Source: Okibacterium sp. HSC-33S16
GTDB lineage: Bacteria > Actinomycetota > Actinomycetes > Actinomycetales > Microbacteriaceae
Length of the DNA stretch: 64,000 nt
Direction of reading: 5' to 3'
Assembly (NCBI RefSeq): GCF_024171565.1
Contig: NZ_JALJZZ010000002.1
Coordinates: 1 to 64,000, forward strand
Made by a program: the position numbers and the translations under genes. The notes below the pieces were generated by a model, which was not told the origin of the DNA, did not search any database, and saw only the letters and a list, made by a program, of their open reading frames with translations. Of this stretch, positions 1 to 64,000 are shown in pieces. Within the stretch, counting starts at the first letter, position 1. Each line of letters begins with the position of its first letter.

Positions 1-180
1 TCACGTGAAACTAGCCGCGGCAGCACGTTGCCTCCGGTGTCTTCTGTGGCTTCCGCGAGCACCGCGTGCGGTACCGCCGCGATGTTTCACGTGAAACTAG
101 CCGCGGCAGCACGTTGCCTCCGGTGTCTTCTGTGGCTTCCGCGAGCACCGCGTGCGGTACCGCCGCGATGTTTCACGTGA
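1..180. repeat. 86-bp perfect tandem duplication carrying parS
   Basis: Bases 1-86 and 87-172 are identical, and a third copy starts at 173 but stops matching after about 9 bases. Each unit begins inside a parS core, so the duplication multiplies the partition site. The unit also contains a filler of about 70 bp that has no recognisable gene. The window edge falls in the first copy, so more copies may lie to the left. Identity between copies suggests a recent or gene-converted duplication. Confidence 0.95.
84..97. promoter_or_regulatory. parS: parS site (perfect core)
   Basis: GTTTCACGTGAAAC, a perfect 14-bp palindrome that matches the conserved bacterial parS core bound by ParB. It lies at the junction of the two 86-bp repeats. 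An equivalent truncated site (TCACGTGAAAC) starts at base 1, cut by the window edge. Confidence 0.93.
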
Positions 181-183
181 ATC
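170..183. promoter_or_regulatory. parS: parS site (degenerate right half)
   Basis: GTTTCACGTGAATC, at the end of the second 86-bp repeat. It differs from the core in the right arm, where the duplicated segment ends and unique sequence begins. ParB binding may be weaker than at the perfect copies. Confidence 0.75.
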
Positions 184-312
184 GAAAAGTGATCCGGCGC
201 GCTTTCTTGACCGCATGGCCCTATCGAGCACGCGGATCGCGCGACAGGCGCGCATGCGTACAGGAATGGCTGACGGCGTCGGGTACGGTTGAAGAACGAC
301 AGGACGCGTCAC

Positions 313-326
313 GTTTCACGTGAAAC
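313..326. promoter_or_regulatory. parS: parS site immediately upstream of parA
   Basis: GTTTCACGTGAAAC, perfect palindrome, 23 bp before the parA start codon. It probably overlaps the parA promoter or leader, so ParB binding here could repress the operon. The rest of 184-312 shows no gene. Confidence 0.93.
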
Positions 327-349
327 ATCCCCACAGAGAAGGAGAGTCG

Positions 350-1309
350 GTGACTCATTCGCCCGCCGCAGACGACTCATCGCCGCTCATGCGCGAGATT
401 CTGGACCTCACCCACCGACGTAAGAATCTAGCCGATATATCGGTTCCTTTGCCCGAAAAGACGCGGATTTTCACGGTTTCCAACCAAAAAGGCGGGGTCG
501 GCAAGACGACTACCACTGTGAACATCGCGGCATCGCTCGCGAAGCTAGGAGCCCGGGTTCTTGTTATTGACCTGGATCCGCAGGGTAACGCGTCAACAGC
601 GCTCGGCGTCGATCACCATGCCGAGATTCCGAGCATTTACGACGTGCTGATTGATGACTTTCCTCTCGAAGACGTCGTGCAGCAGAGCCCCGAGTTCGAC
701 ACCCTCTTCTGCGCGCCCTCGACCATTCATCTGGCCGGTGCGGAGATCGAGCTCGTCTCGCAGGTCGCGCGTGAGCACCGTCTTCGTACCGCTCTCGAGC
801 AATTCGTCGCTGAAGCGGAGGATCCCTATCACTACGTTTTCATCGACTGCCCTCCCTCTCTCGGATTGCTGACCATCAACGCGTTTGTAGCAGCACGCGA
901 GGTTCTGATCCCGATTCAGGCGGAGTATTACGCACTCGAAGGTTTGAGCCAGTTACTCAACAGCATCCGAATGATCCAAAAGCACCTCAACCCACCACTG
1001 CGCGTGAGCACGATCCTTCTGACGATGTTCGATGGACGGACCAACCTCGCGCATCAGGTGGCGGACGACGTGCGGGCACACTTCCCCGCCGAGGTGCTGA
1101 AGGCCGTCATTCCTCGAGCCGTGCGGATCTCGGAAGCGCCCAGCTTCGGCCAAAGCGTTATCAGTCATGATCCCAGCGGCGTGGGGGCTATCTCCTACCT
1201 CGAGGCGGCCACGGAGATTGCGATGAGACAGGCGGAGCGCGACGAAGCGGCCGCTGACGACTCGGCACAGAGAACACCTGAATTGGTTACTGAAGGAGCT
1301 ACACACTAA
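350..1309 (+). CDS. parA: Chromosome partitioning ATPase ParA
   Basis: ParA/Soj ATPase of the chromosome segregation system; it binds DNA non-specifically as an ATP dimer and is stimulated by ParB. The deviant Walker A motif KGGVGKTTTT follows a polar N-terminal stretch of about 45 residues that is usual in actinobacterial ParA. The Walker A-prime region (VFIDCPPSLGLLT) and the switch region are present. I place the start at the GTG at 350 because GAAGGAGAG lies just before it. An upstream in-frame GTG at 320 sits inside a parS site and has no ribosome site. The length of 319 aa is normal. The stop overlaps the parB start by one base (TAATG), so the two genes are translationally coupled. Confidence 0.97.
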   Translation: MTHSPAADDSSPLMREILDLTHRRKNLADISVPLPEKTRIFTVSNQKGGVGKTTTTVNIAASLAKLGARVLVIDLDPQGNASTALGVDHHAEIPSIYDVLIDDFPLEDVVQQSPEFDTLFCAPSTIHLAGAEIELVSQVAREHRLRTALEQFVAEAEDPYHYVFIDCPPSLGLLTINAFVAAREVLIPIQAEYYALEGLSQLLNSIRMIQKHLNPPLRVSTILLTMFDGRTNLAHQVADDVRAHFPAEVLKAVIPRAVRISEAPSFGQSVISHDPSGVGAISYLEAATEIAMRQAERDEAAADDSAQRTPELVTEGATH

Positions 1310-2271
1310 TGGCTGTGAAACGCACGGGCCTCGGCCGCGGTATTGGATCTCTGATCCCTACGGCGACGCAAGAAATGACGGAGAACGGCCGGCCGGTAGA
1401 CGTATTCTTCCCCCAGACCAACCCGGAGCGAACCCTCGACAACGACGCCCTCGTCGCGGTGCCGGGCGCCCGGCTGGTGGAACTCGACCCGGCGGACATC
1501 ATCCCGAACGCGGTGCAGCCTCGCACTAACTTCGACGCTGCAGACCTTGCTGAGTTGGTGCACAGCATCCGCGAGGTCGGCGTGCTCCAGCCCATCGTTG
1601 TTCGGCCCCACCCCAAGAAGCGCGGCAAGTACGAACTCATCATGGGTGAGCGCCGGCTGCGGGCGACCAAAGAGGTAGGCCTCGCGACGATCCCCGCGGT
1701 CGTGAAGGATACGGCCAACGAGGACATGCTTCGGGACGCTCTCCTGGAGAACCTTCACCGGGCGGACCTCAACCCACTCGAAGAGGCATCAGCCTACCAG
1801 CAGTTGCTCGCCGATTTTGGAATCACCCAGGACGAGCTGGCGGTGAAAATTGGCCGGTCACGTCCACAAATCACGAATACGATCCGTCTCCTGAAGCTCC
1901 CGCAGGCGATTCAGGCTCGCGTGGCGGCAGGGGTGCTGACGGCAGGGCACGCTCGCGCCATCCTCTCCCTCACCGAGCCCGAGCTGATGCAGAAGCTCGC
2001 GGACAAGATCGTGAACGAAGACCTGTCGGTGCGCGCGGCGGAGGCCGCGGCAGCCCACATGCAGGGCCAAGCCCCCAAGAAAACCAAGCCGGTGTCTGGC
2101 ACGCGCCATGCGCATCTCGAGGAAGTCGCCGATCGGCTCGGCGACCGCCTCAACACCCGGGTGAAGGTGGCCCTCGGAGCCAGAAAAGGCCAGGTCACGA
2201 TAGAATTCGCGACTCTGGGCGACCTCAACCGGATCCTCGCCGAGATCGGCGAGCCCGCCTACGGCTCGTAA
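1309..2271 (+). CDS. parB: Chromosome partitioning protein ParB
   Basis: ParB/Spo0J-type CTPase and DNA-binding protein that loads on parS and spreads. Visible elements are the N-terminal ParB/Srx domain with the CTP-binding box GERRLRA, the LENLHRADLNPLEEA segment, a helix-turn-helix (KIGRSRPQITNTIRLLKLP) that reads parS, and a C-terminal dimerisation segment. The N-terminus KRTGLGRGIGSLIP is the typical ParA-stimulating leader. AAGGAG in the end of parA serves as ribosome site. Length 320 aa is normal. Confidence 0.97.
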   Translation: MAVKRTGLGRGIGSLIPTATQEMTENGRPVDVFFPQTNPERTLDNDALVAVPGARLVELDPADIIPNAVQPRTNFDAADLAELVHSIREVGVLQPIVVRPHPKKRGKYELIMGERRLRATKEVGLATIPAVVKDTANEDMLRDALLENLHRADLNPLEEASAYQQLLADFGITQDELAVKIGRSRPQITNTIRLLKLPQAIQARVAAGVLTAGHARAILSLTEPELMQKLADKIVNEDLSVRAAEAAAAHMQGQAPKKTKPVSGTRHAHLEEVADRLGDRLNTRVKVALGARKGQVTIEFATLGDLNRILAEIGEPAYGS

Positions 2272-2279
2272 AAACCGCT

Positions 2280-2309
2280 GCTGCGGCTGGGTTACTCCCC
2301 GGCCGCAGC
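2280..2309. terminator. Bidirectional terminator between parB and ddl
   Basis: A 12-bp stem (GCTGCGGCTGGG paired with CCCGGCCGCAGC, one G-U pair) with a 6-base loop. The loop holds the ddl stop codon (TTA at 2292-2294 on the plus strand). On the minus strand the stem is followed a few bases later by a run of five T, so it suits the leftward transcripts best; on the plus strand it follows parB directly. Confidence 0.7.
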
Positions 2310-3245
2310 CAGGGCGAGAGCACTGTATGCGGACGCCAGTGTGAGCCCGGCGGCCTCGATAGCCTGCGGCACGAGGGACGTCTCGGTAAGACCGGGCAGC
2401 ATGTTCGCTTCCAGAAACCACACAACGCCATCAGCATCCACGATCAGGTCAATGCGCGAGATGTGTCGCATCCCCAAAATCTTGTGCACCTCAACCGCGG
2501 TCGCCGCTGCACGCTCGGCGATGTCCTCCGAGACGCGTGCCGGGGCGTAAAACGTCGTCTCCCCCGCGTTGTATCGCGCTTCGAAGCTGTACACGCCCGA
2601 CAGTGGTTCAATCTCAACAGCGGGCAACGCAACCGGTCCGTGACCAGAGTCCATCACTGCGATCGCGAGCTCGGTACCCTCGATCTTCTTCTCGATCAAC
2701 GCGACATCTGAGTAGGTGTACGCGTCGACCATCGCGCGTGGCAGGTCAGCGACATCCGTCACAATCGTCACACCTTGCGCAGAGCCGCCCTGTGCGGGCT
2801 TCACGACCGCGGCAGGACCGATGCCGTGCACGACCTCCGCGAGCACGCCATTGGCGCCCAGCTCGCGAAAGGTGCCGTTGGGCAATGACAGCCACGCGGG
2901 TGTTGCGATGCCTGCCCGGGCCACCAGCGCCTTGGCGGTCGGCTTGGACCAGGCGAGCCCTGCGCTCTCTGAATGAGAACCCACATAACGGATGCCTCTG
3001 GCACGCAGCAGCGCCTGCAGCGCTCCGTCTTCGCCGCTGGCTCCGTGAAGGGCGGGCCAGACAACGTCTGGCGCCTTCTCGGCCAGCATCGGCAGCAGCC
3101 GAGCGTCAGGATCACGAAGAGTGACGGTGTGCCCTGCGGCCTGAAGTTCTTCGGCGACGCGACGCCCTGACCGCAGCGACACGTCACGCTCGTGCGAGAT
3201 CCCCCCGGAGAGCACCACGATGTCGAGCTTCTTAAATTCGGTCAT
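2292..3245 (-). CDS. ddl: D-alanine--D-alanine ligase family protein (ATP-grasp)
   Basis: ATP-grasp ligase of the Ddl family, which joins two D-alanines for the peptidoglycan stem peptide. The N-terminus has VLSGGISHERDVSLRSG, the classical Ddl opening with the His-Glu pair. The ATP-grasp part shows VVKPAQGGSAQGV and the C-terminal FLEANMLPGLTETSLVPQA that holds metal and substrate. The length of 317 aa is a little short for housekeeping Ddl (about 350 aa). Many actinobacteria carry such a gene next to parB in addition to another ddl, so it may be a paralogue. AAAAGG precedes the ATG. Confidence 0.88.
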   Translation of the reverse strand: MTEFKKLDIVVLSGGISHERDVSLRSGRRVAEELQAAGHTVTLRDPDARLLPMLAEKAPDVVWPALHGASGEDGALQALLRARGIRYVGSHSESAGLAWSKPTAKALVARAGIATPAWLSLPNGTFRELGANGVLAEVVHGIGPAAVVKPAQGGSAQGVTIVTDVADLPRAMVDAYTYSDVALIEKKIEGTELAIAVMDSGHGPVALPAVEIEPLSGVYSFEARYNAGETTFYAPARVSEDIAERAAATAVEVHKILGMRHISRIDLIVDADGVVWFLEANMLPGLTETSLVPQAIEAAGLTLASAYSALALAAAGE

Positions 3246-3287
3246 GATCAGGCCTTTTCTGTGGGTCTGCGTGGGCGGTCAGCGAGT

Positions 3288-4610
3288 TCAGGACATGTTG
3301 GGTGGCGGGCCCGCGAAGTTGCCGCGGCCCTTCGCCCCCGTGAGGCGTCCGGTCCCCGCGAACGTGTCGAGCAGATCGAGTTCGCCGTTGATCACTGTAG
3401 CCAGCCGCCGAATGCCCACCCGAATATTTTCAGGCGTCGGGTAGCAGAATGAGAGCCGGATGTTGCGGCGCCCGTCTCCGTCGGCGTAGAACGCCGTTCC
3501 GGGCGTATAAGCGACGAGCTCCTTCACCGCCCGTGGCAACATGGCCTTCGAATCGAGCTGCTCGGGCAGGGTGAGCCACACGTAGAAGCCACCGTTGGGA
3601 TTCGTCCAGCTGAGTTCGGGCAAGTACTCCCCGAGCGCCGTCAGCATGGTCTCTTTTCGCTCCCGATAGACCCCGCGGAAAGTGTTGATCTGGCCTTTCC
3701 AATCCGCCTGGTCCAGATACTGCGAGATGACGAGCTGGCTAAACGAGGACGGGCAGAGGATGGCCGCCTCGTTGGCGAGGATGAGCTTCTCGCGGATGGC
3801 GTGCGGAGCGAGTGCCCACCCTACCCGGAAGCCCGGTGCGAGTGTCTTGGAGAACGTGCCCAGGTAGACGACGCCGTCCGACTCAAGCGAACGCAGCGCC
3901 TCGGGCGGCTTTTGCTCGAAATACAGGAGGCCGTACGGGTTGTCCTCGAGCACCAGGATGTCGTTCTCACGCGCGATCTCAAGGATCTCGCTGCGACGCG
4001 CCTCCGACAGGGTGACACCAGCCGGATTGTGGAACGTCGGGATTGTGTAGAGGAACTTGATGGTTTTGCCGGCCGCCTTGAGGCGTGCAATGTGCTCACG
4101 AAGTGCTTCAGGAATGAGCCCGTTCTCGTCCATCGGAACGTGGTCGACCTCGGCCTGATAGCTCTTGAAGATCACCATGGCCGTGACGTAGCTCGGGCCC
4201 TCGGCCAGCACCACGTCGCCCGGGTCAATGAAGAGTTTGCTGAACAGTTCGAGCGCGTGCTGGCTGCCCGTGGTAATCACCACGTCAGAGGCACTCCCCT
4301 GGATTCCCTCGAGCGCCATCACCTCGAGCGTTTGTTCGCGCAGCTTCTCCACGCCCTGCCCGGAACCGTACTGAAGCGCAACCGCACCCTGTTCGCGCAT
4401 GACGCGGCCCATGGCGTCCGTGACCAGATCTTCGGGGAGAGCGGAGACAAAGGGCATTCCACCGGCCAGCGAGACAACCTCGGGGCGGCTCGCCACGGCG
4501 AACAGGGCTCGGACCTCGCTGGCGGCCAACCCGGCCGTGCGGGCGGCGTAAGCGCCGTACCACGGGTCGAGGTTGTTTCCGGATGAGTGGCGAGAGCCGA
4601 GTTCTGACAC
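3288..4610 (-). CDS. PLP-dependent aminotransferase, class I/II fold
   Basis: Fold-type I aminotransferase resembling 2-aminoadipate/aromatic aminotransferases (LysN/ARO8-like), as commonly found beside parB in actinobacteria. The PLP lysine lies in YLGTFSKTLAPGFRVGW. The aspartate and tyrosine that hold PLP are in LEDNPYGLLYFE, and the arginine that binds substrate carboxylate is near NIRLSFCYP. Protein length 440 aa. The frame remains open upstream into trxA, but I start at GTG 4610 because GGAAAG lies 5 bp before it and the conserved domain begins soon after. The exact substrate cannot be read from sequence. Confidence 0.88.
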   Translation of the reverse strand: MSELGSRHSSGNNLDPWYGAYAARTAGLAASEVRALFAVASRPEVVSLAGGMPFVSALPEDLVTDAMGRVMREQGAVALQYGSGQGVEKLREQTLEVMALEGIQGSASDVVITTGSQHALELFSKLFIDPGDVVLAEGPSYVTAMVIFKSYQAEVDHVPMDENGLIPEALREHIARLKAAGKTIKFLYTIPTFHNPAGVTLSEARRSEILEIARENDILVLEDNPYGLLYFEQKPPEALRSLESDGVVYLGTFSKTLAPGFRVGWALAPHAIREKLILANEAAILCPSSFSQLVISQYLDQADWKGQINTFRGVYRERKETMLTALGEYLPELSWTNPNGGFYVWLTLPEQLDSKAMLPRAVKELVAYTPGTAFYADGDGRRNIRLSFCYPTPENIRVGIRRLATVINGELDLLDTFAGTGRLTGAKGRGNFAGPPPNMS

Positions 4611-4709
4611 TGTTCTTTCCGTTCCTGGTCTTGAATCGATGTTAGCCGCACGGCGGGGATGCCAATGAACGGCGAGTGGACTGCTGCCTGCGCGACCATT
4701 AACGACAAC

Positions 4710-4737
4710 GACCCGCCCGGCGGGTGCCGGACGGGTC
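4710..4737 (-). terminator. Terminator downstream of trxA
   Basis: A 12-bp stem with a 4-base loop (GACCCGCCCGGC / GCCGGACGGGTC, one G-U pair), 16 bp after the trxA stop on the minus strand, followed by a T-rich but not pure T stretch. It separates trxB-trxA from the aminotransferase gene. Confidence 0.65.
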
Positions 4738-4752
4738 GAAAAGATCGTCTGG

Positions 4753-5076
4753 CTACTTGATGAAGGCGGCCAGGTCGTTCTCGAGTGCTGCTTTGGGCTT
4801 CGCGCCGATGATGGTCTGTGCCACCTCGCCACCCTTGAACACCTTGAGGGCAGGGATCGACGTGATCTGGTAGTCCATCGCGAGCTGCGGGTTCTCGTCG
4901 ACGTTCACCTTGACGATGTCAAGCTTGTCGGCGTGCTCGGTGGCGATCTGGTCGAGGATCGGCGAAACCATGCGGCAGGGGCCACACCATTCAGCCCAGA
5001 AGTCAACGAGAACGGGCTTCTCGCTCTTCAGAACCTCGGCGTCGAAAGTGCTCTCGGATACTGCACGTGCTGACAT
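4753..5076 (-). CDS. trxA: Thioredoxin TrxA
   Basis: Thiol-disulfide oxidoreductase, 107 aa. The active site WCGPC lies in the conserved context FWAEWCGPCRM, and the cis-proline loop is SIPALKVFKGGE. It is reduced by TrxB, encoded 27 bp upstream, and in turn reduces ribonucleotide reductase, peroxiredoxins and related enzymes. AAGGAG precedes the ATG by 6 bp. The trxB-trxA order and the short gap indicate one operon. Confidence 0.97.
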   Translation of the reverse strand: MSARAVSESTFDAEVLKSEKPVLVDFWAEWCGPCRMVSPILDQIATEHADKLDIVKVNVDENPQLAMDYQITSIPALKVFKGGEVAQTIIGAKPKAALENDLAAFIK

Positions 5077-5103
5077 GTTTACTCCTTGTGGATAGATGAA
5101 AAT

Positions 5104-6078
5104 TTAAACGGATGCCGCGACTGCGGACGCAATTTCAGGGTTGTGGTCCGCTTCCTGCTCGAGGCTCGCCAGGTAGTGCTCAGCGTCCAGGGCAGCGACG
5201 GTTCCGGATGCGGCGGCGGTGACCGCCTGGCGGTAGCTCGGGTCGATGACGTCACCGGCAGCGAAGACACCGGGGAGGTTCGTGCGGGATGAACGGCCGT
5301 CGACCGCAATGGTTCCGTCGGCGGTGAGTTCGAGCTGCCCGTGGAACAGGTGGGTGCGCGGATCGTTTCCGATGGCCACGAACAGTCCGCCGAGCTCGAG
5401 CGAGCTCTCGGAGCCGTCGACCGTGTTGCGCAGAGTCACTCCGTTGACGGCGTTCTCACCGGAGATGCCGACGACCTCGGAGTTCCAGATGAACTCGATC
5501 TTCTCGTTGGCGAAGGCTCGCTCCTGCATGATCTTCGACGCCCGCAGGGTGTCCTTGCGGTGAATGACGTACACCTTCGATGCGAAGCGCGTGAGGAAGG
5601 TAGCCTCTTCCATCGCGGAGTCGCCGCCGCCGACGACCGCGATCGTCTTCTCCTTGAAGAAGAAGCCGTCGCAGGTGGCGCACCACGAGATGCCGCGGCC
5701 GGAGAGGCGCTCCTCGTCCGCGAGGCCGAGTTTGCGGTACGCGCTTCCGGTCGCCACGATGACGGTCGACGCCTCAAAGTCACCGGAGTAACCGGTCTTG
5801 ACGGTTTTCACCTCGCCATCAAGCGAAACCTCGGTGACGTCATCAAGGATGATCTCGGTGCCGAAGCGCTCAGCCTGCTCCTGAAACTTGGTCATGAGCT
5901 CAGGGCCCTGGATTCCTTCGGGGAAGCCCGGGTAGTTCTCCACCTCGGTGGTGTTCATCAGTTCGCCACCGGCCTCAACGCTCGAGGCGAGGAGCAACGG
6001 ATTCAGGTTGGCACGAGCCGCGTAGATCGCCGCGGTGTAACCGGCCGGCCCAGACCCGATGATGATGACATTGCGCAC
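5104..6078 (-). CDS. trxB: Thioredoxin-disulfide reductase TrxB
   Basis: FAD/NADPH enzyme that reduces TrxA. The FAD-binding GSGPAGYTAAIYAARA is at the N-terminus. The redox pair is CATC in WCATCDGFFF. The NADPH motif is GGGDSAMEEA, and the C-terminal FAD motif is GVFAAGDV. Length 324 aa is usual for low-Mr TrxB. The start is GTG at 6078, with GAGGAG 9 bp upstream. The gap to murJ (118 bp) is long enough to hold a promoter, but I see no convincing -35/-10 pair there. Confidence 0.97.
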   Translation of the reverse strand: MRNVIIIGSGPAGYTAAIYAARANLNPLLLASSVEAGGELMNTTEVENYPGFPEGIQGPELMTKFQEQAERFGTEIILDDVTEVSLDGEVKTVKTGYSGDFEASTVIVATGSAYRKLGLADEERLSGRGISWCATCDGFFFKEKTIAVVGGGDSAMEEATFLTRFASKVYVIHRKDTLRASKIMQERAFANEKIEFIWNSEVVGISGENAVNGVTLRNTVDGSESSLELGGLFVAIGNDPRTHLFHGQLELTADGTIAVDGRSSRTNLPGVFAAGDVIDPSYRQAVTAAASGTVAALDAEHYLASLEQEADHNPEIASAVAASV

Positions 6079-6196
6079 GGTAGTTGCTCCTCAAAACTTG
6101 ACTCGACCAGTCCAACACATCTTAGTGAGCACCTATTCCGGCGGCCGAGCTGCGCTGGGAGGAGGCTGTGAGCGCCCGCGGAAGCGGGGTAGGCGC

Positions 6197-7825
6197 CTAG
6201 CGACGACGCAGCCGCCGTGTGATCGGTGCCAGTGCGGAGCGCAGCTCTTCTGACCGCATCAGCGCGAGCACACCGAGGTACAGCACGAGCATGACGACAC
6301 CGATGAGTGCCATGGTCAGGATGGCTGTGACCGGTGAGGCCAGTGCCCAGCCGTCGGTGTATCCGCCGAGCCAGAAGATCAGCAGCACGCCGGCGATCAC
6401 CGCGGGGATCGCGGCCACCGTGAAGACGGTGAGGCTCCGGATGATGCGGGCCATGTCGAGGCCGTTGATGCGACCTCGAAGAAGGATGCCCGCGGTCACC
6501 ATCTGAACCACGATTGAGATCGACATCGCAACCGCAAGCCCGATTCCGATGAACTGCTTGGGCAGCTGGGAGCAGGCGAGGGCCAAGGCGACGTAAACGA
6601 CCGTCTGCACGAGAGTGAAAAGGAAGGGCGTGCGGGTGTCGCCCAAGGCGTAGAACGTGCGCTGGAAGACGAACAGCACGGCGAACGGAACGAGGCTGAT
6701 GAGGTAGCCCATCAGGACGAAGCCCATGGCGGCGGTGTCGGGGAATTGGCCGGTGAACAGGCTCGCGAAAGGAAAGGCCACGACCAGGAGAACGGCGGTG
6801 GCAATGACGATCAGGAGGGTGATTTGACGAACCGCAGCCGAAACATCCGTTTTCAGATCGTCAAGACGGTTCTCGCGGACGTGCTCCGACAACCGGGTGA
6901 AGTAGGCGGTGGCGACCGAGAGGGTGATGACGGAGTGCGGCAGCATGTAGATGAGCCAGGCGTTCTGGAGCGTCGCCGTCGAAGGGCCGTGACCGGAGGC
7001 GATGAGGGCAACGTTCGTCTGGATGAGTCCGCCGGCGGTAGTCAGTCCGAGCATCGCGAACGACCAGCCGGCGAGCTTTCCTGTCGCGCGCAGGCCCACA
7101 CCGCGCCAGGCGAAGTCGGGACGGTAGCTGAGGCCGATTCGGCGCCAGAAGAAGAAGAGGATGACGGCTTGTGCGGCCACGCCGAGCGTCGCGGTGCCGC
7201 CAAGCAGGGTGACCATGCCTGGCGTCCACTCGGTGACGAGTCTGGCGCCGTTGGGGTCAGCACCAAAGAGCACGATGAAGACAACGAGGCCGAGCATTGA
7301 GACGACGTTATTGATGACCGGTGACCAGGTGAACGGCCCAAACAGCTTGTGGGCGTTGAGGATCTCACCGAGCACCGAATACAGCCCATAGAAGAAGATC
7401 TGAGGCAGGCACCAGTAGGCGAAGGCGATGGCAAGTGCGCGTGAGTCGGAGTCGAGGCTCACCGAGTACAGGTGAACCAGGATGGGCGCGAGGAAGACGG
7501 CCAGGATGGTGGCTGCGATGAGCACCACGAAGGTGATGGTGAGGAGCTTGTTGATGTACGCCTTGCCGCCGTCGGCGTGGACGATGCTCCTCACGATCGA
7601 CGGCACGAGAACGGCGCTCAGCACACCGCCCGCGATGATGACGTAGAGGGTGTTGGGCAGCTGGTTGGCCACACCGAACGCGTCGGCGCTGCGCGAACCG
7701 ACGAGACCGATGGTGGTCGCGAGCAGCATCGCCTTCACGAAGCCGAGGAGGCGGGACACCATGGTGCCCGAGGCCAGGAAGAAACTGGCGCGGCCGATGC
7801 CAGCGCCGTCTGTTGTCTTAGTCAT
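6197..7825 (-). CDS. murJ: Lipid II flippase MurJ
   Basis: Integral membrane protein of the MOP/MVF family that flips lipid II to the outer face of the membrane for peptidoglycan synthesis. The 542 residues contain about 14 hydrophobic segments. The N-terminal signature is FFLASGTMVSRLLGFVKAMLLATTIG. The start overlaps the end of the upstream DUF6049 gene by 8 bp, so the two are coupled. In actinobacteria MurJ and the DUF6049 protein are regularly neighbours. There is no long cytoplasmic pseudokinase tail as in mycobacterial MviN; the protein ends RRLRRR. Confidence 0.95.
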   Translation of the reverse strand: MTKTTDGAGIGRASFFLASGTMVSRLLGFVKAMLLATTIGLVGSRSADAFGVANQLPNTLYVIIAGGVLSAVLVPSIVRSIVHADGGKAYINKLLTITFVVLIAATILAVFLAPILVHLYSVSLDSDSRALAIAFAYWCLPQIFFYGLYSVLGEILNAHKLFGPFTWSPVINNVVSMLGLVVFIVLFGADPNGARLVTEWTPGMVTLLGGTATLGVAAQAVILFFFWRRIGLSYRPDFAWRGVGLRATGKLAGWSFAMLGLTTAGGLIQTNVALIASGHGPSTATLQNAWLIYMLPHSVITLSVATAYFTRLSEHVRENRLDDLKTDVSAAVRQITLLIVIATAVLLVVAFPFASLFTGQFPDTAAMGFVLMGYLISLVPFAVLFVFQRTFYALGDTRTPFLFTLVQTVVYVALALACSQLPKQFIGIGLAVAMSISIVVQMVTAGILLRGRINGLDMARIIRSLTVFTVAAIPAVIAGVLLIFWLGGYTDGWALASPVTAILTMALIGVVMLVLYLGVLALMRSEELRSALAPITRRLRRR

Positions 7826-10004
7826 TCACGCTCTCGGCGGGTGACGGGTCGGCTTTCGGCCGGCGCTTGCGGATAGTACGGATGAGGCCACCGAGGAACA
7901 GGCCACCGATGAGCACACCGATGAGCGTTGCTCCGATGCCCTCCCAGTCGGCTCGGACGCTGACGGGGACGTGCACGCTGCCGCCGACCAGGGCGTTTTG
8001 TGGCGAGTAGAGCTGCACCCGAACGGATACGTCGCCGTTGCCGAGGCGCGCCTGCACGGGAACCCTCACGGTCTCACGGGAGTTCGCGGGGATGGTCTGG
8101 GTGACCGCCGAGTCGACGCTGAGCTTGAGGCTCGACGTCGACGCCTGGAGCACGACGGTGACCGGCAGGTTGAAGTCGTTGCGCACGGAGAACGGGAGCG
8201 AGGTCTGATTGCTCACCATGTTGATCTGCGTCGTCGCTGTGATCGATACCGATGCGAGGGTCGCCGTGGTTTGCTCATCGTGCGCGGTGACAGCGTCCGT
8301 CCACTCGGTGAGGTTGTCCCGCCATGAGATCGAAAGGAGGGCGAGGACCTCCGCGCGTTCCCGGCCGGTCAGCAGGGTGGGGTCATCGAGCACTGTCGCG
8401 AAGCTCGCGATTTCTGCCTCACGCGCACTCAGCCGGGTGGCGGCAGAAGTCCGTGCGGCGTCCTGTGCCATGTCGGTTACCGTGACGGCGCTGGGAGCTG
8501 ACGTTGAGGCCAAGTTAAGCGATGTCGTCACGACGCCCGGCAGGGTCGCGAGCGCGGAGAGTGCTTCGCTGAGTCTCGCTGAGGTCGGCGGCCAGCCCCG
8601 GTCGAGCGTGAGGACAAGATTGCGCTGTGGTGCGCCGCGCTCTGAGCCGACCACCATGAGTTGCGCGGCCAGATCGGCGAGAGCGTCCTGCTGCGCGTCC
8701 GTGCTGATGGCGGTGGCGGCGTTTCGCAGGGCTAGGGATGCTGCGGAGTCGGACACGATGACGGCTGCATCGCCGATGGTCGCGGCTGCACCCGGTGTGT
8801 ACGACTCCGACGAGACGACGTTGCTGGACGAGACGATTGTTGAGGTCGCGCCGGAGGCTGCGAATACCGGAAGGTCCGTTGCCATCACCGTATTGTCTGC
8901 GGGCCAGACCACACCACTGGTGGTGTAATTCCACTCGGTCAGTTCGGCAAGGCTGGGGAGTGGTCGTTCGTCGGGCGTCGGTGTAGGCGATGGGGTTTCG
9001 GTGCCCTCGGGTGGGGCATCGCCGTCGGTGGTTCCGTCATCTTCGGGCACGTCGCCCGCGAAGTTCTCGGAATTCAGGCCGTAGAGCAACGAGGTGGGAC
9101 TCAGCAGCGCTGGGATGCCGGCTTGCGACTGAACCGACGGGTCAGCGTCGGCATACTGCAGAGGGAATGTCTCGTTGGTTGCTCGTGACAACCGGTCGAG
9201 CCAGCCCACCGCCGACGCTGGGGCCTGGTTTCCCAACGCTCGAATGGATGCAATGAGCATCGGGTCGATTCCGAGGGCGACCGGCCGGTCGATGACGCCA
9301 TCGAGTTGCTTCGTCAGAACACCGGTGGGGGAGGTGTAAAACGCGAGCGCGTCGGCGGTCAGCAGCCCCGCCGTCGTGGCGGGTGCCGTGAGGGGCATCA
9401 CGACAGCAACGCCGAGGGGCGTCGCTGCGGGATCCGGGCTGTACACGATCGTGTCACGTGCTTCCACAACCGTTTCGGCGCTGGAAAAGACGGCGTCGAG
9501 CGGGTACGTCCCGCGTGTTGCCGGCAGCGCGAGAGATTCCGGGCTGACCTCGATCGGCGTTGCCGTGTAGCTGCCGCCGGGCTCGAGCGCCGGAATGGGC
9601 ACAGCGGCGACCGTGTGCTCTGTCTTTGAGGTGCTGGAGAGGTCGAGCCATTCACTGAGCGCCGTCCGGGAGGTCAGGGGGCGGTCATTCGATTCGAGGG
9701 ACAGTGTGCCGTCGGGGACCATCGCGTCTGTGCCATTTTCGATGGTCACCGTAATGGCCATCGTTGCGCCGGCGCCGAGAAAGCTGGCGGATTGCCGGAT
9801 CGAGACGGACACATCCTCGACCGGCTCGGCTGCGGTGGTGATAGCGGCGGTGGCAACACCTGAAGTGTTGAGAGCGGATGCCGCCGGCACAGTCCCAAGG
9901 GACAGCAAACCGACCGCGGTGGCGAGAAGCGCACGGAGGGTCAGTGGCAGTCGATTCTGGGTCATAAGCGTTGCGCCGGAGCAGGAGAAATCACCCGCCA
10001 GCAT
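7818..10004 (-). CDS. DUF6049 family secreted, membrane-anchored protein
   Basis: Large extracytoplasmic protein of unknown function, 728 aa, of the family usually found between murJ and the CCA-adding enzyme gene in actinobacteria. An N-terminal signal sequence (LRALLATAVGLLSLGTVPAASA), long Ser/Thr/Ala-rich beta-type domains, and one C-terminal membrane helix (IGVLIGGLFLGGLIRTIRKR) place it on the outer membrane face. A proline-rich acidic linker lies near residues 325-350. At the ATG 10004 a -10-like TAGAAT sits 7 nt upstream, which suggests leaderless translation; an alternative ATG at 9965 would fit the signal peptide equally well but has no ribosome site. It probably assists cell-envelope assembly with MurJ; this is inference from context. 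Confidence 0.85.
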   Translation of the reverse strand: MLAGDFSCSGATLMTQNRLPLTLRALLATAVGLLSLGTVPAASALNTSGVATAAITTAAEPVEDVSVSIRQSASFLGAGATMAITVTIENGTDAMVPDGTLSLESNDRPLTSRTALSEWLDLSSTSKTEHTVAAVPIPALEPGGSYTATPIEVSPESLALPATRGTYPLDAVFSSAETVVEARDTIVYSPDPAATPLGVAVVMPLTAPATTAGLLTADALAFYTSPTGVLTKQLDGVIDRPVALGIDPMLIASIRALGNQAPASAVGWLDRLSRATNETFPLQYADADPSVQSQAGIPALLSPTSLLYGLNSENFAGDVPEDDGTTDGDAPPEGTETPSPTPTPDERPLPSLAELTEWNYTTSGVVWPADNTVMATDLPVFAASGATSTIVSSSNVVSSESYTPGAAATIGDAAVIVSDSAASLALRNAATAISTDAQQDALADLAAQLMVVGSERGAPQRNLVLTLDRGWPPTSARLSEALSALATLPGVVTTSLNLASTSAPSAVTVTDMAQDAARTSAATRLSAREAEIASFATVLDDPTLLTGRERAEVLALLSISWRDNLTEWTDAVTAHDEQTTATLASVSITATTQINMVSNQTSLPFSVRNDFNLPVTVVLQASTSSLKLSVDSAVTQTIPANSRETVRVPVQARLGNGDVSVRVQLYSPQNALVGGSVHVPVSVRADWEGIGATLIGVLIGGLFLGGLIRTIRKRRPKADPSPAESVND

Positions 10005-10156
10005 TGAACCGATTCTATGGGTGGACGCTGAGGGGATGCTCCCAGCGCGCGGCGAACCGCCGATCCTCGCCCGTCACAGCGCACAGCTCACGCTGAAATT
10101 CGCACAGCCACTCGGCTAACCGGTTCAACTGGTTGCGATGCGCGCACGCTGGATGG

Positions 10157-10429
10157 ATGCCGTACATGTACATCCTTCGTTGCTCGGACGGGTCGCTGGT
10201 GACCGGAACGACGTGGAATCTGTCCTACCATCTCGGGCAGTCGCAGTGGGAGGTCGGCCGCACCCATACAGCGTGGCGCTGGCCCGCCGACCTGGTTTAC
10301 GTCGAGGAGTTCGAACGAATCGACGCCGCCTTCTATCGCGAGCGAGAAGTTCACGGCTGGAAGCGTGAACGCAAAGAACGGCTGATTGTCGAAGGCAGTG
10401 GCTGGAAACCCCTGCAATATCTGGGTTAG
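10157..10429 (+). CDS. GIY-YIG-like small protein with degenerate active site
   Basis: 90-aa protein resembling the YhbQ/URI single-domain GIY-YIG family: it begins MPYMYILRCSDGSL, has LVYVEEFE in the middle, and ends with a basic helix REREVHGWKRERKERLI. In catalytic members the second motif is YTG and an arginine follows in the next helix. Here the motif reads VTGTTWNLSYHLGQ, so the tyrosine is valine and the expected arginine is missing. It may bind DNA without cutting it. The start at 10157 is chosen because GGATGG precedes it and homologous proteins begin at this point. Confidence 0.65.
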   Translation: MPYMYILRCSDGSLVTGTTWNLSYHLGQSQWEVGRTHTAWRWPADLVYVEEFERIDAAFYREREVHGWKRERKERLIVEGSGWKPLQYLG

Positions 10430-10432
10430 CGG

Positions 10433-10786
10433 CTACTCGGCTACTGTTCCGAGCAAGGTCCACACCGTCCGCGTCAGGTCGGGGTGCTCGAGCGCTATGT
10501 CTCGCAAAAGGTCATATTCCAGTTTCGCGATGTTTGCCCGATGCAGCGCTGCATCGGGCAGTGCGCTCCGTGCGGCGTGTTTGGCCATGGCGTACTGCGC
10601 GGTCATCCCGCGCGCATCCAGGGCGTCGGCGCGAAGTTCGAAGACAACGAGCTCATCGACGGTGGGCAAGTCATGAATGAAGTCGTAGGGATCCTCGCCC
10701 GCTCGGCAGCGGTGCTCGATCAAGACGTCGAGCTCATACCGGGCATACTTGCGCAGTTCGGCGAGGTCCATCTTGGCCATGGTCAT
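10433..10786 (-). CDS. Conserved hypothetical protein, helical
   Basis: 117-aa soluble, charged, mainly helical protein. I do not recognise a known domain. A strong GGAGG lies about 5 bp before the ATG, which supports it as a real gene. It lies tail-to-tail with the GIY-YIG-like gene (3 bp gap) and head-to-head with the zinc-finger gene at 10851. An alternative start two codons downstream (ATGGCC) is possible. Confidence 0.65.
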   Translation of the reverse strand: MTMAKMDLAELRKYARYELDVLIEHRCRAGEDPYDFIHDLPTVDELVVFELRADALDARGMTAQYAMAKHAARSALPDAALHRANIAKLEYDLLRDIALEHPDLTRTVWTLLGTVAE

Positions 10787-10850
10787 CTCGCCTCCTTCCG
10801 TTCTGCGGCGGGTGCCGGGTTAAGCGTACGCGAGGTTTTCCGGGAGTGAC

Positions 10851-11291
10851 ATGAGCGAAGCTACGAGCGAAATTCGGCTGCAGCCCGCGGTTCTCGTGCA
10901 ACTATGGGCCATGGAACAGAAACCGCTCGCCAGCAGCACACTGCGGCATTTCCGCGGGATACTCGACGCCCAACGGGCGGAGATCCTCGCACAGCAGGCG
11001 CATGTCGCCGCGTCGCTCGTCGAGGTTCGAGGTGCTCGCGATGGTGAGCAAGACGATGAGCATGACCCGGAGGGCCCGACGCTCACCAGCGAGTGGTCTC
11101 GACTGACCGGGCTGCAGGGTGATGCCGTACGCCAGCTCACGGAACTCGACAAGGCGATCGGTCGCATCGACGATCACAGCTACGGGATCTGCACCCGTTG
11201 CGGCCAGCCGATCGCCCGGGAACGCCTTGAAGCCCGCCCGGTCGCCGAACTCTGCATCGATTGTGCACGCCTCGCTGAAACCGGTCGGTGA
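10851..11291 (+). CDS. DksA/TraR-type C4 zinc finger protein
   Basis: 146-aa protein with a long N-terminal coiled region and the C-terminal zinc finger CTRCGQPI...CIDC typical of TraR/DksA family members, here in the context YGICTRCGQPIARERL. Such proteins enter the RNA polymerase secondary channel or act as general regulators, but in actinobacteria the role is not established. The coiled coil is shorter than in Escherichia coli DksA, and the acidic Asp pair at its tip is not obvious. GGGAG precedes the ATG. A second start at 10911 (MEQKPLASS) is possible. Confidence 0.8.
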   Translation: MSEATSEIRLQPAVLVQLWAMEQKPLASSTLRHFRGILDAQRAEILAQQAHVAASLVEVRGARDGEQDDEHDPEGPTLTSEWSRLTGLQGDAVRQLTELDKAIGRIDDHSYGICTRCGQPIARERLEARPVAELCIDCARLAETGR

Positions 11292-11331
11292 GGTTACCGG
11301 CCGCCCAATGGTTTCAACCGATGCCTCCGCG

Positions 11332-11343
11332 TACTCTCGAGGC
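11332..11343 (+). promoter_or_regulatory. -10 box for a leaderless NUDIX mRNA
   Basis: TACTCT (11332-11337) fits the actinobacterial TANNNT consensus and ends 6 nt before the ATG, so transcription would start at or next to the A of the start codon. No good -35 is seen. Confidence 0.45.
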
Positions 11344-11886
11344 ATGAGTGAGACGGACGCCGCCCTGCCGGAGGTGTGCGTTTGTTACATCCTGAGCGAC
11401 ACCCCCGAAGCCGGTTACCGGGTCCTCCTCGGTCGGAAGAAGAAGGGTCTCGGCCTAGGAAAACTGGTGGGGCCAGGCGGCAAACTCGAGCCCGGTGAGT
11501 CACCCCAGCAGGCCGTGGTCCGCGAGGTGCTGGAAGAATCGGGGCTCCGCGTACGCAAATCGGACCTCATCCTCCTGGGTCGCATCCGTTACGAATTTCC
11601 CCAGCGAAAGGCATGGAGCCAGGTGTCTTGGGTGTTCGCCACGCGCGCGTGGGAGGGGTCGATCATCGAGTCCGACGAGTTACTCCTCGAGTGGGTCCCC
11701 GTCGCCGGGATCCCGTTTGCGGAGATGTGGGACGACGCGAAGTTCTGGCTTCCCAATGTTCTGAAGGATGTCGGCACCGGCCCTCTCATCGAACGTCGAT
11801 TCGTCTTCGGACCCGATCTGGACACCGTCGTCGATTCCGACAATGACGGCGCCTCCATACCGATCAGGCCTGCAGCGCAAGCGTAA
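11344..11886 (+). CDS. NUDIX hydrolase, MTH1/8-oxo-dGTPase-like
   Basis: 180-aa NUDIX hydrolase. The Nudix box GKLEPGESPQQAVVREVLEESGL matches GX5EX7REUXEEXGU and resembles eukaryotic MTH1 (GGKLEPGE). It likely hydrolyses oxidised purine nucleoside triphosphates and sanitises the nucleotide pool. The N-terminal CVCYIL strand and GRKKKGLGLGKLVGPGG are also MTH1-like. The frame is open upstream to 11119, but the ATG at 11344 is preferred since the domain starts directly after it. The 3' end overlaps the convergent recQ gene by 23 bp. Confidence 0.88.
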   Translation: MSETDAALPEVCVCYILSDTPEAGYRVLLGRKKKGLGLGKLVGPGGKLEPGESPQQAVVREVLEESGLRVRKSDLILLGRIRYEFPQRKAWSQVSWVFATRAWEGSIIESDELLLEWVPVAGIPFAEMWDDAKFWLPNVLKDVGTGPLIERRFVFGPDLDTVVDSDNDGASIPIRPAAQA

Positions 11887-14011
11887 AAGGAAGAACAGCG
11901 GATGCCCCGCTGCGGCGGAGCAGGCGGCCCGCGACGGTGATCGTCCATCGGCTGTCAGCCAGATCGTCAACCAGCAACACGGGTCGGTTGGCGTAACCCC
12001 TCAAAGCGGTTGCCAGTTCCTGTCCGGTGTCGAACCGACCCCACACACTCGACAACCGGTATGCGCTGTTCCCGCCCGGCTCACCGGAGGGGCCGCCGTT
12101 CGCGAGATCGAGCGCACCGAGGTAGGGCAGCCGCCCCACGTCGGACAGTGCTCGAGCCACCGAATCGACGAGCAGGGGCCGGCGCCGAGACGGCATCGCC
12201 ACCACGGCCGCCGGGCGCTCGTCCCAGCCCCATTGAGCGAGCACGCGGATGCACGCGTCGATGAGCGCCGGGCTCGCGGGTGCGTCGGCGGTGCCAGGGG
12301 CGAAGAGAGACCGCAGTGTTCCGCCCCAGCCGAGGTCGGTGAGTCGAGCCAACGCCCGGCCGGGTTCGACTCGGTCGTCGGGAGCGATCTTGCCCTTCAC
12401 CGGAACCCCGAGCTGGTCGGCGCCGGTGGGCCACTGCGCGCGCGGCTCGATCACCACGCCGACCCGGCTGAGCGACTGCGACGCCTGTCCCGTCGCCTCG
12501 TCGCGAATGTCTGTCGGGTACCAGGCCGGCCGCCCGGCCGCTGCCGCACAGGTGTCGCACCGACCGCAGGGCACGGCCGTTGCGTCGTCGAGGGCACGCT
12601 GCAGAAACTCCATCCGGCACGCGGTCGTGCGCTCGTATTCGAGCATGGAGTTCTGCTCAGCCACCCGAGCGGCCGAAATTCGCGCGTAGCGCTCGGCGTC
12701 GTAGACCCAGGGCCGCCCGGTTGCGACCCACCCACCGGTGACGCGTTGCACCGCACCGTCAACATCGAGCACTTTCAGCAGCAATTCGAGCGGACTCCGC
12801 TTGAGATTCACTCGCGCTTCAAGCGCCGGCGTCGACAGCGGCGCACCGGTGAATGCCAATTCGTCGATGACGGCCGTTGCGCGCGCCTCGTCGGGCATCG
12901 AGGCCGTTGCAAAGTACTGCCAGATCGCCTCGTCCTCGTCGCCGGGCAACAACAACACGTCGGCGCTCGCACGTTTTCCGTCGATCATGGCCGCTCGACC
13001 GGCACGGCCGACCTGCTGGTAATACGCCACCGGTGACGACGGAGCGCCGAGGTGAATGACGAATCCGAGGTCAGGTTTATCGAACCCCATGCCGAGAGCG
13101 CTGGTCGCGACGAGCGCCTTGACCTGGTTATTCTTCAGCGCTTGCTCCAGGCCTTCGCGATCCGTGGCATCCGTTCGGCCGGTGTATGCCTGCACTTCAT
13201 GCCCGGCTTCACGCAGCAGGCGTGCGGTGTCTTCGGCGGCCGAGACGGTGAGGGCGTAGATGATGCCCGAGCCGCGGAGGTCATCGAGGTGCGTGAGCAG
13301 CCAGGCCAGCCGTGACCCGGCATCGGGCAAGCGGAGGACACCGAGGCGCAGGGACGCTCGGGCGAGGGGGCCTCGAATGGTCACAACCTCGGTGGACCCC
13401 GCGGTCTCGAGTTGCTCGGCGACGTCGGTGACGACTCGGGAATTCGCGGTTGCCGTGGTTGCCAGAACCGGAACGCCGGTCGGCATTTCGGCGATGAGGT
13501 CACGCAGCCGCCGGTAGTCGGGACGGAAGTCGTGGCCCCAGTCCGAGATGCAGTGTGCCTCATCGACCACGAGGAGTCCGGTGCGCTGCACAAGGCTGGG
13601 CAGCTGTTCCTCCCGGAACCGGGGGTTGTTGAGTCGCTCGGGTGACACGAGCAGCACGTCGACTTCGTCTCGCTCGAGCTTGCCGAGCACATCACCCCAC
13701 TCGTGCGGATTCGCCGAGTTGATGGCGACCGCGCGCACCCCGGCCCGGGCAGCCGCCTCAACCTGGTCGCGCATGAGCGCGAGCAGGGGCGACACCAGCA
13801 AAGTTGGGCCGGCGCCCTGGCGACGCAACAGCAGGGTGGCCACAAAGTACACGGCCGATTTGCCCCACCCGGTGCGCTGCACAACGAGGGCGCGACGTCG
13901 TTCATCGACGAGCGTGGCGATCGCCTCGAACTGGCCCTCGTGAAAATCAGCGTCGGGCGCGCCGACGAGTGTTCGCAGAATCTCGAGGGCGTCGGCCCGG
14001 GTATTCGTCAT
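11864..14011 (-). CDS. recQ: RecQ-family DNA helicase with C-terminal phosphoribosyltransferase-like domain
   Basis: Superfamily 2 3'-5' DNA helicase, 715 aa, involved in recombination and fork repair. Motif I is QRTGWGKS (residues 45-52) and motif II is DEAH (150-153) followed by the aromatic-rich loop CISDWGHDFRPDYRRLR that is diagnostic of RecQ. Motif VI is QQVGRAGR. The zinc-binding cysteines are in the CGRCDTC region. Instead of an HRDC domain, the last 200 residues end in VLLVDDLADSRWTIT, which resembles the PRPP-binding motif of type I phosphoribosyltransferases. The start GTG/ATG choice is ATG 14011, with GGGAGC before it; an upstream extension has no ribosome site. The gene is divergent from the methyltransferase gene. 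Confidence 0.92.
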   Translation of the reverse strand: MTNTRADALEILRTLVGAPDADFHEGQFEAIATLVDERRRALVVQRTGWGKSAVYFVATLLLRRQGAGPTLLVSPLLALMRDQVEAAARAGVRAVAINSANPHEWGDVLGKLERDEVDVLLVSPERLNNPRFREEQLPSLVQRTGLLVVDEAHCISDWGHDFRPDYRRLRDLIAEMPTGVPVLATTATANSRVVTDVAEQLETAGSTEVVTIRGPLARASLRLGVLRLPDAGSRLAWLLTHLDDLRGSGIIYALTVSAAEDTARLLREAGHEVQAYTGRTDATDREGLEQALKNNQVKALVATSALGMGFDKPDLGFVIHLGAPSSPVAYYQQVGRAGRAAMIDGKRASADVLLLPGDEDEAIWQYFATASMPDEARATAVIDELAFTGAPLSTPALEARVNLKRSPLELLLKVLDVDGAVQRVTGGWVATGRPWVYDAERYARISAARVAEQNSMLEYERTTACRMEFLQRALDDATAVPCGRCDTCAAAAGRPAWYPTDIRDEATGQASQSLSRVGVVIEPRAQWPTGADQLGVPVKGKIAPDDRVEPGRALARLTDLGWGGTLRSLFAPGTADAPASPALIDACIRVLAQWGWDERPAAVVAMPSRRRPLLVDSVARALSDVGRLPYLGALDLANGGPSGEPGGNSAYRLSSVWGRFDTGQELATALRGYANRPVLLVDDLADSRWTITVAGRLLRRSGASAVLPFTLALQA

Positions 14012-14085
14012 GCTCCCAGCTTCGCAGGTACACCTGACAACACCGCTCCCTCGATCCCCACCCTCCGGGTGCCACACTGGTAACC

Positions 14086-15612
14086 GTGACTTCAGCGCTC
14101 GTGCACTCCCTTCGAATCGATCTCGACTCCGCCGCATATTCGGTGACAACGCTCACCGAACTGTGGGGTGTCAACGCCGAAGCCGCACTTCACCGCAACG
14201 AACGGGTGCCAGCGTTGCGCGCGCTTGCCGCACGCCGACGGGATCACGGGCCAGAGGCATCCGCTACCCTCGCCACACTGTTTGTGCTGGGCCTCGCGGT
14301 GTCGCGCGATGATCTGGCAACTGCTCTTCCCACGCTGGGCGTCGATGGCGCAATTGATCTCGGGCTCGTCGAGCTCACCGGCGACGAGGCCCGCCCGCTG
14401 CTCGACCTGCGCCCATACAGTTTCGTCGACGCGCATGGCGCCGGCAGCTGGTGGATTGCCTCCGATCTCGGCGAGCTCGCCCTCGGTCGACCGCTCAGCG
14501 AAGAGCACGTTCTCGGTGTCGGAGGGGCATCTGTGACGCTCAGCGGGCTCATGATGCAGGACCCGGTCGGCAGTGTGCTCGACCTGGGCACCGGTTGCGG
14601 CATCCAGGCGCTGCACGCGGCGCGGCACGCCACCCGCGTGGTTGCCACCGACATCTCGACGCGCGCGCTCGAGCTCGCCGCCCTTAACGCCCAGCTGAAC
14701 TCCATCTCCAACATCGAGTTTCGGCACGGCAGCCTGTTCGAGCCAGTTCGCGGCGAGCGATTCGACCAGATCGTCTCCAATCCCCCCTTTGTCATCACCC
14801 CACGCGCCGAGGGCGTTCCCGCTTACGAGTATCGCGACGGCGGCATGGAGGGTGACGCGCTCGTTGAGGCCGTGCTGCGCGGGGTTGCCGCGCACCTGAA
14901 CCCCGGCGGTGTGGCGCAAATGCTCGGCAACTGGGAGTATCGCGTCGGGAACGATGCGTTCCGGCGGGTCGGCGGCTGGCTCGACGGGACCGGCCTTGAC
15001 GCGTGGGTCATCGAACGCGACACGCAGGACGCCGCCCAGTATGCCGAAACCTGGATTCGCGACGGTGGCACACAGTCGGGCACTCCCGAATTCGATCGGC
15101 TCTACGCCGCCTGGCTCGATGATTTTGAGGCACGTCGCGTCACCGAGGTCGGTTTCGGATATGTCACGGTGCGGATGCCGTTGGCCGGCTCTCCGACATT
15201 GCGTCGCCTTGAGCGGTTGCACGGTTCCCTCGGTGCGAACGAGTCCGGGCTTGGCCTTCACCTCAGTGCGGTCCTGCGGGCGCACGATTGGCAGTCGTCT
15301 CGATCCGACGCCGAAATCGCCGCGGCGCACCTCACCGTTGCGCAGGATGTGACCGAGGAGCGGCACTATTGGCCCGGGGCCGAAGACCCGACGGCCATGA
15401 TGCTGCGGCAGGGCGGTGGGTTCGGACGCTCCGTACGCATGGACACTGCTCTGTCGGGCCTGGTCGGCGCGAGTGACGGCGATCTTTCGGTGGGTGCCAT
15501 TGTGGCGGCGATCGCCGAGTTGATGGAGGTCGACTTCGCTGAGCTTCTCGCCGAACTGATGCCGCGTATCCGTGGACTGATCGACGACGGGTTCCTCACG
15601 GCCGCCGACTAA
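14086..15612 (+). CDS. Class I SAM-dependent methyltransferase (DUF7059 N-terminal domain)
   Basis: 508-aa methyltransferase. The SAM-binding motif I is VLDLGTGCGIQALHAARH (about residues 165-182), and the catalytic NPPF sits in DQIVSNPPFVITPR. NPP[FY] indicates transfer to an amino nitrogen, as in PrmC, RsmC/RlmG or N6-adenine enzymes. An N-terminal domain of about 140 residues and a C-terminal winged-helix-like tail flank the core, an architecture usual for this actinobacterial family. The substrate (rRNA, DNA or protein) cannot be decided. GTG at 14086 is the start; no clear ribosome site is seen. Divergent from recQ by 74 bp. Confidence 0.85.
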   Translation: MTSALVHSLRIDLDSAAYSVTTLTELWGVNAEAALHRNERVPALRALAARRRDHGPEASATLATLFVLGLAVSRDDLATALPTLGVDGAIDLGLVELTGDEARPLLDLRPYSFVDAHGAGSWWIASDLGELALGRPLSEEHVLGVGGASVTLSGLMMQDPVGSVLDLGTGCGIQALHAARHATRVVATDISTRALELAALNAQLNSISNIEFRHGSLFEPVRGERFDQIVSNPPFVITPRAEGVPAYEYRDGGMEGDALVEAVLRGVAAHLNPGGVAQMLGNWEYRVGNDAFRRVGGWLDGTGLDAWVIERDTQDAAQYAETWIRDGGTQSGTPEFDRLYAAWLDDFEARRVTEVGFGYVTVRMPLAGSPTLRRLERLHGSLGANESGLGLHLSAVLRAHDWQSSRSDAEIAAAHLTVAQDVTEERHYWPGAEDPTAMMLRQGGGFGRSVRMDTALSGLVGASDGDLSVGAIVAAIAELMEVDFAELLAELMPRIRGLIDDGFLTAAD

Positions 15613-15760
15613 GGGAGCCCGCTTACCCGCTTACCCGGCGGACTAAGGTAGCCCGCCGCCGTCTCAGCCCTCGACGTGCCGCAAAGATAGGACATTCGCC
15701 CGATCCGGCGCCCTGCCCTCAGAGAACACGATGGGTCCATCGAACATCGACGGAGGCATC

Positions 15761-16177
15761 ATGAACATCTCAGGCGACTACGGAACCGAACTGCTCCTGC
15801 GTTACACCGAGGAACGACTCGTGCGGGACCTGGAACGCCAGCGCTCGGCAGACGAGCGTGCCAGCGAGGCGCATCCCGAGGCGCATCCCGAGGCGCGACA
15901 CGAGCCGCATCACGAGGCGCGTGGCGAAGCTCGTCATCGTGCTCGTCATGGAGCGCGCACCCGGCTTTCGCGCATCGTGCGGTTCTTCGTCCGCGAGGAC
16001 GTCACAGCAGGCGGCCCCGAGTGGATGCGCCCTGTTTCTCCTCCATCCGCCACCTCGGTCGAACCGGCGCCGTCCCCACGTCCGGTCTCCTCACTCGCTG
16101 CCCGGGGTGAAGAGACCGCAACAGGCAACGATGAAAAGCGGATGGCACGCCGCGAGCTGGCCAGCAGCCGCCGGTGA
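15761..16177 (+). CDS. Hypothetical protein with His/Glu/Arg-rich repeat
   Basis: 138-aa protein with no domain I recognise. After a short helical start (LLLRYTEERLVRDLERQ) it contains imperfect repeats of HPEA/H-E-A-R units rich in His, Glu and Arg (residues about 34-65), then a basic helix (RIVRFFVRED), and a Pro/Ser-rich tail. CGGAGG precedes the ATG at 15761. Its stop overlaps the start of the LuxR-type regulator gene, suggesting co-transcription. The His-rich repeat might bind metal; this is speculation. Confidence 0.6.
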   Translation: MNISGDYGTELLLRYTEERLVRDLERQRSADERASEAHPEAHPEARHEPHHEARGEARHRARHGARTRLSRIVRFFVREDVTAGGPEWMRPVSPPSATSVEPAPSPRPVSSLAARGEETATGNDEKRMARRELASSRR

Positions 16178-19100
16178 TGCAGGCGGTAACGTCGGTAGCG
16201 CGGGAGCGAGCGGCGATTGTCCCCGCTTCGCGGGAGGGGGCGCCCTCGACGGGTGTCACAGCGGCGTGGCACGATGAGTCAGTGAGATCCCCGGCGTCGA
16301 GTCCTGCCATGATCGGGCGTGAGTCCGAACTGGCTCGGCTGCGTTCGGTCTTCGCCGCCACCCGCGACGGGCGACCGCAGGGCGTCGTGGTGTCGGGTGA
16401 AGCCGGCATCGGCAAGACTCGCCTACTCGAAGAGTTTCGTGCGTTTGCCTCGACCGAGGCACTCGTGCTGACCGGGCAGTGCGTCGACCTCGGGGCCGTT
16501 GCGGCACCGTACTCCCCGATCCAGGCCGTACTGCGCTCGCTCGTTGCGGCGGTCGGCGCAGACACCGTGCTCGACGCCGGCGGCCCGGGCGGCGAGGCGC
16601 TCGCGGCGCTCGTGCCCGAGCTCGCCGCGCGCACCCCCGACGCTGCCACCGGTCGGCTCAACCGGGTACACGATGCGGTGGCCACGGTGCTCGAAACCGT
16701 GTCGCGGCAGACCCCGCTGGTTGTGCTGATCGAAGACCTGCACTGGGCCGACGAAGGAACCCTCGACCTGCTCCGGTTCCTGCTCCGGGTGCTCGGATCG
16801 GGCCGGATCCTCGTTGTGCTGAGCTTTCGCACCGAGGACGTGTCGCGTGGCCACCCGCTTCGCGCGCTGTTGTCTGAACTCGACCGCAGCCGCAGCGTAA
16901 CGCGGGTCGAGCTGGCGCGGCTGACCCGTGACGATGTCCGTCGACAGGTGACTCAGATCCTCGGCGCTGAACCCGATGAGGAGGCGTTCGACCGTGTGCA
17001 CGCCCGCAGCGAGGGTGTCCCCTTTTTCGTGGAGGAGCTCGTCGGCTTTGACGCCTCCGGCGAAGGCGAGCTGCCGTGGACACTTCGTGAGTTACTGCTC
17101 GCCCGGTATGAGCGGTTGAGCGACGAGGCCCAGCACCTGCTGCGACTGATCTCGGCTGGCGGTGTTCGCGTCGACCATACGCTGCTCTCGTCCGTGTTTC
17201 CGGGTGACGCCGATCAGCTGGATTCCGCAGCGCGCGAGGCCGTTCTCGCGCACATTCTCGTGGCGGACGAGCGGAGCTACGCGTTCCGGCACGCGCTGGT
17301 TCGCGAGGCGATCCACAGTGACCTGCTTCCCGGTGAGCGAGCCAGGTTCCACACCCGATTCGCCGAAGCACTAGAGGCCATCTCGGCCGAACACCGGGTC
17401 GCCGCCGAGGTGTCGTATCACTGGATGGCGGCCCACGACGCGGCTCGCGCCTTCCCCGCGTCGCTCGCTGCGATGAGCGAAGCACGGGCCAGCTACGCCT
17501 ATGGAACGGCCGCCCAAATGGGTGAACGGGCGCTGGAGTTGTGGGACTCGGTGCCGAACGCGGAAACGGTTGCGGAACGCAAGAAAATCGACTTGCTGGC
17601 GCAAACAGCATCCGCTCTCCGCAATGCCGGTGAGGGCGAACGTTCCCTCGCCATGATCAATCTGGCGCTCGACGAATGCCCACGCGATGAGGCGTTGCGT
17701 TACGCCCGACTTCTGCGTGACAAGGCGCTCTACCTCGGCAATGTCGGAAAACCCGGGTCGATTCCACTGCTGCGCCAGGCGCTGGAACTGGTCCCGCCCG
17801 GTGCCGAGGGATACGCCGGCACCTCCGGCCTCGCCGGCACGACGATGAGCGCAGGCGAACTACGATCGGGGCTGCTCACGGCGCTCGCCAGTCGGCTGAT
17901 GCTCAACGCTCACTTCGATGAAGCCATCATCACCGGAAAACAGGCGCTCGCCGAGGCGCACAGGGCTGGCTCCGACCGTCACGCGTCGATCGCCTCGAAC
18001 GTGCTCGGCTCAAGCGAGATCAGCTCGGGTCTCATCGCCGAAGGACGCGCGCACCTCAACGACGCCCTGGTCCTCTCCGAAACCGACACGAGCGCGCGAC
18101 TGCGATACCGGGTCAACGCTTCAGACGCCGAGTTCCTGCTCGGCCACTCGGGCGAGGCGCTCTGTATCGCCGAGCTGGGCATTGAGCGTGCTCGCGAACT
18201 GGGCGTCGAGCGCAGTTCGGGCATCATCCTGAAGTCCAACGCCGTGGATCCGCTCATCGCCCTGGGCCAGTGGGACCGCGCCGACGCGTTCATCGACAGC
18301 GCGATCCGACTGCTCCCATCGCCCACCTTCAACGCCTATCTCAATCGGGCCCGAATCTTCCTGCTGACCTGGCGAGGAGAAACGGATGCCGCTTTCCGCC
18401 TCTATCGCAGCGTGCGGACGTCTTTGCGCGAACTCGGTGAGGTCGAAATGCAGGTCAAGCTCGGCGCGCCGCGCGTGGCAGCCGAGTTGCTTCTCGCGCA
18501 AAACGCTCCGGACGAGGCGTGGGACGAGGTGTCGATACTCTTTGAGTCCGACCACCGTGCGGTCCCCGGGTACGAGCTCCCGTTACTCGCCGTCGCCGCA
18601 CGGACGCTCGCCGCGCTTCGACGCGCGGCCACGCCGCCGACCGCCGACAATGCGGAGGCCAGGATTCGGGCACTGCTCCAATCGGTCAGCTGGTGGCCGA
18701 CCGCCGACCTGTGGACGGCGATCGTCGACGCTGAGTTGTCGGGCGGAACAGGAACCGGAAACGACCCAGACGCGTGGCAGCGCGTCGTCGACCGTGTGGC
18801 GACCGACCCGGCCAGCCAGGCACACCTGCCCGCATACGCGGCGCTTCGGCAGGCGCAGGCGCTCGTCGAAACGGGCGACAGGACGGCTGCCGCGCCGCCT
18901 CTTCGCGATGCCTGGCACCGGGCCGAGGCTCTCGGCGCCGGTCTCGTGTCGAGGCAGGCGCGCGAAGTCGCAGATCGTGCCGGACTCTCCCTGACCCCCG
19001 GACGGCGATCAGCGGATGCCACGGACCTCACGGCGCGAGAGCGGCAGGTCCTTGACCTCCTCGGGCAAGGGCTCAGCAATCGGCAAATCGGCGAACGGCT

Positions 19101-19206
19101 CTTCATCAGCGCCAAGACAGCGAGCGTGCACGTGTCGGCGATCCTGCGCAAGCTCGGGGCCTCCAGCCGCACCGAGGCCGTGTTCCTCGCCCGAGAACCG
19201 GTCTGA
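16174..19206 (+). CDS. LAL-type LuxR family transcriptional regulator
   Basis: 1010-aa large ATP-binding regulator of the LuxR family (MalT-like architecture). The AAA/STAND ATPase has Walker A GEAGIGKT (residues 75-82) and Walker B VVLIEDLHWADE (about 184). A long helical TPR-like middle region follows. The C-terminal LuxR helix-turn-helix reads LTARERQVLDLLGQGLSNRQIGERL and then KTASVHVSAILRKLG. Such proteins usually switch on catabolic or secondary-metabolite genes on binding an effector. It lies 185 bp upstream of a sugar importer, so control of that operon is plausible but not shown. The start is uncertain: GTG 16174 overlaps the previous stop; GTG 16282 is an alternative. Confidence 0.9.
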   Translation: MMQAVTSVARERAAIVPASREGAPSTGVTAAWHDESVRSPASSPAMIGRESELARLRSVFAATRDGRPQGVVVSGEAGIGKTRLLEEFRAFASTEALVLTGQCVDLGAVAAPYSPIQAVLRSLVAAVGADTVLDAGGPGGEALAALVPELAARTPDAATGRLNRVHDAVATVLETVSRQTPLVVLIEDLHWADEGTLDLLRFLLRVLGSGRILVVLSFRTEDVSRGHPLRALLSELDRSRSVTRVELARLTRDDVRRQVTQILGAEPDEEAFDRVHARSEGVPFFVEELVGFDASGEGELPWTLRELLLARYERLSDEAQHLLRLISAGGVRVDHTLLSSVFPGDADQLDSAAREAVLAHILVADERSYAFRHALVREAIHSDLLPGERARFHTRFAEALEAISAEHRVAAEVSYHWMAAHDAARAFPASLAAMSEARASYAYGTAAQMGERALELWDSVPNAETVAERKKIDLLAQTASALRNAGEGERSLAMINLALDECPRDEALRYARLLRDKALYLGNVGKPGSIPLLRQALELVPPGAEGYAGTSGLAGTTMSAGELRSGLLTALASRLMLNAHFDEAIITGKQALAEAHRAGSDRHASIASNVLGSSEISSGLIAEGRAHLNDALVLSETDTSARLRYRVNASDAEFLLGHSGEALCIAELGIERARELGVERSSGIILKSNAVDPLIALGQWDRADAFIDSAIRLLPSPTFNAYLNRARIFLLTWRGETDAAFRLYRSVRTSLRELGEVEMQVKLGAPRVAAELLLAQNAPDEAWDEVSILFESDHRAVPGYELPLLAVAARTLAALRRAATPPTADNAEARIRALLQSVSWWPTADLWTAIVDAELSGGTGTGNDPDAWQRVVDRVATDPASQAHLPAYAALRQAQALVETGDRTAAAPPLRDAWHRAEALGAGLVSRQAREVADRAGLSLTPGRRSADATDLTARERQVLDLLGQGLSNRQIGERLFISAKTASVHVSAILRKLGASSRTEAVFLAREPV

Positions 19207-19243
19207 CCCAGTAATTATCGGCATGATAGTCCGATTCTTCTCC

Positions 19244-19284
19244 TTCTAGAAGCGGTTGCCGACTTCTCTTAGCGCTTCTAGAGT
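19244..19284 (+). promoter_or_regulatory. Promoter with paired LacI-type operators for the sugar importer
   Basis: TTGCCG (19256-19261) and TAGAGT (19279-19284), 17 bp apart, form a fair sigma-70-like promoter. A 10-bp inverted repeat, TCTAGAAGCG (19245-19254) and CGCTTCTAGA (19273-19282), brackets it. The right arm also contains the central CTTAGCGCTTCT element typical of LacI-family operators. A repressor dimer or tetramer bound here would cover the -10 box. No lacI-type gene is seen in the window. Confidence 0.6.
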
Positions 19285-19310
19285 CCGGTTGTGGCAATGG
19301 TGCCACGCTC

Positions 19311-19327
19311 TTCAGCACTGTGCTGAA
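19311..19327 (+). promoter_or_regulatory. 17-bp perfect palindrome in the importer leader
   Basis: TTCAGCACTGTGCTGAA is a perfect palindrome around a central T, about 20 bp downstream of the expected transcription start and 63 bp before the permease start. It could be a second operator or a hairpin in the mRNA leader. A smaller inverted repeat (GTGGCA/TGCCAC, 19291-19306) lies just upstream. Confidence 0.5.
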
Positions 19328-19390
19328 CCTGACAAAGGGGACACGCATGGAACACAGAACATCTCGGGCTTCCCGGGTCGAGGAGGCACC

Positions 19391-20377
19391 GTGACCAGTG
19401 TGCTCGGCCGCACCGACGGCAGCGCAACACCATCCAACACGCGACGGACATTGAATCGCCGTCGCGCACCCAAGCGCACCTACAACCGCCGAGAGGCAAT
19501 TGCCGGGTACCTCTTCATCGGGCCCTGGGTAATCGGGTTCCTCATCTTCACCCTCGGCGCGATGATCTACAGCCTCGTCATCTCTTTCAGCGACTACAAC
19601 CTCGCCACGAACTCGGCAACGCCGGTCGGTTTCGCGAACTATGCCCAATTGTTCGAGGATCCGAAGGTGGGCCTTGCCCTCGGAAACACGCTCGTGTACG
19701 CGCTCATGGCCGTGCCGCTCGAGATTGCGTTTGCCCTGTTCCTCGCCTTGCTGCTCGCTCGGGTCGGAAAGGGCGCTGGCGTTTTTCGCACCATCTATTA
19801 CCTGCCAAAAATGACGCCGACGGTGGCGACAGCATCCGTTTTCCTGCTTCTGCTTAATGGAAATTCGGGTGCCATCAATAAGGGCCTTGCCGTGATTGGC
19901 ATCGAGGGGCCGCAGTGGCTCGTCGACCCGGCCTGGGTGAAGCCGTCGATCGTGTTGATGACCCTGTGGACGGTCAGCGGCACGATGGTCATTTTTCTCG
20001 CGGCGCTCAAGAACGTGCCGCGTGACCTCTACGAAGTGGCGTCACTCGACGGCGCCGGCCCGGTGCGGCAGTTCTTCTCCATCACGGTCCCGATGATTTC
20101 GGGCGCGATCTTCTTCAACGTGATCGTGCTCACCATCGCAGCGTTCCAGGTGTTCGACCAGGCCTATCTCCTGTTCTGGCGGGACCAATCCAATGCGTCG
20201 CCCGAATCATCACTGTTCTACGCGGTGTACCTGTTCCAGCAGGCGTTCCGTCAGTTCGATTTCGGGTTTGCGGCAGCGATGGCGTGGCTCCTCTTCATGA
20301 TCATCATGATCATCACCTTCATCCAGATGAAGTTCGGGAACCGATTTGTGTACTACGAGGGAGATGACAACCGATGA
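19391..20377 (+). CDS. Sugar ABC transporter permease (MalF/UgpA type)
   Basis: 328-aa permease of the CUT1 family of carbohydrate importers. There are six hydrophobic segments, the first in AIAGYLFIGPWVIGFLIFTLGAMIYSLVIS. The EAA loop that contacts the ATPase reads YEVASLDGAGPVRQFFSITVPMI. The start is the GTG at 19391, preceded by AGGAGG; the frame is open further upstream, but that part includes the operator region. The stop overlaps the next permease start by 4 bp (ATGA). Confidence 0.93.
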   Translation: MTSVLGRTDGSATPSNTRRTLNRRRAPKRTYNRREAIAGYLFIGPWVIGFLIFTLGAMIYSLVISFSDYNLATNSATPVGFANYAQLFEDPKVGLALGNTLVYALMAVPLEIAFALFLALLLARVGKGAGVFRTIYYLPKMTPTVATASVFLLLLNGNSGAINKGLAVIGIEGPQWLVDPAWVKPSIVLMTLWTVSGTMVIFLAALKNVPRDLYEVASLDGAGPVRQFFSITVPMISGAIFFNVIVLTIAAFQVFDQAYLLFWRDQSNASPESSLFYAVYLFQQAFRQFDFGFAAAMAWLLFMIIMIITFIQMKFGNRFVYYEGDDNR

Positions 20378-21327
20378 GCGTCACCCAGTCATCACCGGAT
20401 GCCGTAAGACTGGCCGGCCAGGCCATCGGCGAGAACACCGTCGCGTCCGGGAAGAAGATTCCGAAGGTGGACCGGTGGCACAAACCGAAGACCATCCTGG
20501 GCAAGGTCGTCCTCTGGATTGCGCTCATCGGATTCTCCCTGTTGTTCCTCTACCCGTTCGTCTGGTTGCTTGCGGCAAGCCTGAAGCCGCGCGGGCAGGT
20601 TTTCGACAACGCGCTCATTCCGAAGACCTGGGTGCCCGAGAACTACGTCGAGGTGTGGAATCAGCTTCCGCTGATCAGCTGGATGTTCAACAGCGTCTCG
20701 ATCGCGCTTCTCGCCGCACTCGCCGTCGCTCTCTCCAGCTCGGTCGTCGCGTTCGGTTTCGCCTACTTCAAGTTCCCGGCCCGCAACCTGCTGTTTGGAT
20801 TGGTTCTTGCGACCATGATGCTGCCGGGCGCTGTGACAATGATTCCGCAGTACCTCATTTGGAAGGAATTGGGGCTGATCGGAACGTGGGTGCCGCTGTG
20901 GGGTGCGAACCTCTTCGGTTCGGCGTTCTACATCTTCCTGCAGCGACAGTTCTTCCTGGGTCTCCCGCGGGAGCTGTTCGAGGCCGCCCGAATCGACGGC
21001 TGCAGTTACTGGGGTCTCTTCCGGCGCATCGCCATGCCGCTGTCGATCCCCTCGTTCATCATCGTGTTCGTCTTCGAGTTCCAGGCGAGCTGGAACAACC
21101 TGCAGGCGTCGTTGATCTATCTCAACGCCGGTTCGGTCGAGGGTTTCACTGCGCCGCTCGGTATTGCCTATGCCATGACCAAATACAGCCCGACCGCAGG
21201 TGGGCAGGGTGACTATCAGTACGTCATGGTCGCGTCGCTCATCGTCACCATTCCCATGCTGCTGATCTTCGCCTTCGGACAGCGGTACTTCATTGAAGGT
21301 GTCGCCACCCAGGGTCGGAAAGGCTAG
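20374..21327 (+). CDS. Carbohydrate ABC transporter permease (MalG/UgpE type)
   Basis: 317-aa second CUT1 permease. The EAA motif is FEAARIDGCSYWGLFRRIAMPLSIPS, and six membrane segments are visible. It pairs with the permease encoded directly upstream to form the channel. An N-terminal hydrophilic extension of about 45 residues precedes the first helix, somewhat longer than usual. No ATP-binding subunit gene is nearby, so the importer probably uses a shared MsiK-like ATPase encoded elsewhere. Confidence 0.93.
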   Translation: MSVTQSSPDAVRLAGQAIGENTVASGKKIPKVDRWHKPKTILGKVVLWIALIGFSLLFLYPFVWLLAASLKPRGQVFDNALIPKTWVPENYVEVWNQLPLISWMFNSVSIALLAALAVALSSSVVAFGFAYFKFPARNLLFGLVLATMMLPGAVTMIPQYLIWKELGLIGTWVPLWGANLFGSAFYIFLQRQFFLGLPRELFEAARIDGCSYWGLFRRIAMPLSIPSFIIVFVFEFQASWNNLQASLIYLNAGSVEGFTAPLGIAYAMTKYSPTAGGQGDYQYVMVASLIVTIPMLLIFAFGQRYFIEGVATQGRKG

Positions 21328-21348
21328 GGCGCGGTCGATCCACAACGC

Positions 21349-21387
21349 GAAGAACGGGCAGCTCCGGAAAGGAGTTGCCCGTTCTTC
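21349..21387. terminator. Bidirectional terminator between convergent importer genes
   Basis: A 17-bp stem (arms GAAGAACGGGCAGCTCC and GGAGTTGCCCGTTCTTC, one G-U pair) with a 5-base loop. Each arm ends in a short C/T-rich or A/G-rich stretch. It separates the permease genes from the convergent binding-protein gene. Confidence 0.85.
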
Positions 21388-21410
21388 TCTGGTGCCGGGT
21401 GGGGTGAGGG

Positions 21411-22775
21411 TTACTTCACGACCTTGTCGTAGGCCCGCATCGCGGCTTTCTGGGCGTCTGCCAGTGCCTCCTCGGAGGTCTTGTCACCGAGGAGCGCGGA
21501 GGTCACTGCGTTCTTGAGTTCGGTCTGGATCTCCTGGCCAGCAGCGGAGGCACCGTAGGACTCGCCTTCACCGACGACGTCGTAGAACGTCGCGATCGTC
21601 TGGTCGAATCCGGCGTTTCCGCTTTCCGTCACGAACTTGTCGCGAATTGCCTGATCAGCCTTCGGCGAGCCGGTGAAGAGTCCGGTGTTGATGGCTCCCG
21701 GCTTCTCGGCAATGGTCTTCGCGCGAGCCTCTCCAGCAGCCATCCAGGCGTCTTGAGAGGTCAGTTCGAGTGCCCACGCACAAGCGGCATCCGCATTCTT
21801 CGCTCCGGCAGGAATGACGAATGACTGTCCGCTCGCGACAGTGAATGGTTCACCGTCGACGTTCCGGAACGGAACCGCTTCGATCTGGATCTGGTCGACG
21901 TATGGGCTCAGCACGTTGACGTACCACTGAGCGTTGACCTGGGCTCCAACCTGGTCTGCCACGTACGGGTTAGCGTCACCGAAGACATCGAATGAATCGG
22001 TGAAGCTCTTGTACTTGGCGTATCCGCCCTGCGCGTCGAACAGTTGCTTGAGGAAGTCGAGCGCCTTCGCGTTCTCTGGTGAGTCGAGCGCCGGAACACC
22101 GTCGTCGTCCATGAGCTCGCCGTCAAACCCGAGCATCCACAGCCCGGCTTGGTTCACACCGACCGAGTCGAAGCCGATGACGCTGGGGTTTCCCCCGGAT
22201 TCCTTGTACATCTTGCCAATGGCGTCGAGGAGGACATCAGGTTTCGAGGTGTCAATCTGATCGGATGTCACTCCGGCCGCATCCATCACGCGCTTGTTGA
22301 GGATGATGGCGGGCGGCTGGTAGAACTGCGGCACTCCCCACACTTTGTCGTCCCACTCGACGTCATCGATGACCGACTCGTAATACTGGTCGTCGGGTTC
22401 GACGCTGTGGGCCGCGAAGCATTCGTCGAGAGGCTGGATGAGGCCCTGTGCCGCGTACGTGCCGACGAACTGGCGATCCATCTGGACAATGTCGGGAACG
22501 TTGCCACTGGCGACGCGCGTCGTGAACTTCTGTGCGTCAAACGCTGTTTGGTCAATTTTGATGTCGACATCGCTGAGTTGTTTCTCGGCGTAGTCGAGCC
22601 GCGACGTACCGACGTCATCTGCGTTGTCGAAGCCCCAGGCGGACAGAGCGCCCGATGGGCTGTCCGTGAACGATGTCTTGGCGGTGTTGCCTCCGCCTCC
22701 GCCGCCACACCCCGTCAGAATGAGTACGGATGCCGTCACGGTTACGGCGATCATCCCCTTGTGCCCCTGAACCAT
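21411..22775 (-). CDS. Extracellular sugar-binding lipoprotein of an ABC importer
   Basis: 454-aa solute-binding protein (family 1-type). The signal peptide ends with lipobox LTGC, followed by a poly-Gly stretch GCGGGGGG, so it is lipid-anchored on the outer side of the membrane. Sequence such as NVPDIVQMDRQFVGTYAAQGLIQPLDE and ADAACAWALELTSQDAWMA is typical of CUT1 binding proteins. It is transcribed towards the permease genes, an unusual arrangement since these three are normally in one operon. The start is ATG 22775, with AAAGGGA upstream. The ligand cannot be deduced. Confidence 0.92.
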   Translation of the reverse strand: MVQGHKGMIAVTVTASVLILTGCGGGGGGNTAKTSFTDSPSGALSAWGFDNADDVGTSRLDYAEKQLSDVDIKIDQTAFDAQKFTTRVASGNVPDIVQMDRQFVGTYAAQGLIQPLDECFAAHSVEPDDQYYESVIDDVEWDDKVWGVPQFYQPPAIILNKRVMDAAGVTSDQIDTSKPDVLLDAIGKMYKESGGNPSVIGFDSVGVNQAGLWMLGFDGELMDDDGVPALDSPENAKALDFLKQLFDAQGGYAKYKSFTDSFDVFGDANPYVADQVGAQVNAQWYVNVLSPYVDQIQIEAVPFRNVDGEPFTVASGQSFVIPAGAKNADAACAWALELTSQDAWMAAGEARAKTIAEKPGAINTGLFTGSPKADQAIRDKFVTESGNAGFDQTIATFYDVVGEGESYGASAAGQEIQTELKNAVTSALLGDKTSEEALADAQKAAMRAYDKVVK

Positions 22776-22985
22776 GTGTTGTCCCTTTCCTGAACCACGA
22801 GACTGGCGTCGTCGCCGGCCTCCGCGCACACAAACGTCGCTGTGAAGCCGAAGCTATCGATCCTGCGGAACACCGGCAAGGGGTTGCGGATCCGCACGAT
22901 ACCGGGTTCGTTTCTCCCTCACGGGGCGTCGGAGGTACATCAGAAACCGGTCAGAGGCAGCACGCGCAGACCGAGACGACACCGA

Positions 22986-23429
22986 TCAGTTGGCGGTCGC
23001 ACCGCCCTCGACGAGGTAAGCCAGGCGCTGAAGCGTCTCAACATTGCGAGCGTGCAGCATCACCCGCCGCAGGGGCTCGGGAATGAATCGCCCGGGCCCG
23101 CTGACCGCGTCTTCGCCGATGCGAACCACACAGCTGTCGCCGCGAGGCTTGACGTCGAGGGTCACATGCGCCTCACCGACAGGCCAACCGCGCGCCTTCA
23201 CCTTCATGTGTCGAGGCGGGTCCCACTCGAGCACCGAGGTGGAGTCGTTGATGAGGAAGGGCCACACTCCGAAAGAGTGAAACAGTCGAGCACCCGGTTC
23301 GGGCCACGCCTCATCGACATCGCGCATTCGCGAGGCTCCCACCACCCAGCTCGGGTAAAGCCAGCCGTTCGCCAGCACCTCAAAGACCCGCTCGGGGCTC
23401 GAGTGGATGAGTCGGTAGTTGACGCTCAT
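22986..23429 (-). CDS. SRPBCC (START-like) family protein
   Basis: 147-aa polyketide-cyclase/SRPBCC-fold protein: YRLIHSSPERVFEVLANGWLYPSWVVGASRMRDVDE, followed by beta strands and the C-terminal helix. Such proteins bind lipids, polyketides or other hydrophobic ligands in a helix-grip pocket. Start at ATG 23429, which overlaps the stop of the upstream FAD oxidoreductase (ATGA), so the two are translated together. That suggests a common hydrophobic substrate. Confidence 0.85.
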   Translation of the reverse strand: MSVNYRLIHSSPERVFEVLANGWLYPSWVVGASRMRDVDEAWPEPGARLFHSFGVWPFLINDSTSVLEWDPPRHMKVKARGWPVGEAHVTLDVKPRGDSCVVRIGEDAVSGPGRFIPEPLRRVMLHARNVETLQRLAYLVEGGATAN

Positions 23430-24904
23430 GACGACCTTCCAGTGAATTGTTCGGGGGACGGTGACAGGGAGGGTGGTGTGGTGACACCGAAGTGGTCGCG
23501 CAGTGCGAGCAGCGCGGCGTTCCAACCGGGCATCCCGTGCACGCCCGGACCTGGCGGTGTCGACGAGGAGCACAGGTACAGCCCATCCAGCGGCGTGCGC
23601 CACGGGTTGAGTGACAGCGTCGGGCGCGCGGCGAGTTGCCAGGTATTAACGTCTCCCGCCGAGATGTCACCGCCGATGTAGTTCGGGTTGTACTCCTCGT
23701 ACTCAACCGCCGACCGATGGGAGGAAGCGAGGATGAGGTCGCGGAAACCCGGGGCGAATCGCTCGATCTGCCGGGTGATTGCCTCGGTACGATCCTCGGT
23801 CGACCCCCTCGGCACGTGGGTGTACGCCCACAGCGTGTGCTTTCCTTCGGGCGCGCGGGTTGGGTCGAACATGCTCGGCTGCGACACCAGAACGTAGGGG
23901 TTTGACGGATGCTGTCCGCGCGCGACATCGTGTTCCGCACGTGCGATCTCAGCGCGGGTTCCGCCCAGGTGCAGTGTTCCGGCCTCGTGCAGCGCCTCAT
24001 TCGTCCAGGGCACCGGGCCCGACAACGCGAAGTCCACTTTGGCCACGGCATTGCCGTATCGGAACCGTCCCAGCCGTCGGGCATAGCCCGCCGGGAGCCG
24101 GTTTCCGGCGATCTTCACCAGCCCGCGGGCGCTCGTGTCGAGCAAAACCGCTCTCGTTGGCGGGAGTTCGCGCAAGTGAGTGATTTCGGTACCGGTGATG
24201 ATCTCGCCGCCGTTGGCGATGACATCCGCTGCCATCGCATTGACGATCGACTGGCTGCCGCCGATCGGAACCGGCCAGCCGCCGGCGTGGGCGAGAGTGG
24301 CGAGAACCAGGCCAGCCGCGGCCGGGCCGAAACCGGGAAGCGGGCGAATGGCGTGTGCCAGCACCCCGGTGAGCAGCGCCGGGGCAACATCGTCGTGCCA
24401 CCGGGCGTTCCAGAACGGGCTGCCCTGTTCGAGGGCGCGTAACCCGAAGCGCGCCATGGTGATCGGATGCTCCGGCACGCGGAGCAGGCTGGTCGCGACG
24501 AATCCGGCGACCGAGTGGGCGTGAGAGACGAGCGGCTCAAACAGTTGTCGCCAGGCCGCTCCATCCCGGCCAAGTTCGTCGACCGTTCGATCCAGCGAAT
24601 GCCAGGCGAGCCCCGCACGACCACTGTCGAGCGGCTGGGCGTATGAGATCTCGGGGAAGGCAAATGGGATGCGATCGGTCAAGCCAAACCGGGAGAAGAA
24701 ATCGGAGGCAAGAGCCATCGGGTGAACGGCCGAACAGATGTCGTGCCGAAAGCCGGGCAGAGTCACCTCGGAGGTGCGGGAGCCGCCGCCGATGGTGTCG
24801 CCGCGTTCGTAGACCCGAACGGCCACCCCGGCTCGAGCCAGCGTGACGGCGGCAGCGAGCCCGTTCGGACCGGCTCCGACGACGATTGCTTCAGGCTCTG
24901 GCAT
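23426..24904 (-). CDS. FAD-dependent phytoene desaturase-like oxidoreductase
   Basis: 492-aa flavoprotein of the CrtI/phytoene desaturase superfamily. The N-terminal dinucleotide-binding motif is VVGAGPNGLAAAVTLARAGVAVRVYERGDTIGGGSRT, and the C-terminal FAD-binding region is DGLYLCSSSTPPGPGVHGMPGWNAALLAL. Related actinobacterial proteins are annotated only as NAD(P)/FAD-dependent oxidoreductases and are not true carotenoid enzymes. No crt genes are nearby, so a carotenoid role is not supported. CGGAGA lies before the ATG. Co-translated with the SRPBCC gene. Confidence 0.87.
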   Translation of the reverse strand: MPEPEAIVVGAGPNGLAAAVTLARAGVAVRVYERGDTIGGGSRTSEVTLPGFRHDICSAVHPMALASDFFSRFGLTDRIPFAFPEISYAQPLDSGRAGLAWHSLDRTVDELGRDGAAWRQLFEPLVSHAHSVAGFVATSLLRVPEHPITMARFGLRALEQGSPFWNARWHDDVAPALLTGVLAHAIRPLPGFGPAAAGLVLATLAHAGGWPVPIGGSQSIVNAMAADVIANGGEIITGTEITHLRELPPTRAVLLDTSARGLVKIAGNRLPAGYARRLGRFRYGNAVAKVDFALSGPVPWTNEALHEAGTLHLGGTRAEIARAEHDVARGQHPSNPYVLVSQPSMFDPTRAPEGKHTLWAYTHVPRGSTEDRTEAITRQIERFAPGFRDLILASSHRSAVEYEEYNPNYIGGDISAGDVNTWQLAARPTLSLNPWRTPLDGLYLCSSSTPPGPGVHGMPGWNAALLALRDHFGVTTPPSLSPSPEQFTGRSS

Positions 24905-25027
24905 TCTCCGCAGTATGCCAGTGGGGAGTATTCGGTGCGACCCCTTGACGAGCGTTTTTGATGGATTGTCAGATGGACAGATGTCGTGCGGCGTTCACCT
25001 CGCATTCAAGATCGTCTGGTGAAATGG

Positions 25028-25041
25028 CCGTACACGTACGG
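25028..25041. promoter_or_regulatory. Inverted repeat upstream of the phosphodiesterase gene
   Basis: CCGTAC-AC-GTACGG, a 6-bp inverted repeat with 2-bp centre, 41 bp before the start codon. A third copy of the half site (GGTACGG) follows directly. It could be an operator; no regulator gene is adjacent. Confidence 0.35.
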
Positions 25042-25082
25042 TGGTACGGACTCGCACCACTGCCCAACCGATTGGACGGAAC

Positions 25083-26048
25083 GTGACAGAGCGCACGGCT
25101 GAGTACCCGAGGCCGGACCACTTTCTCCTGCACATTAGTGACACCCACCTTCTGGCCGGAGGCAACAAGCTGTACGGCTCCGTCGACAGTGAGCAGCACC
25201 TGCGCCAGGTCTTCACCGAACTGGAGGCATCGGGTTCTCGCCCGGAGGCCATCGTCTTCACCGGTGACCTCGCCGATAAGGGCGAATCGGACGCATATGA
25301 GCGCATCCGGCGCATCGTCGACCCGGCAGCGAGCCGGCTCGGCGCACAGGTGATTTGGGTGATGGGAAACCACGACAAGCGCGAGGCATTTCGGGCCGGG
25401 CTGTTCAACGAGGTGCCGACCGGTCGCCCGGTCGACCGGGTCTACGACGTGAACGGACTTCGTGTTATCACCCTCGACACGACGGTGCCAGGGCACCACC
25501 ACGGTGAAGTGACCGGTGACCAGCTCGACTGGCTGGCCGAAGAGTTGTCGGTGCCGGCACCAGACGGCACGATCCTCGCACTACACCACCCGCCGGTGCC
25601 GAGTGTGCTCGACCTCGCGGTGAGCGTTGAGCTCCGCGACCAGGGTGGGCTCGAGGAAGTGCTCGAAGGGTCCGATGTGCGCAGCATCCTCGGCGGACAC
25701 CTGCACTACTCGTCGATGGCTACCTTCGCGGGGATCCCCGTATCGGTGGCCTCGGCCACCTGTTACACCCAGGACCTCACGGTTCCGGTGGGCGGGACAC
25801 GCGGGCGAGACGGCGCCCGCGCTTTCAACCTCGTGCATGTGTATCCGACAACGGTGCTGCACTCGGTGGTGCCGCTCGGGGCGTTCCCGACCCTCGATTA
25901 CATCGACGCAGGCGAGAGCGCCCGGCGCCTCGAACTGCTTGGGGTCCACATCGCCGAACCGGTGACAGCGGCCGATGTGCGCCCGGTACACAGCGTCCCA
26001 GCCATCAGGCACGCTCCGCCGACCGAGTCGATTCCGGTCCTCGTCTGA
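25083..26048 (+). CDS. Metallophosphoesterase, CpdA/Icc-like
   Basis: 321-aa calcineurin-like phosphoesterase resembling bacterial 3',5'-cAMP phosphodiesterase CpdA. All metal-ligand motifs are present: [23 protein letters not shown], and ALHHPP, with GGHLHYSS near the end of the domain. The C-terminal part (about 80 residues) is extra. The start is set at GTG 25083, with GGACGG before it; GTG 25041 is a possible longer start but overlaps an inverted repeat. Substrate (cAMP or another phosphodiester) is not determined by sequence. Confidence 0.85.
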
Positions 26049-26123
26049 CCGGTGCCGGTCAACGCCAGCGCAGGGGGGTACTACGCCGCCACGTTCTCCT
26101 CCGGACGCCGCAGGCGAAACCGG

Positions 26124-27854
26124 CTAACCGGCATCCGTTCCTGACGCTGCTTCGGCATTGTGCACGGCCACTTCGGTCTCCCACGGGGCCGCGAACGGGA
26201 AGTAGTGCTCGAGGAACCCGGTCACCGCCTCGGTGCGTTCCTCAACCGAGATCTCGGGTTTCGATCCGTCGTTGAGGCAGAACATGTCCTGATCGCGGCG
26301 TTTGAGCAGTCGTTCCATCGAGGGGATCGCCGACTTCAATGTGGTCTCGATGTACTTCACCCGGGCGTTGGTCTGCACAACAGCGCGCCCGGTCATCAGC
26401 GCGTAGTAGTGGTAGAGCGAGTTGGTCACCGAGATGTCGGTGGCCGAGCGGAAGCGGCTCGCGGCGGTTCGACGGAAGTCCTCGGGAAACTCCGCTTCCA
26501 GCTCGTGCAGCACGCTCTTCCGCATGGGAGCAGCGGAGTGCTCGAGGTGCCGGGTGGTGACCTTGCCGAACCGCTCGCGCAGCAATCGTCGGTTCACCCG
26601 GGCCGCGTTTTCGAACCCGCTGCGCGACGGGTCACTGTCGCCGAGCCCGATTCGAGTGGATGCCTCGACGAACTTGGTGATCCCACCGGGCGAGAAGAAG
26701 ATGTCGGGGCTGATGGCTCGACCGAAGAACATGTCGTCGTTGGAATAGAGAAAGTGCTCGGCCAGGCCGTCGATGTGGTGCAGCTGCGCTTCGACCGCGT
26801 GTGAGTTGTGGGTGGGCAAAACGCTCAGGTCTTCGAAGTGGTCTTCGCTGCGCACCAGGGTGACCGCCGGGTGCTCGGCCAGCCATTCGGGGCGCGGTGA
26901 GTCGGTGACGATGAAGATACGGCGCACCCACGGCGCGAACATGTAGACGCTCCGGAGGGCGTACTTGAGTTCGTTGATCTGCCGGAATCGTGCCTCAGAG
27001 TCGTCGCCCTCACCGACCACGTAGTTCTGCATCCGCTTCGCGCGCGCCCGCTGAAACTCAATGCTTGAGCCGTCGACCCAGGAGAACACCATGTCGATGT
27101 CGAAGGTCACATCGCTCGCCAGGTCGGCGAACATGTTCTGCAGGGTGGGCCAGGTCTGCCCAAACATTTCGACGGTGTCTTCGAGCGCCTCCGACCGCGG
27201 AAGCCAACGGCGCATCAGGGCGTTTTCAACCGGTGCGACGATCTCGTCCTCGCCAAACCGCCAGAGCTCGAGCTGAACGGCGGTGTCAGGACCGTATCGC
27301 AAGCGACCGAGAGGTTCGATGCGCGGTCGATACAGCCGAAAAACGGATGCCTTCTTCGAGCGAGCGAAGGTGCCGTCGGCTAGCAATTGCGCCGCGGCAT
27401 CCGCTTTCTTGCGAGGTTTTCCGTCCTCACGGAGCGTGGCGGGGTCGATCGGTTTCGCGTAGAACGGCTCATTGGCGAACGCTTTGGCAAAGGCGGATGC
27501 CAGTTGCTTGCGGCACTTCCGGTCGACGGCGAGCAGGGGATTGCCGTTGCTGCCGCGCACCAGAAGATACGGGATGTCGTTGGCCTCAAGCACGCGACGG
27601 ATCTCGAGCAGGTCGGTGATCCGCGACTCGCGCGGGGTCAAATGGCCGTTGAGCAGGGTGAATTCGCCCTTGCGCAACACCACGTCATCGCGCGAGAACC
27701 GAGTGTCACGCGTGCCGTTGGAGAGCACGACGAGTTCGGGCGTTTCGCTCAGGATCGGCAGGGAGGCCGTAATGGGGTCGTCTCGGCGGAACGCGTCTGC
27801 GGCGCTCTCCGTCGCCGTCTGGTGCTTGCTGCCCGGGGTGTTAAACGTCGTCAT
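26124..27854 (-). CDS. Stealth family sugar-phosphate transferase
   Basis: 576-aa protein with all four Stealth conserved regions: CR1 DIDMVFSWVDGSS (about residue 250), CR2 LKYALRSVYMFAPWVRRIFIVTD (about 290-320), CR3 HLEHSAAPMRKSVLHELE (about 430), and CR4 near CLNDGSKPEI. Stealth proteins are hexose-1-phosphate transferases that build phosphodiester-linked capsules or surface polysaccharides, related to GlcNAc-1-phosphotransferase. The first 230 residues are the N-terminal domain seen in actinobacterial members. No other capsule or export gene is nearby. AGAAGGGCGG precedes the ATG. Confidence 0.92.
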   Translation of the reverse strand: MTTFNTPGSKHQTATESAADAFRRDDPITASLPILSETPELVVLSNGTRDTRFSRDDVVLRKGEFTLLNGHLTPRESRITDLLEIRRVLEANDIPYLLVRGSNGNPLLAVDRKCRKQLASAFAKAFANEPFYAKPIDPATLREDGKPRKKADAAAQLLADGTFARSKKASVFRLYRPRIEPLGRLRYGPDTAVQLELWRFGEDEIVAPVENALMRRWLPRSEALEDTVEMFGQTWPTLQNMFADLASDVTFDIDMVFSWVDGSSIEFQRARAKRMQNYVVGEGDDSEARFRQINELKYALRSVYMFAPWVRRIFIVTDSPRPEWLAEHPAVTLVRSEDHFEDLSVLPTHNSHAVEAQLHHIDGLAEHFLYSNDDMFFGRAISPDIFFSPGGITKFVEASTRIGLGDSDPSRSGFENAARVNRRLLRERFGKVTTRHLEHSAAPMRKSVLHELEAEFPEDFRRTAASRFRSATDISVTNSLYHYYALMTGRAVVQTNARVKYIETTLKSAIPSMERLLKRRDQDMFCLNDGSKPEISVEERTEAVTGFLEHYFPFAAPWETEVAVHNAEAASGTDAG

Positions 27855-27961
27855 AATCGCCGCCCTTCTGAATGGGGTCGCCTTGTGGGCGTTGTGGTGC
27901 GCTCCGCATCTGCGGTGGCGGCGCTGCCTGCGCTCAGACGTTGCGGTCGAGTGACCGGTGT

Positions 27962-27986
27962 CAGTGTGCTCATTCTAAGCACACTG
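27962..27986. promoter_or_regulatory. Perfect 9-bp inverted repeat enclosing a -10-like box
   Basis: CAGTGTGCT (27962-27970) and AGCACACTG (27978-27986) flank CATTCTA. On the minus strand the loop plus first arm base reads TAGAAT, a near-consensus -10 for the Stealth gene, which starts about 110 bp downstream. The arrangement is that of an operator covering a promoter. I see no convincing -35. Confidence 0.5.
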
Positions 27987-28068
27987 CTCGCCAGGGACCC
28001 CCGGCTTGCGGCTGCCCTCTTCTCCGGTGTGCCGGTTCCGGGCCGCATTCAGCCCGGGTACAACAGGA

Positions 28069-28100
28069 AACGGCCGGTGTGCAGAAACACACCGGCCGTT
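28069..28100 (-). terminator. Terminator downstream of the F420-reductase-like gene
   Basis: A perfect 13-bp stem (AACGGCCGGTGTG / CACACCGGCCGTT) with a 6-base loop, 16 bp after the stop codon of the gene to the right, followed on the minus strand by TTTCCTGTTGT. Confidence 0.85.
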
Positions 28101-28115
28101 GTCACCGGCAGAACC

Positions 28116-28730
28116 CTACTTCGTGAGGGCGAATCCTCCGGCCCAGGAGATCTTCTCACCGGCTGCGAGGGTGAGCTGCAGGAACCCCAGCGCTTCGAGT
28201 TCGCGAGCCCGGCGCAGTGAGCCGGCGTCGACGGCTGCGAGACCACCAGCCTCGACGAGCGCGATGAGGGTGGCCTTGGCGTCGGCGTCGTCTCCCGCAA
28301 CCAGCACGGTGGTCGGCGCGTCGCCGACAGTGCCGCTCGCGAGCGTGGCCGCAAAGTTGGTGTTGAACGCCTTCAGAACAACGGATGCCGGTGCCTGCGT
28401 CGCGATTTCGGCTGCGGCTGAACTGTCGGCAGGCACCACGAGGCTGTCGAAGGTGGCGAAGTCCAGCGGGTTGGTGAGGTCGACGAGAATCTTGCCGTCC
28501 AGCTGGCCGGCGTAGGTGGACAGGACATCGGCGACAGCCGGGTACGGCAGGGCGAGGATGACGATGTCACCGGTTACGGCGTCTCCGACGACACCGGTCG
28601 CGGCCGACGGGTGAACCTGGGCCTTTTCTTCATCCCGCGCGAGGACCTGCACGGGATTTCCGCCGGTGATGGCGAGGCTGGCGAGAGCGGCACCCATGTT
28701 GCCTGCTCCGATGATGGTGACCGTGATCAT
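28116..28730 (-). CDS. NADPH-dependent F420 reductase-like (Fno-like) oxidoreductase
   Basis: 204-aa Rossmann protein: the N-terminal TIIGAGNMGAALASLAITGG is the dinucleotide-binding motif, followed by VLARDEEKA, and the motif DLTNPLDF is typical of the NADP-oxidoreductase coenzyme F420-dependent (F420_oxidored) family. Many bacterial members use NADPH without F420. The start is ATG 28730, with GGGGAG before it. The gene is divergent from a MarR regulator gene, with operator-like repeats between, so it is probably the regulator's target. Confidence 0.85.
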   Translation of the reverse strand: MITVTIIGAGNMGAALASLAITGGNPVQVLARDEEKAQVHPSAATGVVGDAVTGDIVILALPYPAVADVLSTYAGQLDGKILVDLTNPLDFATFDSLVVPADSSAAAEIATQAPASVVLKAFNTNFAATLASGTVGDAPTTVLVAGDDADAKATLIALVEAGGLAAVDAGSLRRARELEALGFLQLTLAAGEKISWAGGFALTK

Positions 28731-28767
28731 GAGTACTCCCCTACGTGTGAGCTCGCGCCCATTGGTT

Positions 28768-28812
28768 GTTGTTACAACTAACCTTACTCCCAATTACTTG
28801 TAGCGTCAAGTA
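28768..28812. promoter_or_regulatory. MarR divergon operators and promoters
   Basis: Two inverted repeats lie between the divergent genes: GTTGT-T-ACAAC (28768-28778) and TACTTG-N6-CAAGTA (28795-28812). On the minus strand TTGACG (28809-28804) and TAAGGT (28786-28781), spaced 17 bp, form a promoter for the reductase gene. On the plus strand TAGACT (28817-28822) is a -10 box exactly 6 nt before the MarR ATG. The second repeat overlaps the -35 of one promoter and lies beside the -10 of the other, as expected for autoregulation. Confidence 0.6.
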
Positions 28813-28828
28813 TTGGTAGACTGGGACT

Positions 28829-29314
28829 ATGACCGAGACACGCTGGCTCACGAACGACCAACTGGACGCCTGGAAAAAGTTCGTGGCCGTGGTGGAATTA
28901 CTGCCGGGCGTGCTCGACTCGCAACTCCAGCGCGATGCCGAGCTCAGTCACTTCGAATACTTCGTTCTGGCCATGCTTTCTGAGGCGCCCGGGAACGTCA
29001 TGCGGATGACGGCCCTGGCGTCGTCGACCAACGCAACACTCCCTCGGCTCTCGCACGTGGCATCCCGTCTCGAAAAAAAGGGGTTCATCGAGCGCACGCC
29101 GTGCCTCGAGGACAAGCGCGCCACCAACGCTCACCTCACCGAGGAGGGGTACGCGAAAGTCGTTGCCACCGCGCCGGGGCATGTGGCTACTGTGCGGGAG
29201 AACGTCATCGATCCGCTGAGCGCCGAGGACATCGCTGATCTCGACCGGATCATGAGCCGGATCCTCGACACCCTCGACCCCGAACACCGATTCAACCCGG
29301 ACGCGCGGGCCTAA
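28829..29314 (+). CDS. MarR family transcriptional regulator
   Basis: 161-aa winged-helix regulator. The recognition helix region is MTALASSTNATLPRLSHVASRLEKKGFIERTP and the wing is LEDKRATNAHLTEEGYAKV, the usual MarR DKR signature. It likely represses itself and the divergent reductase gene until a phenolic or electrophilic ligand binds. The ATG follows a -10 box by 6 nt and has no ribosome site, so the mRNA is probably leaderless. Confidence 0.92.
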   Translation: MTETRWLTNDQLDAWKKFVAVVELLPGVLDSQLQRDAELSHFEYFVLAMLSEAPGNVMRMTALASSTNATLPRLSHVASRLEKKGFIERTPCLEDKRATNAHLTEEGYAKVVATAPGHVATVRENVIDPLSAEDIADLDRIMSRILDTLDPEHRFNPDARA

Positions 29315-29344
29315 CCCGCCGACGCGCTCGGTCAGAGGGGAAGC

Positions 29345-29947
29345 ATGAGCGAGGCCGCCGAATTCATCGACGCGGCTCTTCGGGCGGAAACCGCGTGGAC
29401 GCTCCCCGCGGATGACCGCGCGTCGAGTGGGCTGGATTCATACGGCGCATCGGTGGGCGCTGTGCGCGGCACCGTGCGCAACGCGCTGCGCAAGTTCCGC
29501 GGGCTCTCCCGTGACGAAGTGACCGCGCTCGCCTCCGAGTTGTGGAGTGCACCGGTGTATGAACGCCGACTCGCGGCCGTTGTGCTCCTGCAGTCGAGCG
29601 TGGCGCTGCTCGACAACTCCGACCTCACCCGCATCGAGGGGTTCCTCCGGGACAGCCGGGTGCGTTCGCTCGTGGACGCGCTGGCCGTCGACGTCGTTGG
29701 CCCGATGCTTGAGCGGCTCGATGACACGGGTCGGCTCCGCGCCTCTGCAGCCCTCGACCGCTGGCTCACCGAGAACAACGTCTGGCTGCGTCGTGCCGCG
29801 ATTCTCGCACCGCTGCGCGCGCTGCGCTCGGGCAACGGTGACCCCGATCGGTTCGCACGCCAGGCCAGGGCGCTCCTGGCTGAGCCGTACGTCAGCGATG
29901 TGGTCAATGAAGCCATCGACACCGTGCTCGCGGCGCTCGAGAGGTAG
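29345..29947 (+). CDS. AlkD-like DNA alkylation repair family protein, short
   Basis: 200-aa helical HEAT-like protein. LWSAPVYERRLAAVVLLQSSV and LDRWLTENNVWLRRAAIL match the repeats of the AlkD DNA glycosylase family, which excises bulky alkylated bases. The protein ends at ARALLAEPYVSDVVNEAIDTVLAALER. The usual following helix with the motif for a further repeat (W-x-LRE-type) is absent, so it is about 30-40 residues shorter than AlkD. It may be a divergent, possibly inactive member. GAGGGGAAG precedes the ATG. Confidence 0.7.
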   Translation: MSEAAEFIDAALRAETAWTLPADDRASSGLDSYGASVGAVRGTVRNALRKFRGLSRDEVTALASELWSAPVYERRLAAVVLLQSSVALLDNSDLTRIEGFLRDSRVRSLVDALAVDVVGPMLERLDDTGRLRASAALDRWLTENNVWLRRAAILAPLRALRSGNGDPDRFARQARALLAEPYVSDVVNEAIDTVLAALER

Positions 29948-30096
29948 CGCTTCGGGGTAAACGGGGGCGGGGTCGACGCGCGTGGTTGGCCACAGGCATC
30001 CGTTATCTGCCGTGGTTAGGCGTGCCGGGCACCATCCGTCAAGGCCCTGCTGATCGGGGAGTGCCCCGCGTAACGTGGCTGGTGGAAAGGAGCACA

Positions 30097-30648
30097 ATGA
30101 CTGAGGATATTTCTGGCAAGAAAGTCGCATTTCTGCTGACCGATGGATTCGAGGACTCCGAGCTGACCAGCCCCTGGCAGGCGGTGACGGATGCCGGCGC
30201 TGAGGCCGTTCTGGTGTCGCCCGAAATCGGAACGATCACCGGGAAGAACGGGCACGAGCAGCAGGTGGACGTGCGCTCCGCCGATGCATCGTCGACAAAG
30301 TTTGACGCGCTCATGCTGCCCGGCGGGGTTGTGAACGCTGATCACTTGCGGATGGACGACGACTCCATCGCCTTCGCACGCACCTTCTTCGAGGAGCACA
30401 AGCCGGTGGGCGTCATTTGCCACGGTGCGTGGATTCTCATCGAGGCCGGCGTTGTGAACGGCCGTGAGCTCACCAGCTACCCGAGTCTCAAGACCGACCT
30501 CACGAACGCGGGCGCGAACTGGGTCGATGAGGAAGTTGTCGTCGACAGTGGCCTCGTCTCGAGCCGCACCCCCGACGACCTGCCGGCGTTCAACGCCAAG
30601 CTCGTCGAGGAGATCGCGGAGGGCGAGCACGCCGGACAAACGGCGTAA
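30097..30648 (+). CDS. DJ-1/PfpI family protein (YhbO-like)
   Basis: 183-aa type 1 glutamine amidotransferase-like protein of the DJ-1/PfpI superfamily. The nucleophile elbow is GVICHGAW, with cysteine as nucleophile, and the supporting glutamate is in DGFEDSEL. Close homologues act as stress-induced deglycases or glyoxalase III-type enzymes; the assignment as protease is disputed. The start is ATG 30097, with AAAGGAG upstream; a longer frame lacks a ribosome site. Convergent with the next gene. Confidence 0.9.
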   Translation: MTEDISGKKVAFLLTDGFEDSELTSPWQAVTDAGAEAVLVSPEIGTITGKNGHEQQVDVRSADASSTKFDALMLPGGVVNADHLRMDDDSIAFARTFFEEHKPVGVICHGAWILIEAGVVNGRELTSYPSLKTDLTNAGANWVDEEVVVDSGLVSSRTPDDLPAFNAKLVEEIAEGEHAGQTA

Positions 30649-30672
30649 GTACTTCTCGCTGGCACCGCTGGG

Positions 30673-31065
30673 CTAGCGGCCGATCACCTTCGAGATTCTC
30701 ATTACGAGGATCACCCGGTCGGCGCTGTCCGGCGGTGCCTCTTGCGTCGCGTTGCCGTAACGCTTGCCGAGGTGCACGTAGAAAGCCCCGGTCGGGTCAG
30801 GGCGCACTTCGTCGAGAACGCCACGCAACTCGATGTAGCTCTCGGGGTCCTCCGGGTCGAAGATCGAGAACGCCATCGACGGGTTGTGTTGCAGGTTGCG
30901 AAACTTCGCCCTCTTGGTCGTGTGTGTGAAGAGCACATTCGTGCCATCGAACTCGAACCACATCGGGTTCACCTGCGCGGTGCCATCGGGCCGCACAGTG
31001 GCCAGGCTGCCAAAGTTTGGGTTGGTCACAAGGTGCTCGAGGTGGGCCGGAATCTCGGTGCTCAT
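30673..31065 (-). CDS. PPOX class F420-dependent oxidoreductase
   Basis: 130-aa split-barrel flavin/F420-binding protein. The motif SLATVRPDGTAQVNPMWFEFDG and the ending DRVILVMRISKVIGR match the actinobacterial TIGR03618-type PPOX family, which uses reduced F420. TAGGGT (31077-31072, minus strand) is a TANNNT -10 box 6 nt before the ATG, so the mRNA is probably leaderless. It overlaps no neighbour and may work with the F420-reductase-like enzyme encoded 2 kb away. Confidence 0.87.
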   Translation of the reverse strand: MSTEIPAHLEHLVTNPNFGSLATVRPDGTAQVNPMWFEFDGTNVLFTHTTKRAKFRNLQHNPSMAFSIFDPEDPESYIELRGVLDEVRPDPTGAFYVHLGKRYGNATQEAPPDSADRVILVMRISKVIGR

Positions 31066-31196
31066 GAGTTCACCCTAGAACTCTCGGGTCTCCCGGTCCA
31101 GAATCGCCGCAAGGGGAGGTTTTCCACATGGCGACCTCTATCCACAGATAACGGATGTCTCGGGCTGGCCTGTCGAGGTCGGCGAAGTATCGAGGC

Positions 31197-31619
31197 ATGA
31201 CCTCAATTCCCGCATCCGAGACCCACCTGTATCCGCTCGTCACCGACGACCTCATTGAGCAACGGGTGACCGACCTCATCGGTCGCGCCTGTCGGCGGCA
31301 GCTGTGGCTTCTGTTCCTCGACGAGAACGACGTGCAGTTGCCGCTTCTCATGCCGACAGACGACTACCCGGCCCGGCCAGAGCCGAAGAAGACCGCAGAG
31401 CTCGCAGACGGCATCGCGCGGGTAATGGCTGCTGCACACGCAACCCAGCTCATTCTCGTCTGGGAGCGCTACGCCGGGGCAGACCTGACTGCGCTCGACC
31501 GGGCATGGGCCCAGCAGGTGCACCTGGAGTGCACCCGGGTGGGGGTGCGGGTGAGAGCACAACTGCTGAGCCACAAACGGGGCGTCCGGTGGCTCTCACC
31601 CGACGACTTCCTGGCCTGA
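31197..31619 (+). CDS. Conserved hypothetical protein
   Basis: 140-aa soluble protein. VTDLIGRACRRQLWLLFLDENDVQLPLLMPTDDYP and RVMAAAHATQLILVWERYAG look like a single alpha/beta domain found in actinobacteria, where its function is unknown; my recall of the family is weak. The start is ATG 31197. No good ribosome site or -10 box is seen. Confidence 0.65.
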   Translation: MTSIPASETHLYPLVTDDLIEQRVTDLIGRACRRQLWLLFLDENDVQLPLLMPTDDYPARPEPKKTAELADGIARVMAAAHATQLILVWERYAGADLTALDRAWAQQVHLECTRVGVRVRAQLLSHKRGVRWLSPDDFLA

Positions 31620-31660
31620 TGGGCCCGGTCACCGCCTCCGAGAAGTCCGGGTCGAGTGAC

Positions 31661-32437
31661 CTACAGGTCCACTGACTTGTTCTCGCCCACGTCGGGCTGG
31701 CCACCGGTGAGCGCCGCCTTGGCGATCTTGAAGACACTGACAACACCCGGCTCGTCTGACGCCCAGTACTCGGCCGATTGCGCGCTGATCTTGATGAGCG
31801 CGACCGTGGGGTCATCCTTTCCGTCCGGGAACCAGGCCGACACCGCAGGGCTCCACAGCTCGTCGATCTTGGAGCGATCATGCACCAGCGTTGCCGAGCC
31901 GGACACCGAGAGGTATCCCTTGCCCGACTCGAACGCCGCATTGACCTGGTCATTCGATCGGATGTCATCGACCTTCGAGCTGGGGTCTTGAGTGAAGAAC
32001 CAGAGGTCACCGTCGAAGTCGGCTTCCTGTGTCGCCAGTGGACGGCTGTGCAGCTGACCGCTCGGCGTCACCGTGGTGAGGAGCGCAATTTTAGACGCCT
32101 TGACGAGTTTGGCGATGGTGACCATGTCGTCATCGTCCGCGGCGTGGAACTCGCTCGATGACGGGTCGGTGGTCTCGGCGTCGGTACTCGGAGCGGTGGT
32201 TGCGTCGCTGATGCCCGCGTCGATGAGTCCGCCGTCGGTCGTCGTGGTGACCTCGGGCGCAGCACCGGGGTCTGGAATCGTGGCCTGATCATGAGCGGCG
32301 TCGACACGACCGTACGCCGTGTTTGTGGTGTCTGGGCTGGTGCCAACGGGTTCGCCAGACGCCCCAGTAGTTCCGGGGGATCCCGGGTTTCCTTCTCGTC
32401 CCGCACGGGTTGCATCGAATGGATCGTTCAACGTCAT
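31661..32437 (-). CDS. General stress protein 26-like PPOX protein with disordered N-terminus
   Basis: 258-aa protein. The first 100 residues are Gly/Asp/Thr/Ala-rich and look disordered. From DDDMVTIAKLVKASKIALLTTVTPSGQLHSRPLATQEADFDGDLWFFTQ onwards it is a pyridoxamine 5'-phosphate oxidase-like split barrel of the Bacillus general stress protein 26 type, a flavin-binding family. The start is ATG 32437 because GGGAG lies 8 bp before it; ATG 32461 has a purine-rich run too close to work. The role of the acidic tail is unknown. Confidence 0.85.
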   Translation of the reverse strand: MTLNDPFDATRAGREGNPGSPGTTGASGEPVGTSPDTTNTAYGRVDAAHDQATIPDPGAAPEVTTTTDGGLIDAGISDATTAPSTDAETTDPSSSEFHAADDDDMVTIAKLVKASKIALLTTVTPSGQLHSRPLATQEADFDGDLWFFTQDPSSKVDDIRSNDQVNAAFESGKGYLSVSGSATLVHDRSKIDELWSPAVSAWFPDGKDDPTVALIKISAQSAEYWASDEPGVVSVFKIAKAALTGGQPDVGENKSVDL

Positions 32438-32576
32438 CGGTTTGTCTCCCTCGGTCGTCATGCCTCCCGGCCATAGCCGGGCCGGGCGTTTCTCGGAACG
32501 CTACGCTGTGACATCCGCTGGTCTCTACCGGGTTGACAAGGCCCCGAGGCCGCACAGGGAGCCTCTCGTCTAGCGG

Positions 32577-32607
32577 TTGACAACACCGGGGAGAGCGGGA
32601 CTACCGT
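32577..32607 (+). promoter_or_regulatory. Promoter for the lipase maturation factor gene
   Basis: TTGACA (32577-32582) is a perfect -35. TACCGT (32602-32607) is a TANNNT -10, 19 bp downstream, longer than ideal. The transcript would start only a few bases before the ATG at 32618. A second TTGACA (32533-32538) in the same GGTTGACAA context lies 44 bp upstream. Confidence 0.45.
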
Positions 32608-32617
32608 CGGCATCACC

Positions 32618-34045
32618 ATGGAGTGGTTTGCAGCGGGAGACTATGAACTGGCGCGCCAGGTGCTTCAGCGCGGGATTGCAGCGCTCTATCTCATCGCGTT
32701 CATTTCGGCGGCGAATCAGTTCCCGGCGCTCCTCGGCGAGCGTGGCCTGTTGCCGGCGCCATGGTTCCTCAACCGGATTACGTTTCGACAGTCGCCAAGC
32801 CTGTTCCACTGGAAGTACAGCGATTCACTCCTCCTCGGGGTCGCTTCGGTCGGCGCGGGAATCGCTGCAACGCTGGTTGCCGGTCTGCCGCAGCAGGGCC
32901 CTCCATGGCTACCCATGGTCGCCTTTCTCCTGCTCTGGGCCGGCTATCTGTCGATCGTGAACATCGGGCAGACCTTCTACGGGTTCGGTTGGGAGAGCCT
33001 GCTCTGTGAGGCGGGATTCATCGTGGCGTTCCTCGGCTCGGATGAGGTGGCGCCGCCGCTGGTCATCATCCTGTTCCTGCGCTGGCTCGTCTTTCGACTG
33101 GAGTTCGGTGCCGGCATGATCAAGATGCGTGGCGGCTCGGAATGGCGTGACCTGACGGCGCTGACTTACCACCACGAGACCCAGCCGATGCCAAATCCGC
33201 TGAGCTGGTACGCACACCGACTGCCCCGCTGGTTCCACAAGTGTGAAGTGCTCGGCAGCCACTTTTCGCAGCTGATCGTGCCGTTCTTTCTCTTCGCACC
33301 CCAGCCCGTGGCATCCGTTGCTGCACTGATCATCATCCTGACCCAGCTGTGGCTGGTGCTCACGGGAAACTTCGCGTGGCTGAACTGGATCACCATTGTG
33401 CTGGCGTTCTCGGCCGTGAGCGATGAGGTGATTCGGGCGGTCGTGCCCGGATTCGGCTTCGCGCGCACCGCTGCGCCCACTCCGCTGTGGTTCATGGTCA
33501 TCGTGCTGGCTGTGACGGCGTTTCTGCTCGTACTCAGTTGGCGCCCGCTCGCAAACCTCTTTGCGCGGCACCAGCTGATGAACGCGAGCTTCAATCGGTA
33601 CCACCTCGTGAACGCGTATGGAGCTTTCGGAACCGTGACCAAGGTGCGACTCGAAGTGATCGTCGAAGGGTGTGACGACGAACATCCGACCGCAGAATCG
33701 GAGTGGAAGCCCTACGAGTTCAAGGGAAAGCCCGGGGACGTGAGGCGGGTGCCCGGCCAATTCGCCCCGTACCATTTGCGGCTCGACTGGCTGATGTGGT
33801 TCCTGGCGCTGGGCTCACCCGATACCCGTTGGTTCCAGATGCTTCTCGTGCGGTTGCTTGCCGGGGATCGGCGCACGCTCCGTTTGATGGCAGCAAATCC
33901 ATTTCCGGATGCTCCGCCGCGCTGGATTCGAGCGCGAGCGTTTCGATACCGGTTCACGACTCGCGCCGAGAAACGTGAGACCGGCGAGTGGTGGTCACGC
34001 ACGCTCGTGGGCACGCTCGTTGATCCGATGACGCTGCGTCCGTAG
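32618..34045 (+). CDS. Lipase maturation factor family membrane protein
   Basis: 475-aa integral membrane protein of the LMF1/LMF2 family. The conserved region around GWESLLCEAGFIVAFL, LRWLVFRLEFGAGMIKMRGGSEWRDLTALTYHHETQPMPNPLSWY is the family signature. About 9 hydrophobic helices precede a C-terminal soluble domain (RLEVIVEGCDDE ... WKPYEFKGKPGDVRR). The animal protein helps lipases fold in the ER; the bacterial function is unknown. Length is normal for bacterial members. Confidence 0.92.
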   Translation: MEWFAAGDYELARQVLQRGIAALYLIAFISAANQFPALLGERGLLPAPWFLNRITFRQSPSLFHWKYSDSLLLGVASVGAGIAATLVAGLPQQGPPWLPMVAFLLLWAGYLSIVNIGQTFYGFGWESLLCEAGFIVAFLGSDEVAPPLVIILFLRWLVFRLEFGAGMIKMRGGSEWRDLTALTYHHETQPMPNPLSWYAHRLPRWFHKCEVLGSHFSQLIVPFFLFAPQPVASVAALIIILTQLWLVLTGNFAWLNWITIVLAFSAVSDEVIRAVVPGFGFARTAAPTPLWFMVIVLAVTAFLLVLSWRPLANLFARHQLMNASFNRYHLVNAYGAFGTVTKVRLEVIVEGCDDEHPTAESEWKPYEFKGKPGDVRRVPGQFAPYHLRLDWLMWFLALGSPDTRWFQMLLVRLLAGDRRTLRLMAANPFPDAPPRWIRARAFRYRFTTRAEKRETGEWWSRTLVGTLVDPMTLRP

Positions 34046-34054
34046 CGGCAGTCG

Positions 34055-34507
34055 TCAGCGGTCGTCGTCTCCGAGACCTGATGCATAGAGGGTGGCGGGT
34101 ACCTGCGCCGCGAAGATTCGGGCGGTCACCGGACCGATTCCCGACAAGCCGGTCAGGCGAGCAGTGAGCTGAGCTTCGTCGGCCGAGGTCTGAACGAGCC
34201 CATGAACGGAACCGTACTCGGTCGCTATCGCGCGCATGACTGAGCGAAGCGTGTCTGACATCCGAAAGTCGAATTGCACATAGCCGCCACGATCGAGCAA
34301 GCGTCGAAGTTGTTCGCGGCTGACTCGGTCGAAGGACGTCGGGCTCGTGAGCCCTGCACCGATCAGCGTCCGGTAGGTTGCGGCGGCGACGCTCTGTTGA
34401 ATCGGCCGACCGAGCAGCACGCTCGCCAGTAACCAGCGGTACAGGTGCTCGGCGGATCCGCTCCCCGGGTCGAGGCCAAGATCCGCGGGTATGAGTTTCT
34501 TCGTCAC
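34055..34507 (-). CDS. Helix-hairpin-helix (HhH-GPD-like) protein
   Basis: 150-aa protein with a DNA glycosylase/endonuclease III-like core: YRWLLASVLLGRPIQQSVAAATYRTLI and the HhH motif LTGLSGIGPVTARIF. The catalytic lysine/aspartate pair of true HhH-GPD glycosylases and any Fe-S cluster cysteines are not seen, so it may be a small DNA-binding relative. Start at GTG 34507, with GGGGCAC upstream; the frame continues upstream into the acidic protein gene but is not supported there. It follows that gene by 28 bp and is probably co-transcribed. Confidence 0.7.
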   Translation of the reverse strand: MTKKLIPADLGLDPGSGSAEHLYRWLLASVLLGRPIQQSVAAATYRTLIGAGLTSPTSFDRVSREQLRRLLDRGGYVQFDFRMSDTLRSVMRAIATEYGSVHGLVQTSADEAQLTARLTGLSGIGPVTARIFAAQVPATLYASGLGDDDR

Positions 34508-34535
34508 CCGTGCCCCGATGGGTGCCTGGCGGCTG

Positions 34536-34715
34536 TCACTCGGCGGGTGTGTCCTCCGACGACTGCCCCGCGTTACCGTTGCCTTCGCCGAGCCCAGTTC
34601 CGTCACCGATTCCGTCGTCCGCGCCGAAAGCGGCATCGTCGGTTGCCTCGGACGCCTGCTGCGAAACGTCGTTTGACGGAGTGGAATCGAGAGGTGTTTC
34701 TTCGTTGTTCGTCAT
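34536..34715 (-). CDS. Small acidic hypothetical protein
   Basis: 59-aa protein (MTNNEETPLDSTPSNDVSQQ...EDTPAE), rich in Asp, Glu, Gly and Ser, presumably disordered. It has no hydrophobic core and no domain I know. A TANNNT box (TACGCT, 34727-34722 on the minus strand) ends 6 nt before the ATG. It resembles in composition the small acidic protein at 39607-39909. Confidence 0.6.
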   Translation of the reverse strand: MTNNEETPLDSTPSNDVSQQASEATDDAAFGADDGIGDGTGLGEGNGNAGQSSEDTPAE

Positions 34716-34717
34716 GG

Positions 34718-34735
34718 CCCGAGCGTACGCTCGGG
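34718..34735. promoter_or_regulatory. 18-bp perfect palindrome directly upstream of the small acidic gene
   Basis: CCCGAGCGTACGCTCGGG is a perfect palindrome starting 2 nt before the ATG of the leftward gene at 34715, and it includes the TACGCT -10 box. It is either an operator that would block the promoter or, if the mRNA has a longer leader, a hairpin that hides the start codon. Confidence 0.6.
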
Positions 34736-34765
34736 CGCTTCGACGGGACGAGGGGTTGACGACGT

Positions 34766-34799
34766 CCGTAGCCACGTGGCATCCGTAGCCACGTGGCAT
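34766..34799. repeat. 17-bp tandem repeat, two copies
   Basis: CCGTAGCCACGTGGCAT occurs twice back to back (34766-34782, 34783-34799), followed by CCG. Each copy contains the palindrome GCCACGTGGC and ends in the GGCATCCG octamer found throughout the window. The rest of 34800-34930 shows no gene or strong signal. Confidence 0.8.
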
Positions 34800-34930
34800 C
34801 CGCCGCCAGGTTCGCATCGGGGTTCGGGTGCCGCGCGTGTCGGGGTTTGCGGCGAAATCATGCGTCGAGCCCACGAGGTTTGCCGTGTCAACAGATGGAA
34901 CCACGCGCAGGGAGAGGGTAGACAGGAGGT

Positions 34931-36529
34931 ATGAGTGAATCTGCAGCACCGGGTCGAGCGCAGACCGAGATTGAGCGCAAGTACGACGTCGACCGCAACG
35001 CGGTGGTGCCCGAGTTGATCGGAATCGCCGGCATCGCCTCCGTCGAGGTGCATGATCCCGTGTCGCTCGAGGCCGTCTACTACGACACAGCGAACAACGA
35101 CCTCGCCCGACGCCGCATCATCATTCGCCGTCGGGAGGGCGGCGGCGATGCCGGCTGGCACATCAAGAAGCCGGCGGCTGAGGGACGCACAGAGTTGCAT
35201 TGGCCGGTCGGTGAGGACACCGGGGTTGTGCCCGACGCTGTCCTCGAACCGGTGCGGGCGTGCATACGCGACCGAGAACTTACTCCCATTGCCCGGATTG
35301 CCACCCGGCGCACCGCGATCCACCTCCTCGACGCGGCCGGTGTCGGCGTTGTCGAGCTGGCTGATGACGAGGTTGAGGGCACCGACATCCGCAACGGTGC
35401 CCTGCGCACCTGGCGTGAGTGGGAGGTTGAACTGCTCAGCGGCGCCCCTGACACCGAAGAGGGGCGCACCGTCCTGCTGGACCAGATTGAACGGATGCTT
35501 GGCGCCGCCGGTGTGCAGCCGTCCCCCAGCGTCTCCAAGATGGCTCGCACCCTCGGAGTCGATTCGCTGACCGACGTACCGCTTGCCCTTGATGTGGCGT
35601 CCGACGAGACGTTGAACCCCACCGATGTGAGTGGAACGCGCGCCGATCTCGAGCCGGGCCGTGTGGCATCCGTCGTCGTACCGGCCATCGCGGACCTCGT
35701 ACGCGCCCTTGAAGACGCGGACCCCGCCGCTCGCGCCGATGAACCGGACGCCGTGCACCAGATGCGAACGACCGTGCGGCGCTTGCGCAGCGTTCTGGCC
35801 GCGTTCCGGAGAATCTTCGATCGGTCAGCTACCGATGACCTTCGCTCCCACCTCAAACGACTCGGCTTCGCACTCGGTGAGGCGCGCGACGCTGAAGTGC
35901 GAGGCCTGCGCGCTGCCGCATACCTCGACGATTTGCCTGCACAGCAGGACGACGAGGATGCGCGGGCGCGACTGGTCGATGGCGCACAGTCGGAGTATCG
36001 CCAGGCCCACGACCGGCTGCGCCGGGTGCTGACGTCGTCGGAGTACTTTCGGTTGCTCGACGCACTCGATGAGTTCGTGGCTCGTCCGCCGCTGACCGAG
36101 GCAGCCGCGCAAGCCCCGCGGAAGGCGGTTCGCAAAACCATCGCGCGTGAGATTCGGCGGGTGCGCAAGCGAGCGGATGCGCTGCATGCGGATGGCGGTG
36201 ACCTCGAGGTCCAGCTCCACGCCGTGCGGCGGGCCGCTCGACGGTTGCGTTACACGGCTGAGGCTGTGGTGGCAAGCGCCGATGTGGGGTCGAAGTACGC
36301 CCGGGTGGCCGAGGCGGGGGAACTCGTGCAGGACACCCTCGGTGAGCACCGGGACTGCGTGTTGTTCGCTCAGCACCTCATACTCACGTCGAACCGGGCC
36401 GATGCGGAGGGCGAGAAGACGTTCGTCTACGGTGTTCTGGCTGAAGTCAACGCACGAAAGGGCGAGGAGGCGCTCGCCGAATCTTCACGAGCTATCGAGG
36501 CGGTCACCGGGATGGCCGACCGGTTCTGA
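34931..36529 (+). CDS. CYTH-CHAD domain protein
   Basis: 532-aa two-domain protein. The N-terminal CYTH domain has the EIERKY motif and the acidic/basic residues of an inorganic triphosphate tunnel (about residues 10-210). The C-terminal CHAD domain (about 235-520) is rich in conserved histidines and arginines, for example HQMRTTVRRLRSVLAAFRRIF and HAVRRAARRLRYTAE, and binds polyphosphate in related proteins. It likely acts in polyphosphate metabolism or granule binding. The start ATG is preceded by AGGAGGT, placed unusually close, and by TAGACA. The 3' end overlaps the convergent HNH gene by 45 bp. Confidence 0.93.
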   Translation: MSESAAPGRAQTEIERKYDVDRNAVVPELIGIAGIASVEVHDPVSLEAVYYDTANNDLARRRIIIRRREGGGDAGWHIKKPAAEGRTELHWPVGEDTGVVPDAVLEPVRACIRDRELTPIARIATRRTAIHLLDAAGVGVVELADDEVEGTDIRNGALRTWREWEVELLSGAPDTEEGRTVLLDQIERMLGAAGVQPSPSVSKMARTLGVDSLTDVPLALDVASDETLNPTDVSGTRADLEPGRVASVVVPAIADLVRALEDADPAARADEPDAVHQMRTTVRRLRSVLAAFRRIFDRSATDDLRSHLKRLGFALGEARDAEVRGLRAAAYLDDLPAQQDDEDARARLVDGAQSEYRQAHDRLRRVLTSSEYFRLLDALDEFVARPPLTEAAAQAPRKAVRKTIAREIRRVRKRADALHADGGDLEVQLHAVRRAARRLRYTAEAVVASADVGSKYARVAEAGELVQDTLGEHRDCVLFAQHLILTSNRADAEGEKTFVYGVLAEVNARKGEEALAESSRAIEAVTGMADRF

Positions 36530-38158
36530 ACCGCGGAGACTGCCGGGCGCGAGTGATGCCGCACCGGATTGTCGCGGTGCAACGTCGGCCAGTTGGCGGG
36601 CACGGGCACGTTTTCTTGCTCGCATGAGCCCCGACTTGCTCTCGAGGAGAACCTCTCTCTGTTCGGGGTCGATCGCGGCGGGAGGGCTGAGAAAATAGTC
36701 GGCACCCCGCCGGTAAATGGTCCATCCGTTGTTGTGCACGAGCATGTGATGGTGCCGACAGAGCAGAACTCCGTCGCTCACTTCGGTTCTCGGGATGACG
36801 CTCCACGGGGTGATGTGGTGAGCTTCCGTCCATGACACCGGTCGGTCGCAGCCCGGGAAGAGACATCCGCCGTCGCGCACGGCGAGGGCCTGGCGCTGTC
36901 GGCGGGTGAACAGCCGATGACTGATGCTTGACTCGAACGGAACATTGTCGGGGGTGAGGAGCACGGCCACGAGTTCGGCCGAGCACAGGGTTCGCTGGAC
37001 GGTGGCGTCTGAGACGGCCTCATGTGAGTCTTCCAGGAGAGCCGGCCCCGGCGGTGAGTGGTCGGGACGCGAGATCCCGGAGGCGCCCAAGGTGGTGGAG
37101 GTGCCTGAGGTGGTGGAGGCGCCGGGGCCGCCGGACACGGCCCCGTCGAGACTCTCGACGGGCACGACGATACGGAGCGCCGCCTGGTGCGGGAAGAGCA
37201 CGTCGGGGTCGGCGCCAGCGCCCAATTCCATGAGCCGGACCAGCGTGTCGAGAGCGATCTGCTCGGTGCTGCGCGGATCGCGAATCACTGCCTCAGCCGC
37301 CTCGACGGCGACCGGGTCCACGAACCGCGGGCCACCCCGCCGTGGGCCGGTGGAGGCATCGATGAGTGTGGTGAAAATCGATTCTGTCTCGGGGTCGAGC
37401 CGGAGGACCACGCCGCGCATTCCTGTTGAATCGCGCCGAAGCATCCGCAAACCTCGCATTTCGCGCAAGGCGTTCTCGCGCGTTGCAACGGCCGCGACAT
37501 CGAGGAGGTTGCGCTCCTCGCGAGCGAGTCGGCCGAGTTCATCGGCGTCAGTAGTGTCGGCGAAGGGCAGCAGTCGTTCGGCGGCAGCCCGCAGCGCCTC
37601 GGGCGAGGTGTTCTCGTCGGGCTCACCGAGTCCGCGGATGATCGCTTCGGCTGCCGTGGTCGAGATCTCTCCGGCCGACGCCGCGAGGGTCAGTGGCGAG
37701 TGCCAGGGCGCCTCGGGCGGAGGCGTCGGCTCGGGCTCATTCCCGTCGACGCGCTCGCGGTCGGCAGTCACCCGGGCACGTTCGGCGAATCGGGCCTCGC
37801 GAATGCCTCCGCCGACGCGCACCTGCTTGGCGGCATCGCGGTAACTCGTGCCGGTGAGCGACTGCACGAGGTGCTCCGGAGTACGCATGCCGCGACTCTG
37901 CGCCAGCCCGGCGTAGCCGAGTTCGTGGCCAGACAGTGTGGCGATGTGCCCGGCTCCGATTGCGACGAGAGCCTCGGCGAGCTTCATCACTTCGGCGGCC
38001 GTTCGGGTGAACCACTCGATCCGGTCGGCGCCCAGCTGCTCGACAAGGTCCGTGACGCTGGGTTCACTATCCGGCCCCGTGCCGGGCAGCTCGGGCAGGC
38101 CCAAGCCGGTGCGCAGCTGTGCGACGACCTGAGGGAGCCGATCCAGAATCTCGGACAT
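36485..38158 (-). CDS. DUF222/HNH endonuclease signature protein
   Basis: 557-aa protein of the DUF222-HNH family that is repeated in many actinobacterial genomes. The N-terminal helical DUF222 region extends to about residue 330, then a Ser/Thr/Gly linker of low complexity (SGGPGASTTSGTSTTLGAS). The HNH core is GGCLFPGCDRPVSWTEAHHITPW...LLCRHHHMLVH, with the two cysteine pairs and catalytic His. These genes are thought to be mobile-type homing-like nucleases, but activity is unproven. The start is ATG 38158, with TAGGGGGC upstream; the longer frame to 38482 lacks a ribosome site. Confidence 0.88.
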   Translation of the reverse strand: MSEILDRLPQVVAQLRTGLGLPELPGTGPDSEPSVTDLVEQLGADRIEWFTRTAAEVMKLAEALVAIGAGHIATLSGHELGYAGLAQSRGMRTPEHLVQSLTGTSYRDAAKQVRVGGGIREARFAERARVTADRERVDGNEPEPTPPPEAPWHSPLTLAASAGEISTTAAEAIIRGLGEPDENTSPEALRAAAERLLPFADTTDADELGRLAREERNLLDVAAVATRENALREMRGLRMLRRDSTGMRGVVLRLDPETESIFTTLIDASTGPRRGGPRFVDPVAVEAAEAVIRDPRSTEQIALDTLVRLMELGAGADPDVLFPHQAALRIVVPVESLDGAVSGGPGASTTSGTSTTLGASGISRPDHSPPGPALLEDSHEAVSDATVQRTLCSAELVAVLLTPDNVPFESSISHRLFTRRQRQALAVRDGGCLFPGCDRPVSWTEAHHITPWSVIPRTEVSDGVLLCRHHHMLVHNNGWTIYRRGADYFLSPPAAIDPEQREVLLESKSGLMRARKRARARQLADVAPRQSGAASLAPGSLRGSEPVGHPGDRLDSS

Positions 38159-38347
38159 GCCCCCTACCGTGCCGCACCAGGTCGACACGTTGAAGGCGAG
38201 CCGCAGGCTCGTGGACAACGGCCACCAGTCACCCCCCTGTGGAGAACGCGCGGCCCTTGCACTGGGGGCGGGCGGGCACTGCTCGTTGAGCCTCACCGTC
38301 CCTATGCTCGAATCCGGGCACTCGCACCGGCTAGGGGGAGCAGAACG

Positions 38348-39610
38348 ATGACAGTCGCTGCTGCCTGGTACCCGGACCCCGTGCATCCATCCCGCCTGCG
38401 CTGGTGGGATGGTCGTGCCTGGACCGACTTCGTCTCCGACGCACCGCCCGCCGTTCGCGAGCACTCCCCGCGCACCACACACTCCGCCGGGTTCGTCGTC
38501 CGAGCCGATGCCGTTCGGCAGGCGCAGGGAATCCGGCTCACCGGAGGAACCATTCGAGAAGCGGATGCTCCGCCTCGCGACGCGCCGGACCCGTCACGTC
38601 ACGAAACGGCTGGGGAGAAGACCGGTGCGCCGCTGACGCGCCGCGCCCTGCGCGGGCGTCGCGGTGTGGGAGCGGGTGCTGCCCTTTCGGGTGCTCGGGC
38701 TGAGGCCGCAGCGCGCGCCGAAGCCGAGGCGTTGGCTGTCGCCCAGGCCGAGGCGATCACGGCGGCGGAGAAGCAGTTTCACCGGGAAGCCAGCGAGGTG
38801 CCGCCGAACCCGTGGGCTGGACCGACGCGAGGAGTTGGGCGGGAACGGACGGCCGGGCGGGCATCGGCACCGAGCGCGGCCCCGCGCGACTGGGTGCCGT
38901 CATCGCCGCTGCCCGGTATCGACGGGCCTGGCCGCCCCGTGGCATCCGCTTCGCCTTTTCAGTGGGTTTCCACACCCAACCAGCGGGACGCGACCAACGG
39001 CTGGACCTGGCTGATCGCACTGTCGCCGGTCTGGTTTACGGTGGCGTTCGCGGCTCCGGACTGGATCGACGCCGCGGTCGGCGCTGGCACCATGACCGAG
39101 TCGACCCGGGTGGTGCTCAGCGTGCTGACCTGGGCCGTGCTGATTGCCGCGGTCGTGTTCGACTGGAGTCGGTTGAGGCGGGCGTCGTTTCCGCAGCCGG
39201 TCAGCTGGGTGCTCGGTGTTCTGCTGCTGCCGATGTACATGATCCTGCGGGCGGTGCGCGTGCACGCGACTGTTCGCCGCGGCATGGCCGTGATGTGGAT
39301 TTATCTTGTGCTGCAGTTCGCGGCGATCACCTGGGCGCTGCTGCCCGTCATGTCGTTTGCCCCCGCGGTTCCGATGCTCGATGGGCCGGGCATGGAGCAG
39401 CACCTGGAAGACAGTTATGCGACCGACCACGGCATTGCGGTGACGGCGACCTGCCCCGCGGACGTGTCGCTCGATGCCGGCCGAGAGTTCTCCTGCGAGG
39501 TGGTGCTGCCCGATGGCAGGGTCGAGGTGATTCTCGCGACGGTGACGGATGCCGATGGTACGGTCAGCTGGATTCCCGCTTCGGAGATGCTGCCGGACAA
39601 CACCGCTTAG
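38348..39610 (+). CDS. DUF2510-DUF4333 membrane protein
   Basis: 420-aa protein. An N-terminal DUF2510 motif (WYPDPVHPSRLRWWDGRAWTDF, residues 7-28) is followed by a charged low-complexity Ala/Glu/Arg linker, about four membrane helices (from WLIALSPVWFTVAFA), and a C-terminal DUF4333-like extracellular domain with two cysteines (VTATCPADVSLDAGREFSCEV). It lies divergent from the HNH gene. GGGGGAGC precedes the ATG. Its stop codon shares bases with the stop of the opposite small acidic gene. Confidence 0.87.
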   Translation: MTVAAAWYPDPVHPSRLRWWDGRAWTDFVSDAPPAVREHSPRTTHSAGFVVRADAVRQAQGIRLTGGTIREADAPPRDAPDPSRHETAGEKTGAPLTRRALRGRRGVGAGAALSGARAEAAARAEAEALAVAQAEAITAAEKQFHREASEVPPNPWAGPTRGVGRERTAGRASAPSAAPRDWVPSSPLPGIDGPGRPVASASPFQWVSTPNQRDATNGWTWLIALSPVWFTVAFAAPDWIDAAVGAGTMTESTRVVLSVLTWAVLIAAVVFDWSRLRRASFPQPVSWVLGVLLLPMYMILRAVRVHATVRRGMAVMWIYLVLQFAAITWALLPVMSFAPAVPMLDGPGMEQHLEDSYATDHGIAVTATCPADVSLDAGREFSCEVVLPDGRVEVILATVTDADGTVSWIPASEMLPDNTA

Positions 39611-39909
39611 GACAGACCGGCGTGTCCGCTCAGGTCGATCTCGTCCGGGTCAACCTCGATGTCGCCGACGTCATCGGGTCCACCGGTGCCCGGAAGAAGA
39701 TTGACGTCGTCTTCATTGATCGCGGGATCGTCGAGGGCGAGCGAGTCTGACCCCTCCTGCTGGAGTTCTTCAGTTTCGAGTCCGCTCGATGGGCTGTACG
39801 AGCGGTCCTTGGTCGTCTGCTCTTTATCATTGAGGTCGCCCGACTCGGTGCGCTGCACCGGGTCGCCGCTCTCGATGGTTCCGCCGGGGTTCAGTGTCTC
39901 GTCACTCAT
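39607..39909 (-). CDS. Small acidic hypothetical protein
   Basis: 100-aa Asp/Glu/Ser-rich, probably disordered protein (ends EVDPDEIDLSGHAGLS). No domain is recognised. On the minus strand TAGCCT (39921-39916) is a -10-like box 6 nt before the ATG, pointing to a leaderless mRNA. Its stop overlaps that of the DUF2510 gene by 4 bp, the two being convergent. Confidence 0.65.
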   Translation of the reverse strand: MSDETLNPGGTIESGDPVQRTESGDLNDKEQTTKDRSYSPSSGLETEELQQEGSDSLALDDPAINEDDVNLLPGTGGPDDVGDIEVDPDEIDLSGHAGLS

Positions 39910-40065
39910 GGTTCGAGGCTACGGTCCGGCTGAAATCGCGAGAAGCCCCTTGCATTTCGTCCGGTTCTCGCGCACAGTGCGGTTCGATCTGTCGACGGTG
40001 GCGACGCAGAACGGACCGAGCGCATCGCGCCCGGCCCGGTTGCTCGCTCAATCGAGAACGATGGG

Positions 40066-40650
40066 TTACTTCTGCACGCTGTCGTCGACGCCGTCTTCGT
40101 CGATCCGCACGACGGCGAAATCGGCGCTCAGCTCGATGTCGGCCTCGGTGCCGTCCGCGCGAGTGACCTCAACCTCGAAGGCGTGGTCGGCATCGTCACT
40201 ACGGTCGATGTCGGTCACGGTGCCAGCGACCGCCGCGAGGGCGGCTGCCTCGGCGCTGGAGCGCTCCGGCTCGGTGAGCGGTGCGTCGTCGGACCCGCCT
40301 GAGCCCGAGCTGTTCGTGCCGTCGTCGTCAGTGCCCTCGTGAGTGGCGCCGGTGTCGTCATCCCGCTCGACGCTCAGGACCGTGAACGCGTCATCCAGCG
40401 TGACGTCAGCCTCGCGGCCGTCGTCGAGGGTCACCTCAATCTCGTACGTCCCGTCATCGTCCGCCTCCGAATCGGTGACTTTTCCTTCACCGACCTCATC
40501 GAGCGCAACCTTCGAGGCCCGCTCCAGCGTCGAGCCGGTCAGCGTGTCGTCATTGTCGAACGGTTCGGTCACAGCGACGGCGACCCCGGCTCCTCCGAGC
40601 ACGAGCACCGCGGCGAGTGCGGATCCGATCAGTACTGTCTTCTTCTTCAC
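40066..40650 (-). CDS. PepSY domain exported protein
   Basis: 194-aa secreted or membrane-anchored protein: signal/anchor helix KKKTVLIGSALAAVLVLGGAGVAVAV, then two PepSY-like repeats (ERASKVALDEVGEGKVTDSEADDDG...EVTLDDGREADVTLD and AALAAVAGTVTDIDRSDDADHAFEVEVTRADGTEADIELS) joined by a Gly/Ser/Asp linker. PepSY domains often inhibit peptidases or modulate sensors at the cell surface. Start is the GTG at 40650, preceded by AAGGAGG. It follows the histidine kinase by 76 bp and is probably in the same transcript. Confidence 0.88.
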   Translation of the reverse strand: MKKKTVLIGSALAAVLVLGGAGVAVAVTEPFDNDDTLTGSTLERASKVALDEVGEGKVTDSEADDDGTYEIEVTLDDGREADVTLDDAFTVLSVERDDDTGATHEGTDDDGTNSSGSGGSDDAPLTEPERSSAEAAALAAVAGTVTDIDRSDDADHAFEVEVTRADGTEADIELSADFAVVRIDEDGVDDSVQK

Positions 40651-40726
40651 GAGAGCCTCCTTGTGGCGTTTGTTCCACTGTGCCCACCGGGTGCTGAACC
40701 GCACCTGAAGCAACCTGAAGGAAATT

Positions 40727-42220
40727 TCAGGACGGAGATTCGGATGCTGTCGGTACGCGAACCTCGAAGCGCGCACCACCCTGCGCGGGTGCGCTGGCAC
40801 GCACCGAGCCGCCGTGCGCGGTGACGATCTCGCGCACGATCGACAAGCCAAGGCCGCTGCCCCCTGAATCACGGGCGCGGGCCTCGTCGAGCCGCACGAA
40901 TCGGTCGAAGATGCGCTCGCGGTCGGCCTCGGGAATGCCCGTGCCGTCGTCGGTCACGGCAAGCAGCACGCCGTCGGCACGCTCGGCCAACTCAAACCGC
41001 ACCTCGGTCGTGGCGTGGCGTGCGGCGTTGTCTGCGAGGTTCCGTAGTGCCTGGCCGATCAGGCCTCTATCGCCACGAATCCGAGCCGGGCCGACGGCGG
41101 AGGTGTCGACGCGAAGCTCCGTTGTCTCCCTGAGCCGCCGGGATTCGGCGAGGACGAGGTCGTCGAGGTCGATGTCCGTTCGACTCGGCACGAGGGTGCG
41201 CTCGTCGGCTTTGGCCAGCACCAGCATGCCCTGCACGAGCCGCTCGAGCCGCGCGCCCTCGTCGAGCACCACGTCCGACAGTTCGCTCGCACTCACCCGA
41301 TCCGGATGTGCCAGTGCAACCTCGGCGTATTGCCGCATCGACGCGAGCGGCGACTTCAGCTCGTGTGAGGCATCCGAGATGAATCGTCTCTGGGTCGCCT
41401 GCGCGGCATCGAGCCGGTCGAGCATGTGGTTGAGGGTGGCGGCGAGCCGCCCGATCTCGTCTCGTGAACCCGGGTCGGCGATGCGTGAGTCGAGGTTGGC
41501 CGAGGTGACCGCGTCAACCTGGCGGCGCATGCTCTCCACGGGACGCAACGCCCGCCCGACCACAATCCACGTGGTGAGGGCCACAAAAATGAGCAACGCG
41601 GGCAGGGCAATGGCCAGGAGTCGCGTCACCGTTTCGGTGGTCTCGTCGATGTTTTCGGTGCTGCGGCCGGTGACGATCGTGAACCCGTCGGCCTCCCCCG
41701 CCACTGTTAGGAATCGGTCGGAGTCACCCGGCAGCGTCACGGTGTGTGACTCTCCGTCCGCTCGCCCAAACTCCGCTCGCAGAGACAGGGCCGAAAGCTC
41801 GGCGGCGTTCTCACTCGTGGCCACAACCGTGCCCGAGTCGTCGAGCACCTGGAAAAACGCCTCGTCGTCCTCGAACCGGCCGAGAAAGTCTTCGGTGCTT
41901 TCGGCGACCACGTCATCATCGGCGCCGCCACCACCGGAGTCGCGATCGTCGTCATCATCGTCGCTGGAGTCGCTCGCGGACGGCCGCGAGGCATCCGTCA
42001 CAATCGATTCCAGACCGGATGCATCGACTCGATTCTGCAGGTCAGCAAGGCTTTGTTCGGCGGTCGCCTGCACACCGTCCCGCAACGAACCCTGCAGCAG
42101 GAGCACGAAACCGACCGCACCGACACCGAGGGCGAGTGCGACGATCACCGTGGCGGCCAGCACGATGCGGGTGCGAAGCGACGCACGGCGACGCGGGCGC
42201 TGGGCGACGGGGTCAGCCAC
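40727..42220 (-). CDS. Sensor histidine kinase (HAMP, HisKA, HATPase)
   Basis: 497-aa membrane kinase. One helix near residue 20-45, an extracytoplasmic sensor domain of about 150 residues, and a second helix (LLAIALPALLIFVALTTWIVV) precede a HAMP domain. The H-box is SDASHELKSPLASMRQYAE, and N, G1 and G2 boxes (NLADNAARH, DDGTGIPE, GSGLGLSIVREI) are intact. The sensor contains a very acidic run of Asp residues (about residues 82-105), which might read metal ions or cationic peptides. Start is GTG 42220, which overlaps the response regulator's end by 8 bp. Confidence 0.93.
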   Translation of the reverse strand: MADPVAQRPRRRASLRTRIVLAATVIVALALGVGAVGFVLLLQGSLRDGVQATAEQSLADLQNRVDASGLESIVTDASRPSASDSSDDDDDDRDSGGGGADDDVVAESTEDFLGRFEDDEAFFQVLDDSGTVVATSENAAELSALSLRAEFGRADGESHTVTLPGDSDRFLTVAGEADGFTIVTGRSTENIDETTETVTRLLAIALPALLIFVALTTWIVVGRALRPVESMRRQVDAVTSANLDSRIADPGSRDEIGRLAATLNHMLDRLDAAQATQRRFISDASHELKSPLASMRQYAEVALAHPDRVSASELSDVVLDEGARLERLVQGMLVLAKADERTLVPSRTDIDLDDLVLAESRRLRETTELRVDTSAVGPARIRGDRGLIGQALRNLADNAARHATTEVRFELAERADGVLLAVTDDGTGIPEADRERIFDRFVRLDEARARDSGGSGLGLSIVREIVTAHGGSVRASAPAQGGARFEVRVPTASESPS

Positions 42221-42890
42221 CGTGAACCGCCAGTCGATAGCCGGCGCCACGCAGGGTCTGGAGGGACTCACGACCGAACGGCCGATCGAGTTTGTTGCGG
42301 AGGTGGCGCACGTACACCTCGACGATGTTCGGGTCTCCCTCAAAGTCGAAATCCCAGACGTTGTTGAGCACGTCGCGCTTGGAGACGACGGTTCCGGCGT
42401 TACGGATGAGGTACTCGAGCACCGCGAATTCTCGGCTGGTCAGGTCAACCGGGGTGTCACCGCGCCACACCTTGCGGCCTGCAGGGTCGACGCGAATGTC
42501 GCCGGCCTCGAGCATCACCGGGCGTTCGGCCGCACCGCGGCGAAGCAGGGCGCGCACACGAGCGAGGAGGATCGCGAAGGAGAACGGCTTGGTGAGGTAG
42601 TCGTCTGCGCCGGTGTCGAGGGCCTCCACCTGGTCCCATTCACCATCCTTGGCGGTGAGCATGAGGATGGGGGTCCAGTTCTTCTCGGCGCGCAGCGTCT
42701 CGCAGATGCGGTAACCGCTCATACCGGGCAGCATGATGTCGAGCAGGATCACCGAGTAGCTGTTCTCGCGGGCCAGCCAGAGCCCATCGGTGCCGGTGAG
42801 GGCCACGTCAACCGCGAAACCTTCGGCCTCCAGCCCGCGCCGCAGCCCGTCGGCCAGGCGTTTCTCGTCGTCGACCACGAGTATGCGCAT
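42213..42890 (-). CDS. OmpR/PhoP-family response regulator
   Basis: 225-aa regulator. The receiver domain has DDEKRLADGL, the phospho-acceptor in ILLDIMLPGMSG, and the K of LTKPFSF. The C-terminal winged helix reads VDLTSREFAVLEYLIRNAGTVVSKRDVL ... VEVYVRHLRNKLDRP. ATG 42890 is preceded by AGGAGG. The gene order regulator-kinase-PepSY makes one operon of three. Confidence 0.95.
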   Translation of the reverse strand: MRILVVDDEKRLADGLRRGLEAEGFAVDVALTGTDGLWLARENSYSVILLDIMLPGMSGYRICETLRAEKNWTPILMLTAKDGEWDQVEALDTGADDYLTKPFSFAILLARVRALLRRGAAERPVMLEAGDIRVDPAGRKVWRGDTPVDLTSREFAVLEYLIRNAGTVVSKRDVLNNVWDFDFEGDPNIVEVYVRHLRNKLDRPFGRESLQTLRGAGYRLAVHGG

Positions 42891-43016
42891 TCGGTGACCT
42901 CCTGCGCCCATTCTGCCCGAGGCGAACTGAAGCGCTGCTGAAGCCGGATCGCCGCCCGCTCCCAGATTTCCTCGGTATCGTCAGGACTGCAGATTCCTCC
43001 ACCCGAAAGCGAGCGG

Positions 43017-43937
43017 ATGCCAGACAGCCCGATTTCGGCAACGCCGTACGAAATCCTCGGCGTCAGTCCGACGGCCGACCAGAACGAGCTGCGTCGTGCC
43101 TACCGGAAACTCATGCGTGAGACCCACCCTGACACCGGCGGGAACGCGGCACGGTTCACCGCCGTCCAGCTGGCCTGGGAGCGCATCGGCACTGCAGAGG
43201 GACGCGCCGCATACGACCGTGGACGGTCGACCGGGCCGTCGACCGAGGAGCAGCACACCTGGGCCGCTTCGGCCGCGAAGCCGCAGCCGGACTCACGCCC
43301 CCGCGCTCGCTCGTACGGCCACCCCGGTGGCTGGCGACGCGAGCGCTATCTGCGGCTCATGCGCGAGTGGACCGGCCGTGGCGTTGAGGCTGACCCCTAC
43401 GACCCCGCCCTCGTGCGCACGGCTCCCCGTGAACTGCGACACCTCCTTGCCGACGCGCTCGCCGAGGAGGAAACGGCCCGCAACCTAGCCGACCTGGGGC
43501 TCGGCTTCACGGTCTGGCACGACGTCGCCACGGGCGCGCCCGACGAGAAGATCGACCACATTGTGCTCGGCCCGACCGGGTTGTTCGCCCTGTTGTCCGA
43601 AGACTTCGGTGGTCCCGTGAAGGTCAAACGCGGCGAACTCATCGGAGAGGCCGTCGCTGGGGACCGCCCGATGCACGAACTGTCTGCCCGCGCCAAGGTG
43701 CTCTCCCGTGCACTGCGCGTCCGTTTCACCGCGCTCGTCCTCGTCCTGCCGGACGCTGCCCTCGACGAGTCGATGGTCGAGTTGGGATCGAGCCGCGGTG
43801 CGCTCACCCTCGCCGTGCGTTCGTCCTTCCTGCCCGGCCTCATGCGCAACGGTCTTCCTGGCATGAACCGGGCGGGCGGAAACGAGCTGTTCGACGTTCG
43901 TACCCGACTGCAGAATGGCATCCGCTTCGTCGAATAG
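43017..43937 (+). CDS. J-domain protein fused to a degenerate NERD-like domain
   Basis: 306-aa protein. An N-terminal J domain (residues 8-70: TPYEILGVSPTADQNELRRAYRKLMRETHPDTGG) has the HPD motif needed to stimulate DnaK. After a variable linker, residues 160-300 contain LGFTVWHDVATGAPDEKIDHIVLGPTGLFALLSEDFGG, which aligns with the NERD nuclease-related fold, but where active NERD proteins have an (N/D/E)TK motif this one has SED. So the catalytic lysine is missing. A role in presenting an unknown substrate to Hsp70 is possible. The start ATG is not preceded by a strong ribosome site. Confidence 0.75.
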   Translation: MPDSPISATPYEILGVSPTADQNELRRAYRKLMRETHPDTGGNAARFTAVQLAWERIGTAEGRAAYDRGRSTGPSTEEQHTWAASAAKPQPDSRPRARSYGHPGGWRRERYLRLMREWTGRGVEADPYDPALVRTAPRELRHLLADALAEEETARNLADLGLGFTVWHDVATGAPDEKIDHIVLGPTGLFALLSEDFGGPVKVKRGELIGEAVAGDRPMHELSARAKVLSRALRVRFTALVLVLPDAALDESMVELGSSRGALTLAVRSSFLPGLMRNGLPGMNRAGGNELFDVRTRLQNGIRFVE

Positions 43938-43962
43938 GTCACCGCTGCGCTCACTGTGGACC

Positions 43963-43991
43963 TTGACGCGGGAACGGTGCGGGAGTAGCTT
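43963..43991 (+). promoter_or_regulatory. Promoter for the giant-gene pair
   Basis: TTGACG (43963-43968) and TAGCTT (43986-43991), separated by 17 bp, form a good promoter. Transcription would start near 43998, giving a leader of about 120 nt before ATG 44117. The leader has a small hairpin GAGGC-AACC-GCCTC (44027-44040). Confidence 0.6.
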
Positions 43992-44116
43992 GAGCGCGTC
44001 CGCGCCGGCGGATCGAGCCCGGCAGTGAGGCAACCGCCTCCGCCCGACCTCCTGTGTCACCCGTTGTCACGCTTCGCCAGCGTCTGTGCGCGCTTGTGTG
44101 CGCTCTAAGGGGCAGA

Positions 44117-47100
44117 ATGCCCGAGCTTTCTCCGCACGTTTCCCGTGCGCTCGACCGGGTGTTCGCACCGGTCGACTCCGTTGTCCGCGCCGACCATGTC
44201 TTTGAGCCGGCCGTGCCCGTGGGCACGTCGGGCGAATCGCTCCCGCCGGTTGCTCTGATCCGGTCGGGCGATCTGCTGTCGCTGACCTTCCGATTCGTGA
44301 ACCTGACGGTGAGCGAAACGGATGCCGGTGGCGTGCTCGCGAGGTCGCGAACGTCGGCGTCGGCGTATCTGGTCGCCCAATTTCCGGCGCAGCATCTTCT
44401 CGAGCGGGCATATTTCGAGTCGGCAGGAACGCTGCCGAAGGTGGGCGGCCCGCCGCTGCCAGCTGGGTCGGATCCGGTCACCCTGCCCGCAGAAGCAATT
44501 CTCTCGGCCTCCAGCCGACTGGTTTTTCGAGTCACTGACCAGCGCATCCCGTTCACCGAAGCCGGGCTCCTTGACGCGATGCGCACCCTGCCGCTCAGTG
44601 TCGCCCCACACGCCGACAGTTATCTCCTCCATCTGCCGTGGCTCGACCTCGCGGCCGATCTGAGGGCGCTAATGCCGACTGCGCGGGTCTCCGGTTCGGC
44701 GTCGCGGGGCGGCTCGCGGCGAGCGTCGGGTCGGGTTGTAGCGGAGCTCACCCGTGAGCCGGTCTTTGCCCGACGCACACTGACCGATCTCGCTGGGCAG
44801 GGACGACTGCGTCGCACGGCCAGCGAGATCGAGCTGCAGTTTGGCGCATTCAGTGCGGTCGCCGCCGTGGCCGATCGCCTGAGCGACATCGATGTGCTCA
44901 CTCCGCTTCCGCGGATCCCGCGCACGCCGCCCGTGCCGCGTGAGCCAACGAGTACCGAGACGGCGATCGAGTTGCCGTGGCGGTTGCAACTCAGTCCGCA
45001 CTCGCGCGGAGCGTTTGCCCACAGCACCGCTGAGGTCAGCCATGGCGGTCGCACCGAGCTGTGGCACACGCGCCTCGGCACCCGCACCGATGGCGCTACC
45101 CCGGGAATTGACGAGGTCGACCCGGCGACGAAGACCGTGCGCGCGGTGTGGACCCGTGACTTTGACCGGACCGGCGAGGCTTTTCCTGTGAAGGCCGCCG
45201 AGATCAGGCGCGACGACCCTGAGCTCAGCCCGTTTCGTGCGTCACTGTCGATTCGCGATCGCAAGTTCATCGTGCACCAGACGTCGAACTTCGCCCTGAC
45301 CGGAATGCCCGCCGGCTGGATGCCGATTCCCGCGACCGTGCACAACCTCATGCTCACCGCTGTGGGCGGTTGGCTCGACAGTGAAGCGAAGTTTCCGATC
45401 ACCGGAACCGCCATTTCACTGCAGGAGTGGAAGCACCGGGCCACCCTGGGGAGGGACCAGTACATCAAGGTTGTCTACAGTGGCGTGCTGTACCCGTTCG
45501 GACACCGCGCATCGCTGGTGAAGGTCACCGAGCGGCGAGTGGCGTCAGCGTCCCGTGCTGCGGTGCTGTTCCAGCGACTGTTCGTCGTGGTGCGGCAACC
45601 CGAACGGGTCTTCCGCACGTCGGGGAAACCGAAGCTCGACAACCGCATGCCGTTCAGCTGGGTGCGGATACTCACCGATTCGACACCTCCGCTCATGTCG
45701 CCTGGTGCACAAACGAACGGTGCACTGTTCGTGCCCCGGGTGGCGACCGGCGCGTCGGGGCCCACAGCGGGAGAAGCGTTCCGATTCCGGATGCGCGCGA
45801 GTGACGTTGACAACCACCTGATCGAGTTCGAGGGGCCACTCGTCTTTATTGAGGAGACCCGTCTCGATCCGTCTGTGCTCGACCAGAGCCTTCTGACGGC
45901 AGCCGCTGAGAACATCAGCTATCCGATGCGCGGCCAACGAATCGCGTTCGCGAAACCGAACGAGCCCGACGACACGACGCTCGCGACGAACTCGCTGGTC
46001 TTCGTCGCGGAGAAGGACCCGCAGAAGCCGCGGGAACCGAACTACATTCTCCCGGTGCTGAAGTCGGCGACCGCTGTCGTCCCGGCCATGAGCGCGTTCA
46101 CCGGCCAGACGGCACCCGTCGTGCTGTCATACCCAAACGCCTTCGTCGCGAACGGGTTCACCGCTGCCGCGAACTGGTCTGAGCTGTTTCTTCAGGTGGC
46201 GAATCCCGACGGTTCTCCGGTCACAGCGCCCGAGGTGATGGGGTTCGGCGCAAAGTCCGATCGTTCGGGAGGATTCCTGAGCCCCAGTGTCGGAATCACC
46301 GCCCTGGCACGACAGGTCGGCCCGGTCGGCGGTGCCCTGTCCGCACTCACCACGGGCAGCCGGGCATCCTTCCCCGTCGGTACGATGTTTCCTCTCGATG
46401 CGGCGAAGCTGTTCGGCATCCTGCCACTCGCTGAGCTGCTGCCGATTGGTGGGGCGCTGCCCCGCTTCGTCACCCAGTCGATCACCGAGGTGGTCGCGCT
46501 GCAGGAGAACATCGCCCGCCTCCAGGCGTTCGCGCTGCAGCAGGCCGCGGTTTTCTCGGGCCACTCTGTGGCACTGGGCCAGGCGGCGGCCGAGCTCGTC
46601 ACCGACGCGGGCCAGTTACCCGCAGCGCTCGTCGCGCTCTCGAAGCCGCCACACGACGATGCGGACGTTCAGGCACTCCTCACGAAGATCCACGGACATG
46701 TGGCCACACTGCTCGGCGGGTTCAGCGACCCAGCGAAGCCCCTGCCGTTCGCCCGCCCCACGATCGAGCAGATGGTGTCGGTGCTCGGAAGCGTCGAACA
46801 GGCCACCGCCGCAGCTGCCGCGACGGTTGGACTGTTTGTGCAGTTTTACCAGGGCTTTGCGCTTCCCGAGAAAATCAGCGCCCGGCTCGACTGGGAGATC
46901 GACCTGGTGCGCTGGCCGCCCCCGCCGGCGAGCGAGTCGGCTGCCATCTTTCTGCCGCGGGGCAGTGTGCGACTGGTTGCCGAGATCGAGGCACCGACCA
47001 ACGGTGGCGAGCCCCGGGCCCTGGTGTCGTGTTCGCTGCCGCCCTTCGAGATCAGGCTGATGGGTGACGATCTGCACTTCGTCAGCATCAACGTCGCCGT

Positions 47101-47932
47101 GATGGAGTTCTCGGTGCGTCCCGGCACCAAACCGGACGTCAACGTTGAACTGGAGAAGGACAAAGGAATCGTCTTCGCGGGGCCGCTCGCGTTTATCGAG
47201 ACGCTCAAGGAGATCATTCCGGCCGATGGATTCAGCGATCCTCCGTTTCTCGACGTCAGTACCGAAGGCATCCGTGCGGGATATGACCTTGCACTGCCCG
47301 ACGTTCCGATGGGCATCTTCGCGCTGTCGAACGTGCACCTGGGTGCGGAGCTGCTCGTGCCGTTCATCGGCGAGTCACTGGAGTTTCGGTTCTTCTTCGC
47401 TACCCGGGAGAACCCGTTCCGACTGCAGGTGGCATTCTTCGCCGGAGGGGGATTCTTCGGCATCACGATCTCGCCCCGGGGCATCAAGGTCATCGAGGCG
47501 TCGTTCGAGTTCGGCGCGGCGGTGGCCATGAGTTTCGTGGTTGCGTCTGGGTCGCTGTCGGTCATGGCCGGCATCTACTTCAAGCTCGAACTGCAGGGTT
47601 CGACCCAGGCCGTTCAGCTCACCGGATACTTCCGCGCTCGAGGCGAGGTCGATGTGCTTGGCCTCATCTCCGCCTGCATCGAGTTGTACCTCGAGCTCAG
47701 TTACTTCAACGATGGTGGGAACTCCAAGGCCATCGGTAAGGCATCGATCAGCATCGAGGTGTCGGTGTGCTTCCTCTCCTTCTCCGTCTCGGTGTCGTGT
47801 GAAAAGAAATTCGCGGGAACGGCGGGAGACCCAACGTTCGTCCAGATGATGGGGCCGTATGTGGACGATCGCGATCGGCCGCGTGAGCCGTGGGATGACT
47901 ATTGCGGTGCGTTTGCACCCGAGGTGGTGTGA
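44117..47932 (+). CDS. Giant hypothetical protein 1 (1271 aa)
   Basis: I do not recognise this protein. It has no signal peptide and no clear membrane helix. About the first 780 residues look beta-rich with proline-rich turns. A helical section (about residues 785-915: EVVALQENIARLQAFALQQAA onwards) follows. From about residue 930 the sequence turns to long alternating hydrophobic/polar strands, for example FFFATRENPFRLQVAFFAGGGFFGITI and VQLTGYFRARGEVDVLGLISACIELYLELSYF, ending with a few cysteines. That is the pattern of an extended beta sheet or barrel. AAGGGG lies before ATG 44117. The next giant gene starts one base after its stop. Confidence 0.85.
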   Translation: MPELSPHVSRALDRVFAPVDSVVRADHVFEPAVPVGTSGESLPPVALIRSGDLLSLTFRFVNLTVSETDAGGVLARSRTSASAYLVAQFPAQHLLERAYFESAGTLPKVGGPPLPAGSDPVTLPAEAILSASSRLVFRVTDQRIPFTEAGLLDAMRTLPLSVAPHADSYLLHLPWLDLAADLRALMPTARVSGSASRGGSRRASGRVVAELTREPVFARRTLTDLAGQGRLRRTASEIELQFGAFSAVAAVADRLSDIDVLTPLPRIPRTPPVPREPTSTETAIELPWRLQLSPHSRGAFAHSTAEVSHGGRTELWHTRLGTRTDGATPGIDEVDPATKTVRAVWTRDFDRTGEAFPVKAAEIRRDDPELSPFRASLSIRDRKFIVHQTSNFALTGMPAGWMPIPATVHNLMLTAVGGWLDSEAKFPITGTAISLQEWKHRATLGRDQYIKVVYSGVLYPFGHRASLVKVTERRVASASRAAVLFQRLFVVVRQPERVFRTSGKPKLDNRMPFSWVRILTDSTPPLMSPGAQTNGALFVPRVATGASGPTAGEAFRFRMRASDVDNHLIEFEGPLVFIEETRLDPSVLDQSLLTAAAENISYPMRGQRIAFAKPNEPDDTTLATNSLVFVAEKDPQKPREPNYILPVLKSATAVVPAMSAFTGQTAPVVLSYPNAFVANGFTAAANWSELFLQVANPDGSPVTAPEVMGFGAKSDRSGGFLSPSVGITALARQVGPVGGALSALTTGSRASFPVGTMFPLDAAKLFGILPLAELLPIGGALPRFVTQSITEVVALQENIARLQAFALQQAAVFSGHSVALGQAAAELVTDAGQLPAALVALSKPPHDDADVQALLTKIHGHVATLLGGFSDPAKPLPFARPTIEQMVSVLGSVEQATAAAAATVGLFVQFYQGFALPEKISARLDWEIDLVRWPPPPASESAAIFLPRGSVRLVAEIEAPTNGGEPRALVSCSLPPFEIRLMGDDLHFVSINVAVMEFSVRPGTKPDVNVELEKDKGIVFAGPLAFIETLKEIIPADGFSDPPFLDVSTEGIRAGYDLALPDVPMGIFALSNVHLGAELLVPFIGESLEFRFFFATRENPFRLQVAFFAGGGFFGITISPRGIKVIEASFEFGAAVAMSFVVASGSLSVMAGIYFKLELQGSTQAVQLTGYFRARGEVDVLGLISACIELYLELSYFNDGGNSKAIGKASISIEVSVCFLSFSVSVSCEKKFAGTAGDPTFVQMMGPYVDDRDRPREPWDDYCGAFAPEVV

Positions 47933-47933
47933 C

Positions 47934-50900
47934 GTGAACGAGGAAGCGATTTTTACGGTTATCCCGGCCGGCCGGGTGGCCGATGGGCTCAAGGTGACCG
48001 TGTTTGTCACCCCGCGGCTCGACGCGGCCGGCGGTCCGGTCGATGGCACTCCGCTTCGAGACTTTGAGGCCTTCGCGAACTGGCCGCGAACCACTGAACT
48101 CGCGAATTTTCGCTTCGAGATCAGCAACGTTGGTGTGGTGGAGGGCTTCGGACTGCCGAACCCCGTCGCGCCGGACCCTCAGCTCTGGGACCTGCTGTTC
48201 GGAGAGACCGTGGTGGGCGCCGCGGAGTTTCAGGACTTCTCGACCGCCGTCGTGAACTCTTTTCCGGTGAACGAGGTGGCGAACGCCCTGACCGATCTCT
48301 ACACTGCGGTTGCCGTGGCATCGCCCACCGAGTTCCCGCCGATGACCCGTGGGCCGCTCGCCCAAGCGGTGGCCGAACTCAGCGTCGGTGACCACACCGA
48401 GGAACCCGGTCGCGCCCCCTCCCGCCGCGAGATCGTCAGGGGGCTGCTTCGCGGGTTTCGGGCCAGGTCGGACCCGGCCGGCCGATTCGTCGACTTCGAG
48501 AACCCCACCGTTGTTCCGCTCAGCGAGCGGCGCAGGATTGCGCTCGCCGCGGCATCCGCTTTCTATGATCGATCGGCAGATCCCCTCGACCCGACCGAGG
48601 CGGCGACCGGTGCGCCGCCCCCCGTGCCGCCGGAGTTTCACAGTTTCGTTGCGCGGTGCGCGGACTACCCGGAACTGCTGCGTCACCTTGGGCTCGCCTT
48701 CGATGTGTTCGTGAAGGATGACCCGGGGTACCCCGAGGTGTCGCGGATTCGGCTGCTGCCTGATGACAACGAAGGGCCGCTCCGTAGGTTGCTGGACCCT
48801 GAGGCGGCGCGGCCGGAAACACTGTTTCACTACACCGAGCGGTTGTGGGTGCCGTACAGCCGTGAGCGGCGAGGGGATGTCCGTGACGGAAGCCTGTCGA
48901 TTGACAGTGACGACGTGTTCGATGTGCTCCAGATCGACCCGGACGGTTCGGCGCTGAAGCTGTCGAACCTGCTCGACACTGTGCGGCGGACAACGGCGGA
49001 ACTCGCCACAGTCGACAGGTCGATGACCGTCGATGCTGCGTCGCTTCCCGCGCTGCGCTCGGCGGGGATCGTGGTCGCGCGTCGCAACCGGGCCGAGCAG
49101 CTCGTGAACCAGTTCGATGCAGCCCGTGCCCACGAGGACGATCGGCTGGGTGCCACCGAGGCGCTACTCGAGGCGTCGGATGTGACCCGAGGGTTTCGCG
49201 TGGACATCCAGGACCAGACCGTCGGTCGGGAGTGGATGTCGCTGCACCGGCGTGAAGGAACGTATGAGGTGCGGGCGGATGGTGGGGTAGAGCCGCTTCC
49301 GGTGCAACCGCTGCCGGATGAGGGTTACCTCAAGGCGGCGAGCACGTCGAGCGCCGCACCCGGTACCACCGCCGACCAGTATCTCCACGAAGCGGTCGTC
49401 GGCTGGGACGGGTGGTCGCTCGCCGTGAAGCGCCCGGGCCGGCTGCAGACCGAGGTCGGGACGGTGGAACCGGAGGTGGCACCCGAGGTGGCAGCGACCG
49501 GGTTCGGGCTGGCCGCCGAGTTCCGGCCGCAACGCGGTTCGCTTCCCCGGTTGCGCTACGGGCGCTCCTACCGGGTGCGGGTGCGGGCCGTCGACCTGGC
49601 GGGTGGCTCGATTCCGGAGGACCAGCTGCTCGAGGAACATGAGCGGGACCTGCCGGACACGTACCAGCGCTGGGAACCGGTCCCCGCGCCAGCGACGGTG
49701 CCGCTCACGGAATACACCGAGGGCGAATCCCTGATGAGGATGGTCATCCGCTCGACCGATGGGGTGAGCGCCAGCGACTATGTGTCGCTGGATCGGGTAA
49801 CCGGTCTGGCCAATCACGCCCCGAACGGCATCTGGTATCGCGCCGACAACGCCAGGCACCTGGCCGCCCCGGCGACGAGTGTGCAACTCGCGGAGACCCA
49901 TGGCGCCTTTGACGCGGCACTGTCGGGGAACGCGGCGGCGGTGGCTGACCAGTTCGCCGTGGCCGCGCGAGAGTCGGGAAGCTACCTCCTGTTGGCCGGT
50001 GGTCGATTGGTCAGTCGGAGGGATGAGCCGACGACCCTGACCGGCCAGAAGAGCGACGTGCTCAAAAACGGCGAGTACATCGTCCATGACACTCCGCAAC
50101 TCGACCTGCCGTACCTGCCCGATCCGCTCTCGCGCGGAATTTCGTTCGCGACGCTGCCCGGCGACACCGACCTGCGGATACTCCGGTGGCCCGGCGATGA
50201 GGCCATCTGGTACGACCGCCTGCCGGTGCGGGTGCTGGCCGTCGAAGGAACGGGGCCGCCGAGCTTCGACGAAGCGACGCGAACCTTGACCGTCTCACTG
50301 GCGAAGGCCGAATTTCGGACGGTGCGCGTGGCATCCGCTCTGGATTCGGGTGATGAAAACCTGATGCGGATCTGGACGCTCATTGACCGTGACCAGAACC
50401 CGGCAACGACGGCCCAGCGAGCGGCTGTGCTGTCAGGGCGGCATTGGATGATCACGCCGTTCTCCGAACTGACCTTTGTGCACGCCGTGGAGAAGCCGCT
50501 CGAAAAGCCGGTGATTCTGGTCGGACCGGGTGGGCCCGCGAACAGTCGGGTGCACCGGCTGCCCGGTGACACCTTTGCGGCGCTGTTCGGGGCGGTCCGC
50601 ACTCACGCGGCCAGCACCGGACGACTCGACATCGACGCCGAGTGGACCGACAGGATCGACGACATTGCCCAGCCGACACCCGGGACGGAAGCTGTGTTTG
50701 CGCACGTCACCGGGTTCTCGCTCGAGCGCGATGAGGTGGACTGCCTGATCGCTGCAACGGAGGGTCCGGCCGGTGGGCCGTTCGGGCCACGACACGAGGT
50801 GCGGCAGGAATTCGGCGACACCAAGCACCGGTACGTGTCGTATCGGGCGACGGCGACGACGCGTTTTCGGGAGTACTTTCCGCCAGAGATCACCAACGAT

Positions 50901-52235
50901 CCCGACCTCGTCACGACGGAGGGCGAGCCGCTGAGGCTGAACATTCCGTCGAGCCGGCGCCCCGATCCGCCGGACGTGAAGTACATCATTCCGACATGGG
51001 AATGGACAACCGATGACCTCGGCGGCGAGGGATTCGGTGTGCGCCGGGTGCGCACGGGCGGTGGACTTCGCGTCTACCTCGGCCGGCCCTGGTACTCGAG
51101 TGGTGAGGAGGAGATCCTCGGGGTGGTGCTGCGGATCCAGCCGTGGCTGACCTGGCACGCTGACGTGGAGCGCGGTGTCGTTGGCAGCATCGATGCCCAG
51201 GCGCTGAGCGATACCTGGGCAGCGGGCGTGCTCGAGCGCGATGGTGTGTCGGTGTCAGGGCGGAGCTCGGCGTCTGCTCAATTGCTCGAGTCGCTGACCG
51301 AACGGGTTCGGGCTGACGAGGCCCCGGTGCGGGCGCGCACCGACGAGGAACGTGCGCTTCTGGGTACACGCTCAGCGCTTGCCGCACTTCGGTCGTCCGA
51401 CCCGGTGGTGAACCTCGAAACAGTCGTCGACCACTTCCCGCTGTTCGGGGAAACCGGTGCCGACGGCTTGCCGTTCACCAGCGTCTGGGGAACGGACCCC
51501 GTCTACATTTCTGAGCCCGTGGCATCCGGACCGTTAATTTCTCAGTTCCCGTTGCGAACGAGTGTGGGGCACGGGGTGTTGCTTTCTGAGGTGGGGGAAC
51601 GGGTGACCGTCGTGGGGCACGCGCCCGAGTACGACCCGGACCGGCAGTTATGGTTCTGCGACGTGCAGGTCGATGCGGGTGATGCGTACACTCCGCTGGT
51701 TCAGCTGATGCTGGGGCGGTATCAACCTCATTCCGTGGGTGACGAGCACCTGTCGAAGGTGGTGAAGGCGGACTTCGTGCAGGTGTTGCCGCGTCGGGAG
51801 GCGACGTTTGTCGAGTCGGTCGATCGGACCGCGATCGTCGTGACGCTGAGCGGAGCCGTCGGCATTCCTCACCACGCACAAACCCTGCCGAACCTCGCCA
51901 GCAAGGTCGAGGCGTCGCGGCGGGTCGAGGCGTGGGTCGAGAAGTTGCCCGCGGATGCGACGAGCGACCTGGCGTGGGAAGAGGTGGGACGGCGGGTTAC
52001 CCTGCCCGTCGTTTCCGGTCTCCGGTTCCTGCGCCGAGGCACCTACGACGAGGTTGACTGGGCTGGCGCGGTGCCCGTGCCGAGTCGACAGGACGCGCCG
52101 GTGGGCGAACGGTGGCGGGTGCGCATCGCCGAGTATGAGCTGCACGTTTCGGATCGAGAGCCGACCGGGCACATCGCTCCATTCCGGATGCGGGACGCCC
52201 GGCTTATCTACAGCGACACGGTCGACCTGCCCTGA
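47934..52235 (+). CDS. Giant hypothetical protein 2 (1433 aa)
   Basis: I do not recognise this protein either. It has no signal peptide and no membrane helix, and seems to be a string of beta-sandwich-like domains with Trp/Tyr/Pro-rich strands. Passages that may serve for family searches are RYGRSYRVRVRAVDLAGGS (about residue 545), EGESLMRMVIRSTDG (about 596), LDLPYLPDPLSRG and STGRLDIDAEWTD. Such phrases recall large structural or secreted proteins of actinobacteria and myxobacteria, but I cannot give a function. GTG 47934 is chosen for its 1-base gap after the preceding gene, indicating translational coupling. Confidence 0.85.
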   Translation: MNEEAIFTVIPAGRVADGLKVTVFVTPRLDAAGGPVDGTPLRDFEAFANWPRTTELANFRFEISNVGVVEGFGLPNPVAPDPQLWDLLFGETVVGAAEFQDFSTAVVNSFPVNEVANALTDLYTAVAVASPTEFPPMTRGPLAQAVAELSVGDHTEEPGRAPSRREIVRGLLRGFRARSDPAGRFVDFENPTVVPLSERRRIALAAASAFYDRSADPLDPTEAATGAPPPVPPEFHSFVARCADYPELLRHLGLAFDVFVKDDPGYPEVSRIRLLPDDNEGPLRRLLDPEAARPETLFHYTERLWVPYSRERRGDVRDGSLSIDSDDVFDVLQIDPDGSALKLSNLLDTVRRTTAELATVDRSMTVDAASLPALRSAGIVVARRNRAEQLVNQFDAARAHEDDRLGATEALLEASDVTRGFRVDIQDQTVGREWMSLHRREGTYEVRADGGVEPLPVQPLPDEGYLKAASTSSAAPGTTADQYLHEAVVGWDGWSLAVKRPGRLQTEVGTVEPEVAPEVAATGFGLAAEFRPQRGSLPRLRYGRSYRVRVRAVDLAGGSIPEDQLLEEHERDLPDTYQRWEPVPAPATVPLTEYTEGESLMRMVIRSTDGVSASDYVSLDRVTGLANHAPNGIWYRADNARHLAAPATSVQLAETHGAFDAALSGNAAAVADQFAVAARESGSYLLLAGGRLVSRRDEPTTLTGQKSDVLKNGEYIVHDTPQLDLPYLPDPLSRGISFATLPGDTDLRILRWPGDEAIWYDRLPVRVLAVEGTGPPSFDEATRTLTVSLAKAEFRTVRVASALDSGDENLMRIWTLIDRDQNPATTAQRAAVLSGRHWMITPFSELTFVHAVEKPLEKPVILVGPGGPANSRVHRLPGDTFAALFGAVRTHAASTGRLDIDAEWTDRIDDIAQPTPGTEAVFAHVTGFSLERDEVDCLIAATEGPAGGPFGPRHEVRQEFGDTKHRYVSYRATATTRFREYFPPEITNDPDLVTTEGEPLRLNIPSSRRPDPPDVKYIIPTWEWTTDDLGGEGFGVRRVRTGGGLRVYLGRPWYSSGEEEILGVVLRIQPWLTWHADVERGVVGSIDAQALSDTWAAGVLERDGVSVSGRSSASAQLLESLTERVRADEAPVRARTDEERALLGTRSALAALRSSDPVVNLETVVDHFPLFGETGADGLPFTSVWGTDPVYISEPVASGPLISQFPLRTSVGHGVLLSEVGERVTVVGHAPEYDPDRQLWFCDVQVDAGDAYTPLVQLMLGRYQPHSVGDEHLSKVVKADFVQVLPRREATFVESVDRTAIVVTLSGAVGIPHHAQTLPNLASKVEASRRVEAWVEKLPADATSDLAWEEVGRRVTLPVVSGLRFLRRGTYDEVDWAGAVPVPSRQDAPVGERWRVRIAEYELHVSDREPTGHIAPFRMRDARLIYSDTVDLP

Positions 52236-52244
52236 GCTTGTTCC

Positions 52245-53564
52245 TCAGCAGCAGGTGCCCGATTGCGCCGGTGTGCTCGTTGAACAGACGCCGGTTTCGG
52301 GCAGGATGAGCTCAACCCGCCGTGCCGCGGAGAAGTTGCCGGCAAGCTCGTCGGCAATGGACCTGACCTGTTCGTAGCCGGTGAGCAGCAGGAAGGTCGG
52401 TGCGCGCCCGTAGCTCTTCATTCCGGCGACGTAGAAATTCGGCTCCGGGTGACTGAGTTCAACCACGCCGTGCGGCGGCACGCTGCCGCAGCTGTGCAGG
52501 TTGGGGTCGATGAGCGGCGCCAGCGCCCGCGGCGCCTCGACGACCTCGTCGAGCGCCAGGCGGATCTCCCGCAACATGTCGAGATCCGGGCGGAACCCGG
52601 TGGCATTCACAACCCGGTCGACCGTGATTGTGGTCGGCTTCCCGCCCCGGCGCCCGCGCACCTCAACACGCCCAGCGGGGTGGGGAACCAGGTCGTCAAT
52701 CTCACAGGCGTCGATGAGTGACACCTCGCCGGAGCGCACCAGATCATGCGTCGAGGTGCCCAGGGCGCCGCGAGCGTCGAGCTCGTCGTCGCCTGAGCCG
52801 AAGACACGCACCGGACTGGAGTTGCGAATAGCCCAGCTGATCGTCGTGCCCGGTTCCTCGCGGGCCAGAGCCGCGAGAGCGAGAAGTGTGTGTGCGGCGG
52901 AGTGTCCGGCGCCAACGACGAGCGTGTGCTGCCCGGCGAAGCGTGCGCGGTCGTGCCCTTGCACGTCGGGCAGCGCGGGGCAGATCGTGTCGCCAAGCAC
53001 GTCCGCGTGCTGCGGAGCGAGCCCGTTCGCGATCACGCTGTTCGGGGTCGAGTAGGTGCCCGAGGTGTCGATAACAGCGCGCGCGAGCTGTTCCTGTGGA
53101 CCAGCGTCGGTATCAGTCCGTACGATGAACGGTGTCGATGCGCGCCCGGTCGACCGCGTGCGGTCCATTCCTTGTCGACTGACCGCGGTAACGATCGATC
53201 GGTAACGGATGCGACCGGCCAGCGGTTCGGTCGCCGCGAGTGGAGCCAGGTAACGGTCGACGAACTCGAGTCCGGTTGGCAAACCTCGAGCGGGTGGTGC
53301 GTCCCATCCTGTCGGATCGAGCAAGCGGGCAGCTGCATCGTCGACAACGAACTCCCACGGCGAGAACAGCCGAATGTGGCCCCACTGTCGAATGGCACTG
53401 CCGGCACGATCGCCTGACTCGAAAACGAGAACATCAATGCCGCGCTCGAGGAGGTGGGCTGCAGCGGCGAGTCCAACCGGACCCGCGCCAATCACGACAA
53501 CGGGCAGGTGCTCGAGGTTCTTAGAGCGCGGAGCGGCACGCAGTGGAAGCTCGGCGAGGGGCAC
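52245..53564 (-). CDS. FAD/NAD(P)-dependent oxidoreductase of the arsenic locus, Cys-rich tail (ArsO-like)
   Basis: 439-aa flavoprotein with two dinucleotide-binding motifs (VVIGAGPVGLAAAAHLLERG and TLVVGAGHSAAHTLLAL) and a DATGF-type region VVNATGFRPD, like class B monooxygenases and the ArsO-type proteins found with arsR/arsC. The last residues read GVCSTSTPAQSGTCC, so three cysteines crowd the C-terminus. These could bind trivalent arsenic or hold a disulfide. It begins 4 bp after the arsC stop and is co-transcribed with it. Confidence 0.85.
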   Translation of the reverse strand: MPLAELPLRAAPRSKNLEHLPVVVIGAGPVGLAAAAHLLERGIDVLVFESGDRAGSAIRQWGHIRLFSPWEFVVDDAAARLLDPTGWDAPPARGLPTGLEFVDRYLAPLAATEPLAGRIRYRSIVTAVSRQGMDRTRSTGRASTPFIVRTDTDAGPQEQLARAVIDTSGTYSTPNSVIANGLAPQHADVLGDTICPALPDVQGHDRARFAGQHTLVVGAGHSAAHTLLALAALAREEPGTTISWAIRNSSPVRVFGSGDDELDARGALGTSTHDLVRSGEVSLIDACEIDDLVPHPAGRVEVRGRRGGKPTTITVDRVVNATGFRPDLDMLREIRLALDEVVEAPRALAPLIDPNLHSCGSVPPHGVVELSHPEPNFYVAGMKSYGRAPTFLLLTGYEQVRSIADELAGNFSAARRVELILPETGVCSTSTPAQSGTCC

Positions 53565-53568
53565 GGGG

Positions 53569-53979
53569 TTACCTCCCGGCCATGGTCAGGTCGGCCACCA
53601 ACGCCTCGACCCGGCGCTTGATCTCGTCCCGGATCGGTCGCACATCCTCAATGCCTTTGCCAGCCGGGTCCGGGAGATCCCAATCCTCGTAACGCTTGCC
53701 CGGAAAGACCGGGCAGACGTCACCGCAGCCCATTGTGATGACGACATCGGACTGCTGAACCTGCTCAGTCGTCATCAGTTGGGGAACGGCCCGGGAGATG
53801 TCAATGCCCTCCTCGGCCATGGCCGCAACGGCCGTCGGGTTGACAGCGTTGCCCGGTTCAGAGCCACCGGAACGCACCGTGACAGTTTCGCCGGAGAGCG
53901 CCGTCAGGTAGCCGGCTGCCATTTGGGATCGGCCCGCGTTGTGCACACAGACGAACAGCACTGTCGGGTTGTCGGTCAT
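53569..53979 (-). CDS. arsC: Arsenate reductase ArsC, LMW phosphatase type
   Basis: 136-aa low-molecular-weight phosphatase-fold arsenate reductase. The P-loop CVHNAGRS (C-X5-R-S) sits at residues 11-18, and the general acid region is DWDLPDPAGKG. Further cysteines lie in GCGDVCP. It reduces arsenate to arsenite, using thioredoxin or mycothiol/mycoredoxin; the actinobacterial setting favours mycothiol. Divergent from arsR. Confidence 0.93.
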   Translation of the reverse strand: MTDNPTVLFVCVHNAGRSQMAAGYLTALSGETVTVRSGGSEPGNAVNPTAVAAMAEEGIDISRAVPQLMTTEQVQQSDVVITMGCGDVCPVFPGKRYEDWDLPDPAGKGIEDVRPIRDEIKRRVEALVADLTMAGR

Positions 53980-54019
53980 GGTCGTTCCTTTGGCTGAGTG
54001 AGTGCCTCGCCGGCGTCAC

Positions 54020-54072
54020 ATCGATGAGTGTCGATATCTACTGTGGGGTACTATATCGATGAATGTCAATAT
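54020..54072. promoter_or_regulatory. Paired ArsR operators between arsC and arsR
   Basis: ATCGA-TGAGTG-TCGAT (54020-54035) is a perfect 5-bp inverted repeat with 6-bp spacer, and ATCGA-TGAATG-TCAAT (54055-54070) is a slightly imperfect copy, their starts 35 bp apart. Both are followed by AT. They lie in the only gap between the divergent arsC and arsR genes. On the minus strand TTGACA (54069-54064) is a consensus -35 for the arsC direction. Confidence 0.75.
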
Positions 54073-54090
54073 AAGCAGAGGATGGTTCGC

Positions 54091-54441
54091 ATGGCACTCG
54101 TCACAACACTCCCGCTGACGGACGTGACCGAGTGCTGCGCGCCCTTGACGCGCGAAACCCTGTCCGCGCACAACGCGGAGAAGCTCGCCAAAACGCTCAA
54201 GGCCCTCGCTGATCCGGCACGATTGCGCCTGGTGTCGATGGTCGCGGCCCACGACGACGCTGAGGCGTGCGTGTGTGATCTCACCGAACCACTCGGACTC
54301 GGCCAGCCCACCGTCTCGCACCACCTCAAGGTTCTCGTCGACGCCGGCATCCTCACCCGGGAGAAGCGCGGAACCTGGGCCTACTACCGCCTCGTCCCCG
54401 GGGCGCTGGATTCGCTCGCGAGCCTCCTCGTCACCGCGTAG
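54091..54441 (+). CDS. arsR: ArsR/SmtB family metalloregulator
   Basis: 116-aa winged-helix repressor. The metal-binding motif is ACVCDLTEPLGL (ELCVCDL type), with two further cysteines in TECCAPL near the N-terminus. The recognition helix is QPTVSHHLKVLVDAGILTREKRG. It is released from DNA by As(III)/Sb(III). The ATG at 54091 is chosen since AGAGGA lies 8 bp before it; the frame's earlier ATG codons lie inside the operators. Confidence 0.93.
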   Translation: MALVTTLPLTDVTECCAPLTRETLSAHNAEKLAKTLKALADPARLRLVSMVAAHDDAEACVCDLTEPLGLGQPTVSHHLKVLVDAGILTREKRGTWAYYRLVPGALDSLASLLVTA

Positions 54442-54500
54442 TTCTCGCAGCCCGTACTGGGGCTGTCCGTTGGGCACTCACAATCCCTACTCTCAGGTCC

Positions 54501-55322
54501 GTGCCCGAAACCGCTGCCCTCACCTCCATGCGCACCCGCATTGCCGGTCAGGAGGCCATCGCCGAACTGCTGCGCGAACAGGCATCGGTGCCCCGGCGTA
54601 GCGCTCCCGCCCGGCTGTTCGGTCGCTCACCGCTCAGCATCGTCAGTCGCCCGTGGTACATCGGAGCCGAAGGCGAGATCGCGGTTGGCCGCGAACTGAC
54701 TGACCTGCCGTCCGGCTGGACCGTGCTGCACGCTCTCCCCGTCGGCACCCGCGGCTCCGACATTGACCACATCGTGATCGGCCCTGGCGGAGTGTTTACT
54801 CTCAACACCAAGCATCACGCCAACAAAAACATCTGGGTGGCCGGGCGAACGCTCATGGTGAACGGGCGCAAGGTTCCGTATCTCCGCAACGCGGAGCATG
54901 AGGCATCCCGGGTCGAAAAAATGATGTCCGAACGGATGCCGTCGGTCACGTCAGTGCAGCCGCTCCTGATCCTCGTGGCACCGAAGCACGTCACCATTCG
55001 AGAGGAACCCGAACGGGTGGTGGTGCTCACGTCGCGTCAGCTCCGCAGGTGGCTGGAAAAGCAACCCGTCGTGCTGCCGGAGCCGCAGCTCTCGGCCGTC
55101 ACTGCCCTGCTCGATGAGCCGGGCTTTTGGTCCACGCCGTCACGTGATCGCGGTGACCTCTCTGCGGGCTTTGCCGAGCTCGACCATGAGGTGCGATCAG
55201 CCCGGTCGCGCCGCAGGCTGTGGTCCGGGGCAGGCCTGGTCGGCATCGGTGCGGCGGCGATGGGTCTGTTGCCGTTGGCCGTGCAGCTCTATTCCGGACT
55301 GGTTCTGTCGGTCATGCCTTAG
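54501..55322 (+). CDS. NERD domain membrane protein
   Basis: 273-aa protein. The nuclease-related domain has EGEIAVGRELTDL and DIDHIVIGPGGVFTLNTKHHANKNIW, which keeps the DIDH and NTK motifs. A C-terminal hydrophobic helix (AGLVGIGAAAMGLLPLAVQLYSGLVLSV) anchors it to the membrane. The function of such proteins is not known; the fold is nuclease-like. TACTCT (54488-54493) is 7 nt before the GTG start, so the mRNA may be leaderless. Confidence 0.87.
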   Translation: MPETAALTSMRTRIAGQEAIAELLREQASVPRRSAPARLFGRSPLSIVSRPWYIGAEGEIAVGRELTDLPSGWTVLHALPVGTRGSDIDHIVIGPGGVFTLNTKHHANKNIWVAGRTLMVNGRKVPYLRNAEHEASRVEKMMSERMPSVTSVQPLLILVAPKHVTIREEPERVVVLTSRQLRRWLEKQPVVLPEPQLSAVTALLDEPGFWSTPSRDRGDLSAGFAELDHEVRSARSRRRLWSGAGLVGIGAAAMGLLPLAVQLYSGLVLSVMP

Positions 55323-55400
55323 CGTGGAGAACGGCCGTTCTGTGCCGCTTTCGCTTTCTCAGCCGAGGAGAACCATGTCCCCATCGAACGTTCTCACCTC

Positions 55401-56162
55401 ATGAGCTGCATCCTCGTCACCGGTGCTTCCGGCGGCATCGGCGCCGCTGTTGCCCGACGGTTCGCTGCCGCCGGCAACCGGGTAGCCGTGCACTACGGCT
55501 CGAATCGCGCGGGCGCCCAGGAAACACTTGCCTCACTCGACGGGACAGGACACGCACTCGTGAGCGGTGATCTGGCCGACCCGGACGGTGCCGCGAGCAT
55601 CGTGGCATCCGCTCTCCAGCAGCTGGGATCCCTTGACGTTCTGGTCGCGAATGCAGCCGTTGCGCCGTCGCCCGAGAATCGCCACGTGATTGGCGAGTCA
55701 ACCTACGCCGAGTGGAGCACCGTGTTCCGACAGATGGTCGACGTCAACCTGCTCGGCACCGCAAACCTGGCCTGGGCTGTTGCCTCACACCTCATCGAGC
55801 GGAGTGCACCAGGGGCGATCGTGAACGTTGGGTCGCGCGGAGCCTTCCGCGGCGAACCCGAGTTTCCTGCCTACGCGGCGAGTAAGGCCGGCCTTCACGC
55901 CCTCGGCCAGTCCCTCGCGGTCGCCCTCGCTCCGCATTCGATCTCCGTCACTTCGGTCGCGCCCGGGTTCGTGGCGACGCCCCGGCAGCTCGAGAAGCTC
56001 GAATCCGACCAGGGTGATGCGCTTCGTGCCCAGAGCCCGTTCGGCCGGGTCGGGACACCGGAAGAGATTGCCGAGGCCGTGTTCTGGCTGGCGTCACCGG
56101 AAGCCGCCTGGTCATCAGGCTCGATTCTCGACGCCAACGGCGCTTCGTACCTTCGCAGCTGA
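55401..56162 (+). CDS. SDR family oxidoreductase (FabG-like)
   Basis: 253-aa short-chain dehydrogenase/reductase. It has the TGASGGIGAAVARRF cofactor motif, NAAVAP, the catalytic Ser in VNVGSRG, and YAASK (Tyr-X3-Lys). The C-terminus SGSILDANGASYLRS is as in FabG-type enzymes. The substrate is unknown. There is no good ribosome site for the ATG. Confidence 0.9.
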   Translation: MSCILVTGASGGIGAAVARRFAAAGNRVAVHYGSNRAGAQETLASLDGTGHALVSGDLADPDGAASIVASALQQLGSLDVLVANAAVAPSPENRHVIGESTYAEWSTVFRQMVDVNLLGTANLAWAVASHLIERSAPGAIVNVGSRGAFRGEPEFPAYAASKAGLHALGQSLAVALAPHSISVTSVAPGFVATPRQLEKLESDQGDALRAQSPFGRVGTPEEIAEAVFWLASPEAAWSSGSILDANGASYLRS

Positions 56163-56169
56163 GGCGTGT

Positions 56170-56204
56170 GGGGGTAGAGGGGCACCTACCCCCAGTAGGT
56201 GCCC
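56170..56204. terminator. Two overlapping, mutually exclusive hairpins after the SDR gene
   Basis: Hairpin A pairs GGGGGTAG (56170-56177) with CTACCCCC (56186-56193). Hairpin B pairs GGGCACCTA (56180-56188) with TAGGTGCCC (56196-56204). They share the bases 56186-56188, so only one can form at a time. There is no T-run after either. They follow the SDR stop by 7 bp and might end transcription or act as a switch; 56205-56442 holds no further gene. Confidence 0.55.
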
Positions 56205-56442
56205 GCTCGTCCAGCATGGTGCGCGCACAGAAGGCGCAGCACCTCTCTTTCCCCCCGAAAGAGACCTGGAACCACCGAAGAGGAGGACGCTGTACTGCAC
56301 ATCCCCCCGGGTGCGGTCCGGATTCACGATAACTCGATGCGCGCAGCGACTGCAAACCTCGCACGGGGGGTCACCCGTGTCCATCCCCTTACGCTCCCTG
56401 CTGTGTGGGTACTACGGTGACCGAAAGAGCGAAGGAGCAACG

Positions 56443-56766
56443 ATGCCCAGCACCCTGCCCGAGCCGGTGGCTCGACTGATCGCCGCCGCGAACGCCGGCG
56501 ATACCGACGCGTTTCTCGCGACGTTCGCGGCTGACGGCACCGTCAACGACTGGGGCCGGGTGTTCACCGGCCATGACTCCATCCGCGAGTGGTCAAACTC
56601 GGAGTTCATCGGCGTCGGAGTGACTCTCGAGGTGACCGCGGAGATCACCACCCGTGAGCACACGACGGTCACCGCGACGGTGGGTGGTCGTGGTTTCACC
56701 GGGCAGAGCCACTTCAGCTTCACAGTCGCCGACGGCCTCGTCTCGGACATGGCCATCACCGGCTGA
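56443..56766 (+). CDS. SnoaL-like nuclear transport factor 2 family protein
   Basis: 107-aa NTF2-like cone-fold protein: VARLIAAANAGDTDAFLATFAADGTVNDWGRVFTGHDSIREWSN is typical of the SnoaL_2 family. It is small and lacks cofactor motifs. GAAGGAG precedes the ATG. The function cannot be read from sequence. It stands alone between a hairpin region and the serine hydrolase gene. Confidence 0.85.
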   Translation: MPSTLPEPVARLIAAANAGDTDAFLATFAADGTVNDWGRVFTGHDSIREWSNSEFIGVGVTLEVTAEITTREHTTVTATVGGRGFTGQSHFSFTVADGLVSDMAITG

Positions 56767-56913
56767 CAATTGCGACAAAGGTCGTAGGTCGATTGCCGAC
56801 CTGCGCCCGATGTACCGAAACCCCGCGCTCGGCACTCTGGAAGAGCAGCATCGGGGAACTGATCCGGGCACCGCCCGAACACCCGATGCGCCCCAGAGTA
56901 AAGGAGCGCACTC

Positions 56914-59004
56914 GTGTCTTCCCACGCACATGCCTACCCGGGCGAGAGCCAGCCGATTGGCGGTCTCACCGCGGCGTCGCTGCCGAACCGGCGCCGACGC
57001 ATCCGTTCACGTATTCCGGCACTGAGTGCGATCGCCGCGGTGGCCGCACTGCTGTCTGGCGGTGTTGTCTCGGGCTCCGCCCACGCTGTCGTTCCGGCCA
57101 CGCCGGCGGTCGCGGCGCCCACCACGCCAGAGCCCGTCGCACTGACCGGAACCGACGTCACCGCCTGGCTCGACGGACTCGTCCCGGCCGCCCTCACCAA
57201 TGCCGGTATCGCCGGAGCGACGGTGAGCGTCGTCTCGAACGGCGAGGTCCTCACCAGCCGCGGCTATGGTCTCGCCGATCGTGGGACGAAGGGATCGGTC
57301 GAGGCTGTTCCCGACGAGGACGCCCGCCCCGAGCAGCCGGTTGACCCCGATGAGACCCTGTTTCGGGTCGGATCCGTGTCGAAGCTCTTCACGGCAACCG
57401 CGGTGATGCAACTCGTCGAACGCGGCGAGCTCGACCTCGACAGGGATGTCGACGAGTACATCGACTTCGACCTGCCGCGGCACTTTGATACGACGCTGAC
57501 CCTTCGGCACCTCCTCAGCCACACCGCCGGATTCGAAGAGCGCATCGCGGGAATCATCGGGTACGGCGACTCGGTCCCGAGCCTGCGCGACGTGCTGGCC
57601 ACGGATCCGCCGGAGCAAGTGTACGAGCCGGGCACGGTGCCGGCCTATTCCAACTACGGGAACGCGCTCGCCGGCTACATCGTCGAGCGGGCCAGCGGTA
57701 TGCCGTTCGCGGAATACGTCGAGTCGAACGTTCTGGAGCCGGTCGGCATGACCTCGTCGCGGTTCGCCCAACCGCTCCCGGCCGAGCTCGCCGACCGGAT
57801 GGCGAAAGGTTACGCCTCGGGCAGTGACGTGCCGACGCCGTTCGAGATGGTGCCCGTTGCCCCTGCCGGTGCGCTCGCCGCGACCGCAACCGACATGGCC
57901 CGGTTCATGATTTCCCAGCTCGGGGACGGCCCACAGCTGCTCGAGCCGGACACCCTGGAAGAGACGCACTCGCCTGCCCTCGGCGAAGACTCGCTGGGCA
58001 CCCTCGCCGCCGGACCGCGCATGGCCCTCGGCTTCTTCGACGAGAGCCGAAACGGCACCCGCATCATCGGCCACGGTGGCGACACCAACGTCTTCCACTC
58101 ACACCTGCAGCTGTACCCCGATGACGGTGCCGGAATCTTCATCTCGCTCAACAGTTCAGGAAACGGGCCGCTCGACGACCTCAACATCCGCGAAACCGTC
58201 ATGACCGGTTTCGCCGACCGCTACTTCCCCGGTGAGAAAGCGGATGCTCCAGCGTCTGCAACGGCCGCCAATCATGCCGCGCAAGCGGCCGGCACCTATA
58301 CCGAATCACGGGCAGCCCGGAGCACATTCGCCGGCGCATTCGCACTCACCGGTCCCACCGAGATCAGCGCACGAAATGACGGCACCATCCTCGTCTCGCC
58401 CGCTCCGCTCAGCCTGACGCCAGCGGTGTTCGAGGAAATCGAGCCGTGGCTCTGGCAGGAAGTCGGCGGTGACCGCCAGATCAGCATGCGCGCCGAAAGT
58501 GGGCAGGTGACCACCATCTCCTACGACTCGGCCTTCGCGCTCCTGCGCGTCGACACCGCACAGCACCCGGGCATCGCCGTCCCCGTGCTCCTCGGCTCGG
58601 CAACGGTGCTGCTTCTCGCCGTGCTCCTCTGGCCGATCAGCGCACTGGTCCGCCGTCACTATCGCGTCAGCTCGGCACCCGCGCCGCGGAGCAGCCGGGT
58701 CGTCCGACTCCTCACCCGCGTGGCGGCAGCAAGCACCCTGTTGGCCCTCGCCGGCTGGATCCAGGCGGTGACCCAGATCATGGAGTTGCAGGATGTGCCG
58801 ACCGTCGCCCTGCGGGGGCTTCAGGCGCTGCAACTGCTCGGTGTGCTTGGAGTGATTCCCGCCGCTCTCACGGTGACCGACAGCATCCGTTCGAAAAAGG
58901 GGTGGATTCGAATCGTCGGCTGGATCCTCGTCCTGGCCGCGCTGGTTGGGGTGGCGTGGTTCGCCCTGACTTTCAACCTCATCGCCCCGAGCGTCTCGTA
59001 CTGA
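56914..59004 (+). CDS. Serine hydrolase (beta-lactamase family) with C-terminal membrane segments
   Basis: 696-aa exported penicillin-recognising-type hydrolase. The signal peptide has IRSRIPALSAIAAVAALLSGGVVSGSAHA. The catalytic SxxK is SVSKLF, the second motif is YSNYGN, and the third, HGG in IGHGGDTNVFH. After the enzyme domain there is a linker domain and four hydrophobic helices near the C-terminus. It resembles class C beta-lactamase-like esterases/peptidases of actinobacteria. AAGGAG precedes GTG 56914. It lies directly upstream of a two-component pair that might control it. Confidence 0.92.
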   Translation: MSSHAHAYPGESQPIGGLTAASLPNRRRRIRSRIPALSAIAAVAALLSGGVVSGSAHAVVPATPAVAAPTTPEPVALTGTDVTAWLDGLVPAALTNAGIAGATVSVVSNGEVLTSRGYGLADRGTKGSVEAVPDEDARPEQPVDPDETLFRVGSVSKLFTATAVMQLVERGELDLDRDVDEYIDFDLPRHFDTTLTLRHLLSHTAGFEERIAGIIGYGDSVPSLRDVLATDPPEQVYEPGTVPAYSNYGNALAGYIVERASGMPFAEYVESNVLEPVGMTSSRFAQPLPAELADRMAKGYASGSDVPTPFEMVPVAPAGALAATATDMARFMISQLGDGPQLLEPDTLEETHSPALGEDSLGTLAAGPRMALGFFDESRNGTRIIGHGGDTNVFHSHLQLYPDDGAGIFISLNSSGNGPLDDLNIRETVMTGFADRYFPGEKADAPASATAANHAAQAAGTYTESRAARSTFAGAFALTGPTEISARNDGTILVSPAPLSLTPAVFEEIEPWLWQEVGGDRQISMRAESGQVTTISYDSAFALLRVDTAQHPGIAVPVLLGSATVLLLAVLLWPISALVRRHYRVSSAPAPRSSRVVRLLTRVAAASTLLALAGWIQAVTQIMELQDVPTVALRGLQALQLLGVLGVIPAALTVTDSIRSKKGWIRIVGWILVLAALVGVAWFALTFNLIAPSVSY

Positions 59005-59010
59005 CCGGCA

Positions 59011-59046
59011 AGCGACGCGGCAGGCTGGCGAGCCTGCCGCGTCGCT
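59011..59046 (+). terminator. Hairpin downstream of the serine hydrolase
   Basis: A perfect 16-bp stem (AGCGACGCGGCAGGCT / AGCCTGCCGCGTCGCT) with a 4-base loop, 7 bp after the stop codon. No T-run follows, so it may terminate weakly or protect the mRNA end. Confidence 0.7.
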
Positions 59047-59095
59047 GGCATACGATCGGAACACGGAACCGGCAGCCGACCCCACAAGGACTCAC

Positions 59096-60505
59096 ATGCA
59101 GAACGACAACCCGAACCGGGATCGCCCGGTCGCTGGGGGAACCGCCGTGTTGCCCGCCCCGCGGCGCTGGCGACTCGACGAGCGGCTCAGCCGGGTGGGC
59201 CTCGGCAGCCCGCTGGCGCAAGACACCGCGCTCGCCGTGATCGTCGCACTTCTCGGCGCCGTCATGGTGTGGGTTCTCGTCAGTTTGCTCGGCCCGTCCG
59301 AAGGCCTGAGCCTTACCGCCGGGGACGTCACCGCCCTGCTCGTCACCTCAACGGTGCAGTCGCTGTTCCTCTGTTTCCGCCGCAGCCGACCGGTGCTGTG
59401 CCTCGTGCTTGTCGCTGTCGCGCAGGTGGTTCTCGTCGCCCTGCTGCCGGTGGGCTTCGGCTTCCGCGGGTTCGCCGCGTTCGTGGCCGCGTACACGGTG
59501 GGGGCGCTGCTTCCGTTCAGACCCGCGCTTCAAGCGGTCGTCGCCGTCGTGCTGCTCGAGGTGGTGGCCGGAGTCGCGGTCTCCCTCCTGGTCTCGAGTC
59601 CACCGCCAGGGTCAGGAACCGTGTCCGACGCCATCGGCGGGGTCGGCATCCTCCCGCTCCTGCTCATCAACTTTGTCATCACCGCTGTGCTCAGCTACGT
59701 GGCGGCCGCGCTCGTCGGCTCCTACGTAGCGACCCGACGCACCTATGTCGAGCTGGTGCACGTTCGGGCCACCGAGGCGATTCGCGAGCAGGAGGCCCGA
59801 GCCGACGCGGCGATCCGAGCCGAACGCTCCCGCATGGCTCGAGAATTGCACGACATCGCGGCCCACCACCTCTCCGGCATGGTCGTGCAGGCGGGAGCGG
59901 TCGAGCGGCTCATCGACAGGGACCCGCAAGCCGCCAAGGACGCGACGGCGTGGATTCGCGCCCAAGGCAGAGAGACCCTCGCGAACCTGCGCTCTGTGGT
60001 CGGCGTGCTGCGTGAGCCGACCGCGACAGGCAGCATCGAGAGCGCCCCGGTGCCGGGCGTCGACGGAGTGGACGAGCTGATCGAGACGGCCCGCAGCCTG
60101 GGTAGCGGGGTCGAACTCACTCGCGAGGGTGACCCGTTCCCCCTCGCCCCGATCGCCGACGTCACGCTCTACCGCGTGCTCCAGGAGGCACTGTCGAATG
60201 CGCGCCAACATGCCCCTGGCCAGCCGGTTCGGGTGCGGCTTGCCTGGGGCGCCGCGTCCGTGACGCTCGAGGTCGAAAATTCACCTGCTGCCAATGCGCA
60301 GTCGAACAACCCGCAGGCGAATAACCCGTCGACGGATGCCCGCAGCGGGCTTGGTCTTGTCGGCATGCGTGAGCGCGCCCACATTCTGGGAGCGCGCCTC
60401 GATGCCGGGCCATCCCCGCACGGCTGGCGTGTCGAACTCGAGGTGCCGGCCGAGCGTGCGGACAGTGCCGGGCGTGCGGAACGTGCGGAGAAGGAGAGCT
60501 CATGA
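59096..60505 (+). CDS. DesK/NarX-type sensor histidine kinase
   Basis: 469-aa kinase of the HisKA_3 type. About six N-terminal hydrophobic helices form the sensor. The H-box is RMARELHDIAAHHLSGMVVQAGA and the N-box is QEALSNARQHAPG; a G-box GLGLVGMRERAH follows an Asn/Ser/Gln-rich insertion (about residues 405-418). There is no extracellular domain, so it probably senses the membrane itself. CAAGGA precedes the ATG. The stop overlaps the regulator's start by 4 bp (ATGA). Confidence 0.93.
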   Translation: MQNDNPNRDRPVAGGTAVLPAPRRWRLDERLSRVGLGSPLAQDTALAVIVALLGAVMVWVLVSLLGPSEGLSLTAGDVTALLVTSTVQSLFLCFRRSRPVLCLVLVAVAQVVLVALLPVGFGFRGFAAFVAAYTVGALLPFRPALQAVVAVVLLEVVAGVAVSLLVSSPPPGSGTVSDAIGGVGILPLLLINFVITAVLSYVAAALVGSYVATRRTYVELVHVRATEAIREQEARADAAIRAERSRMARELHDIAAHHLSGMVVQAGAVERLIDRDPQAAKDATAWIRAQGRETLANLRSVVGVLREPTATGSIESAPVPGVDGVDELIETARSLGSGVELTREGDPFPLAPIADVTLYRVLQEALSNARQHAPGQPVRVRLAWGAASVTLEVENSPAANAQSNNPQANNPSTDARSGLGLVGMRERAHILGARLDAGPSPHGWRVELEVPAERADSAGRAERAEKESS

Positions 60506-61185
60506 TTTCGGTCGTACTCGTCGACGACCAGGCCGTGGTGCGTGCCGGGTTTCGGGTGATTCTCGAATCCGCCGGTGACATCGAGATCGTGGGTGAGGCC
60601 GCGACGGGACCTGACGCGGTGGACGTCGTGCGTCGGCTGCAGCCCGACGTCGTGTGCATGGACGTGCGTATGCCGGGCGGAGACGGCCTCACGGCGACCC
60701 GCGCACTCGTGGCCGAGCGGGGTGCCGACGCGACCGCCCCCGCGATCCTCATCGTCACCACCTTTGACCTCGACGAGTACGTGTTCGGCGCACTCGAAGC
60801 CGGAGCAAACGGGTTTGTGCTCAAGGACACCGAACCCGACGAGCTCATCGACGCTGTCCGGCGCCTCGCGGCAGGTCAGGGGCTCGTAGACACGGCCGTC
60901 ACCTCCCGGGTCATCGCCGAGTTCGCTCGTCGCTCCTCCGGTGCCCGGGTGGTCGAGCCGATCGCCCCGCACGACGCCATTGCCCTCGACTCGCTCACCC
61001 TGCGCGAACGCGAGATCGTGCGGCTGCTCGCCAACGGTCTCTCCAACGCCGAGATCGCGACGGCGTTGTTCGTCGAGACGAGCACCGTGAAGTCGCACCT
61101 CACGCGGGCCATGGCGAAAATTGGGGTGCGCGACCGCCTGCAGACGGTGGTGTGGGCGTACCGCAACGGAGTGGCATCCGTGTGA
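60502..61185 (+). CDS. NarL/FixJ-family response regulator
   Basis: 227-aa regulator. The receiver has DDQAVVRAGFRVIL, the acceptor Asp in VCMDVRMPGGDG, and K in LKDTEPDELIDAV. The LuxR-type helix-turn-helix is LTLREREIVRLLANGLSNAEIATALFVETSTVKSHLTRAMAKIGVRDR. It pairs with the kinase directly upstream. The target genes are unknown. Confidence 0.95.
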   Translation: MISVVLVDDQAVVRAGFRVILESAGDIEIVGEAATGPDAVDVVRRLQPDVVCMDVRMPGGDGLTATRALVAERGADATAPAILIVTTFDLDEYVFGALEAGANGFVLKDTEPDELIDAVRRLAAGQGLVDTAVTSRVIAEFARRSSGARVVEPIAPHDAIALDSLTLREREIVRLLANGLSNAEIATALFVETSTVKSHLTRAMAKIGVRDRLQTVVWAYRNGVASV

Positions 61186-61190
61186 ATAAT

Positions 61191-61221
61191 TTGTCGCCGT
61201 GAAATGACGCCCCACTAGGCT
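61191..61221 (+). promoter_or_regulatory. Putative promoter for the SPFH gene
   Basis: TTGTCG (61191-61196) and TAGGCT (61216-61221), 19 bp apart, in the short gap between the response regulator and the SPFH gene. The -10 fits TANNNT well; the long spacing makes the call tentative. Confidence 0.35.
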
Positions 61222-61254
61222 GGGGGCGCCGACCACCGGCCGACAAGGAGCGTC

Positions 61255-62721
61255 ATGGAATTGCTAGGTATTGTTCTGAGCCCGATTCTCGTGGCGGTGG
61301 TCGTGGGCATCGTTGTCCTGATCGTTCTCATCATGTTTGTCCAGGGGCGATACAAGATCGCTCAGCCGGACGAGGCGATCATCATCACCGGGCGACGCGC
61401 ACGCAAGTCCGTCGGAGCTGACGGTCGGACGATTACCGACCTGACCGGCCAGAAGGTGGTGCAGGGCGGTGGCGTTTTCGTCATCCCGTTCCTGCAGAAG
61501 CAGTTCTCGATGTCGCTGCGCTCGCGCGCGATCGGCATTCAGGTGGTCGCGCAGACCCGCAACGGTGTGACGATTCGCATTGAGGCCGTCGCCGTTGTGA
61601 AGGTCGGCGACAGTGATGGTGCGATTCGCTCGGCCGCCCAGCGGTTCCTCGGTCAGGACCAGCACATTGAGCCGTTCACGCAAGAGGTGCTCTCGGGTTC
61701 ACTGCGTTCCTCGATCGGTAACCTCACGGTTGAGGAGATCATTCGCGACCGGGCCGGACTCGCCGAGCAGGTCATCGAGGCGGCGCGGACGTCCTTGCTC
61801 AACCAGGGACTCGACGTCGACACCTTCCAGATCAAGGAAATCGCCGACGACAAGGGCTACATCACCGACCTCGGCCGCCCGGAGCAGGCGCGTGTGCGCC
61901 AGGCCGCCGAAATCGCCGAGTCGGTGTCGGCGCGTGCATCCGAGCAAGCCCGGATTGAAGCCGCGGAGGCGATCGCCGATGCGAACCGTGAACTGTCCCT
62001 GAAGAACGCGTCGATCAAGAGCGAGACAGACAAGGCGCTCGCCGAAGCCGAGGCCGCGAAGCCGCTCGCCGAAGCGTTTGCCCAGCAGGGGATCCTGCAG
62101 CAGCGCGAGGTCACCGCCCAGCGCGAGACCGCCCTGCGCGAGCAGCAGCTCAACGCCGATGTGCGTAAGACCGCTGACGCCGAGTCGTATCGGATCCGCC
62201 AGATCGCTGAGGCAAACGCGGCGCAGGTGGTTGCCGAAGCGAAGGCAGACCGTGACCGCCGTATCGCTGAAGCCGAGGCGACCCGGGCTGAGGGTGAAGC
62301 CGAGGCAGCCGCGATCTTCGCCCGGGGTCAGGCTGAGGCTCGCGCGACCGAGCTGCGGGTAGCCGCTTTGCGTGACGAGTCCGAGGCGCTGCTGCAGCAG
62401 CGAGCGATCGAGATTCTCCCCGAGATCGCCAAGCAGCTCGCCGCCCCGTATGGTGCGATCGACAATCTCACGGTCATCTCAACCGATGGCGCGTCGCACC
62501 TGTCAAAGCAGGTCGTCGGCAACGTCACCGAGGTGAACCAGCTCCTCAAGGACTCGACCGGAATCGACCTGGCCAGCCTGCTGAGCGGGTTCGTCGGTGG
62601 GCGGTCAGCCGCCTCGACAACGACCGCGGCCACAGCGTCCAACGCTGAGGCCCAAGACCCGACCCCGGCCGACGTGCCGGTGCCCGCGATCGCCTCGGCT
62701 GCGTCCGTGCCCACCGAGTAG
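61255..62721 (+). CDS. Flotillin-like SPFH domain protein
   Basis: 488-aa protein with an N-terminal membrane helix (PILVAVVVGIVVLIVLIMFV), an SPFH/band 7 domain (about residues 30-210), and a long Ala/Glu/Arg-rich coiled coil (about 210-400) with the repeated AEA/EAE pattern of flotillins. The tail is Ala/Thr-rich and disordered. It likely organises lipid domains and protein complexes in the membrane. AAGGAG precedes the ATG. Confidence 0.93.
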   Translation: MELLGIVLSPILVAVVVGIVVLIVLIMFVQGRYKIAQPDEAIIITGRRARKSVGADGRTITDLTGQKVVQGGGVFVIPFLQKQFSMSLRSRAIGIQVVAQTRNGVTIRIEAVAVVKVGDSDGAIRSAAQRFLGQDQHIEPFTQEVLSGSLRSSIGNLTVEEIIRDRAGLAEQVIEAARTSLLNQGLDVDTFQIKEIADDKGYITDLGRPEQARVRQAAEIAESVSARASEQARIEAAEAIADANRELSLKNASIKSETDKALAEAEAAKPLAEAFAQQGILQQREVTAQRETALREQQLNADVRKTADAESYRIRQIAEANAAQVVAEAKADRDRRIAEAEATRAEGEAEAAAIFARGQAEARATELRVAALRDESEALLQQRAIEILPEIAKQLAAPYGAIDNLTVISTDGASHLSKQVVGNVTEVNQLLKDSTGIDLASLLSGFVGGRSAASTTTAATASNAEAQDPTPADVPVPAIASAASVPTE

Positions 62722-62748
62722 CAGCCCGGATCGAACCCGCAGACGGAA

Positions 62749-62801
62749 ATCGGCCCCAGCGAAGGATCAGAATTCAACTTCTGTCCTTTTCTGGGGCCGA
62801 T
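62749..62801 (+). terminator. Long imperfect hairpin after the SPFH gene
   Basis: ATCGGCCCCAG (62749-62759) pairs with CTGGGGCCGAT (62791-62801), and inside it AAGGA pairs with TCCTT and CAGAA with TTCTG around the loop TTCAAC. The stem is over 20 bp with small bulges. It lies between convergent genes and may act on both. Confidence 0.75.
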
Positions 62802-62868
62802 CTCCTGTCGCCGCCACGTGGCATCCGCTCACCGTTTTATGTACGGAAGCGGTGGCACTTTGACCGGG

Positions 62869-63966
62869 CTACAGGGATTCGATGCCGAAAGCGAGCAGTC
62901 CGACCGCGACAGCGATGACAATGCCCCAGAGAGTCGCTGTGTGGGCGCCTCGGCGCAAGCGCCGTCCGTCCACGCCGACACCGGGTGGGCGCACCGGAGG
63001 GGTGACGGACGGGCGCACGGATGCATCGGTCGGGGTGATGGCGGGCTGCTCCAGCCGATCGTCACGCCAGCGTGACCACTGGTCGACCTTGGCCTGGAGC
63101 GCGTGAACCGTGTCGAACAGCCAGGCCCACTGCTCCGGGCTCGTTGTTGAGATGCCGGGGCCGGTGTAGAGGAAGAGCGTGTTGTCGACAATCTCGATGT
63201 CGAAGAGAGCGGCGCGATCGACGAATCGAGCCATGATGTCGGGCGAGAAGAGGTAGAGCGCGTCGCGTTCGTAACCGGAAGGGCAATACAGCGCGAAGTG
63301 GCGGTCGAAATCGCCCTCGAGCGAGAGCCGCTGTGAGCCGGAAAACGAGGCAGGCAGGTTCGTGCCCAGTGCCGAGTTGTTGGTGACGGCGTCGAGCACG
63401 ATGTGTGGGAGCGTCGTGTCAAGTTCGATGGCGATGTAACCCCACCGAAAGTGTGTCGAGCTCTTGCCGCGACTGACGAGGTATTGATGGTGGCCGTATT
63501 CGACGGTCGGCTGGGATTGGGTGCGAATCACGTCGGTGGCGATGCGGTCCCCTCCGACCGAGAAGATCATTCCGGGGAGCTTCGGATTCCGGACCTGGTG
63601 CTCATACGTCATGTGGTTTGCGGTCGCAAAATGGTCGAGCCGGTATCGAATCTCCCAGTCCCTGCGGATGCGGCGACGCACCCGGATCGTGATGAGCGTT
63701 GCGCCCGCGGCGATGACGGCAAGCACGCTGATGACGACGACGGGGCCGGCGGGCAGGCGCGCCAGGTCACGGAACAGCAGAACGAGCGGGATCAGGCCGA
63801 TCAACACCACGAACGGGATGATGACGGACACAAAGACGTCCCCGGCCGTGCGCGTGCGAGCGGCTTTCAGCGTGTCATGGTGCTCCCGGACCTTCCGGTT
63901 GTCGACGGGCTCGGTCAGTGGGGTGGGGTCAAAGGCGAGATCGGGTCGCAGGGAAGGCAGGCTCAC
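62869..63966 (-). CDS. Membrane protein, DUF3137-like
   Basis: 365-aa protein. Two hydrophobic helices near residues 45-95 (SVIIPFVVLIGLIPLVLLF and VVVISVLAVIAAGATLITI) precede a soluble domain (HFALYCPSGYERDALYLFSPDIMARFVD) and a final C-terminal helix (IVIAVAVGLLAFGIESL). The FDRHFALYCPSGYERDALY segment is a frequent actinobacterial family of unknown function. A TANNNT box (TACCGT, 63979-63974) ends 7 nt before the GTG start at 63966, suggesting a leaderless mRNA. Sequence to the right (63980-64000) is too short to judge. Confidence 0.8.
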   Translation of the reverse strand: MSLPSLRPDLAFDPTPLTEPVDNRKVREHHDTLKAARTRTAGDVFVSVIIPFVVLIGLIPLVLLFRDLARLPAGPVVVISVLAVIAAGATLITIRVRRRIRRDWEIRYRLDHFATANHMTYEHQVRNPKLPGMIFSVGGDRIATDVIRTQSQPTVEYGHHQYLVSRGKSSTHFRWGYIAIELDTTLPHIVLDAVTNNSALGTNLPASFSGSQRLSLEGDFDRHFALYCPSGYERDALYLFSPDIMARFVDRAALFDIEIVDNTLFLYTGPGISTTSPEQWAWLFDTVHALQAKVDQWSRWRDDRLEQPAITPTDASVRPSVTPPVRPPGVGVDGRRLRRGAHTATLWGIVIAVAVGLLAFGIESL

Positions 63967-64000
63967 CTACCCCACGGTATCGAAACGGGACGCTGCGTTT

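Follow-up and report, generated by a model that had tools for sequence, protein, structure and literature searches.

Two strictly paired, horizontally acquired giant genes in Okibacterium: candidate subunits of a mobile Tat hitchhiker complex

Hitchhiker export, in which a subunit without a signal of its own crosses the membrane with a signal-bearing partner, is an established mechanism of the twin-arginine translocation (Tat) system, and the Escherichia coli complex PaoABC serves here as its reference (PMC4273604). We used a computational approach to characterize two giant genes, which we call A and B, in the first 64,000 nucleotides of contig NZ_JALJZZ010000002.1 of Okibacterium sp. HSC-33S16 (hereafter the window), together with their relatives in other genomes. 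The A/B families resemble such hitchhiker complexes in that a Tat signal is found on one subunit (A, in 13 of 39 proteins) and none on its partner, and in that B at one locus, G538, carries CWB2 repeats, which can serve only if the protein arrives at the wall. Unlike PaoABC, A and B bear no cofactor-enzyme motif, are far larger, and show no homology to it, and the clade to which the window belongs is without a Tat signal. The features of the locus are collected in Table 1.

Table 1. Features of the A/B locus, in positions of the window
Feature	Position	Strand	Remarks
Gene A	44118..47932	+	1271 aa, ATG start
Gene B	47934..52235	+	1433 aa, GTG start, no signal peptide
Signature of A	45449..45535	+	best conserved stretch of the A core (invariant or nearly invariant columns)
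Helical section of A	46457..46852	+	residues 802-933, counted from GTG 44054
C-terminal beta meander of A	46871..47812	+	residues 940-1253, alternating hydropathy
Signature of B	51063..51131	+	GLRVYL.RPW.SSG..E.LGVVL
Block missing at this site in congener L123	43938..54449		10.5 kb here; flanks 211 bp apart in L123
FAD-dependent oxidoreductase	52245-53564	-	within the inserted block
ArsC-like	53569-53979	-	within the inserted block
ArsR-like	54028-54441	+	within the inserted block

The two large open reading frames reported in the earlier note are both present, occupying 8,117 bases (12.7% of the window), with a single base between A's TGA (47930-47932) and the GTG of B. An AGGGG lies about 5 bases 5' of A's ATG, an alternative start at GTG 44054 would give a protein of 1292 aa, and B is preceded by an AGGTGG inside A, its GTG start agreeing with the starts in relatives. 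A search for a consensus sigma-70 promoter upstream of the pair found none. Full-length conservation at 25-62% identity in many genomes excludes chance reading frames. As had been read from the letters alone, neither a signal peptide nor a transmembrane helix is evident in the window's A or B, the top 19-residue hydropathy in A (1.84) falling within predicted beta strands.

The relatives compared here come from genomes of the window's own order, class, and phylum, from a Cryobacterium contig (about 60% identity), from plasmids of Cupriavidus, Diaphorobacter, Rhizobium, Sinorhizobium, Agrobacterium, Ruegeria, and Streptomyces, and from two IMG/VR contigs (L037 and L038), besides which the IMG/VR scans gave no relatives. 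In all 35 relatives measured with the A and B profiles, B follows A on the same strand with an absolute gap of at most 73 bp; B lies directly 3' of each intact A examined, except that in the very distant L026 this position is taken by a large gene that the profile does not match. The pairwise distances of A and of B correlate over 36 loci (Mantel r = 0.90, with 0 of 2,000 permutations as high). Occurrence of B without A was rejected, G780 retaining decayed fragments of A as well as B and G836 being a false match. A and B are thus a real, ancient, strictly paired module, which bears out the pairing proposed before. The further proposal that both proteins probably form one large complex is supported, at the level of sequence comparison, by the pairing and the correlated divergence, the main argument being that the two genes have been inherited and lost jointly over a long divergence.

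Some loci carry additional features in B or behind it. The B gene of an Agrobacterium locus (L021, 20400-25938) is split into two overlapping ORFs of about 1260 and 590 aa, which may work as two chains or be broken. Two more genes, of 773 and 588 aa and without a Pfam match, lie within a few bases 3' of B in L030 (1672-5761), apparently in the same operon. Two streptomycete-type loci (L063, 12782-14497; L096, 6580-7617) share a small-protein family 3' of B, with the motif QMFPQ..PL.L....G.LVPF.VP...MFLR..A and with two copies in L063, and related small proteins with the motif H-F-W-x-V-x-A-R-x-A-F-x-C-D-G-Q-P adjoin two distant Tat-type pairs (L020, 10256-10468; L022, 26696-27157). The B proteins of L024 and L097, also streptomycete-type, terminate in (DGH)n repeats that may bind metal.

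Searches of Pfam, NCBIfam, PHROGs, PADLOC, and PDB sequences gave no match for the window's A or B, so that the families remain as unfamiliar as the earlier note had found them; the conserved core of every member scanned likewise has no Pfam or NCBIfam match, and our literature search found nothing on the pair. Comparison of the profiles (hhalign) showed A and B to be unrelated to each other and free of internal repeats. From its N to its C terminus, A consists of a beta region, a conserved core marked by the signature GRD..V.VVY.G.L.PFGHRA.LV.VTER, a helical section whose length varies, and a beta meander that ends in the conserved W..YC.AFA. In some relatives the helical section is missing or, as in some Streptomyces forms, nearly so, whereas the 2300-3300-aa forms of alphaproteobacterial plasmids have one that is longer by some 600 aa. 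The conserved blocks of B include HEFGDTKHR...TTRFREYFPP and the block given in Table 1. AlphaFold2 (AF2) models built from four sequences (A residues 93-1292, B residues 259-1458) have a low mean confidence, with a pLDDT of 35 for A and 31 for B. At that low confidence, the secondary structure of A consists of helices at the section listed in Table 1 and then strands up to residue 1253, six of the strands after the helices being 12-17 residues long, and the hydropathy of the C-terminal part alternates with a period of two (lag-1 -0.20, lag-2 +0.23, about 4 s.d.). Both lines of evidence agree with the description of A as a helical section followed by long alternating strands. The model of B gave no confirmation of the chain of beta-sandwich domains proposed for that protein in the earlier note. 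With a pLDDT of 35 and 31, the models are too poor to be usable for fold comparison, and a known fold with a diverged sequence may underlie A and B.

Several described systems were compared with the pair and set aside. The name apolipoprotein A1/A4/E (PF01442), given to the protein of the distant L026, does not reflect homology, its score being 33.6 bits against a curated cut-off of 90; the same profile weakly matches the helical section of A (4e-8, the best in another member being 5e-5) in one or two members only, a likeness of amphipathic helices in general. A match to cholesterol-dependent cytolysins (pneumolysin) with profile A1 (E 0.003 over about 140 residues) was treated as chance; it covers only part of a domain, designed coiled coils rank as high in the same search, and profiles A5 and A6 gave none. 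A phage-tail or contractile injection machine is not supported by sequence, as the pair has no PHROGs match, and a phage origin was rejected, no phage record carrying A or B. One metagenomic viral contig (L037, 165-3846) has genes for an HK97-type terminase, capsid, and head protease beside its A-B pair, which we read as mobile cargo. No functional neighbor is conserved across lineages in the neighborhood survey of the homologues.

The pair is patchily distributed. None of the five other species of the genus has it, and it is lacking in 248 of the 250 genomes sampled from the family; it occurs in 9 of 297 genomes of the order sample, in 11 of 396 of the phylum sample, and, counted by B, in up to 15 of 395 of the class sample, two of these being weak or decayed matches. 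Overall, 1-4% of the sampled genomes carry it, and it is plasmid-borne in two phyla. In the window it sits in a block that is missing at this site in congener L123 (Table 1), flanked by a DnaJ-NERD gene, 85-90% identical in all congeners, and by a second NERD gene. The codon-usage deviation relative to sampling noise, computed within the window only, is 2.34 for A and 1.68 for B versus 0.89-1.32 for the other genes, and the GC3 of A is 0.67 versus mostly 0.75-0.84 for the other genes of the window; by the same within-window measure of codon usage, the FAD, ArsC, and ArsR genes of the block look native. The empty site in L123, the absence from the five other species, and the atypical codon usage establish that the pair was horizontally acquired in this genome, and they contradict the earlier view that its chromosome-like composition spoke against a recent arrival. 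No repeats were found within either of the two end regions of the block. The gap between the two NERD genes resembles an integration hotspot: it is empty in L123, spans 10.5 kb here, and in L126 contains roughly 3 kb of different DNA, a LacI-type regulator among it. On a larger scale, one clade of the A tree brings together, with strong support, Cupriavidus, Rhizobium WYJ-E13, Diaphorobacter, and actinobacterial members, the window among them, a mixture that points to transfer between phyla.

The Tat signals of A, called from motif and hydropathy rather than by a trained predictor, are of the classical type, for example, S/T-RR-x-F/L-L followed by a hydrophobic stretch at the start of the protein. 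Examples are SRRLFLRYSGAAGIAAAAA (Streptomyces), TRRDFLGAAAAAPIMTATA (S. meliloti), SRRTFLGSSLAITAAPALA (Ruegeria), and TRRTFLGGLAVVAAVVATTSPAQA (G882). None of the 39 B proteins has an N-terminal signal (A versus B, Fisher p = 7e-5, the loci not being fully independent), and two Tat pattern matches in B fall inside its core. At G521 the signal is encoded by a separate ORF just upstream of A, and in L020 (S. meliloti LMB1) a 55-aa TatA/E gene (PF02416, 2.4e-9) lies directly 3' of B. In keeping with export, secreted proteins are encoded behind some Tat-type pairs: an astacin protease in L028, an M35 peptidase in L022, and a Tat-signal protein in L038.

Wall-binding modules are found on B. At G538, B ends in three CWB2 repeats and lacks a signal peptide, and its A has a Tat signal; among the B proteins scanned, this one only shares CWB2 with clostridial-type surface proteins, from which it differs in that the repeats are a lineage-specific add-on. 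This actinobacterium (L060) has at least 163 matches to CWB2, an unusual expansion, and B is one of the proteins concerned. PG_binding_1 scores above its curated cut-off in the B proteins of L024 (S. nigrescens), G1008, and G935, being inserted within B in the first two. In G935 (L098, 1-7839), a C-terminal extension of about 800 aa consists of PG_binding_1 followed by a phospholipase-D (PLD) domain (PLDc_2), whose second HKD motif is intact and whose first has H for D. Together, the Tat signals on A and the wall-binding modules on B, both in relatives, uphold the link to secretion or the cell surface that had been proposed for the pair. The CWB2 or PG-binding modules on these four B proteins suggest that B ends up outside the cytoplasm. 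Judged from these sequences, Tat export of A and a wall anchor on B appear to coincide clearly only in G538.

From this evidence we infer, with a probability of about 0.5, that A and B are obligate subunits of one mobile complex that is exported by Tat in many lineages, with B as the hitchhiker, and that functions at the envelope. A and B would be made side by side from their coupled reading frames and would fold and assemble in the cytoplasm, and the finished complex would then cross the membrane through the Tat translocase in many lineages, A supplying the twin-arginine signal and the signal-less B riding along. The exported complex would work at the cell envelope, for which B in some lineages is furnished with a phospholipase D or with CWB2 or PG-binding repeats that would anchor it to the wall. 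For the clade of the window, the complex might stay inside, leave by lysis, or take another route. The hitchhiker mechanism itself is moderately supported; a signal-less B with wall-binding repeats beside a Tat-tagged obligate A is what it predicts. Several points speak against it: the window's clade has no Tat signal, a wall-binding module is lacking in the window's B, the B proteins with PG_binding_1 (L024, G1008, and G935) have partner A proteins without a detected Tat signal, and the complex, at some 300 kDa or more and over 500 kDa in the longest plasmid forms, would be an unusually large Tat cargo. A more far-reaching version, somewhat short of even odds and offered tentatively, is that the pair represents a new class of mobile two-subunit giant complex, exported ready-folded by Tat and then displayed or released, with the C terminus of B as a slot for anchors or enzymes.

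One alternative is that, in the window's clade, A and B form a cytoplasmic complex, or one released by lysis only, and that export is a derived habit elsewhere. No Tat or Sec signal was found in the window's A or in any other member of its 16-member clade (99% SH-aLRT), and a search for wall-binding modules in the B proteins of the window and its clade found no anchor; the rest of the architecture is full length without the signal. Yet pairs of the Tat type are spread over both main halves of the unrooted A tree, and at least four changes are required, so that an ancestor with export is no less likely. The window's clade may have lost the signal or never had one, a loss being plausible given this distribution, and we consider the cytoplasmic alternative rather unlikely.

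The enzymes on and around B bear on a further alternative, in which the pair carries interchangeable enzymes that degrade lipids or proteins and are directed against other cells, like a modular toxin. Besides the PLD domain fused to B in G935, there are patatin genes near L016 and L031, a zinc phospholipase C and an M35 peptidase near the Tat-type pair of L022, and, in the Tat-type locus L028, an astacin protease whose start overlaps the stop of B; the spread on conjugative plasmids would also suit such a role. However, most loci, including the window, have no such neighbor, no patatin was found beside L032, although the A proteins of L032 and L031 are 93% identical, the occurrence of two patatins among about 40 neighborhoods may be chance, and no immunity gene was recognized. 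The phospholipase and protease neighbors are lineage-specific, and the PLD fusion alone can be counted firmly as belonging to the system, in a single lineage. We consider the carrier role improbable.

Equally concerned with lipids is the quite improbable alternative that A is a lipid-binding or lipid-transfer protein with an amphipathic beta groove and B its scaffold. The C-terminal beta meander of A, in which hydropathy alternates and several strands reach 12-17 residues, is of a kind that would fit, but no member scanned has a Pfam match to AsmA, TamB, LptA, or the like, and the AF2 model of A does not permit a fold comparison. The earlier suggestion of a toxin complex or a lipid-handling device may yet hold, its only direct hint being the PLD domain fused to one B; neither TcA, TcB, or Rhs-type domains of the Tc/ABC toxins (Pfam and NCBIfam, in A or B) nor AsmA/TamB families were found. 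Finally, a role as anti-phage accessory cargo of defense islands is very improbable: although the distribution is patchy and some pairs lie near dpdE/F, N6-methylase, WYL, nuclease, HsdR-like, and SIR2 genes, or in L035, by our reading of the sequence, near DUF262-like and C5-methyltransferase genes, PADLOC gave no match, the majority of the neighborhoods are not defense islands, variable sites gather unrelated cargo, and Tat export and wall anchors would be odd for a defense protein.

A and B are new at the level of protein families and of module architecture, and no known kind of system could be named for them. They make up two families of 900-3300 residues that are common to Actinomycetota and Pseudomonadota, travel on conjugative plasmids, and have no entry in the main family libraries. 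Should the hitchhiker reading be right, A/B would rank with the largest Tat cargoes and would offer a direct test of the size limit for folded complexes. Pairs that have a Tat signal and pairs that lack it, like B proteins that have a wall anchor and those that do not, form a ready-made comparative series.

Follow-up and report, generated by a model that had tools for sequence, protein, structure and literature searches.

A predicted long-strand amphipathic beta sheet in a giant protein of a sporadically distributed bacterial gene pair

Introduction

What might a run of about 190 residues, in which hydrophobic and polar side chains alternate, be doing near the C-terminus of a giant protein of an actinobacterium? 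The question arises from a 64,000-nucleotide stretch of Okibacterium sp. HSC-33S16 DNA (contig NZ_JALJZZ010000002.1, positions 1 to 64,000), hereafter the window. A sequence-only reading of the window had suggested a long beta sheet or barrel at 47310-47870, and had considered a beta-barrel or hydrophobic groove unexpected in a bacterium without an outer membrane.

Results

The giant protein, A (44117-47932, forward strand; 1271 aa), belongs to no known family. Residues are numbered along its open reading frame (ORF), listed as 44054-47932 on the forward strand, so that positions 47310-47870 are residues 1086-1273. Translation of A likely starts at ATG 44117, because an SD-like AAGGGG stands before this ATG and M22 of the window protein aligns with the first residue of the Cryobacterium homologue (L020). 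Translation of the second protein, B (47934-52235, forward strand; 1433 aa; ORF listed from 47859), likewise of no known family, most likely begins with the GTG at 47934, one base past the stop of A. Neither protein has an acceptable match in Pfam, NCBIfam, PHROGs or PADLOC, and a defence system was rejected as a candidate since PADLOC returned neither A nor B. Searched against PDB sequences, a profile of 17 B proteins and a profile of the A C-terminal region (21 proteins) gave no match, and a profile of 20 A proteins gave only weak coiled-coil matches. A Pfam peptidoglycan-binding domain was matched in one of the 17 B proteins. A text search of the literature, which cannot find a family by its sequence, returned nothing that could be linked to the A-B pair.

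Within A, residues 800-925 (46451-46828, forward strand) are poorly conserved and have a helix-like periodicity of family hydropathy; this is probably a helical or coiled-coil segment, with weak coiled-coil matches in PDB sequences (best E 0.043). The Apolipoprotein Pfam model, a generic helix model, matches 2 of 20 A members, with a few weaker matches, and a Rhizobium relative (L028, 5566-13035) is annotated as an apolipoprotein A1/A4/E domain protein, an annotation that probably stems from the helical segment. The segment is followed by a conserved C-terminal domain (residues 965-1292; 46946-47929, forward strand). In an alignment of 22 A proteins, the best-conserved blocks are residues 1041-1240 and 481-520. 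The C-terminal tail carries a motif, W..YC.AFA (47891-47917, forward strand), which in the form W..[YHR][CAL].[AS]F is found in the last 60 residues in 22 of 30 loci; the eight A proteins that lack it are all proteobacterial. The length of A, as called, ranges from 869 to 3311 aa (L021, in which A is split into two frames, was left out).

The alternation is real. It was measured as the mean beta hydrophobic moment (170 degrees, 9-residue windows) and compared with 2000 composition shuffles, none of which reached the value observed for residues 1086-1272 of A (z = 5.2). The lag-2 autocorrelation of the same residues was also elevated (z = 3.5), and their helical moment was under chance (z = -2.1). 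The segment GYFRARGEVDVLGLISACIELYLELSYF, quoted in the sequence-only reading as an example, was located at residues 1191-1218 (47624-47707). When hydropathy was averaged over 22 family sequences, the lag-2 autocorrelation was 0.39, compared to a shuffled SD of 0.07. On the 150-residue-window scale used for the calibration below, individual A relatives share the alternation (median z 4.8, range 2.7-6.1, n = 30 including the window), with five of them below 4. Among six other segments of A that were tested, only residues 926-1085 were clearly raised (z = 3.3). The extent originally proposed needs adjustment: alternation is already present before the segment, at this weaker level, and in the model the sheet stops near residue 1256.

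Two of the checks that had been proposed, structure prediction and an amphipathicity profile, were run. The AlphaFold model of residues 1070-1260, made from a two-sequence alignment, is an all-beta meander of 12 strands (pLDDT 62.3, pTM 0.53), the last seven of which are 14-21 residues long with short turns between them. The block mean pLDDT is 77-83 for residues 1190-1259 of this 191-residue model, and the values fall below 50 for residues 1070-1113, 1120-1122 and 1135-1145. The other four of the five AlphaFold models disagree, with pLDDT from 51 to 31, and a model of residues 925-1292 (368 residues, two-sequence alignment; pLDDT 31.8) has residues 1201-1220 as a helix. An all-beta meander of long strands thus has moderate support from modelling, and we infer that it would form an open, gently curved antiparallel sheet. 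A long amphipathic sheet (residues 1070-1256; 47261-47821, forward strand) is supported by the one-face alternation, which lies far above chance, by the model of moderate confidence and by face mapping. A sandwich or solenoid with both faces polar, the outcome named beforehand as contrary to the proposal, is absent from this model.

When 30 relatives were mapped on the model, 8 of the 10 longer strands had one face that was hydrophobic on average and another that was polar, and in these eight strands the hydrophobic face was the better conserved one. Strand 1122-1140 had no face separation, and the polar face of strand 1143-1163 was near neutral. The turns are hydrophobic at one end of the sheet and polar at the opposite end. 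The hydrophobic turns, all on the forward strand and nearly fixed in length, are VASG (47540-47551; mean hydropathy 0.45, conservation 0.75; span length identical in 30 of 30), VLGLI (47654-47668; 0.99 and 0.70; span of 7 residues in 24 of 30 and of 6 in 6 of 30) and VCFLSF (47765-47782; 0.60 and 0.49; span of 8 residues in 28 of 30 and of 9 in 2 of 30). The corresponding means and conservation values of the polar turns are -0.13 and 0.43 for SPRG, -0.22 and 0.23 for QGSTQA, and -0.05 and 0.20 for DGGN; the lengths of the latter two vary, and SPRG has a single length in 27 of 30.

Searches with the 191-residue model gave no match passing E 0.001, either with Foldseek against PDB or against a viral structure library. 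Below this threshold, Foldseek listed Vibrio cholerae OmpT (probability 0.96, E 0.07, TM 0.41), weak leukocidin rows (E from 0.012, TM 0.13-0.23) and a weak row to microsomal triglyceride transfer protein (MTP; E 0.022). A second look with VIA found TonB-dependent transporters and porins at Z 9-12.7, with parts of larger barrels matched, and apoB-100 at Z 12.2 and 11.9, the former with an rmsd of 5.5 over 162 residues; in neither fold search does apoB outrank the barrels. No repeating-beta-groove protein was among the 50 VIA rows listed, a list that cannot exclude one. No homology was found by hhalign to one E. coli TamB sequence (probability 0.3%) or to FhuA, and TamB was not found in the own genome.

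The strength of the alternation was calibrated by scanning 150-residue windows along 39 E. coli proteins, a hand-picked set of groove and barrel proteins plus neighboring genes; a few complete genes of measurable length in the fetched stretches, ppa, mreD, yabP and yeeR among them, were left out. The three top values belong to TamB (6.9), YhdP (5.5) and YdbH (4.9), followed by LptD (3.7); TamA (2.3), FhuA (2.2) and OmpF (1.7) are lower. A second run of 15 proteins, 6 of them repeats from the first run, gave 4.1 for Ag43 (window from residue 881), 4.0 for FimD, 3.5 for LptD, 2.6 for FhuA and 4.3 for YdbH, and values from repeated measurements vary by as much as about 0.6 z. On this scale, the A domain of the window scores 5.1 and six outer-membrane barrel proteins score 1.7-4.1. 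The alternation is groove-like in strength on average, yet it overlaps that of barrels among the relatives of A.

The A-B pair is sporadic, and ranges from Actinobacteria to Proteobacteria. With the own genome counted, A was found in 1 of 6 genomes of the genus, 1 of 59 relatives and 11 of 396 genomes of the phylum, its C-terminal profile in 13 of 394 genomes of the class, and B in 6 of 398 genomes of the family, one of these being a weak partial match. Plasmids had A matches in 18 of 72,556 records and B matches in 10, the hosts for A being Rhizobium, Sinorhizobium, Agrobacterium, Ruegeria, Cupriavidus, Diaphorobacter, Paraburkholderia and Streptomyces. A weak pattern scan of genome contigs found no relative with A and one with B (Cryobacterium algoritolerans). 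A phage origin was rejected, with no A match in 50,697 phage records; five scans of viral contigs with a few short patterns found no relative.

We examined 32 fetched loci including the window, which represent part of all matches. In 30 of them, with a profile that was built from 22 of the same 30 proteins, an A-type protein had one significant C-terminal-profile match near its C-terminus; L053 and L061 had none. In 28 of the 30 loci, the strand that encodes A also carries a match to the B profile downstream of it; L028 and L060 have large frames downstream of A that the B profile does not recognize, and in L027 another large frame stands between A and B. The C-terminal domain of A is family-wide and part of a two-gene A-B cassette. 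When 30 proteins from part of the flanks were scanned for a conserved third gene, no family was found beside more than two pairs. A few loci (L021, L050, L056, L058 and L060) have lipase-, esterase- or peptidase-like genes in the vicinity of the pair, namely patatin, PHB esterase-like, phospholipase C, astacin and S8 peptidase genes. CWB2 cell-wall-binding proteins adjoin it in two actinobacterial loci (L035, 7255-7965; L052, 4782-6560), and an Agrobacterium vitis plasmid has nearby a gene annotated as dpdE, a component of a DNA-modification system (L027, 23669-25353).

In Okibacterium sp. HSC-33S16, A, B and a flavin oxidoreductase gene occupy a 10.5-kb segment (43938-54449; ends set by alignment to sibling G002) between a DnaJ-NERD gene (43017-43937) and a NERD gene (54501-55322). 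The siblings G002, G004 and G005 have about 0.2 kb in its place. In G003 the next matching stretch is at window position 56175, and the NERD gene was not found either. The site between the DnaJ-NERD and NERD genes is variable, because G001 has about 3 kb of different DNA there, with LacI-type and fucose-isomerase-like genes. Relatives of the flavin oxidoreductase of the segment (52245-53564), 68-70% identical, are located elsewhere in all five siblings; such a gene adjoins the pair here and in Cryobacterium (L020, 757-2751), there in a different architecture. A foreign composition of the insert was rejected (G+C 0.660, flanks 0.659 and 0.666).

The scan for export signals was confined to twin-arginine (Tat) signals. 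Under a strict twin-arginine rule, an N-terminal signal was found in 8 of 30 A proteins (L022, L026, L027, L034, L056, L057, L058 and L059) and in 0 of 30 B proteins, and nowhere else in the A and B proteins, over a further 87,621 residues, did the rule match. L035 is a near miss by eye. A twin-arginine signal with a hydrophobic stretch is absent from the A of the window and from its closest relatives (L020, L029, L030, L050 and L051). It should be noted that in L037 and L060 the true N-terminus of A possibly lies in a frame just upstream, outside the scan. The signals on A in these eight loci, with none on B, suggest that the very large pair may be co-exported there. In three alphaproteobacterial loci (L027, L056 and L059), small proteins with Sec-like N-termini by eye are encoded just downstream. 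On a conjugative S. meliloti plasmid (L026), a 55-aa tatA (22922-23089) directly follows the pair, and type IV secretion genes lie upstream of it; a dedicated TatA for the pair was rejected, as phmmer with this TatA recovered only itself in 31 stretches.

Discussion

Our preferred, still tentative reading, held at somewhat below an even chance, is that lipid or another apolar ligand sits in a trough formed by the hydrophobic face. The face would act as a trough or belt that holds such a ligand or rests on a membrane, the conserved hydrophobic turns may be its contact edge, and A would act together with B. In lineages where A has a Tat signal, this action would take place outside the cytoplasmic membrane, a step that we do not extend to the A of the window, which carries no Tat signal. 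This reading is favored by the strong alternation in the window and its relatives, by the position of TamB, YhdP and YdbH at the head of the E. coli list and by the second-look matches to apoB-100, and also by the face mapping, the predicted meander and the Tat signals on some A proteins. Conversely, the fold comes from a single two-sequence model, the fold searches match barrels at least as well as apoB, hhalign gives no homology to TamB, the barrel proteins Ag43 and FimD reach about 4 on the alternation scale while five relatives fall below it, two strands separate their faces poorly, any sheet packed on another layer alternates too, and lipase- or esterase-like neighbors occur in just a few loci. 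The original remark holds only in part: a hydrophobic groove needs no outer membrane, whereas an outer-membrane barrel is indeed unlikely in monoderms.

The second reading, only slightly less probable, is lipid-free: the hydrophobic face would be a protein interface or core, packed under the helical segment of A, under B or under a second A. Ligand binding and burial in an A-B assembly are close to even in our judgement. The regular presence of a B-profile match after A points to an interface, as do the conservation and near-constant length of the hydrophobic face and its turns, which recall a packing interface, and the helix-like segment ahead of the C-terminal domain, although the latter is poorly conserved. 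What disfavors it is an alternation as strong as in lipid grooves and stronger than that of the measured fimbrial subunits of E. coli and of most of Ag43, a comparison that includes few soluble long-strand proteins.

A quite unlikely third reading takes the strands for membrane-inserting hairpins, such that A and B would form a beta pore or anchor themselves in a membrane, the hydrophobic turns entering first. The conserved hydrophobic turns at one end only, the weak leukocidin rows (best E 0.012) and the Tat signals in 8 of 30 A proteins are in line with it; however, the TM of those rows is negligible, and neither A nor B matches any family in Pfam, NCBIfam, PHROGs or PADLOC.

Of the sheet or barrel originally envisaged, the long amphipathic sheet is upheld by the alternation, the model and the calibration, while the barrel is not, the fold search settling neither way. 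We consider a barrel of the outer-membrane type very improbable, because a signal, where the Tat-only scan found one, is of the Tat type (8 of 30 A proteins) and the relatives include monoderm actinobacteria. The latter are not known to have such an outer membrane or the machinery that inserts barrels. The second-look transporters and porins (Z up to 12.7) and the OmpT probability of 0.96 do favor a barrel, but the best matches are only parts of larger barrels, and the alternation in the window exceeds that of all six barrel proteins, though its relatives overlap with them. A beta solenoid with short coils, suggested by the beta-rich, Gly-containing sheet, is hardly credible, given that the last seven modelled strands exceed solenoid coils in length and that Ag43, whose passenger is a beta helix, scores high solely in its C-terminal part.

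Returning to the trough, a wider and rather doubtful proposal is that A-B is an undescribed mobile two-component machine of monoderm and diderm soil bacteria, in which A would be a giant carrier, Tat-exported in some lineages, with a C-terminal sheet that loads lipid or an apolar metabolite as a convergent counterpart of apoB. Whichever reading holds, two large proteins spread from Actinobacteria to Proteobacteria lack a convincing match in the searched family libraries, and the pair is apparently undescribed. A lipid-carrying sheet would amount to a lipid-handling device in bacteria that have no outer membrane, and a sheet that serves as a protein interface would still mark the heart of a complex that nobody has studied. 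For experiments, the conserved face, the turns and the tail are direct targets.

Among known systems, hitchhiker export, in which a Tat substrate carries a signal-less partner, is similar in that A has a signal in 8 of 30 loci and B has none; it differs in that most A proteins, including that of the window, have no signal, and the A-B pair would be only a candidate for such co-export. Outer-membrane barrels (FhuA, FoxA, BtuB and OmpT) have in common with the model of A a meander of long amphipathic strands (best Z 12.7), but the matches cover parts of larger barrels, the alternation of the window A is stronger, and there is no profile similarity to FhuA. In the second look, the modelled sheet of A matches that of apoB-100 (Z 12.2, tied with barrels), and Foldseek has a weak MTP row (E 0.022); however, no apoB, MTP or vitellogenin domain was matched in Pfam scans of A and 20 members or in PDB profile searches, apoB-100 and MTP are animal proteins, and the model of A is only moderately confident. 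Phospholipids have been cross-linked inside the YhdP groove, according to PMC11014939. AsmA/TamB-type proteins (TamB, YhdP and YdbH) differ from A in that they share no profile similarity with it (no Pfam match of this type for A at E up to 1, or among 20 members at E 0.1), that some A relatives carry a Tat signal, and that the sheet of A, modelled as a fragment, is at best a putative counterpart of their repeated, membrane-anchored groove modules. Nevertheless, the A domain shares with them strands with one hydrophobic face and an alternation of similar strength.
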